Of a stretch of DNA of 29,912 bases, positions 1 to 29,912 are shown in pieces. A program made the position numbers and the translations under genes. Where the stretch lies: the IMG/VR virus record IMGVR_UViG_3300017746_000088, positions 1 through 29,912 of that record; one strand, given 5' to 3'. The notes under the pieces were generated by a model. It saw only the letters and a list, made by a program, of their open reading frames with translations, was not told the DNA's origin and made no database searches. Each line of letters opens with the position of its first letter. Positions within the stretch are counted from its first letter, which is position 1. The stretch comes from a virus.

Positions 1-123
1 ATTCTATCTTCTGCCTTTCTTGCTCTTTCTATAGCTCTAATAGAATCTTGTCTATACTCTTGCATTGCTATGTGATAGTTGTTCTTCTCTAACTGTAGCT
101 TATTACAAGAGAAACTTATCTTA
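1..123. repeat. Terminal direct repeat, left copy
   Basis: Bases 1-123 are identical to bases 29790-29912 by direct reading. The repeat lies wholly inside one coding frame that continues across the join. This is what an assembler leaves when it closes a circular or circularly permuted genome. A true packaged terminal repeat would be possible but is less likely inside a gene. Confidence 0.97.
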
Positions 124-275
124 ACAACCGCAGCGCAGACATCGTTTAACTGTAAGTTATCTGGCTTGGCTTTAACCCATTCCAATACGTTTGACTGTAG
201 TGTTAATAGATTACTTGTAAGTTGTATGTCCTCCATTACTTCTAGCTTCTTGTACATTGGTTCTCTTGATGTCAT
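1..275 (-). CDS. Coiled-coil phage protein, 5' part (gene spans the circular join)
   Basis: The ATG is at 275-273 and shares one base with the stop of the upstream nuclease gene (TAATG), implying translational coupling. The 91 codons here continue at 29789 and end at the TGA at 29734-29732, giving 110 residues once the circle is closed. The C-terminal half is rich in charged residues with heptad-like leucines and isoleucines (around RAIERARKAEDRIEELEKEL), so a coiled coil is likely. There are no catalytic motifs and I do not recognise the family. A possible promoter lies at 326-354, inside the preceding gene. Confidence 0.75.
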   Translation of the reverse strand, partial: MTSREPMYKKLEVMEDIQLTSNLLTLQSNVLEWVKAKPDNLQLNDVCAAVVKISFSCNKLQLEKNNYHIAMQEYRQDSIRAIERARKAEDR

Positions 276-670
276 TAGAATCTACATTTTTTATTTTCGT
301 AATGTACACCTATTTTATTTAAAAACAAAATTATAGGTTCTTCTCCATATTCAAAGTTTTTCCATTGACCATCTACATAGCGTCTAGTAACAAAACAATC
401 CTTTAAAGGTATATCAGTATTCTCGTCTTTGTGTTCGTGTTCTACTTTAATAACTAACCCAGCATCCCCCCATCTATCTGCAATGCGTGTAAGTAAGTAT
501 TCTTGACCTTTAGGTATTCGATTGAATCTTCTTTTAACCTCTCCAAGAATTAAAATCTGATTACTAAACTCAAATACAAAATCAACATCACTTGGGTGTA
601 TCTTTCCGTTTTGAACTCCAGTGAAATCTACAGCTTGATTCACTAACTTACTATTTCTTATTAAACTCAT
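275..670 (-). CDS. Small PD-(D/E)XK nuclease-like protein
   Basis: 131 residues. An HPSDVD stretch (residues 25-30) is followed by a hydrophobic strand, then E44-V-K46 and a GQE at 55-57. This order (acidic residue, beta strand, ExK, helix with Q) is that of the PD-(D/E)XK fold found in VRR-NUC and RecB-type nucleases and in small phage resolvases. A role in recombination, resolution of replication intermediates or host DNA breakdown would fit its place at the end of the helicase/ERF/SSB run, but that is inference. The start codon is one base upstream of the preceding gene's last base, so the two are adjacent. The other possibility is a non-nuclease phage protein that happens to carry the motif. 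Confidence 0.6.
   Translation of the reverse strand: MSLIRNSKLVNQAVDFTGVQNGKIHPSDVDFVFEFSNQILILGEVKRRFNRIPKGQEYLLTRIADRWGDAGLVIKVEHEHKDENTDIPLKDCFVTRRYVDGQWKNFEYGEEPIILFLNKIGVHYENKKCRF
326..354 (-). promoter_or_regulatory. Possible flavobacterial promoter for the join-spanning gene
   Basis: On the minus strand a TTG (354-352) is followed 18 bases later by TAATTTTG (333-326), fitting TTG-N17-23-TAnnTTTG. It lies inside the 3' end of the nuclease gene and would give a leader of about 45 bases before the ATG at 275. AT-rich coding DNA can match by chance, so this is the weakest of the promoter calls. Confidence 0.3.
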
Positions 671-1090
671 TTATTTGTATTCGTTAAAAATACGCTCTAG
701 CTTTTTCCAAACTCCATTTAAAAAACAACTGTTACATCCAGTCAATTCCCTACGGTCATTAAAAACCCTATTGTAAATGTTTAGTAAAGCCCTTTGTTCT
801 TCTATCGTTACCGTGTTTAGTTTACCTACTCTTTCTTCTAGATAGTTGTACTCATCTTCTGTAAGGCAGTTTGGTCTGTAGTTTGGAAATAGATAGTTTA
901 GTTTCTCTTTGCGCTCATCACATCCACAGTCATCACCAGCTACAAACTTAACTAACTTCTTAATACCTGTAGCTTCTGTAAACTTCTCTACCGTATCGCC
1001 TAATCCTTTACTTGCTTCTGCGTGGTTCTTCTTCCACTCTTTGTAAGCCTTACTTCTTTTGTCTCCTTTAAATTCTGTCATAATCTTCAT
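671..1090 (-). CDS. Conserved phage protein with Cys clusters, function unknown
   Basis: 139 residues. The N-terminus is lysine-rich. The centre reads TGIKKLVKFVAGDDCGCDER, and a second cysteine pair (GCNSCFLNG) lies near the C-terminus with one further Cys between (PNCLTEDE). Five cysteines arranged as CxC...C...CxxC could bind zinc. I recognise this type as a recurring uncharacterised protein of Bacteroidota phages next to sigma-like genes, but no function is known to me. The start overlaps the end of the sigma-like gene by 23 bases. A second ATG three codons in (1081) is equally possible. Confidence 0.7.
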   Translation of the reverse strand: MKIMTEFKGDKRSKAYKEWKKNHAEASKGLGDTVEKFTEATGIKKLVKFVAGDDCGCDERKEKLNYLFPNYRPNCLTEDEYNYLEERVGKLNTVTIEEQRALLNIYNRVFNDRRELTGCNSCFLNGVWKKLERIFNEYK

Positions 1091-1631
1091 TTTTATAGTC
1101 CTCGTATGTTTCTCCTAACTTACTTTGGATATCGGTTTTACAATTCTTTAATGTATTAAATATACTTACCCAACTTATGTTGGTCTCTGCTGCTATCTTT
1201 CTTATGCTTAAATCTGTATCTCTATACAACTTAAATAGTTTTCTATCGTACCAATTCCATTCTTCCGCAACCTCATCTATAAGGGTACAAACTTTGTTAA
1301 ACGCTTCGTGTTCTTCTAAATTGGTTTCGTCTGCTATCTGTAAAAGGTTTTCTTCATCATCAATACTAACTTTCTGTATTTTTCTTTTAGAATTATAATA
1401 CTGAAAATAAACTGAACGTAAAGTAAAAAACATATATCCTCTAGATACTTTGTTATTCTTGATAATGTTGTATGGTTTCGCATATTTAATTAATCTAATG
1501 TAAGCCTCTTGTACAATGTCCTCAGCATAATTAAACTCGCCAAAGCCATTTACTATCTTAATCCAATCTTCGTGCTGACTAGCTACAATGTTTAACCAGT
1601 CAAGCCCTATTATTCTTTTTTCTCTATCCAT
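1068..1631 (-). CDS. Sigma-70/ECF-like RNA polymerase sigma factor
   Basis: 187 residues from the ATG at 1631; an in-frame ATG at 1664 would add 11 residues. The stretch AEDIVQEAYIRLIKYA followed by a region with aromatic residues and TLRSVYF resembles sigma region 2 (core binding and -10 recognition). The C-terminal LSIRKIAAETNISWVSIFNT resembles the region 4 helix-turn-helix. Sigma-like factors of this size are common in Bacteroidota phages, where they presumably redirect host polymerase to phage promoters. I chose the later start because it overlaps the upstream membrane-protein gene by only 22 bases. The phage has no RNA polymerase of its own, so this is the best candidate for a temporal switch. 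Confidence 0.7.
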   Translation of the reverse strand: MDREKRIIGLDWLNIVASQHEDWIKIVNGFGEFNYAEDIVQEAYIRLIKYAKPYNIIKNNKVSRGYMFFTLRSVYFQYYNSKRKIQKVSIDDEENLLQIADETNLEEHEAFNKVCTLIDEVAEEWNWYDRKLFKLYRDTDLSIRKIAAETNISWVSIFNTLKNCKTDIQSKLGETYEDYKNEDYDRI

Positions 1632-1831
1632 ATTACTGTTAGACTTATAAAACCAATGCAGCATTGCAAGGTATTCTGTACTAAGTTTTCTTCTTCAAAT
1701 CTTTCTTTGGAATATAAAGCCCCAAACATAAGACCAATAATAGGCTGGATATATACGTCAGCTTCTACTTGATTGCTTATAAAGATAAATACGGTTGCTA
1801 TTAATAATAATAAGGCTATTGATTGAATCAT
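1610..1831 (-). CDS. Small membrane protein
   Basis: 73 residues. The first 20 (IQSIALLLLIATVFIFIS) form a strong transmembrane or signal-anchor segment, and a second hydrophobic stretch covers about residues 47-68. Both ends are short, so a two-helix inner-membrane protein is likely. It starts 3 bases after the helicase stop codon and overlaps the sigma-like gene, so it belongs to the same transcript. Family not recognised. Confidence 0.6.
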   Translation of the reverse strand: MIQSIALLLLIATVFIFISNQVEADVYIQPIIGLMFGALYSKERFEEENLVQNTLQCCIGFISLTVIWIEKKE

Positions 1832-1834
1832 AAT

Positions 1835-2752
1835 TTAAAATTTTAATATCTCATTTACTTCTGTCTTCTTAGAGTGTAAGATGTCTTTACCCATAAACTC
1901 GAAGCCTACATTATTTCTAGACATTCTTAGCTTAATAGGTTCGTTATGTGGTGTGCATCTTCCACCTGTTTCAGTTTCTTTTACTTTAAGTACGTGAAGG
2001 TGTGAATACATCCAGTCCATTGCAGAACCCGTATACCTGTGTATACATATAACATCGTCAGAACGGTTTCCCCATTTACCCCCTCCTTCTACTCCTGCTA
2101 GTCCTAAAGGTTGTGGCATCTCTTCATACTCGTGGTCTCTTGGGTGTACCCTACGAAGTGCATCAGTAACACCGTGAGCGTTTAAATATACCGCAACACT
2201 TCTTTTCTTTGCAAACAATCTAAACTCAGAAGCTACTTGGTAATCGTATTCGTGACTACCTACACCTCGCATCATTTGTGTGTCTTTTGCTAGTGAGTTA
2301 TAAGGGTCTATTAATAAAGCATCATAGTTCCAAGCGTCTTTAATTTCATTGGCTTGTTTAAGTAATTGCTTGTATGTAAATAAATCCTCTACCTCTATTA
2401 TTTTAAAATGTATATCACACCATTTAACTGCATTGTTAATCTGAGAGTCTGAAGCGTCCTGTATAGGTAAACCCATCTTGAACTCAATAATCTTTCTAAC
2501 TAAGCCTGAAGAAGTGTTTTCACTTGACCACAGCAAAAACCTTAAATTATGCTTCATTGCCCACACCGTAAAAAGGTATGTTATTATAGTAGTCTTCCCT
2601 ACGTTAGCGTGTCCTATTAGTAAATTAAAATTACCAGCTTTAAATCTTATATATTCATCTATATCAGGTATGTCCATTTTAAGACCTTCTAAAACACGAC
2701 CATACTTAATGTCTAGTATTTTCTTTTCTATGTTTGATGCTTGTGCTATCAT
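1835..2752 (-). CDS. DnaB-type replicative helicase (RecA-fold ATPase domain)
   Basis: 305 residues. Walker A GHANVGKTT is at 47-55 and Walker B DALLIDPYN around 144-152. A sensor-like LNAHG (H193) follows, then a Gly-rich segment with arginines (EGGGKWGNRSDDVICIHR, about 222-239) typical of the DnaB C-terminal core. The usual DnaB N-terminal domain is absent, as in many short phage helicases. It probably unwinds DNA at the fork in place of host DnaB or as a recombination helicase. SSB and ERF lie just upstream. The ATG is preceded by TAACAAACA, the A-rich initiation context seen across this genome. Confidence 0.85.
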   Translation of the reverse strand: MIAQASNIEKKILDIKYGRVLEGLKMDIPDIDEYIRFKAGNFNLLIGHANVGKTTIITYLFTVWAMKHNLRFLLWSSENTSSGLVRKIIEFKMGLPIQDASDSQINNAVKWCDIHFKIIEVEDLFTYKQLLKQANEIKDAWNYDALLIDPYNSLAKDTQMMRGVGSHEYDYQVASEFRLFAKKRSVAVYLNAHGVTDALRRVHPRDHEYEEMPQPLGLAGVEGGGKWGNRSDDVICIHRYTGSAMDWMYSHLHVLKVKETETGGRCTPHNEPIKLRMSRNNVGFEFMGKDILHSKKTEVNEILKF

Positions 2753-2758
2753 TGTTTG

Positions 2759-2920
2759 TTATATACTTTGTGAAGTTTTATGATACTTATATTGATTTTT
2801 CTTATTGTATTTCTCTTTAGGTTCTACGTAGTAACCTGTAACAGGATTTACAAAGTAATTCCAAAAATCGTAAGGCATCTCTTCTCCTTCGGGTAATTTT
2901 TTAAGCGATTGTCTGTTCAT
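2759..2920 (-). CDS. Small protein of unknown function
   Basis: 53 residues from the ATG at 2920. The frame is open from 2956, but that longer form would begin inside the terminator hairpin at 2931-2954, so the internal ATG is preferred. The protein is rich in lysine, tyrosine and proline (NPVTGYYVEPKEKYNKKNQY) with no membrane segment. It sits between SSB and helicase. Function unknown. Confidence 0.5.
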   Translation of the reverse strand: MNRQSLKKLPEGEEMPYDFWNYFVNPVTGYYVEPKEKYNKKNQYKYHKTSQSI

Positions 2921-2930
2921 ATAAAGGTAT

Positions 2931-2954
2931 AAAAAAAGGGGGCTATTAACCCCC
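2931..2954 (-). terminator. Rho-independent terminator after SSB
   Basis: On the minus strand, a 5-bp all-GC stem (GGGGG/CCCCC) with a 7-base loop is followed by seven T (2937-2931). It stands 8 bases beyond the SSB stop codon and before the next start at 2920. It may attenuate rather than end transcription, since the downstream helicase has no separate promoter that I can see. Confidence 0.85.
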
Positions 2955-2961
2955 AATTAAA

Positions 2962-3267
2962 TTAAAACGGTAAGTCCGCTGTTGTTTCTCTTGAGGATTG
3001 TTGTTGAGTGTTGGTAACCTCTTCACGTTGTGCTACTACTATTGTAGCATCTGGGTTAATCCATCTAAGTCCTGCATTACCTAAAGAAACTTTTTTCTCT
3101 TTAGCTTCACGCTCCTCTTTAGACTGACCCTGTACAACCCAAGCGTTGTTACCGTACTTGCTCTCATCACTCAAAATAATATCAAACTGCAGATACTTTC
3201 CTTTTGCTAATTTTGTTTTGTCGATAGACTCTAAGTCTATACTTCCTGAAATAATTCCTGTCGTCAT
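2962..3267 (-). CDS. ssb: Single-stranded DNA-binding protein
   Basis: 101 residues, shorter than bacterial SSB. The N-terminal half has strand-rich OB-fold-like sequence (KGKYLQFDIILSDESKYGNN, then WVVQGQSKEE). A polar Gln/Thr/Ser linker follows, ending in ADLPF. That acidic-hydrophobic tip corresponds to the DDIPF tail by which SSBs recruit partner proteins. It should coat ssDNA during replication and ERF-mediated annealing. It lies directly downstream of ERF in the same transcript and is followed by a terminator. Confidence 0.8.
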   Translation of the reverse strand: MTTGIISGSIDLESIDKTKLAKGKYLQFDIILSDESKYGNNAWVVQGQSKEEREAKEKKVSLGNAGLRWINPDATIVVAQREEVTNTQQQSSRETTADLPF

Positions 3268-3291
3268 AATTTTAAATTTAAATGGTTATTG

Positions 3292-3834
3292 TTATTTAAG
3301 TAGTCCTTCTACTTTAGTTGATACTTTGTACTTAGTACGTACGTCTGCTATTGTTGCAGTCCCTTCTGATAAGGCTTTCTTTACTTTATTAAACTGTGGT
3401 GTGTTTTCATTTAACCAAGGTAGTTCTTCTTTATTATGCGTATTAGTAGCATCACTATCTTGCGTGTCATCAATTAGGAATAGGTTTCCTAAAGAATACT
3501 TCTTAGCATACGATGATGCAGAACCAAATTTCTGTGGTGCTTGCATACCTTTCTGATTCATATCAACTGCTACTACAGCTGTAGCGGCTATCTCATAAAT
3601 ACCATCTGATAACGTAGCTGTGCTTGTCATAATAGGTAGACCACATAGTTCTGTTACTTCTTCTCTAATCGTTATAGATACACCTAATTCAATTAAGAAT
3701 GGTTTAGTTGCTTCTAGTACGTCTTCTGCAGAACGGAAAAGATAGTTCCCAAAGGAATTTCTTCTGCTCTTCTTGGCTTTTAAGTTAGTCTGTATTGTAG
3801 CTAACTTTTCATTTAGTGTTAATTCTTTACTCAT
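3292..3834 (-). CDS. erf: ERF-family single-strand annealing protein
   Basis: 180 residues. The signature of the ERF family is seen around residues 101-123: QKFGSASSYAKKYSLGNLFL followed by IDD and a D-x-D. ERF proteins anneal complementary ssDNA and support recombination and circularisation of phage genomes. This one is first in a unit with SSB downstream, and NinG lies just upstream, giving a complete recombination set. Its own promoter (3857-3885) leaves a very short leader, and the ATG is preceded by TTTAAACAAATGAT. Confidence 0.85.
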   Translation of the reverse strand: MSKELTLNEKLATIQTNLKAKKSRRNSFGNYLFRSAEDVLEATKPFLIELGVSITIREEVTELCGLPIMTSTATLSDGIYEIAATAVVAVDMNQKGMQAPQKFGSASSYAKKYSLGNLFLIDDTQDSDATNTHNKEELPWLNENTPQFNKVKKALSEGTATIADVRTKYKVSTKVEGLLK

Positions 3835-3856
3835 ATCATTTGTTTAAAGTTATACG

Positions 3857-3885
3857 CAAATATATAACTTATTTTTGACATACAA
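3857..3885 (-). promoter_or_regulatory. Flavobacterial-type promoter of the ERF-SSB-helicase unit
   Basis: Minus strand: TTG (3885-3883), 18-base spacer, TATATTTG (3864-3857), an exact TAnnTTTG. The -33 TTG is partly built from the T-run of the terminator just upstream. The spacer begins TATGTCAAAAAT, close to that in the promoter at 28309-28338. Expected transcription start is about 15-20 bases before the ERF ATG (3834). Confidence 0.7.
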
Positions 3886-3914
3886 AAAAAAAGGGTAAGA
3901 AATTAATCTTACCC
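3884..3914 (-). terminator. Rho-independent terminator after the NinG-like gene
   Basis: Minus strand: 8-bp stem (GGGTAAGA with TCTTACCC on the plus strand, 3893-3900 and 3907-3914), 6-base loop, then nine T (3892-3884). It lies 32 bases beyond the NinG stop. Its T-run merges into the -33 element of the ERF promoter. Confidence 0.88.
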
Positions 3915-3946
3915 TCTTTAACCTTAATAATAAACAAACAATTCAA

Positions 3947-4333
3947 TTAAGAATATTTTTTGACTTCATTTGAATAATGTACTACCATTTCTTCTAATTC
4001 GTCTGATGTAAATTTACGTATTTTACGGCTTTCTTGTAATAGTTCTTCTGAAAGTTTTCCACCAAGATATAAACTAAACTTATATTGCTCCCCAGCCTTA
4101 AACATATTACACCCTACGCATTGAGGTTTAACATTTCTTTCATCCCATCTAGTAGAGTAATGTTTTCTACTCATAAAATGTCCTGCCTGAATCCCTCCGC
4201 TCTTCCAATGTCCAACCTTACCACAAGTAACACAAGTGCAGTTACCGTTCTTAGAGTTGCTTAGTCTTATATATTGACTAAAGATATTATCTAGTTTTTT
4301 TACAAGTTTACTTCTTGTTAGTTTTTTAGGCAT
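3947..4333 (-). CDS. ninG: NinG/Rap-like recombination nuclease
   Basis: 128 residues. CTCVTCGKVGHW (C34, C37), then GIQAGHFMSRKH (H52) and DERNVKPQCVGCN (C72, C75), are the zinc-binding and HNH-like motifs of the lambda NinG (Rap) family. These are structure-specific nucleases that act on recombination intermediates with the phage annealing system, here ERF. At 128 residues it is shorter than lambda NinG but contains the whole catalytic block. Its ATG overlaps the end of the preceding 78-residue gene by 8 bases. Confidence 0.8.
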   Translation of the reverse strand: MPKKLTRSKLVKKLDNIFSQYIRLSNSKNGNCTCVTCGKVGHWKSGGIQAGHFMSRKHYSTRWDERNVKPQCVGCNMFKAGEQYKFSLYLGGKLSEELLQESRKIRKFTSDELEEMVVHYSNEVKKYS

Positions 4334-4562
4334 CTAATGATTTTAGTAATAAATTACCAGATAATTCATCGATTCCTTTTATTTGCTTATAAATAAATTT
4401 AGAATTTTTTTTTACTTCTAATCTTTCTGCTTTTGAAGAATCGCTTCCTAGATTAGTATACATATTACAATCAAGTTTTAGTAATTTATCAGTTCTTTCT
4501 TGAATGCTTAATGCAAAATCTCTTGCATAATTTTCAGCTTTTACTTTTATATCTTCTTTCAT
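4326..4562 (-). CDS. Small charged protein of unknown function
   Basis: 78 residues, lysine- and glutamate-rich and probably mostly helical, with one Cys and no membrane segment. It is the first gene after the promoter at 4610-4640 and overlaps NinG, so the two are co-expressed and may work together. Family not recognised. Confidence 0.6.
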   Translation of the reverse strand: MKEDIKVKAENYARDFALSIQERTDKLLKLDCNMYTNLGSDSSKAERLEVKKNSKFIYKQIKGIDELSGNLLLKSLDA

Positions 4563-4609
4563 ATTGCTTATTTTAATTTGAGATTAACTATTATTAAGCC
4601 TCCTCCCAC

Positions 4610-4640
4610 CAAAGGTAGTTTATTTTTTTTACAAAAGCAA
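4610..4640 (-). promoter_or_regulatory. Flavobacterial-type promoter upstream of the NinG operon
   Basis: Minus strand: TTG (4640-4638), 20-base spacer, TACCTTTG (4617-4610), an exact TAnnTTTG. It lies in the 123-base space between the holin and the 78-residue gene and would give a leader of about 40 bases. Confidence 0.6.
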
Positions 4641-4685
4641 ATAGATTATTAACGAAGCGGTCGTACAAAGTACCTTTTAAAATAT

Positions 4686-5108
4686 TTACTCATTTTTGTG
4701 TTTATTGTTACCCATAATCTTTTCAGCACCTCTAGAACCAAAGTAGCCTATAAAAACGATTGTTAATAATTCTTTTACAGTTTGTAAATCTTCTAACTGA
4801 TACGCCCATCCTATAACAAAGGCAACTGTTAAAAACGCTAATGTAAGAGGTCTAACGTTTGAAGCAAGCCAAGAACCACTTCTAGCGTCTGCAACCCATC
4901 TTCTAGTTATTCCGTCAAACTCGTGTATCTCTTGTTCTAGTTTCTTGAGTGCTATTTCCTTATCGGCTTGGCTCATTTCAGAACCACCTATAAGAGTCTT
5001 TATAACGCTACCTACAGGAGTATCCCCTGCAAGTGTACCAACTACACTAGGTATCTTTTCCAGTAAGAACTGACCAACCTTAGTATCTTTGAATTTCTTT
5101 TTACTCAT
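4686..5108 (-). CDS. Putative holin (3-TM, gene-transfer-release type)
   Basis: 140 residues. A soluble N-terminal half includes a helix (QADKEIALKKLEQEIHEFDG). It is followed by WVADARSGSWLASNVRPLTL and two clear transmembrane segments at about 89-105 and 113-127, ending FGSRGAEKI. The RSGSWLA...RP...FGSRG pattern is that of the 3-TM holin family linked to gene transfer agent release. It lies immediately after the endolysin gene, as in a lysis cassette, and would permeabilise the inner membrane. Confidence 0.75.
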   Translation of the reverse strand: MSKKKFKDTKVGQFLLEKIPSVVGTLAGDTPVGSVIKTLIGGSEMSQADKEIALKKLEQEIHEFDGITRRWVADARSGSWLASNVRPLTLAFLTVAFVIGWAYQLEDLQTVKELLTIVFIGYFGSRGAEKIMGNNKHKNE

Positions 5109-5131
5109 AAGTTAAGGTATTTCCTGCCGTG

Positions 5132-5485
5132 CTAGTAAACCCAAGTAACTTTTCCATCCTTGTCTGGGTCGTTATCAACGTGGATGAATGATTTAGCAAT
5201 TCCAATTCTGCTGAATCCTGCTTTAATAAGGGCATCAATAATAATGAATCTACTTCTTGAATCTGTACAGTGAATATCTGCTGCATATCCATATTGGTGG
5301 GAGCTGTTAATTTTCCCTCCAACATAGGCATTTCTACTTTTTGTTCTAAATCCTGAATTAATTGTAAAAGAAATACCAGCGATACCCCTAGCATCATCAA
5401 GCATTTGTAGAAAACTCTCATCCATATACTTTCCAGAACCAATCTCATCTGGGCTATCAAATTCAGATAATTCAAAGTGTAACAT
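5132..5485 (-). CDS. Endolysin, peptidase M15 family (VanY/DacB-like)
   Basis: 117 residues. NSGFRTKSRN (43-52) leads into SSHQYGYAADI (H63, D70) and FIHVD (H102, D104). These are the zinc ligands and catalytic region of M15 D-Ala-D-Ala carboxypeptidases/L-Ala-D-Glu endopeptidases. It should cut peptidoglycan stem peptides at lysis. The gene is short, with no signal peptide or cell-wall-binding domain, so it depends on the holin downstream. Its first base overlaps the end of the upstream membrane gene. Confidence 0.85.
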   Translation of the reverse strand: MLHFELSEFDSPDEIGSGKYMDESFLQMLDDARGIAGISFTINSGFRTKSRNAYVGGKINSSHQYGYAADIHCTDSRSRFIIIDALIKAGFSRIGIAKSFIHVDNDPDKDGKVTWVY

Positions 5486-5844
5486 TATTTTTTATCTTTA
5501 AATGTATCGAATAAAGAAGAACCAAATATTGTTATGTTGTCAATTAGGTTGCTTTGTAGATTGATTAGCATAGATTCTACGTCATCCTTTTGTTTAACAA
5601 GCATTTCAATATGTTTAGCCTGAGATTCTACCTTAGACTGCAAGCTAGCTACTTCTTCTGGATTGCGTCCTATAAGAGCATAGATAACTACAGATAAACT
5701 TCCTACTATCATACCTGTAATGGATACAAATATATCCTTATTGTCTGCAGGAATAGAATTATTTGCTAGGTAAAGTAGTAATAGAATAACCATTAGGAAT
5801 ATTCCAGCTGCACCGCAGTAATGTATTAGGTCTTTCTTTCTCAT
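5485..5844 (-). CDS. Membrane protein with coiled coil, lysis cassette
   Basis: 119 residues. Two transmembrane segments (about 9-27 and 38-59) are followed by a long helical, Gln/Lys/Val-rich stretch (EEVASLQSKVESQAKHIEML) that looks like a coiled coil. It abuts the endolysin, so a role in lysis (holin partner, antiholin or spanin-like function) is plausible but not shown. I see no lipobox or signal peptide typical of spanins. Confidence 0.6.
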   Translation of the reverse strand: MRKKDLIHYCGAAGIFLMVILLLLYLANNSIPADNKDIFVSITGMIVGSLSVVIYALIGRNPEEVASLQSKVESQAKHIEMLVKQKDDVESMLINLQSNLIDNITIFGSSLFDTFKDKK

Positions 5845-5845
5845 A

Positions 5846-5992
5846 TTATTTATTAAATTGCTTGTATATGTTTACTGCTGTATAGATTATTGTCAAAACT
5901 AACACTATCGTTTGAAGCATAGGGTTAAACTCATTAACAACGCTAAAAAGCATCGCTCCAATATTCAATCCGTATATCTTCAAATCTTGCAT
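5846..5992 (-). CDS. Very small two-helix membrane protein
   Basis: 48 residues, MQDLKIYG...YKQFNK. One hydrophobic stretch lies around residues 9-19 and a stronger one around 25-43 (MLQTIVLVLTIIYTAVNIY). It sits between a virion protein gene and the lysis membrane gene, with gaps of 4 and 1 bases, which supports it as a real gene. Small-holin-like or a lysis regulator; function inferred from position only. Confidence 0.55.
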   Translation of the reverse strand: MQDLKIYGLNIGAMLFSVVNEFNPMLQTIVLVLTIIYTAVNIYKQFNK

Positions 5993-5996
5993 AGTG

Positions 5997-6386
5997 TTAA
6001 GATATTATATCCCATTGCTGGTCTTCCTCGTTCCAATTGTAAGAGATAGGATTTCCGTCTGCATCTTCTATTTCTGTTGGATGTTGAACTGGGCAATCCC
6101 AATTACAAGTTTCTTCATTTAAAGTCCAACTAGCATAAGGTTGTTCTGGAATAAAAGCATCTTTTTCATAATCGTAAGTATACCCTAATCCTGCATAGTT
6201 TTTTCTAAATGGTGTACCATTATTCAAATGAGTTCCACCACTTGTATTATAAGATGTTCTTTTGCAAGTTTGGTTTCTAATATTACCGTAGTAAATTTCC
6301 CAATCGTGCTGAGTATTGCTTTCGTCTTGACCTACTATAACTTCGGTTACTATGTTGTTTAAATCTAAAAATGCGTAATGTGCCAT
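5997..6386 (-). CDS. Virion-associated protein of the MAH(Y/F)A-LD family
   Basis: 129 residues. It begins MAHYAFLDLNNIVTEVIVG and contains TSYNTSGGTHLNNGTPFRKN, YAGLGYTYDYEKDAFIPEQP and SWTLNEETCNWDCPVQHPTE. This matches a short structural or fibre-associated protein common in marine phages. It lies directly after the glycine-rich adhesin gene, which fits a tail-tip accessory role. The exact function of the family is not known to me. Confidence 0.65.
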   Translation of the reverse strand: MAHYAFLDLNNIVTEVIVGQDESNTQHDWEIYYGNIRNQTCKRTSYNTSGGTHLNNGTPFRKNYAGLGYTYDYEKDAFIPEQPYASWTLNEETCNWDCPVQHPTEIEDADGNPISYNWNEEDQQWDIIS

Positions 6387-6409
6387 TTTATTATAATTAT
6401 TATTTTATT

Positions 6410-8209
6410 TTATGTAAAAGAAATGTTTCCAGTACCTGCTGTTATTACTGTCACCTTATCAGTTCCATCTTGTGCGGTTGTTCCTGTTAATCCTGCAGAT
6501 AATGTAATCGTACGAGAACTTGGGTATCTTAATACAACCACACCAGCCCCACCTCCTGCACCGTAAGGGTGTCTAAGTGCGTGGCAACCTCCACCACCAC
6601 CTGAGCCTGTGTTTATATTTCCTAAACTTGCAGCATCTAGTGAGTTTGTAGTGTATCTTGCTCCTTTACCTCCTATTCCGCTTGAACCTCCATTGTCTTG
6701 ACCTACAACACCAAAGTTAGTTGCATTTTGTGCAGCTCCACCACCTGCGGCATAAACAACTGAAGAACCTGTTATAGAGGATGCTAATCCATCCCCACCA
6801 AGACCTGCCAAAGAAACTGATGCATTTGAGCCTATACCTGTACTTCCTGCGCCTCCACCACCTGAACCTGTCCTGTTACCTGTTTGTGGATTTGAACCTC
6901 CTGCAAAACCTTGTATTGGCGAAGATGTTCTTGCTCCTCCCGATATTGCAGCACCATAGTCATCTCCTCCACCGCCTGAACCACCTGTTCCTGCTACAGC
7001 GCCTACAGAAGTGCCTCCCGCTCCATAACCGCCACCAGTTGAAGTTACTGTATTAAATACTGAATTATTTCCTGTGGATGCACCTCCACCGCCTGCGCCT
7101 ACTGTTACGGTATAATTAATACCTACATCTAATGTTGGGGTAGCGGCTACTGGTTGTAAACCTCCACTTATATTTCCTGTTCCGTAAGAAGTTAGCATAC
7201 CTCCTGCACCACCACCACCTGCGTAGTAGAAGTTACCTCCAACACCTCCACCTGCTACAATTAAGTAGTCCAATGAAAATGGGTTGGGAATTCTAAAAGA
7301 AACGTTTCCAGTTCCCGCAGTTATTGTTGTAACATTGTCAGCTCCATCAATAGCAGTGCTTCCTGTTAGTCCTGCGGATAATGTAATCGAATAAGATTTA
7401 GGATATCTAATAATAACAACCCCAGCACCTCCATTACCTCCTGCAAATGAACCAGATTGACCATCTAAATTAGAAGCAGCACCACCACCTCCACCTGTGT
7501 TAACAGTTCCAGCAAATCCAACATTTCCAACTCCTGCACTTCCACCTCCACCAGTTCCACCAATTCCACTATTTGCAGAACTAGTAGGTTTATATGCTGC
7601 ACCACCACCTCCTCCTGCTCTTAAAACAGATGAACCAGTTATTAAAGAAGCTAAACCTGCCCCTCCGTCACCGCCCTTAGAGTTTGAACCATTACCACCT
7701 AATGCGCTAGCACCACCACCACCTCCAGAACCGTAACTTCCACCTGAGCCAGGTAATCCACCTTCAAAACCTTGTATGGGGGAAACCCTAGTACTTCTTG
7801 TTTGTGTTGTAGGGGAAGTTCCACCTCCAGAACCACCAGTTCGACCTACGTCATCTTGACCTACTCCACCACCACCTCCTCCAGTTGAAGTAACTGAAAA
7901 AACAGAGTTTGAACCAGAATTTCCTTTAGTTGAAGGACTTGCAACTCCCGTACCTCCAGCACCAATAGTAACTGAATAATTCGTACTTATGTCTAAACTT
8001 AATGCAGATAATAAAGACGTATTTCCTCCATTAATATTACCAGAACCAAAAGAAGTCCTATAACCTCCAGCACCACCTCCAGAACCGCCCCAGTTACCAA
8101 ATGCGCAACCCCCACCAGAACCTCCTCCTGCAATTACAAGAAAGTCAGCATTAAAAGTAGATGGGACAGGCTCGGCTGCTCCAAAGAATAATATTCTTTT
8201 GCTTAACAT
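6410..8209 (-). CDS. Glycine-rich, internally duplicated tail adhesin-like protein
   Basis: 599 residues, extremely glycine-rich (runs of GGGGG). It has two tandem domains of about 290 residues. Each begins with an FLVIAGGG / YLIVAGGG motif, passes through GGGAGGYRTS / GGGAGGMLTS and VTIGAGG / VTVGAGG, and ends in AGVVIIRYP / AGVVVLRYP followed by ITLSAGLTG and an ITAGTGN close. Poly-glycine-II sandwich adhesins of T-even-like phages and similar marine phage fibres have this look, so host-surface recognition is likely. It stands between fibre-like genes. Proline-rich plus-strand frames opposite it are shadows of the glycine codons. Confidence 0.75.
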   Translation of the reverse strand: MLSKRILFFGAAEPVPSTFNADFLVIAGGGSGGGCAFGNWGGSGGGAGGYRTSFGSGNINGGNTSLLSALSLDISTNYSVTIGAGGTGVASPSTKGNSGSNSVFSVTSTGGGGGGVGQDDVGRTGGSGGGTSPTTQTRSTRVSPIQGFEGGLPGSGGSYGSGGGGGASALGGNGSNSKGGDGGAGLASLITGSSVLRAGGGGGAAYKPTSSANSGIGGTGGGGSAGVGNVGFAGTVNTGGGGGAASNLDGQSGSFAGGNGGAGVVIIRYPKSYSITLSAGLTGSTAIDGADNVTTITAGTGNVSFRIPNPFSLDYLIVAGGGVGGNFYYAGGGGAGGMLTSYGTGNISGGLQPVAATPTLDVGINYTVTVGAGGGGASTGNNSVFNTVTSTGGGYGAGGTSVGAVAGTGGSGGGGDDYGAAISGGARTSSPIQGFAGGSNPQTGNRTGSGGGGAGSTGIGSNASVSLAGLGGDGLASSITGSSVVYAAGGGAAQNATNFGVVGQDNGGSSGIGGKGARYTTNSLDAASLGNINTGSGGGGGCHALRHPYGAGGGAGVVVLRYPSSRTITLSAGLTGTTAQDGTDKVTVITAGTGNISFT

Positions 8210-8221
8210 ATATGTTAATTT

Positions 8222-8731
8222 TTAAATTGTTGCATCTGCTGCAAAAGTTGCAACTGAATAGAAAAATACTGGATTGGCTGCTTGGTCATCTACGCATTCA
8301 ATTTGTAAAATACTAGAAGTTGTATTGTCATAATCCACTTCACTTAGTTTATTAAAAACACCAGTTCCAGAACCACCAGTAAGTGTTACAGTTTGCGCTT
8401 TTAAGGGGTATATTGTTATAACCTGACCTTTTTTGTAGTTGGTTAGATTTATAGTATATGCTCCTGTTAAGTCTCCGCTTAATTTAAATGTAGAACCTGC
8501 TGAAAAATCATAGTTTACCGTTCCCGTCAAAGTGCTTATTGAAACTTCGGCAGTAAACCTATTTGCAAGCTCAGCGTGGTCTACAATGTCATCGTTTAAC
8601 ATTGCCTGCGTTACAAAGTTAGTCCCGTAAACCTCATCAAAATTTTGATTTAATTTAATAAAGGCATTTCTTAGTTGGTCTCCTGTACCATCGTTTGCCG
8701 TTGCTCCTGTTAATACCGTTTGTTTAGCCAT
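8222..8731 (-). CDS. Tail fibre-like protein with phage N-terminal repeat motif
   Basis: 169 residues. The N-terminus reads TGATANDGTGDQLRNAFIKL then NQNFDEVYG, a motif common at the start of phage fibre and neck proteins. The rest is beta-rich (TYTINLT-type strands, TVTLTGGSGTG). Probably a structural fibre or baseplate-attached protein. It is directly upstream of the adhesin gene with a 12-base gap. Confidence 0.65.
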   Translation of the reverse strand: MAKQTVLTGATANDGTGDQLRNAFIKLNQNFDEVYGTNFVTQAMLNDDIVDHAELANRFTAEVSISTLTGTVNYDFSAGSTFKLSGDLTGAYTINLTNYKKGQVITIYPLKAQTVTLTGGSGTGVFNKLSEVDYDNTTSSILQIECVDDQAANPVFFYSVATFAADATI

Positions 8732-8741
8732 TTTTTATTTT

Positions 8742-8909
8742 TTATAATTCTGTTGCGTCTGCTCTAACTTGTGTTGTGTCTGCTAGTATTGATGTATTAT
8801 CTGCGGTTAAGTAAGAACCACCTGCCGTAGAAGGGTAAACTATACCCCAACCATTTGCCTCGTTAGCATTACCCCACCAACTTACGGCATATATACTCCC
8901 CCAACTCAT
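8742..8909 (-). CDS. Small WWGN-motif protein, second of tandem pair
   Basis: 55 residues, MSWGSIYAVSWWGNANEANG at the start. It shares the pattern WG-x-x-Y-x-x-SWWGN with the gene before it (8906-9010), which suggests duplication of a tiny virion-associated module. The C-terminal half (YLTADNTSILADTTQVRADA) is repetitive in ADT/ADN, like fibre shaft sequence. The start overlaps the previous stop as ATGA. The gene closes an apparently empty stretch upstream of the fibre gene. Function unknown, structural by context. Confidence 0.6.
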   Translation of the reverse strand: MSWGSIYAVSWWGNANEANGWGIVYPSTAGGSYLTADNTSILADTTQVRADATEL

Positions 8910-9010
8910 AAACATTCTGGTTTTGAATCTATATCTATTGTAGACTGGTTAGAGATATTTCCCCACCAAGAACTACAATAAGCTTCACCCCAGTTAATAC
9001 TATTTGCCAT
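8906..9010 (-). CDS. Small WWGN-motif protein, first of tandem pair
   Basis: 34 residues, MANSINWGEAYCSSWWGNIS at the start. It is paralogous at its N-terminus to the next gene (NWGEAYCSSWWGN versus SWGSIYAVSWWGN). It overlaps the preceding 43-residue gene by 11 bases and the following gene by 4. Tiny Trp-rich proteins of this kind turn up next to fibre genes in marine phages. No function is known to me. Confidence 0.55.
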   Translation of the reverse strand: MANSINWGEAYCSSWWGNISNQSTIDIDSKPECL

Positions 9011-9131
9011 ATTTATACAATACTTTATCGCCTATTTTGTTATCTATGTTTTTAAGATATTCCGTTAGTTTAATTACGTTATCTTGTTTAGGCTTATAAC
9101 TACCTACTTTTTTTCTTTTTACAACACCCAT
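9000..9131 (-). CDS. Small basic protein of unknown function
   Basis: 43 residues, MGVVKRKKVGSYKPKQDNVI at the start, strongly basic in its first half. It overlaps the connector gene upstream by 13 bases and the WWGN gene downstream by 11, which is the packing expected of real genes here. Possibly a small head or neck component. Not recognised. Confidence 0.5.
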   Translation of the reverse strand: MGVVKRKKVGSYKPKQDNVIKLTEYLKNIDNKIGDKVLYKYGK

Positions 9132-9619
9132 CCACTAAAATTTGAATCGTAAGATGGATTAATATCATCGTTTGTATTAGTTCTGTATTCTGGAAATAAT
9201 GTATTGTTGAAACTCATATAAGAGATAAACCTATCGGTATAATATTGTGCTAAATCTCTTTCTTTTTCGACTAGGTAATCTACCTCATCTTTCGATACGT
9301 TTTCAGCGTTCTCGCTAGAATGCTTAAATACGCCCTTATTAGCGATTGTATATGCAGCGAAGGGTAAATACTCCACCATAGCCCAATGTATCAACATAGG
9401 CTTTATGTGGACGTTTACAAGGCTTAAATAGTCTCCTGTTAAAGTGCCTGCAATTATGTCGGCTTGTATCTTCTCAAAAAGGTCTGTACCTAAATAATTT
9501 TGTATATGTATATCTTGAGCTGTTTTAATCCATTGAATAAAAGAATCCGTATCTACGTTTCCATTCATTGCAGTAAATTTAACTATGTCTGCTCTTCCTA
9601 TTAATAGTGCTTCTGCCAT
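9119..9619 (-). CDS. Head-tail connector-like protein
   Basis: 166 residues, mostly helical: an N-terminal EALLIGRADIVKFTAMNGNV, then TAQDIHIQNYLGTDLFEKIQ and a helix before a variable C-terminus. It lies 3 bases after the portal gene. The YLGTDLFEKI-type motif and its position match head-completion/adaptor proteins (gp6/DUF6712-like) of Bacteroidota phages, which dock under the portal. Assignment rests on pattern and position. Confidence 0.55.
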   Translation of the reverse strand: MAEALLIGRADIVKFTAMNGNVDTDSFIQWIKTAQDIHIQNYLGTDLFEKIQADIIAGTLTGDYLSLVNVHIKPMLIHWAMVEYLPFAAYTIANKGVFKHSSENAENVSKDEVDYLVEKERDLAQYYTDRFISYMSFNNTLFPEYRTNTNDDINPSYDSNFSGWVL

Positions 9620-9622
9620 TTC

Positions 9623-11374
9623 TTATTTATTTACAAAACCGTTGTTAGGCATATCGGTTGGTCGTTTAGCCACATTTGATTCATTCTTTTCAGGTGTAAA
9701 ACCTTCTTTCTTTGCTTTGTTTACACTTACCTCTGCTTTAGGATTTTTAGCATCTGGAGAAACTCCTTTAGCCATATAGGTTTTTCTCATCCAGAAATGG
9801 TGGCAATCACCACCGCCTTTAAATTCCCAGATAGAATAAGTATCCGTACTGCCTTTTGGTCCCCAACCTTTATTTACTGGTTGTTCGCCCATTTGAATAA
9901 TATCTTCTTTTCTGTATATCTTTGCAGCAGCAACCATCTTAGAACAAAACTCCCTACTATTTGCAGAAGTTCTTAAAGGTGCATATTGATAACGAACTTT
10001 GAATTTCATTCCTTCAGATTCACCATCTTGCTTACTCTTTGCGTTTGGTCTTGCAGCTCCTGTAGAAGCTAAACCTATCATTTTGTCTAGCGTTTCTTCT
10101 TGGTCGTAGTCTACTTGTCTTTCGTCTACTAATTCCCAGTTGTCTAAATCTTCTTCCTCTCCTAGTTCGTCTAGCAAATCAAAAGCCTTTTCATCGTTAA
10201 AAGAATACTTAGATAGTTTAACACCTGTTTCTTCCTCTCTTGCTTCGTCTGTTATTGCATTATCTGTATCAATGAATTCTAGCGGCTGTAAGGTCTTAAA
10301 ATATAGTTTTAGTGATATACCATTAAAAGCTAATATATCGTCAATAGCATCTATTAAAAGGTCTTGATACGGTCTTATAGTAACGTTGTTGAATAGTAAC
10401 GATGCTGTTTTTATTTCGTCAGCGTTATTTCCTAATCCGTTGTTACCTGTTCTTATCCCTAAAAGTAAAGGTGAAGTAATACGGTGAGCAACCATTAATT
10501 TGTTTGAGCATTCCGTAGATAAATACTCGTAGTGTGCTGGTGCATCGTTTAAAGGCACGTCATCGATTGTAGTCTTACTTTCAGCGTTGTTGTTAAAGGC
10601 AATAATTACCTTTTCTCCACGGCTTCCTGTTAGCTTACGCATTACATCGTTCTTAATACTTAACTGTTGCTCTTGGTCTGGGATTCCGTTGTTAAAGTTT
10701 ACTACCTTAGTTCCGCTGAATCCGTTTTGAACATCGTTAATAAGATAATCCGAAACCTCGCTTTCTAATTCTGCATAAGCCAAACCACCTTGATAATCAA
10801 CAGGGCAATAGTAATCGTATCCAGAAACGTATCTTTTTGCTATTTTAACCTCTGGTTCAGTTCCGTTACCAAATCCAAAGGCTGCAATTCGTTTAGGTTT
10901 GTCGGCTGGTTTAATGTTTGCCCAATCAGGAAAATAATAGTAAGCTTCAATTTTACCTTCTTCGTTGCACTTCTCTGCTCGTAGTGTTTGGCGTGGAAAG
11001 TGTTCTGCTTTATATACTCTTTTATCTTTATAGGTAACTTGAAAACTGGCTTCTCCTAATAATTTTAAATCTAAAGAAACTTTTCTTAAACAATCGTTTG
11101 AAAAGATGGAACGCATAGCAGCATACTCTTCTGTTTTTGTAGAACTATCCAAAGCATCCAAACCTTTACCGTATATCATTGAAGAAACTCCTCCAATAAT
11201 AGCGTTGTTGGTTGCACTATTAGTAAAGAGTTCAATTAGATATTGGTAGTAATTGTTATCCGTTCCGTAAGCTACCCATTCCTTTCTTTTATCTTCCGAT
11301 ATTTCGGGCTTGTTGTACGTAGATAAATTAATTACGTGAAGACCGCCTTCTTTTTTGTTGTTATTTCTTGCCAT
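9623..11374 (-). CDS. Portal protein with C-terminal Cys/His extension
   Basis: 583 residues. The N-terminal part (TNSATNNAIIGGVSSMIYGK, then SLDLKLLGEASFQVTYKDKR) and the middle region with HRITSPLLLGIRTGNNGLGN have the character of siphovirus portal proteins, which form the dodecameric DNA gate. After about residue 450 there is an extra domain with SREFCSKMVAAAKIYRKEDI, GWGPKGSTDTYSIWEFKGG and CHHFWMRKTY. I have seen this as an attached domain on Bacteroidota phage portal or capsid proteins. Length exceeds the usual 400-500 residues because of that addition. Its start shares a base with the stop of the gene before it. Confidence 0.75.
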   Translation of the reverse strand: MARNNNKKEGGLHVINLSTYNKPEISEDKRKEWVAYGTDNNYYQYLIELFTNSATNNAIIGGVSSMIYGKGLDALDSSTKTEEYAAMRSIFSNDCLRKVSLDLKLLGEASFQVTYKDKRVYKAEHFPRQTLRAEKCNEEGKIEAYYYFPDWANIKPADKPKRIAAFGFGNGTEPEVKIAKRYVSGYDYYCPVDYQGGLAYAELESEVSDYLINDVQNGFSGTKVVNFNNGIPDQEQQLSIKNDVMRKLTGSRGEKVIIAFNNNAESKTTIDDVPLNDAPAHYEYLSTECSNKLMVAHRITSPLLLGIRTGNNGLGNNADEIKTASLLFNNVTIRPYQDLLIDAIDDILAFNGISLKLYFKTLQPLEFIDTDNAITDEAREEETGVKLSKYSFNDEKAFDLLDELGEEEDLDNWELVDERQVDYDQEETLDKMIGLASTGAARPNAKSKQDGESEGMKFKVRYQYAPLRTSANSREFCSKMVAAAKIYRKEDIIQMGEQPVNKGWGPKGSTDTYSIWEFKGGGDCHHFWMRKTYMAKGVSPDAKNPKAEVSVNKAKKEGFTPEKNESNVAKRPTDMPNNGFVNK

Positions 11375-11715
11375 TATAAAACTATAAAGTCGTTAGCTAT
11401 TGTATTTTTTATGTATTCATTATCATTTACGCTATAAGTTGTAACGTTTTGATTAGTACAGAATATTTTATCTTTAAATACTACGTTATTTCCATCCTTA
11501 ATTTCTAGCATATACATAGTATTTTCAACTAATGTAAAAACGCTACTGTATTGAAAGTAATAATCCAAAGCTGTAAAGGTTGTAGCCGTAGAACTAAACA
11601 CCTCTGTGTTGGTTGTTTCGTCTTTTATTAAGATGGTGTATGTAGTTCCAGAAGTGTATTCCCTTGGTATAAAATTAAAGGTTTGGCTATCTGTTGAACT
11701 TTGTAATATTGTCAT
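11374..11715 (-). CDS. Small beta-rich structural protein
   Basis: 113 residues, almost entirely alternating beta-type sequence (FNFIPREYTSGTTYTILIKD at 13-32, then SVFTLVENTMYMLEIKDGNN). Probably an immunoglobulin-like or head/neck decoration protein. It sits after a terminator and abuts the portal gene. No family recognised. Confidence 0.55.
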   Translation of the reverse strand: MTILQSSTDSQTFNFIPREYTSGTTYTILIKDETTNTEVFSSTATTFTALDYYFQYSSVFTLVENTMYMLEIKDGNNVVFKDKIFCTNQNVTTYSVNDNEYIKNTIANDFIVL

Positions 11716-11759
11716 ATATATACAATAAAATAAGTTTGTTTTTGTTAAATATAAGGCAT

Positions 11760-11785
11760 AAAAAAAGGGGCTAATTGCCCCCTTT
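11760..11785 (-). terminator. Rho-independent terminator after the tail tube gene
   Basis: Minus strand: 7-bp stem AAAGGGG/CCCCTTT, 8-base loop, followed by seven T (11766-11760, partly in the stem). It lies 20 bases beyond the tail tube stop and 45 bases before the next start. Confidence 0.85.
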
Positions 11786-11804
11786 AATATGAATGTAGTT
11801 CTAA

Positions 11805-12353
11805 TTATGAATTAGTTCCAACCGTTATAGTTACCGTTGCAGAACTCATACCTGCGTATGGGTCAGCAGCCGTAGGACTAGCTACGAAGTTTGCAGGTTG
11901 TACTTCCTGACCAACAAGCGTAAGTGTATATCCTGACAGGTCAGCCATTGCAGCACCAGTTACGATAGTTCCACCTGTTACCTCTGCTCCGTGTTCTAAG
12001 CCCATTACGAAAACATTTCCGTTATAGTCTTCTACTGCTACGTGAGGACGTCCATAAGCAAGGAGTTTGATTTCCTTGTTATCTTCTTTTGATAGTTTCT
12101 TTAAGGTTAAGTTTAAAGTTTGCTCAAAGTAAGTTGTTCCGTTTTCACGTGAAGAAGTAATAGCCTGCTCGAAGCTAGAACCACCTTTTAAATCATATTT
12201 GTAGGCTACGAACGTACCACTTAAATCAGTAATTTCGTCATCTATTTTTGTTACAGTACCTAAATCCCCGAAGTCAGTAAAGTAGACGGCTTTTAAGCCA
12301 GCTACTGAGTCCTTGCAAGGTTCTAATCTACCTTTTGTTAAATCACAAGCCAT
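11805..12353 (-). CDS. Major tail tube protein (putative)
   Basis: 182 residues. MACDLTKGRLEPCKDSVAGL at the N-terminus, then KAVYFTDFGDLGTV, is a signature I associate with tail tube proteins of Bacteroidota siphophages. The middle (SFEQAITSSRENGTTYFEQT) and the beta-rich remainder fit a tube fold, and the end (SATVTITVGTNS) may be an Ig-like extension. It is flanked by two terminators, as expected of a highly expressed virion gene next to the major capsid gene. Confidence 0.65.
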   Translation of the reverse strand: MACDLTKGRLEPCKDSVAGLKAVYFTDFGDLGTVTKIDDEITDLSGTFVAYKYDLKGGSSFEQAITSSRENGTTYFEQTLNLTLKKLSKEDNKEIKLLAYGRPHVAVEDYNGNVFVMGLEHGAEVTGGTIVTGAAMADLSGYTLTLVGQEVQPANFVASPTAADPYAGMSSATVTITVGTNS

Positions 12354-12366
12354 ATTTTTTTGTATT

Positions 12367-12398
12367 AAAAAAGGGTAGGCAGTTATCCCACCTACCCT
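12367..12398 (-). terminator. Rho-independent terminator after the major capsid gene
   Basis: Minus strand: 7-bp stem GGGTAGG/CCTACCC, 11-base loop, six T after it (12372-12367). It lies 24 bases past the capsid stop and ends just 13 bases before the tail tube ATG. It probably acts as a partial terminator that sets the capsid to tail tube ratio. Confidence 0.85.
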
Positions 12399-12421
12399 CT
12401 TTGATTAATTAAATCTAGTTA

Positions 12422-13348
12422 TTAAGAATATAGAACGATGTCGCTTCCAATTCCGTACTGTACTCCTGCAGTAAATCTCATTACTACACGTACATTTTGA
12501 CTTCCATCAATGTCAGCCATATCAATAACTTTTACCTCTTGGTTGTCAGATAATAGACCAGTTCCGAAGAATAAGTTAGATTTTTCAGCTGCTACCATTG
12601 TATTGTCAGCTAATCCATTCGCAACAGCAATTTTTACACCATCGAAAGTAAGACCTCCTCCGTTGTACCATTGTGTTCCTTTGTTGTCAAGACCAGCTGC
12701 GCCGATTGTTGCTTGGAATCCTCCTAATGCTCTTACGTAAGCTCTAGCTACGTTTTGAGAAACATAGATGTAAAGGTCTTCCGAAGTGTAGATTGTAGAG
12801 TTGATAGCATCAACAACTAAACCTAGTTTATCAATAACATTAGCTGCCGTTACCGCTGCTCCTGCACCTACGTCAGTTACATCAGCATCAGCTAACATTA
12901 ATTCTTTAAATCCGGCGAAGTCTCCATTTGTTGCAGCAGCTCCATCCCAGATAGATTGTTCTGTTCTTTGTGCAACCTTAGCAGCAACGTGAGAAATTAA
13001 GAAGTCCGCAAAAGAAGGAGGTAGTGAATCGAATGAAGAAATCCCCATCGATACAGCATCCCAATCCGATTGGAAATCTTTCTTACATAACTGTAAGTTT
13101 ACTTGTTGTGAAGTTGGCTCTAAAATTCTTTCAGTTAGAGTCAAAGTAGAAGTAGGGTCGAAATCACATCCTGCATCTTTTACAAGACCGTCAGTAGATA
13201 CTTTTTTAATTACTTCTTTAAATTTGATGTTTGGTTTAATAGAAATTAATCCATTATCCAAAGTTGAACCGCTTAAAAGTGCAGCAGAGATATACTGTCC
13301 TGCAAATTCCCCAGCGTAGGTAGTTGTAATGCTAGTAGTTGTAGCCAT
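12422..13348 (-). CDS. Major capsid protein (HK97-like fold, putative)
   Basis: 308 residues. It starts MATTTSITTTYAGEFAGQYI, has a beta-rich first third (FKEVIKKVSTDGLVKDAGCD, then FDPTSTLTLTERILEPTSQ) and a helix with HVAAKVAQRTEQSIWDG. The end reads RVVMRFTAGVQYGIGSDIVL. These features and size fit major capsid proteins of Bacteroidota phages. Supporting context is strong: a Glu-rich scaffold gene directly upstream (6-base gap) and a strong terminator directly downstream. It has no long N-terminal delta domain; the separate scaffold takes that role. Confidence 0.8.
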   Translation of the reverse strand: MATTTSITTTYAGEFAGQYISAALLSGSTLDNGLISIKPNIKFKEVIKKVSTDGLVKDAGCDFDPTSTLTLTERILEPTSQQVNLQLCKKDFQSDWDAVSMGISSFDSLPPSFADFLISHVAAKVAQRTEQSIWDGAAATNGDFAGFKELMLADADVTDVGAGAAVTAANVIDKLGLVVDAINSTIYTSEDLYIYVSQNVARAYVRALGGFQATIGAAGLDNKGTQWYNGGGLTFDGVKIAVANGLADNTMVAAEKSNLFFGTGLLSDNQEVKVIDMADIDGSQNVRVVMRFTAGVQYGIGSDIVLYS

Positions 13349-13354
13349 TTTGTT

Positions 13355-13942
13355 TTAGTTTTTAAATTTATTTATTTTTTGGAGTACTATGTCCATCGTG
13401 GTAGTACCTCCTTTTTTAGAATAAAGGTGTAACGCTTTATCTGCATTTGCTTCAGGGTTATGGTTTACTTTTTCAACTTGTGAAAGTTCTTCCTTAACTT
13501 CTTCTACAATATTTTCCACAGTCTCTTCAACTGATAATTCGTCTTTCTTTTCAATCATTGCTTTAATCTCGTCAATCATTGACTTAACTTCTGCAAGGTC
13601 TTCTTTAGTTGCGTAGGACATTTCCTCTTTTTCTTCTTCAGCTGCTTCTACTTCTTCTTCAGCAGGTGCTTCTTCTGGTGCTTCCTCAACGGCTTCGCCA
13701 ATAGATTTAATAATTCCTTCTTCTTCGATAATCAATTCCTGACCATCGTCAAGTTTGTAGCTTCCGATTGGTAGGGCTACTTTCTCATCTTCAGTTACAA
13801 TAAAAACTTCTTTACCTTCGGCAAACTCTTCTGCTTCTATAATAGTTCCGTTTTCTAATGCAGCCTGTGCTAATTTAACTTCTTCGGATAATTCTACCCC
13901 AAGTGTTTCTTTGATTTTGTTTAACATATCTGTTGCTTTCAT
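13355..13942 (-). CDS. Capsid scaffold protein
   Basis: 195 residues, very acidic. A stretch from about 83 to 110 is nearly all E, A and P, followed by coiled-coil-like helix (ATKEDLAEVKSMIDEIKAMI). Positively charged residues cluster near the C-terminus (KKGGTTTMDIVLQKINKFKN), the typical end by which scaffolds bind the capsid protein. It lies immediately before the major capsid gene and is likely removed by the protease encoded upstream. Confidence 0.75.
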   Translation of the reverse strand: MKATDMLNKIKETLGVELSEEVKLAQAALENGTIIEAEEFAEGKEVFIVTEDEKVALPIGSYKLDDGQELIIEEEGIIKSIGEAVEEAPEEAPAEEEVEAAEEEKEEMSYATKEDLAEVKSMIDEIKAMIEKKDELSVEETVENIVEEVKEELSQVEKVNHNPEANADKALHLYSKKGGTTTMDIVLQKINKFKN

Positions 13943-13979
13943 ATTTATACAATAAAATTAATATTCGTTTGTTACGTTT

Positions 13980-14438
13980 TTAACTTGCTTTCTTTTGTAT
14001 TATAAACCATTCAATCCCATCCGACCAAAGAGTAACACCCTCGTAAGGTTTATTTACTTCGTAGTAAGTATTTGCACCATCTATATTTTGAGAGCCTGAA
14101 GGAGTTATATGAACCTTTTTAGCAGCTGCAAGTGTACCATTTGAAATAAACCGCATCACTCTATTAGTGCTGTTTGTACTTGTTGCGTCTGGTAGGGTTA
14201 AAACCATTGTCCCATTTACACCAGTCCAGTTAAGCCTAATCATTTCTACACCATCGTAGGTTGAAGTTCCTAAATCAACAGGAGTACTAGCCTGTACGGT
14301 TAAGGCATAAGGTGCTATATAATTCACTATATCACTAACCTTAGCCTTTTTTGTTGTACTGCTTTGTATTACTGGGATTAATTCAGAACCTTGTAGAGAT
14401 GTTGCTGTATCTAATGCACTTATTTTTTTATCTGCCAT
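13980..14438 (-). CDS. Fibre/decoration-like virion protein
   Basis: 152 residues. The N-terminus, MADKKISALDTATSLQGSEL then IPVIQSSTTKKAKVSDI, is a motif common at the start of phage fibre and decoration proteins. The C-terminal part is beta-rich and ends GVTLWSDGIEWFIIQKKAS, as in head-fibre or trimeric tip domains. Being between protease and scaffold suggests a head fibre or decoration protein rather than tail. Exact role unknown. Confidence 0.6.
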   Translation of the reverse strand: MADKKISALDTATSLQGSELIPVIQSSTTKKAKVSDIVNYIAPYALTVQASTPVDLGTSTYDGVEMIRLNWTGVNGTMVLTLPDATSTNSTNRVMRFISNGTLAAAKKVHITPSGSQNIDGANTYYEVNKPYEGVTLWSDGIEWFIIQKKAS

Positions 14439-14629
14439 TATAAAATTATTTTACTATTATTTTCTTGTAACATTCTATCACCACTTTCTAAAAGAATCAA
14501 ATAACTGCTTTTAGTTATATTACCTATTCCTTGTGCTTGTAGACTTCCATCGCAACATTTTCTTGAATATTTGCCATCCTTACAAAGGCATCCACGCTTA
14601 TCATTTTGAGGGCTTGGTATTCTACTCAT
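14438..14629 (-). CDS. Small Cys-rich protein (RGCLCKDGxYSRKCC family)
   Basis: 63 residues. The N-terminal half holds four cysteines as CLC...CC (RGCLCKDGKYSRKCCDGSLQ), followed by AQGIGNI. Such short sequences recur in structural gene clusters of marine and Bacteroidota phages. The cysteines could bind zinc or form disulfides in the virion. It overlaps the protease gene by 8 bases and shares a base with the next start. Function unknown. Confidence 0.6.
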   Translation of the reverse strand: MSRIPSPQNDKRGCLCKDGKYSRKCCDGSLQAQGIGNITKSSYLILLESGDRMLQENNSKIIL

Positions 14630-15569
14630 TCTCTATGCTTTTTAATTTTGATTCAGCCCAAGATTTTGCACTTTTACCTCCCCAAAGTAAATAAGAAATA
14701 TATCCGCAGCTTTCTGTATCGCCTTTTTCGTAATATACTTCTGCTCTGCTTAAATATCTAAACATTCTTTTAATGGTTTCTTTTGATATTGGCTTACCTT
14801 GTGCCAATTGTTGCGCTCTTATCTTACCAACTTGCGTAGCGCATTTATTGCCTACCTTTTCGTTTAACTCAATACCTCTTTTAGCATTATTACTTACTGA
14901 TTTTGGGTAATCATTATAAGATTCCATTTCAGTTTTTTTACCTGTTTTTGTACGGTTATCTTTTTTAATAATTGCTGTAACCTGACCTAACAAATAATTT
15001 GCTTCTTCCTCTTCAATTTCAATTAATTCTTTACTTAATTCATTTGGTTCGTTAGGTCTTTCTAATTTGTCAGCGAAGTAGCCTTCAATACTAAAACCTT
15101 TTACTTTTCCACTTTTTACGTAGTCATTCCAGACATCATCGTTTAAAACCTTCATTGAAAGCATCCAAGTTCCAATAGGTACATCTAAATCGTAGAACCT
15201 TGTTTTATCCTTCTCGTCTTCTACAATCCAACTTTCAACAGCAGTTAGTCCTGTTAGTGGTACGTTGTGTTCTAGTGTTGAGTTGTTTTGATTGCCACGT
15301 ATAAAGAACAATTCAGATGCCTTACGTACCGTATCTTTTGAAAAGTATATGTAATACTCGTTTTCGTCATTACGTCTGTATATAGGCTTATTAGGAATCA
15401 AAGCTGCACCCATTAGAATACGCTTCTCTTTGTTCACTTCTGCAAACTTAAACTCTTGGTTTTTCAATGCAATGAAGTCGCTTTCAATTGCAGGGGATTC
15501 TACGATTGATACAGCTTCTATTCCAGAAACCTCATCCTCTTCATCTATAAATAATTCTATTATGTCCAT
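14622..15569 (-). CDS. Prohead protease (XkdF-like) fused to a C-terminal phage domain
   Basis: 315 residues. Residues 15-30 (VSGIEAVSIVESPAIESD) and the body (LMGAALIPNKPIYRR, STLEHNVPLTGLTAVES, DVWNDYVKSGKVKGFSIEGY) match the XkdF-like prohead protease type of Bacteroidota phages, in which a conserved H and S are candidate catalytic residues (H and S in those two motifs). It would process the scaffold and capsid. After a linker a separate domain of about 90 residues follows (DYPKSVSNNAKRGIELNEKV, then RAQQLAQGKPISKETIKRMF and CGYISYLLWGGKSAKSWAES). This is found on many marine phage structural proteins, sometimes alone. Its function is not known. Confidence 0.75.
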   Translation of the reverse strand: MDIIELFIDEEDEVSGIEAVSIVESPAIESDFIALKNQEFKFAEVNKEKRILMGAALIPNKPIYRRNDENEYYIYFSKDTVRKASELFFIRGNQNNSTLEHNVPLTGLTAVESWIVEDEKDKTRFYDLDVPIGTWMLSMKVLNDDVWNDYVKSGKVKGFSIEGYFADKLERPNEPNELSKELIEIEEEEANYLLGQVTAIIKKDNRTKTGKKTEMESYNDYPKSVSNNAKRGIELNEKVGNKCATQVGKIRAQQLAQGKPISKETIKRMFRYLSRAEVYYEKGDTESCGYISYLLWGGKSAKSWAESKLKSIENE

Positions 15570-15598
15570 ATTAATACAATATCTTTTTAGTGTTTTTG

Positions 15599-17176
15599 TT
15601 ATCCTATTGAAGCACTTTCTACAATGTTTCTATCTAGTGCTTGTGCATCACTTACTTCATTAGACACTACATAGGCTTTTACAGGCTGTTTCTCATCTTG
15701 CCCTATAGATTGTGCTAACTGGTTTGTTTCGCTCGCTCCTACGACGTTAAACGCAGGTGGTGATGATGGTACTGTTGCTCTTGATGGCGTAGAAATACTT
15801 GGACTAGCGCCTCCGCCTTTTCCTCCAGGTGTTTTAACAGACGTTATTTGTTTAACAGTTGCAATACCCGAAGCGATTGCTGCTGCCGCAGCTATACCTC
15901 CTAAAACAGGACCTACTATTGGAATACCAGCTAACGAACTAAATGCAGATTGTGCGCCTTTATAAGTCTCAATGGTTGTTTGTGCTATTGCTGCCGCCTT
16001 ACCCGCCGAACTACTCTCCCCTAAAAGCCCCGCAAGGTTGCCTAAAGTTTCAGAAGCAACTGATAATTTTTCGTTAGATGTAAGTTTGTCTATTTTTATC
16101 TCATCTTTTGCAGCCCTTTTCTTTAAATCCGAAGTTATATTCCCTGTTTTTATTATAGCTTCTTCCTGTTTACCTACACTTTTAATTAGTATCTCATCTA
16201 ATGTATCTCTTTGAGTTTGGAAATTATCAATCTCTGCTTGTCTTTGGTCTACTAAAGCCTTGTGTGCAGCCTTCTCTTCATTGATAGCACCTATAATTTG
16301 GCTAGTAACTTCTTTCTGTTTTGTTAATCTTGCAGTATCAAGGTTTATTAATTCCGCTTTTAACGTTGCTTCTTCTGCTAAATCTTCTGCAGAGCTTTCA
16401 CTTAAAGAGTTTTCTTGTTGTTTAATTTCAAGTCTAATCCTAGCGGCTTCAATTTCTTTATCTGTTATCTCTTCTTCAAGTCTACCAGCTTCTTTTAGGA
16501 AAGCAATTCTTTGTGTAGCGGTGTAGGTTTCTCTATCTGCTGCCTTCTCTAAAAGGTCTGCTCTTTTTCTATTTGCTTCTGCCCTATCTACCGTTAGTTG
16601 TCTTTCAATCTTAGTAAGCTCCGCTTGTTTATCTGCCAACTCCCCTTGTAGTGCTATTTCTTTTTTGGTTTCTTCTCCAAAGTTTTTCATTCTATTTGTA
16701 GCCTCTTCAAATGATTTGGCTGCATCATCAAGATTCCCACTTAAAAGAGAAAATACGCTTTGGCTTAAACTATAAAGTATATCAGTTACATTACCTGCAA
16801 CTACTCCTATTTGAGAAAGTACCTTATTAAGTTTGTTAGCACCTTCTTCACTATTACCAAAGTTAGCGGCTAATGCACCAACAGCTACAACAAACGCACC
16901 TATCCCAGTTGCAATAAAAGCAACCTTCATAGCCTTTAAACTTACGTTCCCTGTTCTAATGGCTTTGGTCATTTTCATAAAACCAGTATAACCACCGCCT
17001 GTAACTTTATCTATTGCAGTACCGAAAGCACCCATTTCTTTTTGAGTTTCCTTTGAGGTGTCACCAATATCTTCAACGCTTTTATCTACTTTTTGCAAAC
17101 CCTTATCTAGACCTTTTAAGTCTTTTTCGGCTTTGCCAGCATTTACTTCTATTTCAATAGTTTTTACAGTTGACAT
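15599..17176 (-). CDS. Tail tape measure protein
   Basis: 525 residues. The N-terminal half has long amphipathic helices (AEKDLKGLDKGLQKVDKSVE). A hydrophobic stretch at about 85-106 (VAFIATGIGAFVVAVGALAA) is followed by a long coiled coil at about 165-340 and a second hydrophobic block at 417-442 (GIPIVGPVLGGIAAAAAIAS). The end VKAYVVSNEVSDAQALDRNI is a close I have seen in tape measures of Bacteroidota phages. It sets tail length. By the usual 0.15 nm per residue this predicts a tail of roughly 80 nm, a rule-of-thumb estimate only. Confidence 0.8.
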   Translation of the reverse strand: MSTVKTIEIEVNAGKAEKDLKGLDKGLQKVDKSVEDIGDTSKETQKEMGAFGTAIDKVTGGGYTGFMKMTKAIRTGNVSLKAMKVAFIATGIGAFVVAVGALAANFGNSEEGANKLNKVLSQIGVVAGNVTDILYSLSQSVFSLLSGNLDDAAKSFEEATNRMKNFGEETKKEIALQGELADKQAELTKIERQLTVDRAEANRKRADLLEKAADRETYTATQRIAFLKEAGRLEEEITDKEIEAARIRLEIKQQENSLSESSAEDLAEEATLKAELINLDTARLTKQKEVTSQIIGAINEEKAAHKALVDQRQAEIDNFQTQRDTLDEILIKSVGKQEEAIIKTGNITSDLKKRAAKDEIKIDKLTSNEKLSVASETLGNLAGLLGESSSAGKAAAIAQTTIETYKGAQSAFSSLAGIPIVGPVLGGIAAAAAIASGIATVKQITSVKTPGGKGGGASPSISTPSRATVPSSPPAFNVVGASETNQLAQSIGQDEKQPVKAYVVSNEVSDAQALDRNIVESASIG

Positions 17177-17313
17177 AGTTCTAGTTTTAAAATTTTATAT
17201 CCTTCTTTGAATGTTTCGGGTAGTTTGTTTTTGCCTAATGCAATGTGAGTTAATTTCCCTATTTGCTTTTCCCTCTTTGCTATCTCTAGCATTTGTAAAA
17301 TATTTTCTATCAT
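17164..17313 (-). CDS. Small helical protein upstream of tape measure
   Basis: 49 residues, MIENILQMLEIAKREKQIGK at the start, lysine-rich and helical, with one Cys near the end. It starts 3 bases after the stop of the large tail protein and overlaps the tape measure start by 13 bases, so the packing supports a coding gene. A chaperone-like role next to the tape measure is possible but unproven. Confidence 0.5.
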   Translation of the reverse strand: MIENILQMLEIAKREKQIGKLTHIALGKNKLPETFKEGYKILKLELCQL

Positions 17314-17315
17314 TT

Positions 17316-19457
17316 TTATATAGTTCTTATGCCATTATCAGCGGTTACCAATGTAGTGTCTACTGTTACCGTAGAGTTGTCAATCGTTTCTGCTTCATCT
17401 CTTATATTATCATTTGCCGTAGCCGTAAAGTCTAAGGTTTCGTTTATTAACTCAAAAGAAGATAGTCCGTTTTGAAAATTGGTTGTTACTGAGTTTATTT
17501 TATATAGATTATCAAACACTATTATCTTATCCTCAAGACCTAGCTTAGAAATTACAGACATTGGAACGTAAGCCCTAAACTTACTTAACCTTCTTGATTG
17601 ACTAAAAGCACCTTTAATGTAAGTATCGTAATGCGTTTTATATAAAGACTTATCAAAATTGGTTGCAGTCCATTCGCTTTTTTCAGAACCAAAGTTTATA
17701 GTTTCGGAATCTTGTTCAACATCTACAGAATTTGATGGGACGTGGTATTGTGGTATTGATGTAACCGAACCGCCTGCCGTTTCTAAAAAAGATATAGGGT
17801 TTCCGTTTTGTATTTTATTTGTATAAAATATAAAGGGCTTGCCTATGTATGGTTCAGATTTTGAATCAACTGAATATCCCCATTGTATTGAAGTGTTTAC
17901 CTGTCCGCTATTTTTTATCCTTTCAAACTTTATGTTTTCAAACGGAAGCTGTACCGTGTATGTACTACCTTTAGATATGCCAGGGTTTTCATAAGCTAAA
18001 CCGCCCCAAGTATTTTCGAAGCTAAACTTATGATTGTAGGCTAATAATGTTTTCGGTTCTTGATATTTAAAATTTATTAAGTTAAACGGTAAAACTGAAT
18101 TTACTTCAGATGTCCCCTTGTCTAAGTATTTTGTAATATCAAAAGTATTTGTACTACTTGCGTAAAAGTCATCTAATGGTAAAACCTTTATAACGTCTCC
18201 GTCGTAAAATGAAGTGAGATTAAACATTTTAAAAATACCTGTAAGAAAGTCCATTACCTTAATTTCAGGCATTTCGTTCAATAAAGAAAACCAGTAAATA
18301 TTGTTTGTAGTTATTTGTGCCGTTGCAGAAGATGTTCCGCTTCTATTACTTGCTACATCTCTAACAATAAAATTAATGTCAAAAATAGCCGTGTCAGATG
18401 TTATTATAAAAACTTTTAACTGGTTTGAAGCTCCAAACGGTTGAGAAAAAAGTTCGTAGTTATCGTTAAAAGATATAGGTGTTGAGCTTCCTACGTGTTC
18501 AGAATTATGTACTACTTCCTGTCCATCTTGTACTACAACTTCGTATTCAACACTTGAAGCCGTTGAAACTGAAATTTCAATAAATCTATTAATCCCTTCA
18601 TCAACAGTTTGATTGATAAAACCGTAATAGCTAAATCTTCCGCCATTAATACCAGATACAATATTCCCCCAATTTGTAGCTGACTTTCTATTGATATAAT
18701 CATCTGATAAAAGACTACCCTTTTTTCTATGCAGCCAAATATATAGCTTGGTTAGTTTATCGTTACTGTTATTTATAAAGTCATCACTAAACTGGATATG
18801 GTATTTACCTTCAATCGCTCGTATTAATGCGTAGATACTTATAGCAGGTTTTAATTGGTCATAAATCAAGCCCTTTGATTCAGTACCTACCGCTAGGTTA
18901 AACGTCCCTTCTGTGTCCTGAGATGAATCGTAATATAGTCTGTCGGTATGGGTTATCAATGGAGCAACTAAACCCCTTGAAACCGTTTCCGTTCCTATAA
19001 ATATATCCTTTCCTTGTTGTAATAATGTAGATACTTCGGCGGGTGTATATTCGAAAGCAACATTTGCGAGCGTTTCTAATGAACTTAAATCGTCATCTTT
19101 GAATGTGTCTTTTAACGAAGTCATATTTCCAAAGAAGGTAAGTCTATAATTTACAGGCTTATTATCTTGCATCTGGACACCCTCCAGTTTTATATTTCCA
19201 ATCTTAAAAGGAGTATAGTTTAATTCTAATGTAGCTGGTTTTTTACTTCTTGCATCAAACCCCTTTATATTGAAGTTATAGAAGTGCTTAAATATCTTGT
19301 TGTTGACCGTAGAAGCTGGAACGTTGAAAGTCCTAGTATAATCAGTAAAGACTTTCTCTAAGTCCTGTACATCCTTAATACTTTGTTTAAGTACTACGCT
19401 TTCATTATCGTGTAGCTCTACTTGTTGCCCTTCTATATATAATTGTAATGAAATCAT
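17316..19457 (-). CDS. Large tail/baseplate protein
   Basis: 713 residues, beta-rich throughout, starting MISLQLYIEGQQVELHDNES with an FTDYTRTFNVPAS motif. The tail-hub-like region has ALIRAIEGKYHIQFSDDFIN around residue 210. The C-terminal portion includes SQSRRLSKFRAYVPMSVISK and ends in a Thr/Asp-rich stretch. I recognise the N-terminal motif as recurrent in Bacteroidota phage tail modules. A distal tail or tail-associated (baseplate hub) role fits its place just before the tape measure. Not proven. Confidence 0.65.
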   Translation of the reverse strand: MISLQLYIEGQQVELHDNESVVLKQSIKDVQDLEKVFTDYTRTFNVPASTVNNKIFKHFYNFNIKGFDARSKKPATLELNYTPFKIGNIKLEGVQMQDNKPVNYRLTFFGNMTSLKDTFKDDDLSSLETLANVAFEYTPAEVSTLLQQGKDIFIGTETVSRGLVAPLITHTDRLYYDSSQDTEGTFNLAVGTESKGLIYDQLKPAISIYALIRAIEGKYHIQFSDDFINNSNDKLTKLYIWLHRKKGSLLSDDYINRKSATNWGNIVSGINGGRFSYYGFINQTVDEGINRFIEISVSTASSVEYEVVVQDGQEVVHNSEHVGSSTPISFNDNYELFSQPFGASNQLKVFIITSDTAIFDINFIVRDVASNRSGTSSATAQITTNNIYWFSLLNEMPEIKVMDFLTGIFKMFNLTSFYDGDVIKVLPLDDFYASSTNTFDITKYLDKGTSEVNSVLPFNLINFKYQEPKTLLAYNHKFSFENTWGGLAYENPGISKGSTYTVQLPFENIKFERIKNSGQVNTSIQWGYSVDSKSEPYIGKPFIFYTNKIQNGNPISFLETAGGSVTSIPQYHVPSNSVDVEQDSETINFGSEKSEWTATNFDKSLYKTHYDTYIKGAFSQSRRLSKFRAYVPMSVISKLGLEDKIIVFDNLYKINSVTTNFQNGLSSFELINETLDFTATANDNIRDEAETIDNSTVTVDTTLVTADNGIRTI

Positions 19458-20446
19458 TAACGTACATTATTTATCTTGTTAAATGCAAACTCAAATCCTA
19501 CTGTGTAATCAATTAACTTATCGTTTAAAACGTTTTTAAGGGTCATATCCTTACTTGAAACAATAACGGGTAGTGTTTTACCCTCCCATCTAATCCAAGC
19601 GTTCTCAGATAAGAACAGTTCTTCTAAAGCACTATTGAAATCTTCCTTTACATAACCAGTGTTTAAAGTAATTTTAGTAGAACCATTTACATTATACCTT
19701 TGCTTTTGCCCTTCGTTAGTTCCGTAAGTAAGAGTATTGGTATCTATTGTGTTTCTTTTATACGTCTCATCCTTTACGTTGAAGCTTTCGGTTGTCTTTT
19801 TAAAGAAATATATATCCTGGTATGTACCTAACTTGTTTACAAACGTTACTTTGTGTGGTGTAAACTTCGGCTCGCATACATTATTAACCGTTACAGTCTT
19901 TAAAAGTGTGCTATCATCGGTTGCATAAATCTCAACAGAACTAGAATCTGCTGGTATTGTTAGATACTGAATCTTTTGGTTAGAGTTTCCGCTGTCAGTT
20001 ATTTCAGTAGTAACCGTATCAATAACAACCCTACCAACACCCTCAGCAAATATTGGAAGCTTACCCGCCGTTCCTTCTGGTAGATACATATTAAGACTGG
20101 TCTGCAAAAGGTCAGTACTTAACGCTGGATTTATTTCTTCTTGAAAGTCTCCATATCCATCAAAAGCCAAATAAGTAAAAGTTTGCGTTCCGTTTGATTC
20201 ATATATTGCTTCAGTTACATCGTCATAATAATCTACAACCGCAGAAACCCAAACAGTATTACATAAATAGTCATTATCAAAAGATGTCACTAGATAATCT
20301 TTGACAAGCTGACCAACCTCTAGAACAATGTTATTTTGTGAGGATATTCTATCTTTGCTTATTTCGTACTTTAAATCTCCATTTGAAAAACTTCCCGAAG
20401 TTCCAGAATATACATATAATTTTAAATCTACTTTTTGTAAAGCCAT
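19457..20446 (-). CDS. Tail protein, beta-rich
   Basis: 329 residues. It opens MALQKVDLKLYVYSGTSGSF and runs as alternating strands with VLEVGQLVKDYLVTSFDNDY and a late FVNKLGTYQDIYFFKKTTES. It shares a base with the start of the 713-residue tail protein, which points to strict co-translation. Size and fold character fit a distal tail or baseplate component. No exact family. Confidence 0.6.
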   Translation of the reverse strand: MALQKVDLKLYVYSGTSGSFSNGDLKYEISKDRISSQNNIVLEVGQLVKDYLVTSFDNDYLCNTVWVSAVVDYYDDVTEAIYESNGTQTFTYLAFDGYGDFQEEINPALSTDLLQTSLNMYLPEGTAGKLPIFAEGVGRVVIDTVTTEITDSGNSNQKIQYLTIPADSSSVEIYATDDSTLLKTVTVNNVCEPKFTPHKVTFVNKLGTYQDIYFFKKTTESFNVKDETYKRNTIDTNTLTYGTNEGQKQRYNVNGSTKITLNTGYVKEDFNSALEELFLSENAWIRWEGKTLPVIVSSKDMTLKNVLNDKLIDYTVGFEFAFNKINNVR

Positions 20447-20458
20447 TTTTTCTTTTTA

Positions 20459-21958
20459 TTAAATATTACCCCCGCCTGTGCTGCAATTCCAAATAAGAGA
20501 ATTTTGAACTATTCCAAAACTGTCTATTTGTATTGCGTAAAATTGGTATTGAGCATCTCCTGTTGTTTGGGTTGTTGTTATTACATACCATTTACCGCCT
20601 CCAAATACTGCTGTACTACCGTAGCACATTCTATTACCAAGTTGATAACGTGCAGCTGAAGCAGATGATGCATTCGTAGATACTTCATTGCTAGTCTGCC
20701 AATATCTACCAGCTTCCCTTTCCGAGCATATATCGTCTATTGAATTGTAGCCTTGACTCAAAAACACAGTTACAGTTCCGCAATCTAATTGTTTTGCAGG
20801 TTGCGTTATATCAACATCGCAGGTTATATTTGCACCTCCTGAATTACTAAACCCAGTTGCAGGTGGTTCTATTGTAAAGGTTATTGTTCTAGGTGTATCT
20901 AAGAGAACTTCTGGAAATGATTGAGGTGTCCAACTTATAAGCGTTCCTAGTGTTAAACTTGGCGCAGCAATGTTTCCACTATCCGATATAAAGGTTCCTG
21001 TAATTTGAGCATCAGCACAAGTAAAAGGTAGAAGTGTTGCGGTTGCAGGTTGTAAATATGTCACATTGCAATCAAAAGTCCCAGGATAGTTTGTATATCC
21101 AATGGGAATATTAAACCTATAAGTCAATACTATATTTCTATCTGAACCTGTATTGTTTGCACCCACATTTAAACTTGTAGTTATATCAGTAGAACCATAA
21201 AGAAGTTTGTTTAATTGAAGACCACCATTCCCCCAAGTGGATTTATGTACTTTTCCATTTTGTTCTATGTTTCCAGTTGTTTCGTCTATGTCTGCATCAT
21301 CACAATCAAAGGCAACGCATCCTGAAGTATTAAAAGAAAAACTATTTGAAACCGCAGAACAACTACCCGAAGTGTTTATTGCTTTAAATTGAAATACAGC
21401 ACTTACGCAAGGTGTAGAAGATTGTATCGTGCATACAGTACTAGACCCTGTACCTGAAATGACAGCCGTTACAGAACCGCTTCCACTTACCCTTGAAACT
21501 TGATAACTTGCAATAGACTCAGTACCTGCTGTAAAATAAGAATCCACATCTATTAACTGTTCTAGCGATGGGGCTATGTTTGAAAGGTTTGGTACTGTGC
21601 TTGAAAATATAGGGCAAGTAAGATTTATAGAAGGGTCTTCTTGTGCGGTCTGAAATGGCTGGTCGAACGTTTGAACACAATCAATAGTAGCATCGTTAGA
21701 GTTAGTGTAAGCCGAAGGTATCGCAATAGTATAAGTTACGCTTCTTGATATTGTGCTTGTTCCAGTATTTGCAGCAAAACTATAATCCGTCTGGTCTAAT
21801 ATAGAACCATTTCTAATGTTAGGGTTATTTATTACACCACTACTATCTACCGAGAAGTTTGTAAGTCCAGCAGTTGTACATGTAAAAATACCCAGCGCTT
21901 GAGTTGGTTCTGTAAATTGTAGAAAATATGGACTTCTAACGTTTATCTTTGTACTCAT
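20459..21958 (-). CDS. Repeat-containing beta-sandwich tail protein
   Basis: 499 residues, rich in Thr, Ser and Asn. Three related units are visible at about 72-102, 275-304 and 357-388. Each has a strand (TYTIAIP / TYRFNIP / TFTIEPP), then a TN or SNSGG turn, and a Cys-containing strand ending in QP or QPA. This suggests three Ig-like domains with a conserved cysteine. A non-repeated C-terminal domain (from about 392) has DDICSEREAGRYW and RMCYGSTAVFGGGKWYV. Probably a virion surface protein of the tail. It overlaps its upstream neighbour by one base. Confidence 0.6.
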   Translation of the reverse strand: MSTKINVRSPYFLQFTEPTQALGIFTCTTAGLTNFSVDSSGVINNPNIRNGSILDQTDYSFAANTGTSTISRSVTYTIAIPSAYTNSNDATIDCVQTFDQPFQTAQEDPSINLTCPIFSSTVPNLSNIAPSLEQLIDVDSYFTAGTESIASYQVSRVSGSGSVTAVISGTGSSTVCTIQSSTPCVSAVFQFKAINTSGSCSAVSNSFSFNTSGCVAFDCDDADIDETTGNIEQNGKVHKSTWGNGGLQLNKLLYGSTDITTSLNVGANNTGSDRNIVLTYRFNIPIGYTNYPGTFDCNVTYLQPATATLLPFTCADAQITGTFISDSGNIAAPSLTLGTLISWTPQSFPEVLLDTPRTITFTIEPPATGFSNSGGANITCDVDITQPAKQLDCGTVTVFLSQGYNSIDDICSEREAGRYWQTSNEVSTNASSASAARYQLGNRMCYGSTAVFGGGKWYVITTTQTTGDAQYQFYAIQIDSFGIVQNSLIWNCSTGGGNI

Positions 21959-22464
21959 TATTTTTTATTTAGTGTAAATTGTAAAAACTCTTCTACGTCT
22001 AATCCGTATGCTTCTAATAGTTCATCTGGTAGTTTCTTAAAACCTTGTTCAAATGGTTTAGTAAAAAATAAGCTAGGCTTTAAACCTTTCTTCTGTATGC
22101 TTCTTGCAATTAAGAAACCTAACGTTGTATATCCACCTTTTTGAAATCTACCCTTTGAGTCTCTTAATTTAAGACCCTTTGCTTTTGCCCAATCGGCTAA
22201 CGGTTTAATAGGTGGCATTTTACTTTTATAGCTATAAGGAGTATCGTACTTCTTTTCAGTTCCGCTTACACCTTTATCTTGAAAATTACCATAACCTAAA
22301 TCCCAGCTTAGTTTAAACGAATTAGGGCTAACCGTTAAAACACCATCCAACTTCTTATAGAGTCCCTTAGAAACGTTCTTTTTACCCTTGGTTAATCTAC
22401 TACGTGATTGTTGAGCAACAAACTTCCTGAACTTCTCTAAAGATTCTTTGGTGTTGGTTAGCAT
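21958..22464 (-). CDS. Tail completion protein (HK97 gp10-like, putative)
   Basis: 168 residues, strongly basic. GNFQDKGVSGTEKKYDTPYS followed by PPIKPLADWAKAKGLKLRD and GFLIARSIQKKGLKPSLFFT is the order seen in gp10-like tail/head-completion proteins: basic N-terminal helix, aromatic/FQ(D/E)xG motif, then RP.F-type end. It would close the head-tail junction. It overlaps the gene before it by 7 bases. Confidence 0.65.
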   Translation of the reverse strand: MLTNTKESLEKFRKFVAQQSRSRLTKGKKNVSKGLYKKLDGVLTVSPNSFKLSWDLGYGNFQDKGVSGTEKKYDTPYSYKSKMPPIKPLADWAKAKGLKLRDSKGRFQKGGYTTLGFLIARSIQKKGLKPSLFFTKPFEQGFKKLPDELLEAYGLDVEEFLQFTLNKK

Positions 22465-22913
22465 ACTGTCATATCGTTTTTAACTAATACGTCAAATGTT
22501 GCTGCCCATCCTGCTAACTTGTTTTCGAATCTATCTACAAACGGCTCACACCCTACAGCCCCATCAACTTGGAATAGGTCAGTATATAACTCTCCTCTTT
22601 GTAGTATTGATACAACCCTATTAATAACCTCTAACTGCGTGTTTAAAACATCCTGCTCATTATCATTACCTACAAATATATCTGTAACCTCATCCTTTGA
22701 TTCATCTACAATATCCATTGCTAGGATGCTAATGTTAAACGTCATTGTATTGGATGCTACATTGCAGTTGTTTACTATTATGTGAGATAAAGGAAAGATG
22801 GTCTGTTTATTTAAATCAACATCATCTAAGCTACCATAAGAAACCGTATTAACAAAAGGCTCTGCATTAAGTGCATCCTTTATTTTTTTCGTTACGTTGT
22901 AAAATCCTGTCAT
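22458..22913 (-). CDS. Tail terminator-like protein (putative)
   Basis: 151 residues. An N-terminal helix (NVTKKIKDALNAEPFVNTVS) is followed by strands (SHIIVNNCNVASNTMTFNIS, then ISILAMDIVD) and a helix, ending in strands with LAGWAATFDVLVKNDM. This helix-strand order and length match tail terminator proteins (lambda gpU type). The neighbouring gp10-like gene supports it. Its start overlaps the end of the frameshifted chaperone product by 4 bases. Confidence 0.5.
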   Translation of the reverse strand: MTGFYNVTKKIKDALNAEPFVNTVSYGSLDDVDLNKQTIFPLSHIIVNNCNVASNTMTFNISILAMDIVDESKDEVTDIFVGNDNEQDVLNTQLEVINRVVSILQRGELYTDLFQVDGAVGCEPFVDRFENKLAGWAATFDVLVKNDMTVC

Positions 22914-23652
22914 CTGTTCTTAATTAGTTTTGCTTCTAGTTGGTTCTTTTCTTTTTCAAATGCTAAAAACATAAAGCACTCGTGAAAGTTTAATTTAGTA
23001 ATATATTCAAATCGTCTAACATCTCCTTTAGAGAGTCCATAGAGTGATTGATACCACCCCCATTTTTTGCCAAAGTTTGTAGCTGCTCCGTAGTCAGTTC
23101 CTTCGGTATTTCCTGATTCAAATAACTCAGGGTAGTTTTCAGTAGTTCGTTGTTTAAATTGTAAAAAAAAAACATACAACCCATTACTACATCCAAAGGC
23201 ATTTGCTTCATTAGGTCAGCACGTTCTAAACCATCGTACTCTTCTATCTGGTATCTGTCTCCTTTTTGTAATGTGATAGGTCTATAAAGAACTGCCATAG
23301 CTTTGTGCATCATATCCCAATCAGTAAAGTTCTCGTCTAAATCAATATACTCTCCTAGTGTCATATCATCTAAGACAGGAACAAAACCGTACTCAACACC
23401 CTTCATTTTAAACGTAGGTATTAAGTCTTGCTTTAATTCAAAGAGTTTGTTTATGTCGTTTAGTATCTCTTGTACGTAGATGTATTTAATCTTAGCTATA
23501 TCCTTTAGATTAAGGTTGCAGAACAACTCAACAGTCTTATGCATTAAGAAGCTGCTCTCTTGATTCTCATCTGTATTTAACTTAGCAAACTTTTGGTATT
23601 GCTCTAGTGTTATTTCAGATAAACTACTTGGTATTTGTATTTCTACTTTCAT
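22910..23652 (-). CDS. Tail assembly chaperone, -1 frameshift fusion product (gpGT-like)
   Basis: A -1 slip at the T10 run (23172-23163) would join the first 163 codons of the chaperone to 84 codons in the -1 frame, ending in TGA at 22912-22910. The fusion is about 247 residues. The shifted frame reads GAATNFGKKWGWYQSLYGLS and FHECFMFLAFEKEKNQLEAK, which looks like a genuine conserved T domain rather than noise. No well-placed start codon with a proper context precedes it. Nearly all siphophages make their tail chaperone pair this way. Slippage is inferred from sequence. Confidence 0.7.
22990..23652 (-). CDS. Tail assembly chaperone, unshifted product
   Basis: 220 residues, MKVEIQIPSSLSEITLEQYQ at the start, an acidic helical protein. 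The body has GVEYGFVPVLDDMTLGEYID and then DLMKQMPLDVVMGCMFFFYN at the shift site. It is the short form of a gpG-like chaperone that coats the tape measure during tail assembly. Residues after the slip point (about 164-220) are still protein-like in this frame, so both frames appear to be in use over about 175 bases. It is the first gene after the terminator at 23694-23721. Confidence 0.7.
   Translation of the reverse strand: MKVEIQIPSSLSEITLEQYQKFAKLNTDENQESSFLMHKTVELFCNLNLKDIAKIKYIYVQEILNDINKLFELKQDLIPTFKMKGVEYGFVPVLDDMTLGEYIDLDENFTDWDMMHKAMAVLYRPITLQKGDRYQIEEYDGLERADLMKQMPLDVVMGCMFFFYNLNNELLKTTLSYLNQEIPKELTTEQLQTLAKNGGGINHSMDSLKEMLDDLNILLN
23162..23175 (-). promoter_or_regulatory. Programmed -1 ribosomal frameshift slippery site
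   Basis: Minus strand reads ATG TTT TTT TTT TAC in the zero frame: ten consecutive T at 23172-23163. Slippage by -1 on TTT-TTT keeps perfect pairing in both sites and enters the frame that reads TTA CAA TTT AAA. A weak stem (CCTGA/TCAGG) lies about 35 bases further on and is too distant to count as a standard stimulator. Confidence 0.65.
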
Positions 23653-23693
23653 ATATTATAACAATAATAAAACCTTTGTTTTGTATAAATAGA

Positions 23694-23721
23694 AAAGGGG
23701 CTACATCTCTGCAACCCCTTT
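23694..23721 (-). terminator. Rho-independent terminator before the tail module
   Basis: Minus strand: 7-bp stem AAAGGGG/CCCCTTT with a 14-base loop, followed by TCTATTTAT. It separates the small-gene group (24476-23781) from the tail module, which therefore needs a promoter that I could not find or read-through. Confidence 0.65.
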
Positions 23722-23764
23722 ACTAACTAATCTAAAACTATGAAAAAATGTTAGCACCTATTTA

Positions 23765-23782
23765 AAGGATATGCCAATCCTT
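23765..23782 (-). other. Short hairpin right after the 79-residue gene
   Basis: A 6-bp stem (AAGGAT/ATCCTT) with a 6-base loop starts in the TAA stop region. No T-run follows (TAAATAGG), so termination here is weak. It may protect the 3' end or simply precede the stronger hairpin at 23694-23721. Confidence 0.35.
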
Positions 23783-24020
23783 ATTTTAAATTGTTTTCGT
23801 AGACGTATCTATATATCTCATCTATCTTGTCTTCTAATTCTTTGCTGTTCTGTTCAAAGATTTCTTTTCCTTTGCTGTATGTTTTTTGAAAGTCTATTAT
23901 TAATCTTACTGGTTGACCTCCCTTTTTCCAACTGGATGATATTGGTTTTTGTATTACATATACATCGTTCTCCCAGCATATCTTTTTAACTTCCCAATCC
24001 TCTAGTACTTGAGTAGCCAT
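23781..24020 (-). CDS. Small phage protein, function unknown
   Basis: 79 residues from the ATG at 24020, MATQVLEDWEVKKICWENDV at the start. The frame is open from an earlier ATG (24059), but that would overlap the upstream gene by 58 bases instead of 19, so the later start is preferred. The protein ends in an acidic helix (EQNSKELEDKIDEIYRYVYE). A hairpin (23782-23765) follows the stop at once. Confidence 0.55.
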   Translation of the reverse strand: MATQVLEDWEVKKICWENDVYVIQKPISSSWKKGGQPVRLIIDFQKTYSKGKEIFEQNSKELEDKIDEIYRYVYENNLK

Positions 24021-24172
24021 AGGAATGCATTTAAGAAGACGTGAAGGCTTATAATGCAAACGCCTGTAAATATTAAACCTCTTTTTATTGTGCTTCTTAC
24101 AAGGCTTCTATTCTCTTCTGCTGTTAATCTTTTTACTAATTCGTATTCGTAACTTTCTTTTAAATCTTTCAT
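24002..24172 (-). CDS. Small single-pass membrane protein
   Basis: 56 residues. A charged N-terminal helix (EYELVKRLTAEENRSLVRST) is followed by a hydrophobic segment at about 33-54 (GLIFTGVCIISLHVFLNAFL). It would be anchored with its N-terminus inside. It is preceded by ACAAAAACAAACAAT, the recurring leader. Not recognised. Confidence 0.55.
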   Translation of the reverse strand: MKDLKESYEYELVKRLTAEENRSLVRSTIKRGLIFTGVCIISLHVFLNAFLWLLKY

Positions 24173-24200
24173 ATTGTTTGTTTTTGTAAATATATTAAAT

Positions 24201-24308
24201 TTAACTCATCCAAGCCCTATCGCATTCTTTGCTACAAAAATCTCCATCACAGGGATTAAGACATTCTAGGCATTGGTTTTCTTTTGGTTCGTTTGATGGG
24301 TCGTACAT
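24201..24308 (-). CDS. 35-residue zinc-binding-like protein
   Basis: MYDPSNEPKENQCLECLNPC opens it, with a CxxCxxxC and then CxxxC pattern (CLECLNPC...FCSKECDRAW). The FCSKEC-RAW close resembles short zinc ribbons such as DUF2116-like proteins. It probably binds one zinc and may act in nucleic acid or protein contacts. Preceded by TCAAACAAT. Confidence is limited by length. Confidence 0.55.
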   Translation of the reverse strand: MYDPSNEPKENQCLECLNPCDGDFCSKECDRAWMS

Positions 24309-24317
24309 ATTGTTTGA

Positions 24318-24476
24318 TTATAGTGTGTTTAAAAATAAACTTGATTGTAAGGCTTTTTTTGGCTCTTCGTTGAATTGTTGGTAAAACATAACGAAGGCAA
24401 ACATCATAGTATCTTTGTCTATTGTTTTGTAATCTATCCCTTTTGTAGCTTCTGTGTAAAATTCTTTGTAAGTCAT
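24318..24476 (-). CDS. Small helical protein of unknown function
   Basis: 52 residues, MTYKEFYTEATKGIDYKTID at the start, helical and soluble (DTMMFAFVMFYQQFNEEPKK follows). It is the first gene of the small operon driven by the promoter at 24500-24529, with an AAAAACAAACAAT leader directly before its ATG. Not recognised. Confidence 0.55.
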   Translation of the reverse strand: MTYKEFYTEATKGIDYKTIDKDTMMFAFVMFYQQFNEEPKKALQSSLFLNTL

Positions 24477-24499
24477 ATTGTTTGTTTTTAATTATACAC

Positions 24500-24529
24500 C
24501 AAATATAAAACCTTTTTTTGAATTAACAA
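24500..24529 (-). promoter_or_regulatory. Flavobacterial-type promoter after terminase
   Basis: Minus strand: TTG (24529-24527), 19-base spacer, TATATTTG (24507-24500), an exact TAnnTTTG. It lies in the 73-base gap between the terminase large subunit and the 52-residue gene, leaving a leader of about 15-20 bases. Confidence 0.7.
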
Positions 24530-24549
24530 AACTATTAACAAAAAAACTT

Positions 24550-25719
24550 TTAGTAGATAAAATATTGCCCCTTGTTTGGGTTCTCTAATGTATCGGTTAG
24601 AATGTACCGTGCAGCATCTATACAATCGGGATGTAGACCGCTTGGCTTCTGAGTCTTGTTGCCTTCTTTATCTGTTGCCCATATATAACCACCTAATTCT
24701 TTTTTAAGGTTCTTAGAACGGCTTGTAACGTATATCTCGTTTTGATTCATTAAGTTGATACCATATACAACTGAGTCTCTTCCTTTACTTACCCCGTGTA
24801 TGTTGTGACCATATCCCTGTAACTCTGCTATTGATTTAGGCTCTGCACTATCAGCTGTTATGTTTTCTCTTATATCGTGTGACTCTAAAAATCTGCTAAT
24901 ATCTCTATTGAGCATTCCCTTTTGATATAGTACCTCATCATATACATAAGCATCATTCCATTTATATAGTGCTATTAATGTTGTAGGGTCTACGCTGTAG
25001 CCAAAATCCATTCCGTAACCTAGTAACCTTGCTTCTTGTGGTACTGTATCTATTTCTTTCCAGTCTGGTATACAAGCACCCTCTAAGCTTCCTACCTCTC
25101 CAAGTCCATATACTCTCCACCAGTTAGCCCAATAAGTAGATGTCTTAGCCTTATCCTTTGCTTTCTCTATTTCCTTTACAATACTTTCAGGTAGTGAGTC
25201 ATTATCTTTATAGGTTAGTGTAATAAAGTCTGTATCGTCTTTCCCTATTAGTTCTTTGTCTACCCAAAATAAAGCAGATGGATTGTAGTCTAACCAGACG
25301 TTTCCCGATGTCCTTACTACTAACTGTTGGTATGCATCAAAAGGAATGTTGTTGCACTCATTAATATATAGGTCTGTTCTTCTTGCTCCTCTAAGTTTAT
25401 CTGGTTGGTCAGTTGAAAAGAACTCTATATAACTTCCGTTTGTAAAGGTGTATTTTAAGGTACTCTTATTTAGTTGGCTATCCTTATATCTATTCACGCC
25501 CTTAAGAAGCCCTAAGAAGTCTTTAAAAGCACCTCTACGTAGATGAGGTATTGATTCACTTACTACACTAATCTCCTTCCCTTTGTTTCGTATGGCGTAA
25601 TCAATAAGGATTAGCAGAATACAAATAGTCTTACCAGCAGATGTTCCACCTCTTACTATCTTTACCCTGCTATCTAATTCCTGTAACTTATCTAATGCTT
25701 GCGTTCTAGCTACCTGCAT
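24550..25719 (-). CDS. terL: Terminase large subunit
   Basis: 389 residues. Walker A GGTSAGKT (24-31), Walker B DLYINECN (116-123) and a coupling-like WLDYNP (142-147) form the ATPase. The RNase H-fold nuclease follows with GMDFGYSVDPTT (D238), ITADSAEP (D290) and LHPDCIDAARY (D365, D368). It packages DNA by docking on the portal and cuts concatemers. Residues around 104-114 (QPDKLRGARRTD) are typical of the phage TerL_6 group. The start follows the small subunit stop directly, with no spacing. Confidence 0.9.
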   Translation of the reverse strand: MQVARTQALDKLQELDSRVKIVRGGTSAGKTICILLILIDYAIRNKGKEISVVSESIPHLRRGAFKDFLGLLKGVNRYKDSQLNKSTLKYTFTNGSYIEFFSTDQPDKLRGARRTDLYINECNNIPFDAYQQLVVRTSGNVWLDYNPSALFWVDKELIGKDDTDFITLTYKDNDSLPESIVKEIEKAKDKAKTSTYWANWWRVYGLGEVGSLEGACIPDWKEIDTVPQEARLLGYGMDFGYSVDPTTLIALYKWNDAYVYDEVLYQKGMLNRDISRFLESHDIRENITADSAEPKSIAELQGYGHNIHGVSKGRDSVVYGINLMNQNEIYVTSRSKNLKKELGGYIWATDKEGNKTQKPSGLHPDCIDAARYILTDTLENPNKGQYFIY

Positions 25720-25962
25720 CTATAAGAATAAAGGTAAGTCTTCGTTAATAGTAATGTCCTTAGTTTCTTTTGGCTTCCCTAAGTAGTAGCTTAGGTACAA
25801 CTGTACCCATTTAATATTTCCAGACTTTACACCCTCTGACAACGCTGCTAATGCATCATCTTCTAATGGGCTTAGTCTTTCTACTAATTTTATTTCTTCG
25901 CTCTTAGGTTTACGCCCTGCGTTCTTATTACCCCCGTTGAATTTTCTTTTATCCACAATCAA
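25720..25962 (-). CDS. terS: Terminase small subunit with non-ATG start
   Basis: 80 residues if begun at TTG 25962, 78 if at GTG 25956. No in-frame ATG exists before the upstream TGA. The N-terminal half is basic (KFNGGNKNAGRKPKSEEIKL) and resembles the DNA-binding part of terminase small subunits. The middle, EGVKSGNIKWVQLYLSYYLG then KPKETKDI, is seen in Bacteroidota phage small terminases. The match to KPKE and adjacency to the large subunit make the call secure; the start is not. A 7-codon ORF (ATG at 25972) overlaps the start and could couple translation. Confidence 0.75.
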   Translation of the reverse strand: MIVDKRKFNGGNKNAGRKPKSEEIKLVERLSPLEDDALAALSEGVKSGNIKWVQLYLSYYLGKPKETKDITINEDLPLFL

Positions 25963-26011
25963 ATAATTTCATTAATGATTCTACTATAACAATAACTTTT
26001 TAAAGTGTTTG

Positions 26012-26131
26012 TTAAATGCCACCTGCATCATCATCGCCTTTATTCTTGTGGTAATCCTCAAAGTATACCCAAATACTTGCTAGTGTTATCGTCCATCCTA
26101 AGAAGAACAATAATAAATAACTTCCCATCAT
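26012..26131 (-). CDS. 39-residue membrane protein
   Basis: MMGSYLLLFFLGWTITLASI, then WVYFEDYHKNKGDDDAGG: a single strong transmembrane segment (about 4-23) and an acidic tail. It starts 4 bases after the DnaA-like gene stop. Perhaps a small accessory protein. Function unknown. Confidence 0.5.
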   Translation of the reverse strand: MMGSYLLLFFLGWTITLASIWVYFEDYHKNKGDDDAGGI

Positions 26132-26135
26132 AACC

Positions 26136-26669
26136 TTATCTTCGTTTACGTTTTAAATCCATTTGCATCATATTACATATTGCTTCCATACGTTCTAAAA
26201 GGCTTTCTGCTTTCTCCTCTGGTGTTTTATCTATTAATAGATGTAGTCTATCGTATGCAGTTCCTGTTTTCTTTTGTTGTACTTTAGGTTTTGTTTTCTC
26301 TTCTCTCTCTTTGTTTAGTTTGTCTCTAAGGTTGTTTGTTTCTGCTTCCTTTTCTATTCCGTAAACTTCTCTATGGTAGCTTGCCAATACTATTAGATAC
26401 TTATTTCTAAACTCGTGGTCTGTCTTAATCCAATAGTCTGCTTTATTAAAACCGTGTAACACTGATGCATGATTCATGTTAACGGTATCGCCTATACTTT
26501 GATACACCATATTCTCTTGGCTTCTTAGTATGTAGAAGTATATAAACCTAGCTTCTATTAATAGTCTTTCTCTACCTACTTCGTTTACGTTTTTATTTAA
26601 ATATTCTCTTATTAAATTTTTAAGTATTTCTGTTTTGTTTATTATTACTTGTATGTATTCTGCTTTCAT
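26136..26669 (-). CDS. DnaA domain IV-like DNA-binding protein
   Basis: 177 residues. Residues 40-80 read ARFIYFYILRSQENMVYQSI, then GDTVNMNHASVLHGFNKAD. This parallels the DnaA C-terminal domain: the helix before IG, then the (R/N)(D/H)H-(S/T)-V-(I/L)-H-x-x-x-K recognition element (NHASVLHGFNK). There is no AAA+ domain. The C-terminal third is a basic linker (EEKTKPKVQQKKTG, EMDLKRKRR-like end). It may bind phage origin sequence or compete for host DnaA boxes. The next gene upstream (27329-26670) is the methyltransferase, with no spacing. Confidence 0.7.
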   Translation of the reverse strand: MKAEYIQVIINKTEILKNLIREYLNKNVNEVGRERLLIEARFIYFYILRSQENMVYQSIGDTVNMNHASVLHGFNKADYWIKTDHEFRNKYLIVLASYHREVYGIEKEAETNNLRDKLNKEREEKTKPKVQQKKTGTAYDRLHLLIDKTPEEKAESLLERMEAICNMMQMDLKRKRR

Positions 26670-27329
26670 TTAAAATAATGTAATTTGTTTTTCGTTTTGT
26701 CTTTTCATAATACCTATTGCAGTTTCTAGTATTGTTTTACCAGCTTCATAGTCTACTAAGTTGCGGGCTATTTTATTTGTGGGTTGTCTTCCTTTGTATT
26801 TATAGAAATCGTAATCGTGAAACTCACATAGTTTTTTAACCTCGTTTGTACCACTAGATATTTTTGCTTGTTCTCTTTTAGACAATACACTTGGTAAATT
26901 AAAGTTTGTCCAGTACAAATGTCTATCTCTTTTTTTAGCAATAATCAATGGTTCATAATACGGTATTACGTTTTCAACTACATATTTACCCTTAAAACGT
27001 GCATCTTTTCCTTTTGAAACAGTTTCTAATAGTATTATTTCTTCATATAATTTCATATCAGGGTATTTTGTTTCTAAATTAGGATTCCAACCCCTTGCTC
27101 TACTATGTGTAGGGCAGGGGGGAGAACTCCATATAAAATCAAACTCTTTGTAATGGTCTAGTAAGTATTGATGTGCATCCCCTACTACTACCTTGTCATT
27201 AGGAAAACGCTCTTGATATAATCTTGCAAGTTCTTCATCCCATTCAACAGCTGTAACTTCTATATTAGTTACTTCATCCCATTTATATCGGTTACCTCCT
27301 AGACAAGCATATAAGTTTAGTATTTTCAT
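26670..27329 (-). CDS. C5-cytosine DNA methyltransferase, short form
   Basis: 219 residues, well below the usual 300 or more. Motif I LNLYACLGGN is at 4-13, the catalytic PPC (C72) with PPCPTHSRARGW at 70-81, and motif VI ENV at 119-121. RQPTNKIARNLVDYEAG (181-197) and ILETAIGIM form the end. The target recognition domain is very small. It could protect phage DNA from host restriction or modify origin or packaging sites. It starts at the stop of the ParB-like gene (overlap of one base). Confidence 0.8.
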   Translation of the reverse strand: MKILNLYACLGGNRYKWDEVTNIEVTAVEWDEELARLYQERFPNDKVVVGDAHQYLLDHYKEFDFIWSSPPCPTHSRARGWNPNLETKYPDMKLYEEIILLETVSKGKDARFKGKYVVENVIPYYEPLIIAKKRDRHLYWTNFNLPSVLSKREQAKISSGTNEVKKLCEFHDYDFYKYKGRQPTNKIARNLVDYEAGKTILETAIGIMKRQNEKQITLF

Positions 27330-28093
27330 TATTTATTTTTATTTTTTCTCTTGTAGTATTGATTTAAATACAACTCCATTAACGGTCTAAAATCCGAAAT
27401 AGACGCAATAGCTAGGTTATTTTTTATTGCCATTTTTTCATATTTCTTAAAGAGATGTTTCATTGCCTTTCTATCTTTTTGGCATTTTCGGTAACCTATT
27501 TGTATCATCTCCCTTACACAATAAGCTGCTATTTTTCTTTTACCAAATTCTTTATTTAAGTAAGAGAAATTTTCTAACATAAATTTTGCAAAATCTATAT
27601 CTTTTATTTTACAATTACCTTCTTTAAATTCTTTAACTCCAGCACTTGATAAACCAAAAAAACAATTTACAATATTACCTACCGATATGTTATTGCTGTT
27701 GGCTTTATAAATATCGTACACTGTTTTGTAATCTTCATTGTAGTCAACATATTCTTTTAAATAGTTTAAGGTATTCCAAGAAAGGTTACCATTGTTTAAA
27801 CTTATTATACTATCTAAATGTTCTTTAGCGTTGTCCGTGTCTACCCAATCAACTATATAAGCAGGTACAGTTTTTTGATTTAATAATATAGCTGTCTTTA
27901 CTCTATGGTGTCCTTCCATTAAATCTCCTTTATCAGAAATAGTTACTGGTATCATCCAATGATGTTTTAACAATTTTTTAGAGAAATTCTCTGAATGTGA
28001 TTCTACTAAGTCTCTATTTACTTTAGCGAATTTTATCTCGCTAATTGGATAGAATGCCTGAAACGTTCCTACTTTGATGTTTGTGTTTGTCAT
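27329..28093 (-). CDS. ParB-box (ParB/sulfiredoxin N-domain) protein
   Basis: 254 residues. YPISEIKFAKVNRDLV leads into the box GDLMEGHHRVKTAILLNQKT (GHHR at 61-64), the catalytic/nucleotide-binding motif of ParB N-terminal domains. The rest is helical and basic with no recognised DNA-binding motif. Phage ParB-box proteins often sit beside methyltransferases and terminases; some act as CTP-dependent clamps, some as nucleases. Here it directly precedes a C5 methyltransferase. The start is preceded by TAAAAACAATTATT. Confidence 0.7.
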   Translation of the reverse strand: MTNTNIKVGTFQAFYPISEIKFAKVNRDLVESHSENFSKKLLKHHWMIPVTISDKGDLMEGHHRVKTAILLNQKTVPAYIVDWVDTDNAKEHLDSIISLNNGNLSWNTLNYLKEYVDYNEDYKTVYDIYKANSNNISVGNIVNCFFGLSSAGVKEFKEGNCKIKDIDFAKFMLENFSYLNKEFGKRKIAAYCVREMIQIGYRKCQKDRKAMKHLFKKYEKMAIKNNLAIASISDFRPLMELYLNQYYKRKNKNK

Positions 28094-28118
28094 AATAATT
28101 GTTTTTAATTGTTAGTGT

Positions 28119-28286
28119 TTAGTTTAATATTAAGGATTCTAGTTCTGCTTCTTTTCTTTTGGTTTTTTCTAATCTACATCGTTTAGCGTGTGAATCCAAA
28201 TAGCTACCGTTGTATTCATTGCCTGATATAATTTCATCAAGCTCTTGGTTTGTGTACTGCGAATAAATAAAGTCTGTGTAATTCAT
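28119..28286 (-). CDS. Small charged protein, first gene after promoter
   Basis: 55 residues, MNYTDFIYSQYTNQELDEII at the start with a basic helical end (RCRLEKTKRKEAELESLILN). It begins about 16 bases after the expected transcription start of the promoter at 28309-28338, the typical position of a leader gene. It is separated from the ParB-box gene by 25 bases. Unknown function. Confidence 0.55.
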   Translation of the reverse strand: MNYTDFIYSQYTNQELDEIISGNEYNGSYLDSHAKRCRLEKTKRKEAELESLILN

Positions 28287-28308
28287 AATATGTATTTGTT
28301 TGTTGATG

Positions 28309-28338
28309 TAAACTTACAAAACATTTCTGACATACCAA
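28309..28338 (-). promoter_or_regulatory. Flavobacterial-type promoter for the ParB-methyltransferase-terminase unit
   Basis: Minus strand: TTG (28338-28336), 19-base spacer, TAAGTTTA (28316-28309), one mismatch to TAnnTTTG. The spacer starts with GTATGTCAGAAAT, nearly the same as in the ERF promoter. It occupies the 114-base gap downstream of the exonuclease. Confidence 0.55.
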
Positions 28339-28400
28339 CAATTATTCTTAATAAAATTTATAAGTATTTTATAAACGCCTAAAGGATAGAAGTTTAATTC

Positions 28401-29117
28401 CTAAAATTCTGTACGAAGTTTTAACAAGTTATAGCATTCAACATATCTCTGCTTTGCTTTTCCCTTGTATGTATCTTTAAAGAGTTGATACATTTTCTTT
28501 GTGTATTGGTATTGTGTATTACAATCCGCTAGGTATTTCTCTGCGAACTTCTTCCCTTTACCTTTGCAGTAGTTTACATTATCTGCCGTGTCTCCTATAA
28601 TCATTTGCTCATAGAAGTTGTACATTGCTTCTTCTTCTGTTATATCGTAAACAACTTGATGTTTCTGGTGGTAGTTGTACATCAAGCAGGGAAATTGTTT
28701 GTAGTCTTTATCTATTGAGATAATCATTACGTTATCTCTTCCTACTTCTTTTGATAGATTGTACCAGTACTTTGCTACTAGGTCGTCAGTCTCGATGCCG
28801 TGTCCGTAGAGCGAGTTATAGTTCTCTTTGACCCAATCGTGCATCTCTTGTAAAAGGATGGGCTTAGGAGTGTTTATTCTGTTTGCTTTGTACTTTGGTG
28901 TTATTAGCTTTCTAAAGTTTCCTAGAGAACCGCTAAAGACTACTACCCTATCTACATCGTAAGAATCTTCTAGCTTATTTATTATAGACATAAACACCTC
29001 ATCAAACTTTGAGGTGGCATCTTCTAGGTTTTCGTGGTAAGGGCTGTCTTCTGGGTTGTCTCTTTTCTTGTAGCAGCTTGACCAGATTAAACTGTCGGCA
29101 TCAAATAATAATATCAT
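28401..29117 (-). CDS. 5'-3' exonuclease / flap endonuclease (PIN/FEN family)
   Basis: 238 residues. Acidic metal ligands are in the order expected of FEN/T4 RNase H-like nucleases: LLFDADSL (D6, D8), GIETDDLVA (E109, D111, D112), SIDKDYKQ (D136, D138) and IIGDTADNV with D176 and D179 before CKGKGKK (helix-hairpin-helix-like). It removes 5' flaps and RNA primers at the fork and may also degrade host DNA. It replaces a host pol I function in this polymerase-less phage. An AAACAAACAAACA leader precedes its ATG. Confidence 0.85.
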   Translation of the reverse strand: MILLFDADSLIWSSCYKKRDNPEDSPYHENLEDATSKFDEVFMSIINKLEDSYDVDRVVVFSGSLGNFRKLITPKYKANRINTPKPILLQEMHDWVKENYNSLYGHGIETDDLVAKYWYNLSKEVGRDNVMIISIDKDYKQFPCLMYNYHQKHQVVYDITEEEAMYNFYEQMIIGDTADNVNYCKGKGKKFAEKYLADCNTQYQYTKKMYQLFKDTYKGKAKQRYVECYNLLKLRTEF

Positions 29118-29134
29118 TGTTTGTTTGTTTTAGG

Positions 29135-29263
29135 TTACTCTTCTTTTACTTCCTCTTCAAATACTCTTCTTTCTATTACTTCGATTCTATCAATCATTAC
29201 CATTAGAACTTTCTGCATCTGTTGGACTTCTTTCATCATCCAAATCAATTTACTTTCTTTCAT
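29135..29263 (-). CDS. 42-residue helical protein
   Basis: MKESKLIWMMKEVQQMQKVL opens it, and it ends FEEEVKEE. It is Met-rich and amphipathic with a highly acidic tail, and overlaps the previous 38-residue gene by 14 bases. Possibly a small regulatory or coiled-coil partner. Coding status is supported only by packing. Confidence 0.45.
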   Translation of the reverse strand: MKESKLIWMMKEVQQMQKVLMVMIDRIEVIERRVFEEEVKEE

Positions 29264-29366
29264 TTATCACTTGTTTAGTTAGCACTACTCCTGTTTGCTT
29301 TACGTACTTAATCTTATTGTCTTTCCAGCTAAATACATTTTCTTTCTTTGTTGTTCTTTTTCTCAT
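29250..29366 (-). CDS. 38-residue basic protein
   Basis: MRKRTTKKENVFSWKDNKIK opens it, followed by YVKQTGVVLTKQVIN. It is very basic, could bind nucleic acid, and has no known motif. It overlaps the zinc-finger gene stop as ATGA. Confidence 0.45.
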   Translation of the reverse strand: MRKRTTKKENVFSWKDNKIKYVKQTGVVLTKQVINERK

Positions 29367-29455
29367 TTTCTTTCTTTGTTACAGTTTCCGCAGTTCGTTC
29401 TTGTGCCTGAATTTAAAGCACCGCAACTTATGCAGTTCCAAGTTTTATCTGTCAT
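29363..29455 (-). CDS. 30-residue RanBP2-type zinc finger protein
   Basis: MTDKTWNCISCGALNSGTRT, then NCGNCNKERK. The spacing W-x-C-x2-C-x3-N-x6-C-x2-C (W6, C8, C11, N15, C22, C25) fits the RanBP2/zf-RanBP consensus exactly, and the protein is nothing else. Such fingers bind single-stranded RNA or ubiquitin in eukaryotes and occur scattered in bacteria. It overlaps the end of the 96-residue gene by 11 bases. Role unknown; single-stranded nucleic acid or host-factor contact is a guess. Confidence 0.6.
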   Translation of the reverse strand: MTDKTWNCISCGALNSGTRTNCGNCNKERK

Positions 29456-29735
29456 TTAGTTGTTTTAGTTTTTCTATATATAATGTCGCATCCATTAACT
29501 CTTCCTGTAAATGCACTAGGAACGCTTCTAAGGACTCTTTACTATCTTCTAGTGTTGTATTATACTTTTTTATTCCTACTTGACTACGCTCCTCGTATAG
29601 GTCTTTTACGTCTTGTACTATACCATCTCTTGAATTAAGCCCTAGTGTAGAGTTTTTAGTCCATTGATGTTCTAGCCAATCATTATAATCTTTCTTATTC
29701 TCGTTCTCAAAGTACTTCTTTATACTATCGCTCAT
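29445..29735 (-). CDS. MazG-like / nucleotide pyrophosphatase-fold small protein (tentative)
   Basis: 96 residues. The second half (YEERSQVGIKKYNTTLEDSK, then ESLEAFLVHLQEELMDATLY) is a pattern I know from small phage proteins with (R/E)xxxG(x)KY(x)TTL and EE(x)xDA/LxY helices, similar to all-alpha NTP pyrophosphatases. The EELMD acidic residues would bind metal. It may clean the nucleotide pool; alternatively a non-enzymatic relative. The start overlaps the join-spanning gene by 3 bases as ATGA. Confidence 0.5.
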   Translation of the reverse strand: MSDSIKKYFENENKKDYNDWLEHQWTKNSTLGLNSRDGIVQDVKDLYEERSQVGIKKYNTTLEDSKESLEAFLVHLQEELMDATLYIEKLKQLNDR

Positions 29736-29912
29736 AGTCCTAGTTCTTGTTTTTTGCTATATACCTTTAGTTCTTTCTCTAACTCTTCTATTCTATCTTC
29801 TGCCTTTCTTGCTCTTTCTATAGCTCTAATAGAATCTTGTCTATACTCTTGCATTGCTATGTGATAGTTGTTCTTCTCTAACTGTAGCTTATTACAAGAG
29901 AAACTTATCTTA
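29732..29912 (-). CDS. Coiled-coil phage protein, 3' part (gene spans the circular join)
   Basis: This is the second half of the gene whose start is at 275. Its frame enters at the right window edge. Bases 29790-29912 duplicate the left end, and 29789-29732 add the unique last 19 codons plus stop. The TGA at 29734-29732 overlaps the ATG of the next gene (29735) as ATGA. The protein ends in a charged helix followed by KKQELGL. Function unknown. Confidence 0.75.
   Translation of the reverse strand, partial: KISFSCNKLQLEKNNYHIAMQEYRQDSIRAIERARKAEDRIEELEKELKVYSKKQELGL
29790..29912. repeat. Terminal direct repeat, right copy
   Basis: Identical to bases 1-123. Joining the two copies gives a circle of 29,789 bases and restores an uninterrupted 110-residue gene. 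Confidence 0.97.

What the first reader, a model, noticed from the sequence alone, without database searches (positions are those of the whole stretch)
23162..23175. T10 slippery run with probable -1 programmed frameshift in the tail chaperone gene
Ten T in a row in the zero frame (ATG TTT TTT TTT TAC) lie where the -1 frame opens into a conserved-looking domain (GAATNFGKKWGWYQSLYGLS and on) ending just after the zero frame. Both frames remain protein-like over about 175 bases. Frameshifted chaperone pairs are established for siphophages, but a pure T10 site is unusual compared with GGGAAAG-type sites and allows several slip registers. The predicted products are 220 and about 247 residues.
Basis: partly seen in the sequence, partly recalled or inferred. 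Interest (0 to 1): 0.75.

Follow-up and report, generated by a model that had tools for sequence, protein, structure and literature searches.

The report
Poly-T recoding site in phage tail gene
A run of ten T's in a flavobacterial phage tail gene lets one gene make two proteins by changing reading frame. Hundreds of related phages keep at least nine T's there, which suggests that the RNA-copying enzyme, rather than only the ribosome, does the slipping.

Summary
On the minus strand, T10 (23163-23172) sits in frame (ATG TTT TTT TTT TAC) in a 220-codon ORF. The -1 frame opens there into an 84-residue domain, giving a 247-residue fusion. It is not a sequencing error: 222 unique sites from related phages (including the isolates Nonlabens P12024S/L at ~30% identity) have a T run and a -1 domain. 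In the overlap both frames are under purifying selection (N/S-like ratios 0.52 and 0.39; controls ~2).

The pair behaves like the siphophage tail assembly chaperones G/GT. It lies in a tail module upstream of a tape-measure-like gene. No known chaperone family matches by sequence, so the function is inferred.

The run is never shorter than 9 T, although the slippery heptamer T_TTT_TTT would survive in runs of 7-8. Both Phe codons are always TTT. Where the 5' T is lost (4 lineages), the run is extended 3'. T>=9 runs are avoided elsewhere in these phages, and no downstream RNA structure is seen. Nine T is the known threshold for RNA polymerase slippage, so transcriptional slippage (+1 U) is favoured (about 0.6) over ribosomal -1 slippage (about 0.35). 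An RNA experiment must decide.

The parts
22990..23652 (-). Zero-frame ORF (gpG-like), 220 aa, ATG start
   Evidence: relatives; phrog_32199 (unknown function)
23163..23172 (-). T10 run, the recoding site: zero frame ATG TTT TTT TTT TAC
   Evidence: run of at least 9 T in 222 unique relatives
23164..23170 (-). In-phase slippery heptamer T_TTT_TTT inside the run
   Evidence: sequence
22910..23164 (-). -1 frame extension (T-like domain), 84 aa LQFKQR...KWGWYQS...LIKNR plus stop; the fusion has 247 aa
   Evidence: near-invariant KWGWY; purifying selection
22990..23162 (-). Dual-coding overlap of the two frames after the run
   Evidence: N/S-like ratio G frame 0.52 [0.41-0.63], T frame 0.39 [0.31-0.47]
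23154..23156 (-). Stop (TAA) in the third frame, 3rd codon after the run; catches mRNAs that lost one U or gained two
   Evidence: sequence; third-frame stop within 3 codons in 205 of 220 relatives
22458..22913 (-). Next gene (151 aa, phrog_30964); its ATG overlaps the stop of the -1 frame (ATGA)
21958..22464 (-). 168 aa, phrog_29822; the P12024L homologue weakly resembles a tail completion/Neck1 protein
15599..17176 (-). Tape-measure-like protein, 525 aa, downstream in the same direction
   Evidence: phrog_3336 E 1.5e-18, phrog_9483 E 1.3e-17
24550..25719 (-). Terminase large subunit, upstream
   Evidence: phrog_2 E 4e-38
23694..23721 (-). Terminator-like hairpin just upstream of the zero-frame gene
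   Evidence: 1 found, 0.7 expected by shuffling; weak

Best explanation
The gene encodes a tail assembly chaperone-like pair. Ordinary expression gives G (220 aa). A minority product, GT (247 aa), carries the -1 frame KWGWY domain. The frame change happens at the poly-T run, most probably by transcriptional slippage: RNA polymerase stutters on T10 and some mRNAs carry U11, which ordinary translation reads into the -1 frame. mRNAs with U9 or U12 run into a stop three codons later. By analogy with phage lambda, G would coat the tape measure protein and GT would recruit the tail tube protein. Shown: the two frames, their conservation and selection, and the conserved run of at least 9. Inferred: the polymerase as the slipping machine, and the chaperone function.
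For: Frames and fusion. The relation holds in 222 unique sites, in 103/74/31 lineages at 90/75/60% T-domain identity, and in isolates P12024S/L. Dual coding. No separate start for the T frame: 116 of 220 have no ATG/GTG/TTG between the upstream stop and nine codons past the run. Slippage by RNA polymerase: (1) run length 9, 10 or 12, never 7-8, though T_TTT_TTT would survive in such runs. (2) Both Phe codons always TTT, while TTC makes 22% of other Phe codons in G and 9-50% at five other invariant or near-invariant Phe columns; U_UUU_UUC is also a good E. coli ribosomal motif (PMC4066793). (3) Four lineages (L249/L250, L251, L253, L266) have a non-T at codon 1 position 2, and all four have codon 4 starting TT, keeping the run at 9 or more; Fisher p 1e-4 to 1e-3 by clustering. 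(4) Phages of 50-57% GC keep T9/T10. (5) Sense T>=9 runs are avoided in their other ORFs: 2 seen, 16.6 expected. (6) No downstream structure. (7) Nine is the slippage length in many bacterial genomes (PMC1088944; PMC5009743). Tail module.
Against: Any T run of 9 or more contains the in-phase ribosomal heptamer, so ribosomal slippage is never excluded by sequence. The 5'/3' compensation rests on four lineages. W/Y/F/L/S at codon 4 might be kept for protein reasons alone. Avoidance of T runs may reflect replication slippage. Lambda-type chaperone shifts need no stimulator either, so absence of structure is neutral. Slippage by flavobacterial RNA polymerase was not tested. No sequence match to known chaperones; the major tail protein was not identified and the gene is not directly beside the tape measure gene.
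Confidence: 0.57

Rival explanations
1. The same G/GT pair, but produced by ribosomal -1 slippage on T_TTT_TTT (two Phe-tRNAs re-pair), as in other siphophages.
For: The heptamer is in phase and intact in every one of 222 sites. U_UUU_UUU is a shift-prone motif in E. coli (PMC4066793). Chaperone shifts in tailed phages work at low efficiency without stimulators (PMC5009743), consistent with no structure here.
Against: Runs of 7-8 T and TTC at the last codon would serve the ribosome but are never seen; run length is restored at the 3' end when a 5' T is lost.
Confidence: 0.35
2. Two separately translated genes: the T ORF starts on its own (TTG or ATG) by coupling inside G, without any frame change.
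For: TTG occurs in the T frame in this window (23179). Annotators of P12024L called a separate ORF P12024L_41 from an internal ATG.
Against: 116 of 220 relatives have no ATG/GTG/TTG in the relevant stretch, and 195 have no ATG/GTG. The P12024L_41 start would drop the N-terminal part of the conserved domain. It would not explain the invariant T9.
Confidence: 0.04
3. Sequencing error or decaying gene: one ORF broken by a homopolymer miscall.
For: Homopolymers are error-prone; L258 and L061 each show an apparent one-base error.
Against: The same phase in 222 unique sites from many samples and two isolates; both frames under purifying selection beyond the run.
Confidence: 0.01
4. The frame change is real, but the pair is not a tail chaperone; it is another phage assembly protein placed after the terminase.
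For: Directly downstream of the terminase gene; no family match; no PDB fold match.
Against: Tail-module neighbours with a tape-measure-like gene downstream; size and layout of G/GT; a weak fold match to a protein named tail assembly chaperone.
Confidence: 0.12

Closest known systems
Phage lambda gpG/gpGT tail assembly chaperones (and the wider G/GT class of Xu, Hendrix and Duda)
   Same: Short zero-frame protein plus a -1 frame C-terminal domain; tail gene cluster upstream of the tape measure gene; no RNA stimulator found.
   Different: Pure T9-T12 run instead of a G_GGA_AAG-type heptamer; a long dual-coding tail of G (53-62 codons in most) rather than a stop soon after the site; no sequence relation; placed right after the terminase gene.
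Programmed transcriptional realignment, e.g. Thermus thermophilus dnaX (A9), Shigella mxiE/spa13, IS elements (Baranov 2005)
   Same: Homopolymer of nine or more conserved across relatives; run length rather than codon register conserved; a nearby stop in the third frame.
   Different: Here in a tailed-phage chaperone gene; no RNA data; the papers found in the library searched report no chaperone expressed this way.
Nonlabens phages P12024S and P12024L (genus Inhavirus)
   Same: Same synteny and site (CTT TTT TTT TAT) at about 30% identity; ORFs P12024L_40 and _41 (phrog_32199 and phrog_38404).
   Different: Zero frame stops 24 codons after the run; the fusion is not annotated.

Membership tests
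Siphophage tail assembly chaperone pair G/GT | Second ORF in a shifted frame overlapping the 3' end of the first, with a conserved slip site | tested here: met
Siphophage tail assembly chaperone pair G/GT | Placed between the major tail protein and tape measure genes | tested here: inconclusive
   Upstream of a tape-measure-like gene, but about 6 kb away, directly after the terminase; the major tail protein was not identified
Siphophage tail assembly chaperone pair G/GT | Match to a known chaperone family or fold (not strictly defining; known ones have low sequence similarity) | tested here: not met
   No Pfam/PHROG/NCBIfam chaperone match; PDB fold search no match; one BFVD match so named, E 0.049
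Siphophage tail assembly chaperone pair G/GT | Both products made in a fixed ratio, bind the tape measure protein, absent from the virion | not testable with these tools
   needs proteomics and binding assays
Ribosomal -1 programmed frameshift | In-phase X_XXY_YYZ heptamer | tested here: met
   T_TTT_TTT in all sites
Ribosomal -1 programmed frameshift | Conservation limited to the heptamer, with allowed variants such as U_UUU_UUC | tested here: not met
   The run exceeds the heptamer in all; no TTC
Ribosomal -1 programmed frameshift | 3' structure or upstream Shine-Dalgarno-like stimulator (optional) | tested here: not met
   No consensus fold, single-sequence z about 0; pseudoknots and SD-like pairing not tested
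Programmed transcriptional realignment | A/T homopolymer of about nine or more, kept across relatives | tested here: met
Programmed transcriptional realignment | mRNAs heterogeneous in run length | not testable with these tools
   no RNA reads available

The most novel reading that the evidence does not exclude
A whole clade of Bacteroidota tailed phages makes its tail chaperone fusion by RNA polymerase slippage on a pure T run, so the G:GT ratio is set during transcription and tuned by run length (9, 10 or 12) instead of by the ribosome.
Probability: 0.55. Interest if true: 0.75.

Novelty: new variant of a known kind. Interest (0 to 1): 0.6.

Why it matters
Tail chaperone frame shifts are a textbook case of ribosomal recoding. 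A clade that keeps a homopolymer of at least nine T, restores its length when one end is lost, and avoids such runs elsewhere would show that the same protein ratio can be set at transcription instead. It would also give a large natural series of run lengths for studying slippage by flavobacterial RNA polymerase, and it corrects the annotation of a widespread gene family now listed as two unknown ORFs.

Tried and rejected
Sequencing error: rejected by 222 unique sites and two isolates. Independent start of the T ORF: rejected for at least 116 of 220. Downstream stem-loop: RNAalifold and shuffles on six windows gave nothing. Fold of the T domain: mean pLDDT 60, pTM 0.35, too poor to search. Fold of G (pLDDT 80, pTM 0.75): no PDB match. 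PDB sequence profiles: nothing for either part. Flavobacterium phage 6H protein AGN89393 (fold match E 1.5e-4 but TM 0.32) was looked at as a better-placed homologue; it has a TTTTTTC site and unclear frames, so it was not used as evidence. Rfam and tRNA scans of the window: nothing.

Full report
Observation. On the minus strand the window has T10 at 23163-23172, inside a 220-codon ORF at 22990-23652. Read in the -1 frame from the run, the sequence stays open to 22910 and encodes 84 residues, LQFKQRTTENYPELFESGNTEGTDYGAATNFGKKWGWYQSLYGLSKGDVRRFEYITKLNFHECFMFLAFEKEKNQLEAKLIKNR. The fusion would have 163 + 84 = 247 residues. The stop of the -1 frame overlaps the ATG of the next gene (ATGA, 22910-22913).

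Context. The window is an IMG/VR virus record of 29912 bases, 35% GC. In the direction of transcription it runs: terminase large subunit (24550-25719), the pair described here, phrog_30964, phrog_29822, three large unknown genes, a tape-measure-like gene (15599-17176), a gene with head-maturation-protease-like matches, a capsid-like gene and a portal gene. The only isolates found with relatives are the Nonlabens phages P12024S and P12024L (29-30% identity), with the same order and a tape-measure-like P12024L_50. Three relatives lie in Bacteroidota genome bins, so the hosts are probably flavobacteria.

The frame relation is conserved. Relatives were gathered by homology to either part, not by the T run. 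Among 223 unique sites, 222 have a T run of 9 (172), 10 (47) or 12 (3) with the T domain in the -1 frame; the exception is cut by its contig end. L061 is a chimera with one base lost upstream, and L258, at a contig end, is out of frame by one base; both were left out of the later counts that need intact frames, and L258 out. The lineages number 103, 74 and 31 at 90, 75 and 60% T-domain identity. In 61 representatives below 88% nucleotide identity the nine T positions are invariant. P12024L has CTT TTT TTT TAT in the same place, and its GenBank entry lists two separate hypothetical ORFs.

Both frames are selected. In 71 independent pairs of close relatives, substitutions in the overlap were sorted by their effect in each frame and compared with all possible changes. 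The N/S-like ratio, conditioned on the other frame, is 0.52 [0.41-0.63] for the zero frame and 0.39 [0.31-0.47] for the -1 frame. Controls behave as expected: upstream of the run the -1 frame gives 1.99, and past the end of G the zero frame gives 1.93 (first version). The confidence limits are bootstraps over pairs; transition bias was set to 3. The T frame lacks ATG, GTG and TTG near the site in 116 of 220 relatives, so a separate start cannot be the rule.

How the frame changes. Two machines can slip on T10. The ribosome needs T_TTT_TTT in phase; RNA polymerase needs a long run. Every run of 9 or more contains the heptamer, so sequence alone cannot exclude the ribosome. But the heptamer also survives in runs of 7 and 8, and these never occur. 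Both Phe codons are always TTT, while TTC makes up 22% of other Phe codons in G and 9-50% at five other invariant or near-invariant Phe columns; in E. coli U_UUU_UUC is among the good ribosomal motifs (PMC4066793). Codon 4 changes between W, Y, S, F and L, yet always starts with T. In four lineages with codon 1 AAT, GCT or ACT (L249/L250, L251, L253, L266), codon 4 starts TT and the total stays at 9 or more; against the other lineages Fisher's p is 1e-4 (90% clusters) to 1e-3 (60% clusters). Phages of 50-57% GC keep the run (L241-L243, L251). In the other ORFs of these phages sense T>=9 runs are rarer than synonymous shuffling predicts (2 against 16.6; T8 or more 6 against 43.8). Published work puts the slippage length at nine A or T in many bacterial genomes (PMC1088944) and reports efficient slippage at nine in vivo (PMC5009743). 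No downstream or upstream structure was found, which is neutral because tailed-phage chaperone shifts can do without (PMC5009743). A third-frame stop lies within three codons of the run in 205 of 220; it would end products of mRNAs that lose one U, though it may be a by-product of the conserved TTTAA. I put transcriptional slippage at about 0.6 and ribosomal slippage at about 0.35; both may contribute.

What the protein does. Layout, size and tail-module position fit the G/GT tail assembly chaperones, for which low sequence similarity is normal (PMC5009743). No Pfam, PHROG or NCBIfam chaperone model matches. The G model is fair (pLDDT 80, pTM 0.75); it matches many unnamed phage proteins and, weakly (E 0.049), one named tail assembly chaperone, but nothing in the PDB. 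In this prediction the run lies inside a long helix (153-181). The chaperone role is therefore inferred, at about 0.85 in my judgement.

Literature. Searches for chaperone frameshifting together with transcriptional slippage or realignment found no chaperone reported to use slippage. The library holds open-licence papers only; the key survey PMC3199440 is not held, so priority is not certain.

Verdict. A new variant of a known kind.

Noticed in passing
L328 23946-24640 (P12024L genome): P12024L_40 and P12024L_41 are annotated as two separate hypothetical proteins; by this analysis they are one gene with a frame transition at T9.
   Followed up: yes
L258 run near its contig start: DNA has T10 where the two frames would need one base more or fewer; probably an assembly error at the contig end, otherwise a natural run-length variant.
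   Followed up: partly
L061 about 2400-2670: N-terminal part 93% like this window, C-terminal part from another subfamily, with one base lost near the join: a recombinant or a chimeric assembly.
   Followed up: partly
L240 (Flavobacterium phage 6H) 10000-10927: A fold-similar protein (AGN89393) upstream of the annotated tail protein is followed by about 300 unannotated bases whose frames look like one protein broken twice; possibly another recoded chaperone or a sequencing error.
   Followed up: partly
window 4405-4413 and 3884-3892: The only other 9-base A/T runs in the window: T9 on the + strand inside the minus-strand ORF 4326-4562 (A9 in sense), and A9 on the + strand between ORFs.
   Followed up: no
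window 26670-28093: Two adjacent ORFs, both with DNA methyltransferase-like matches (the second weak), abutting at 27329; could be one split methyltransferase.
   Followed up: no
window 23653-24549: About 900 bases of small ORFs and a terminator-like hairpin separate the terminase from the G gene here, whereas in P12024L the two genes abut; the G gene may head its own transcript.
   Followed up: partly
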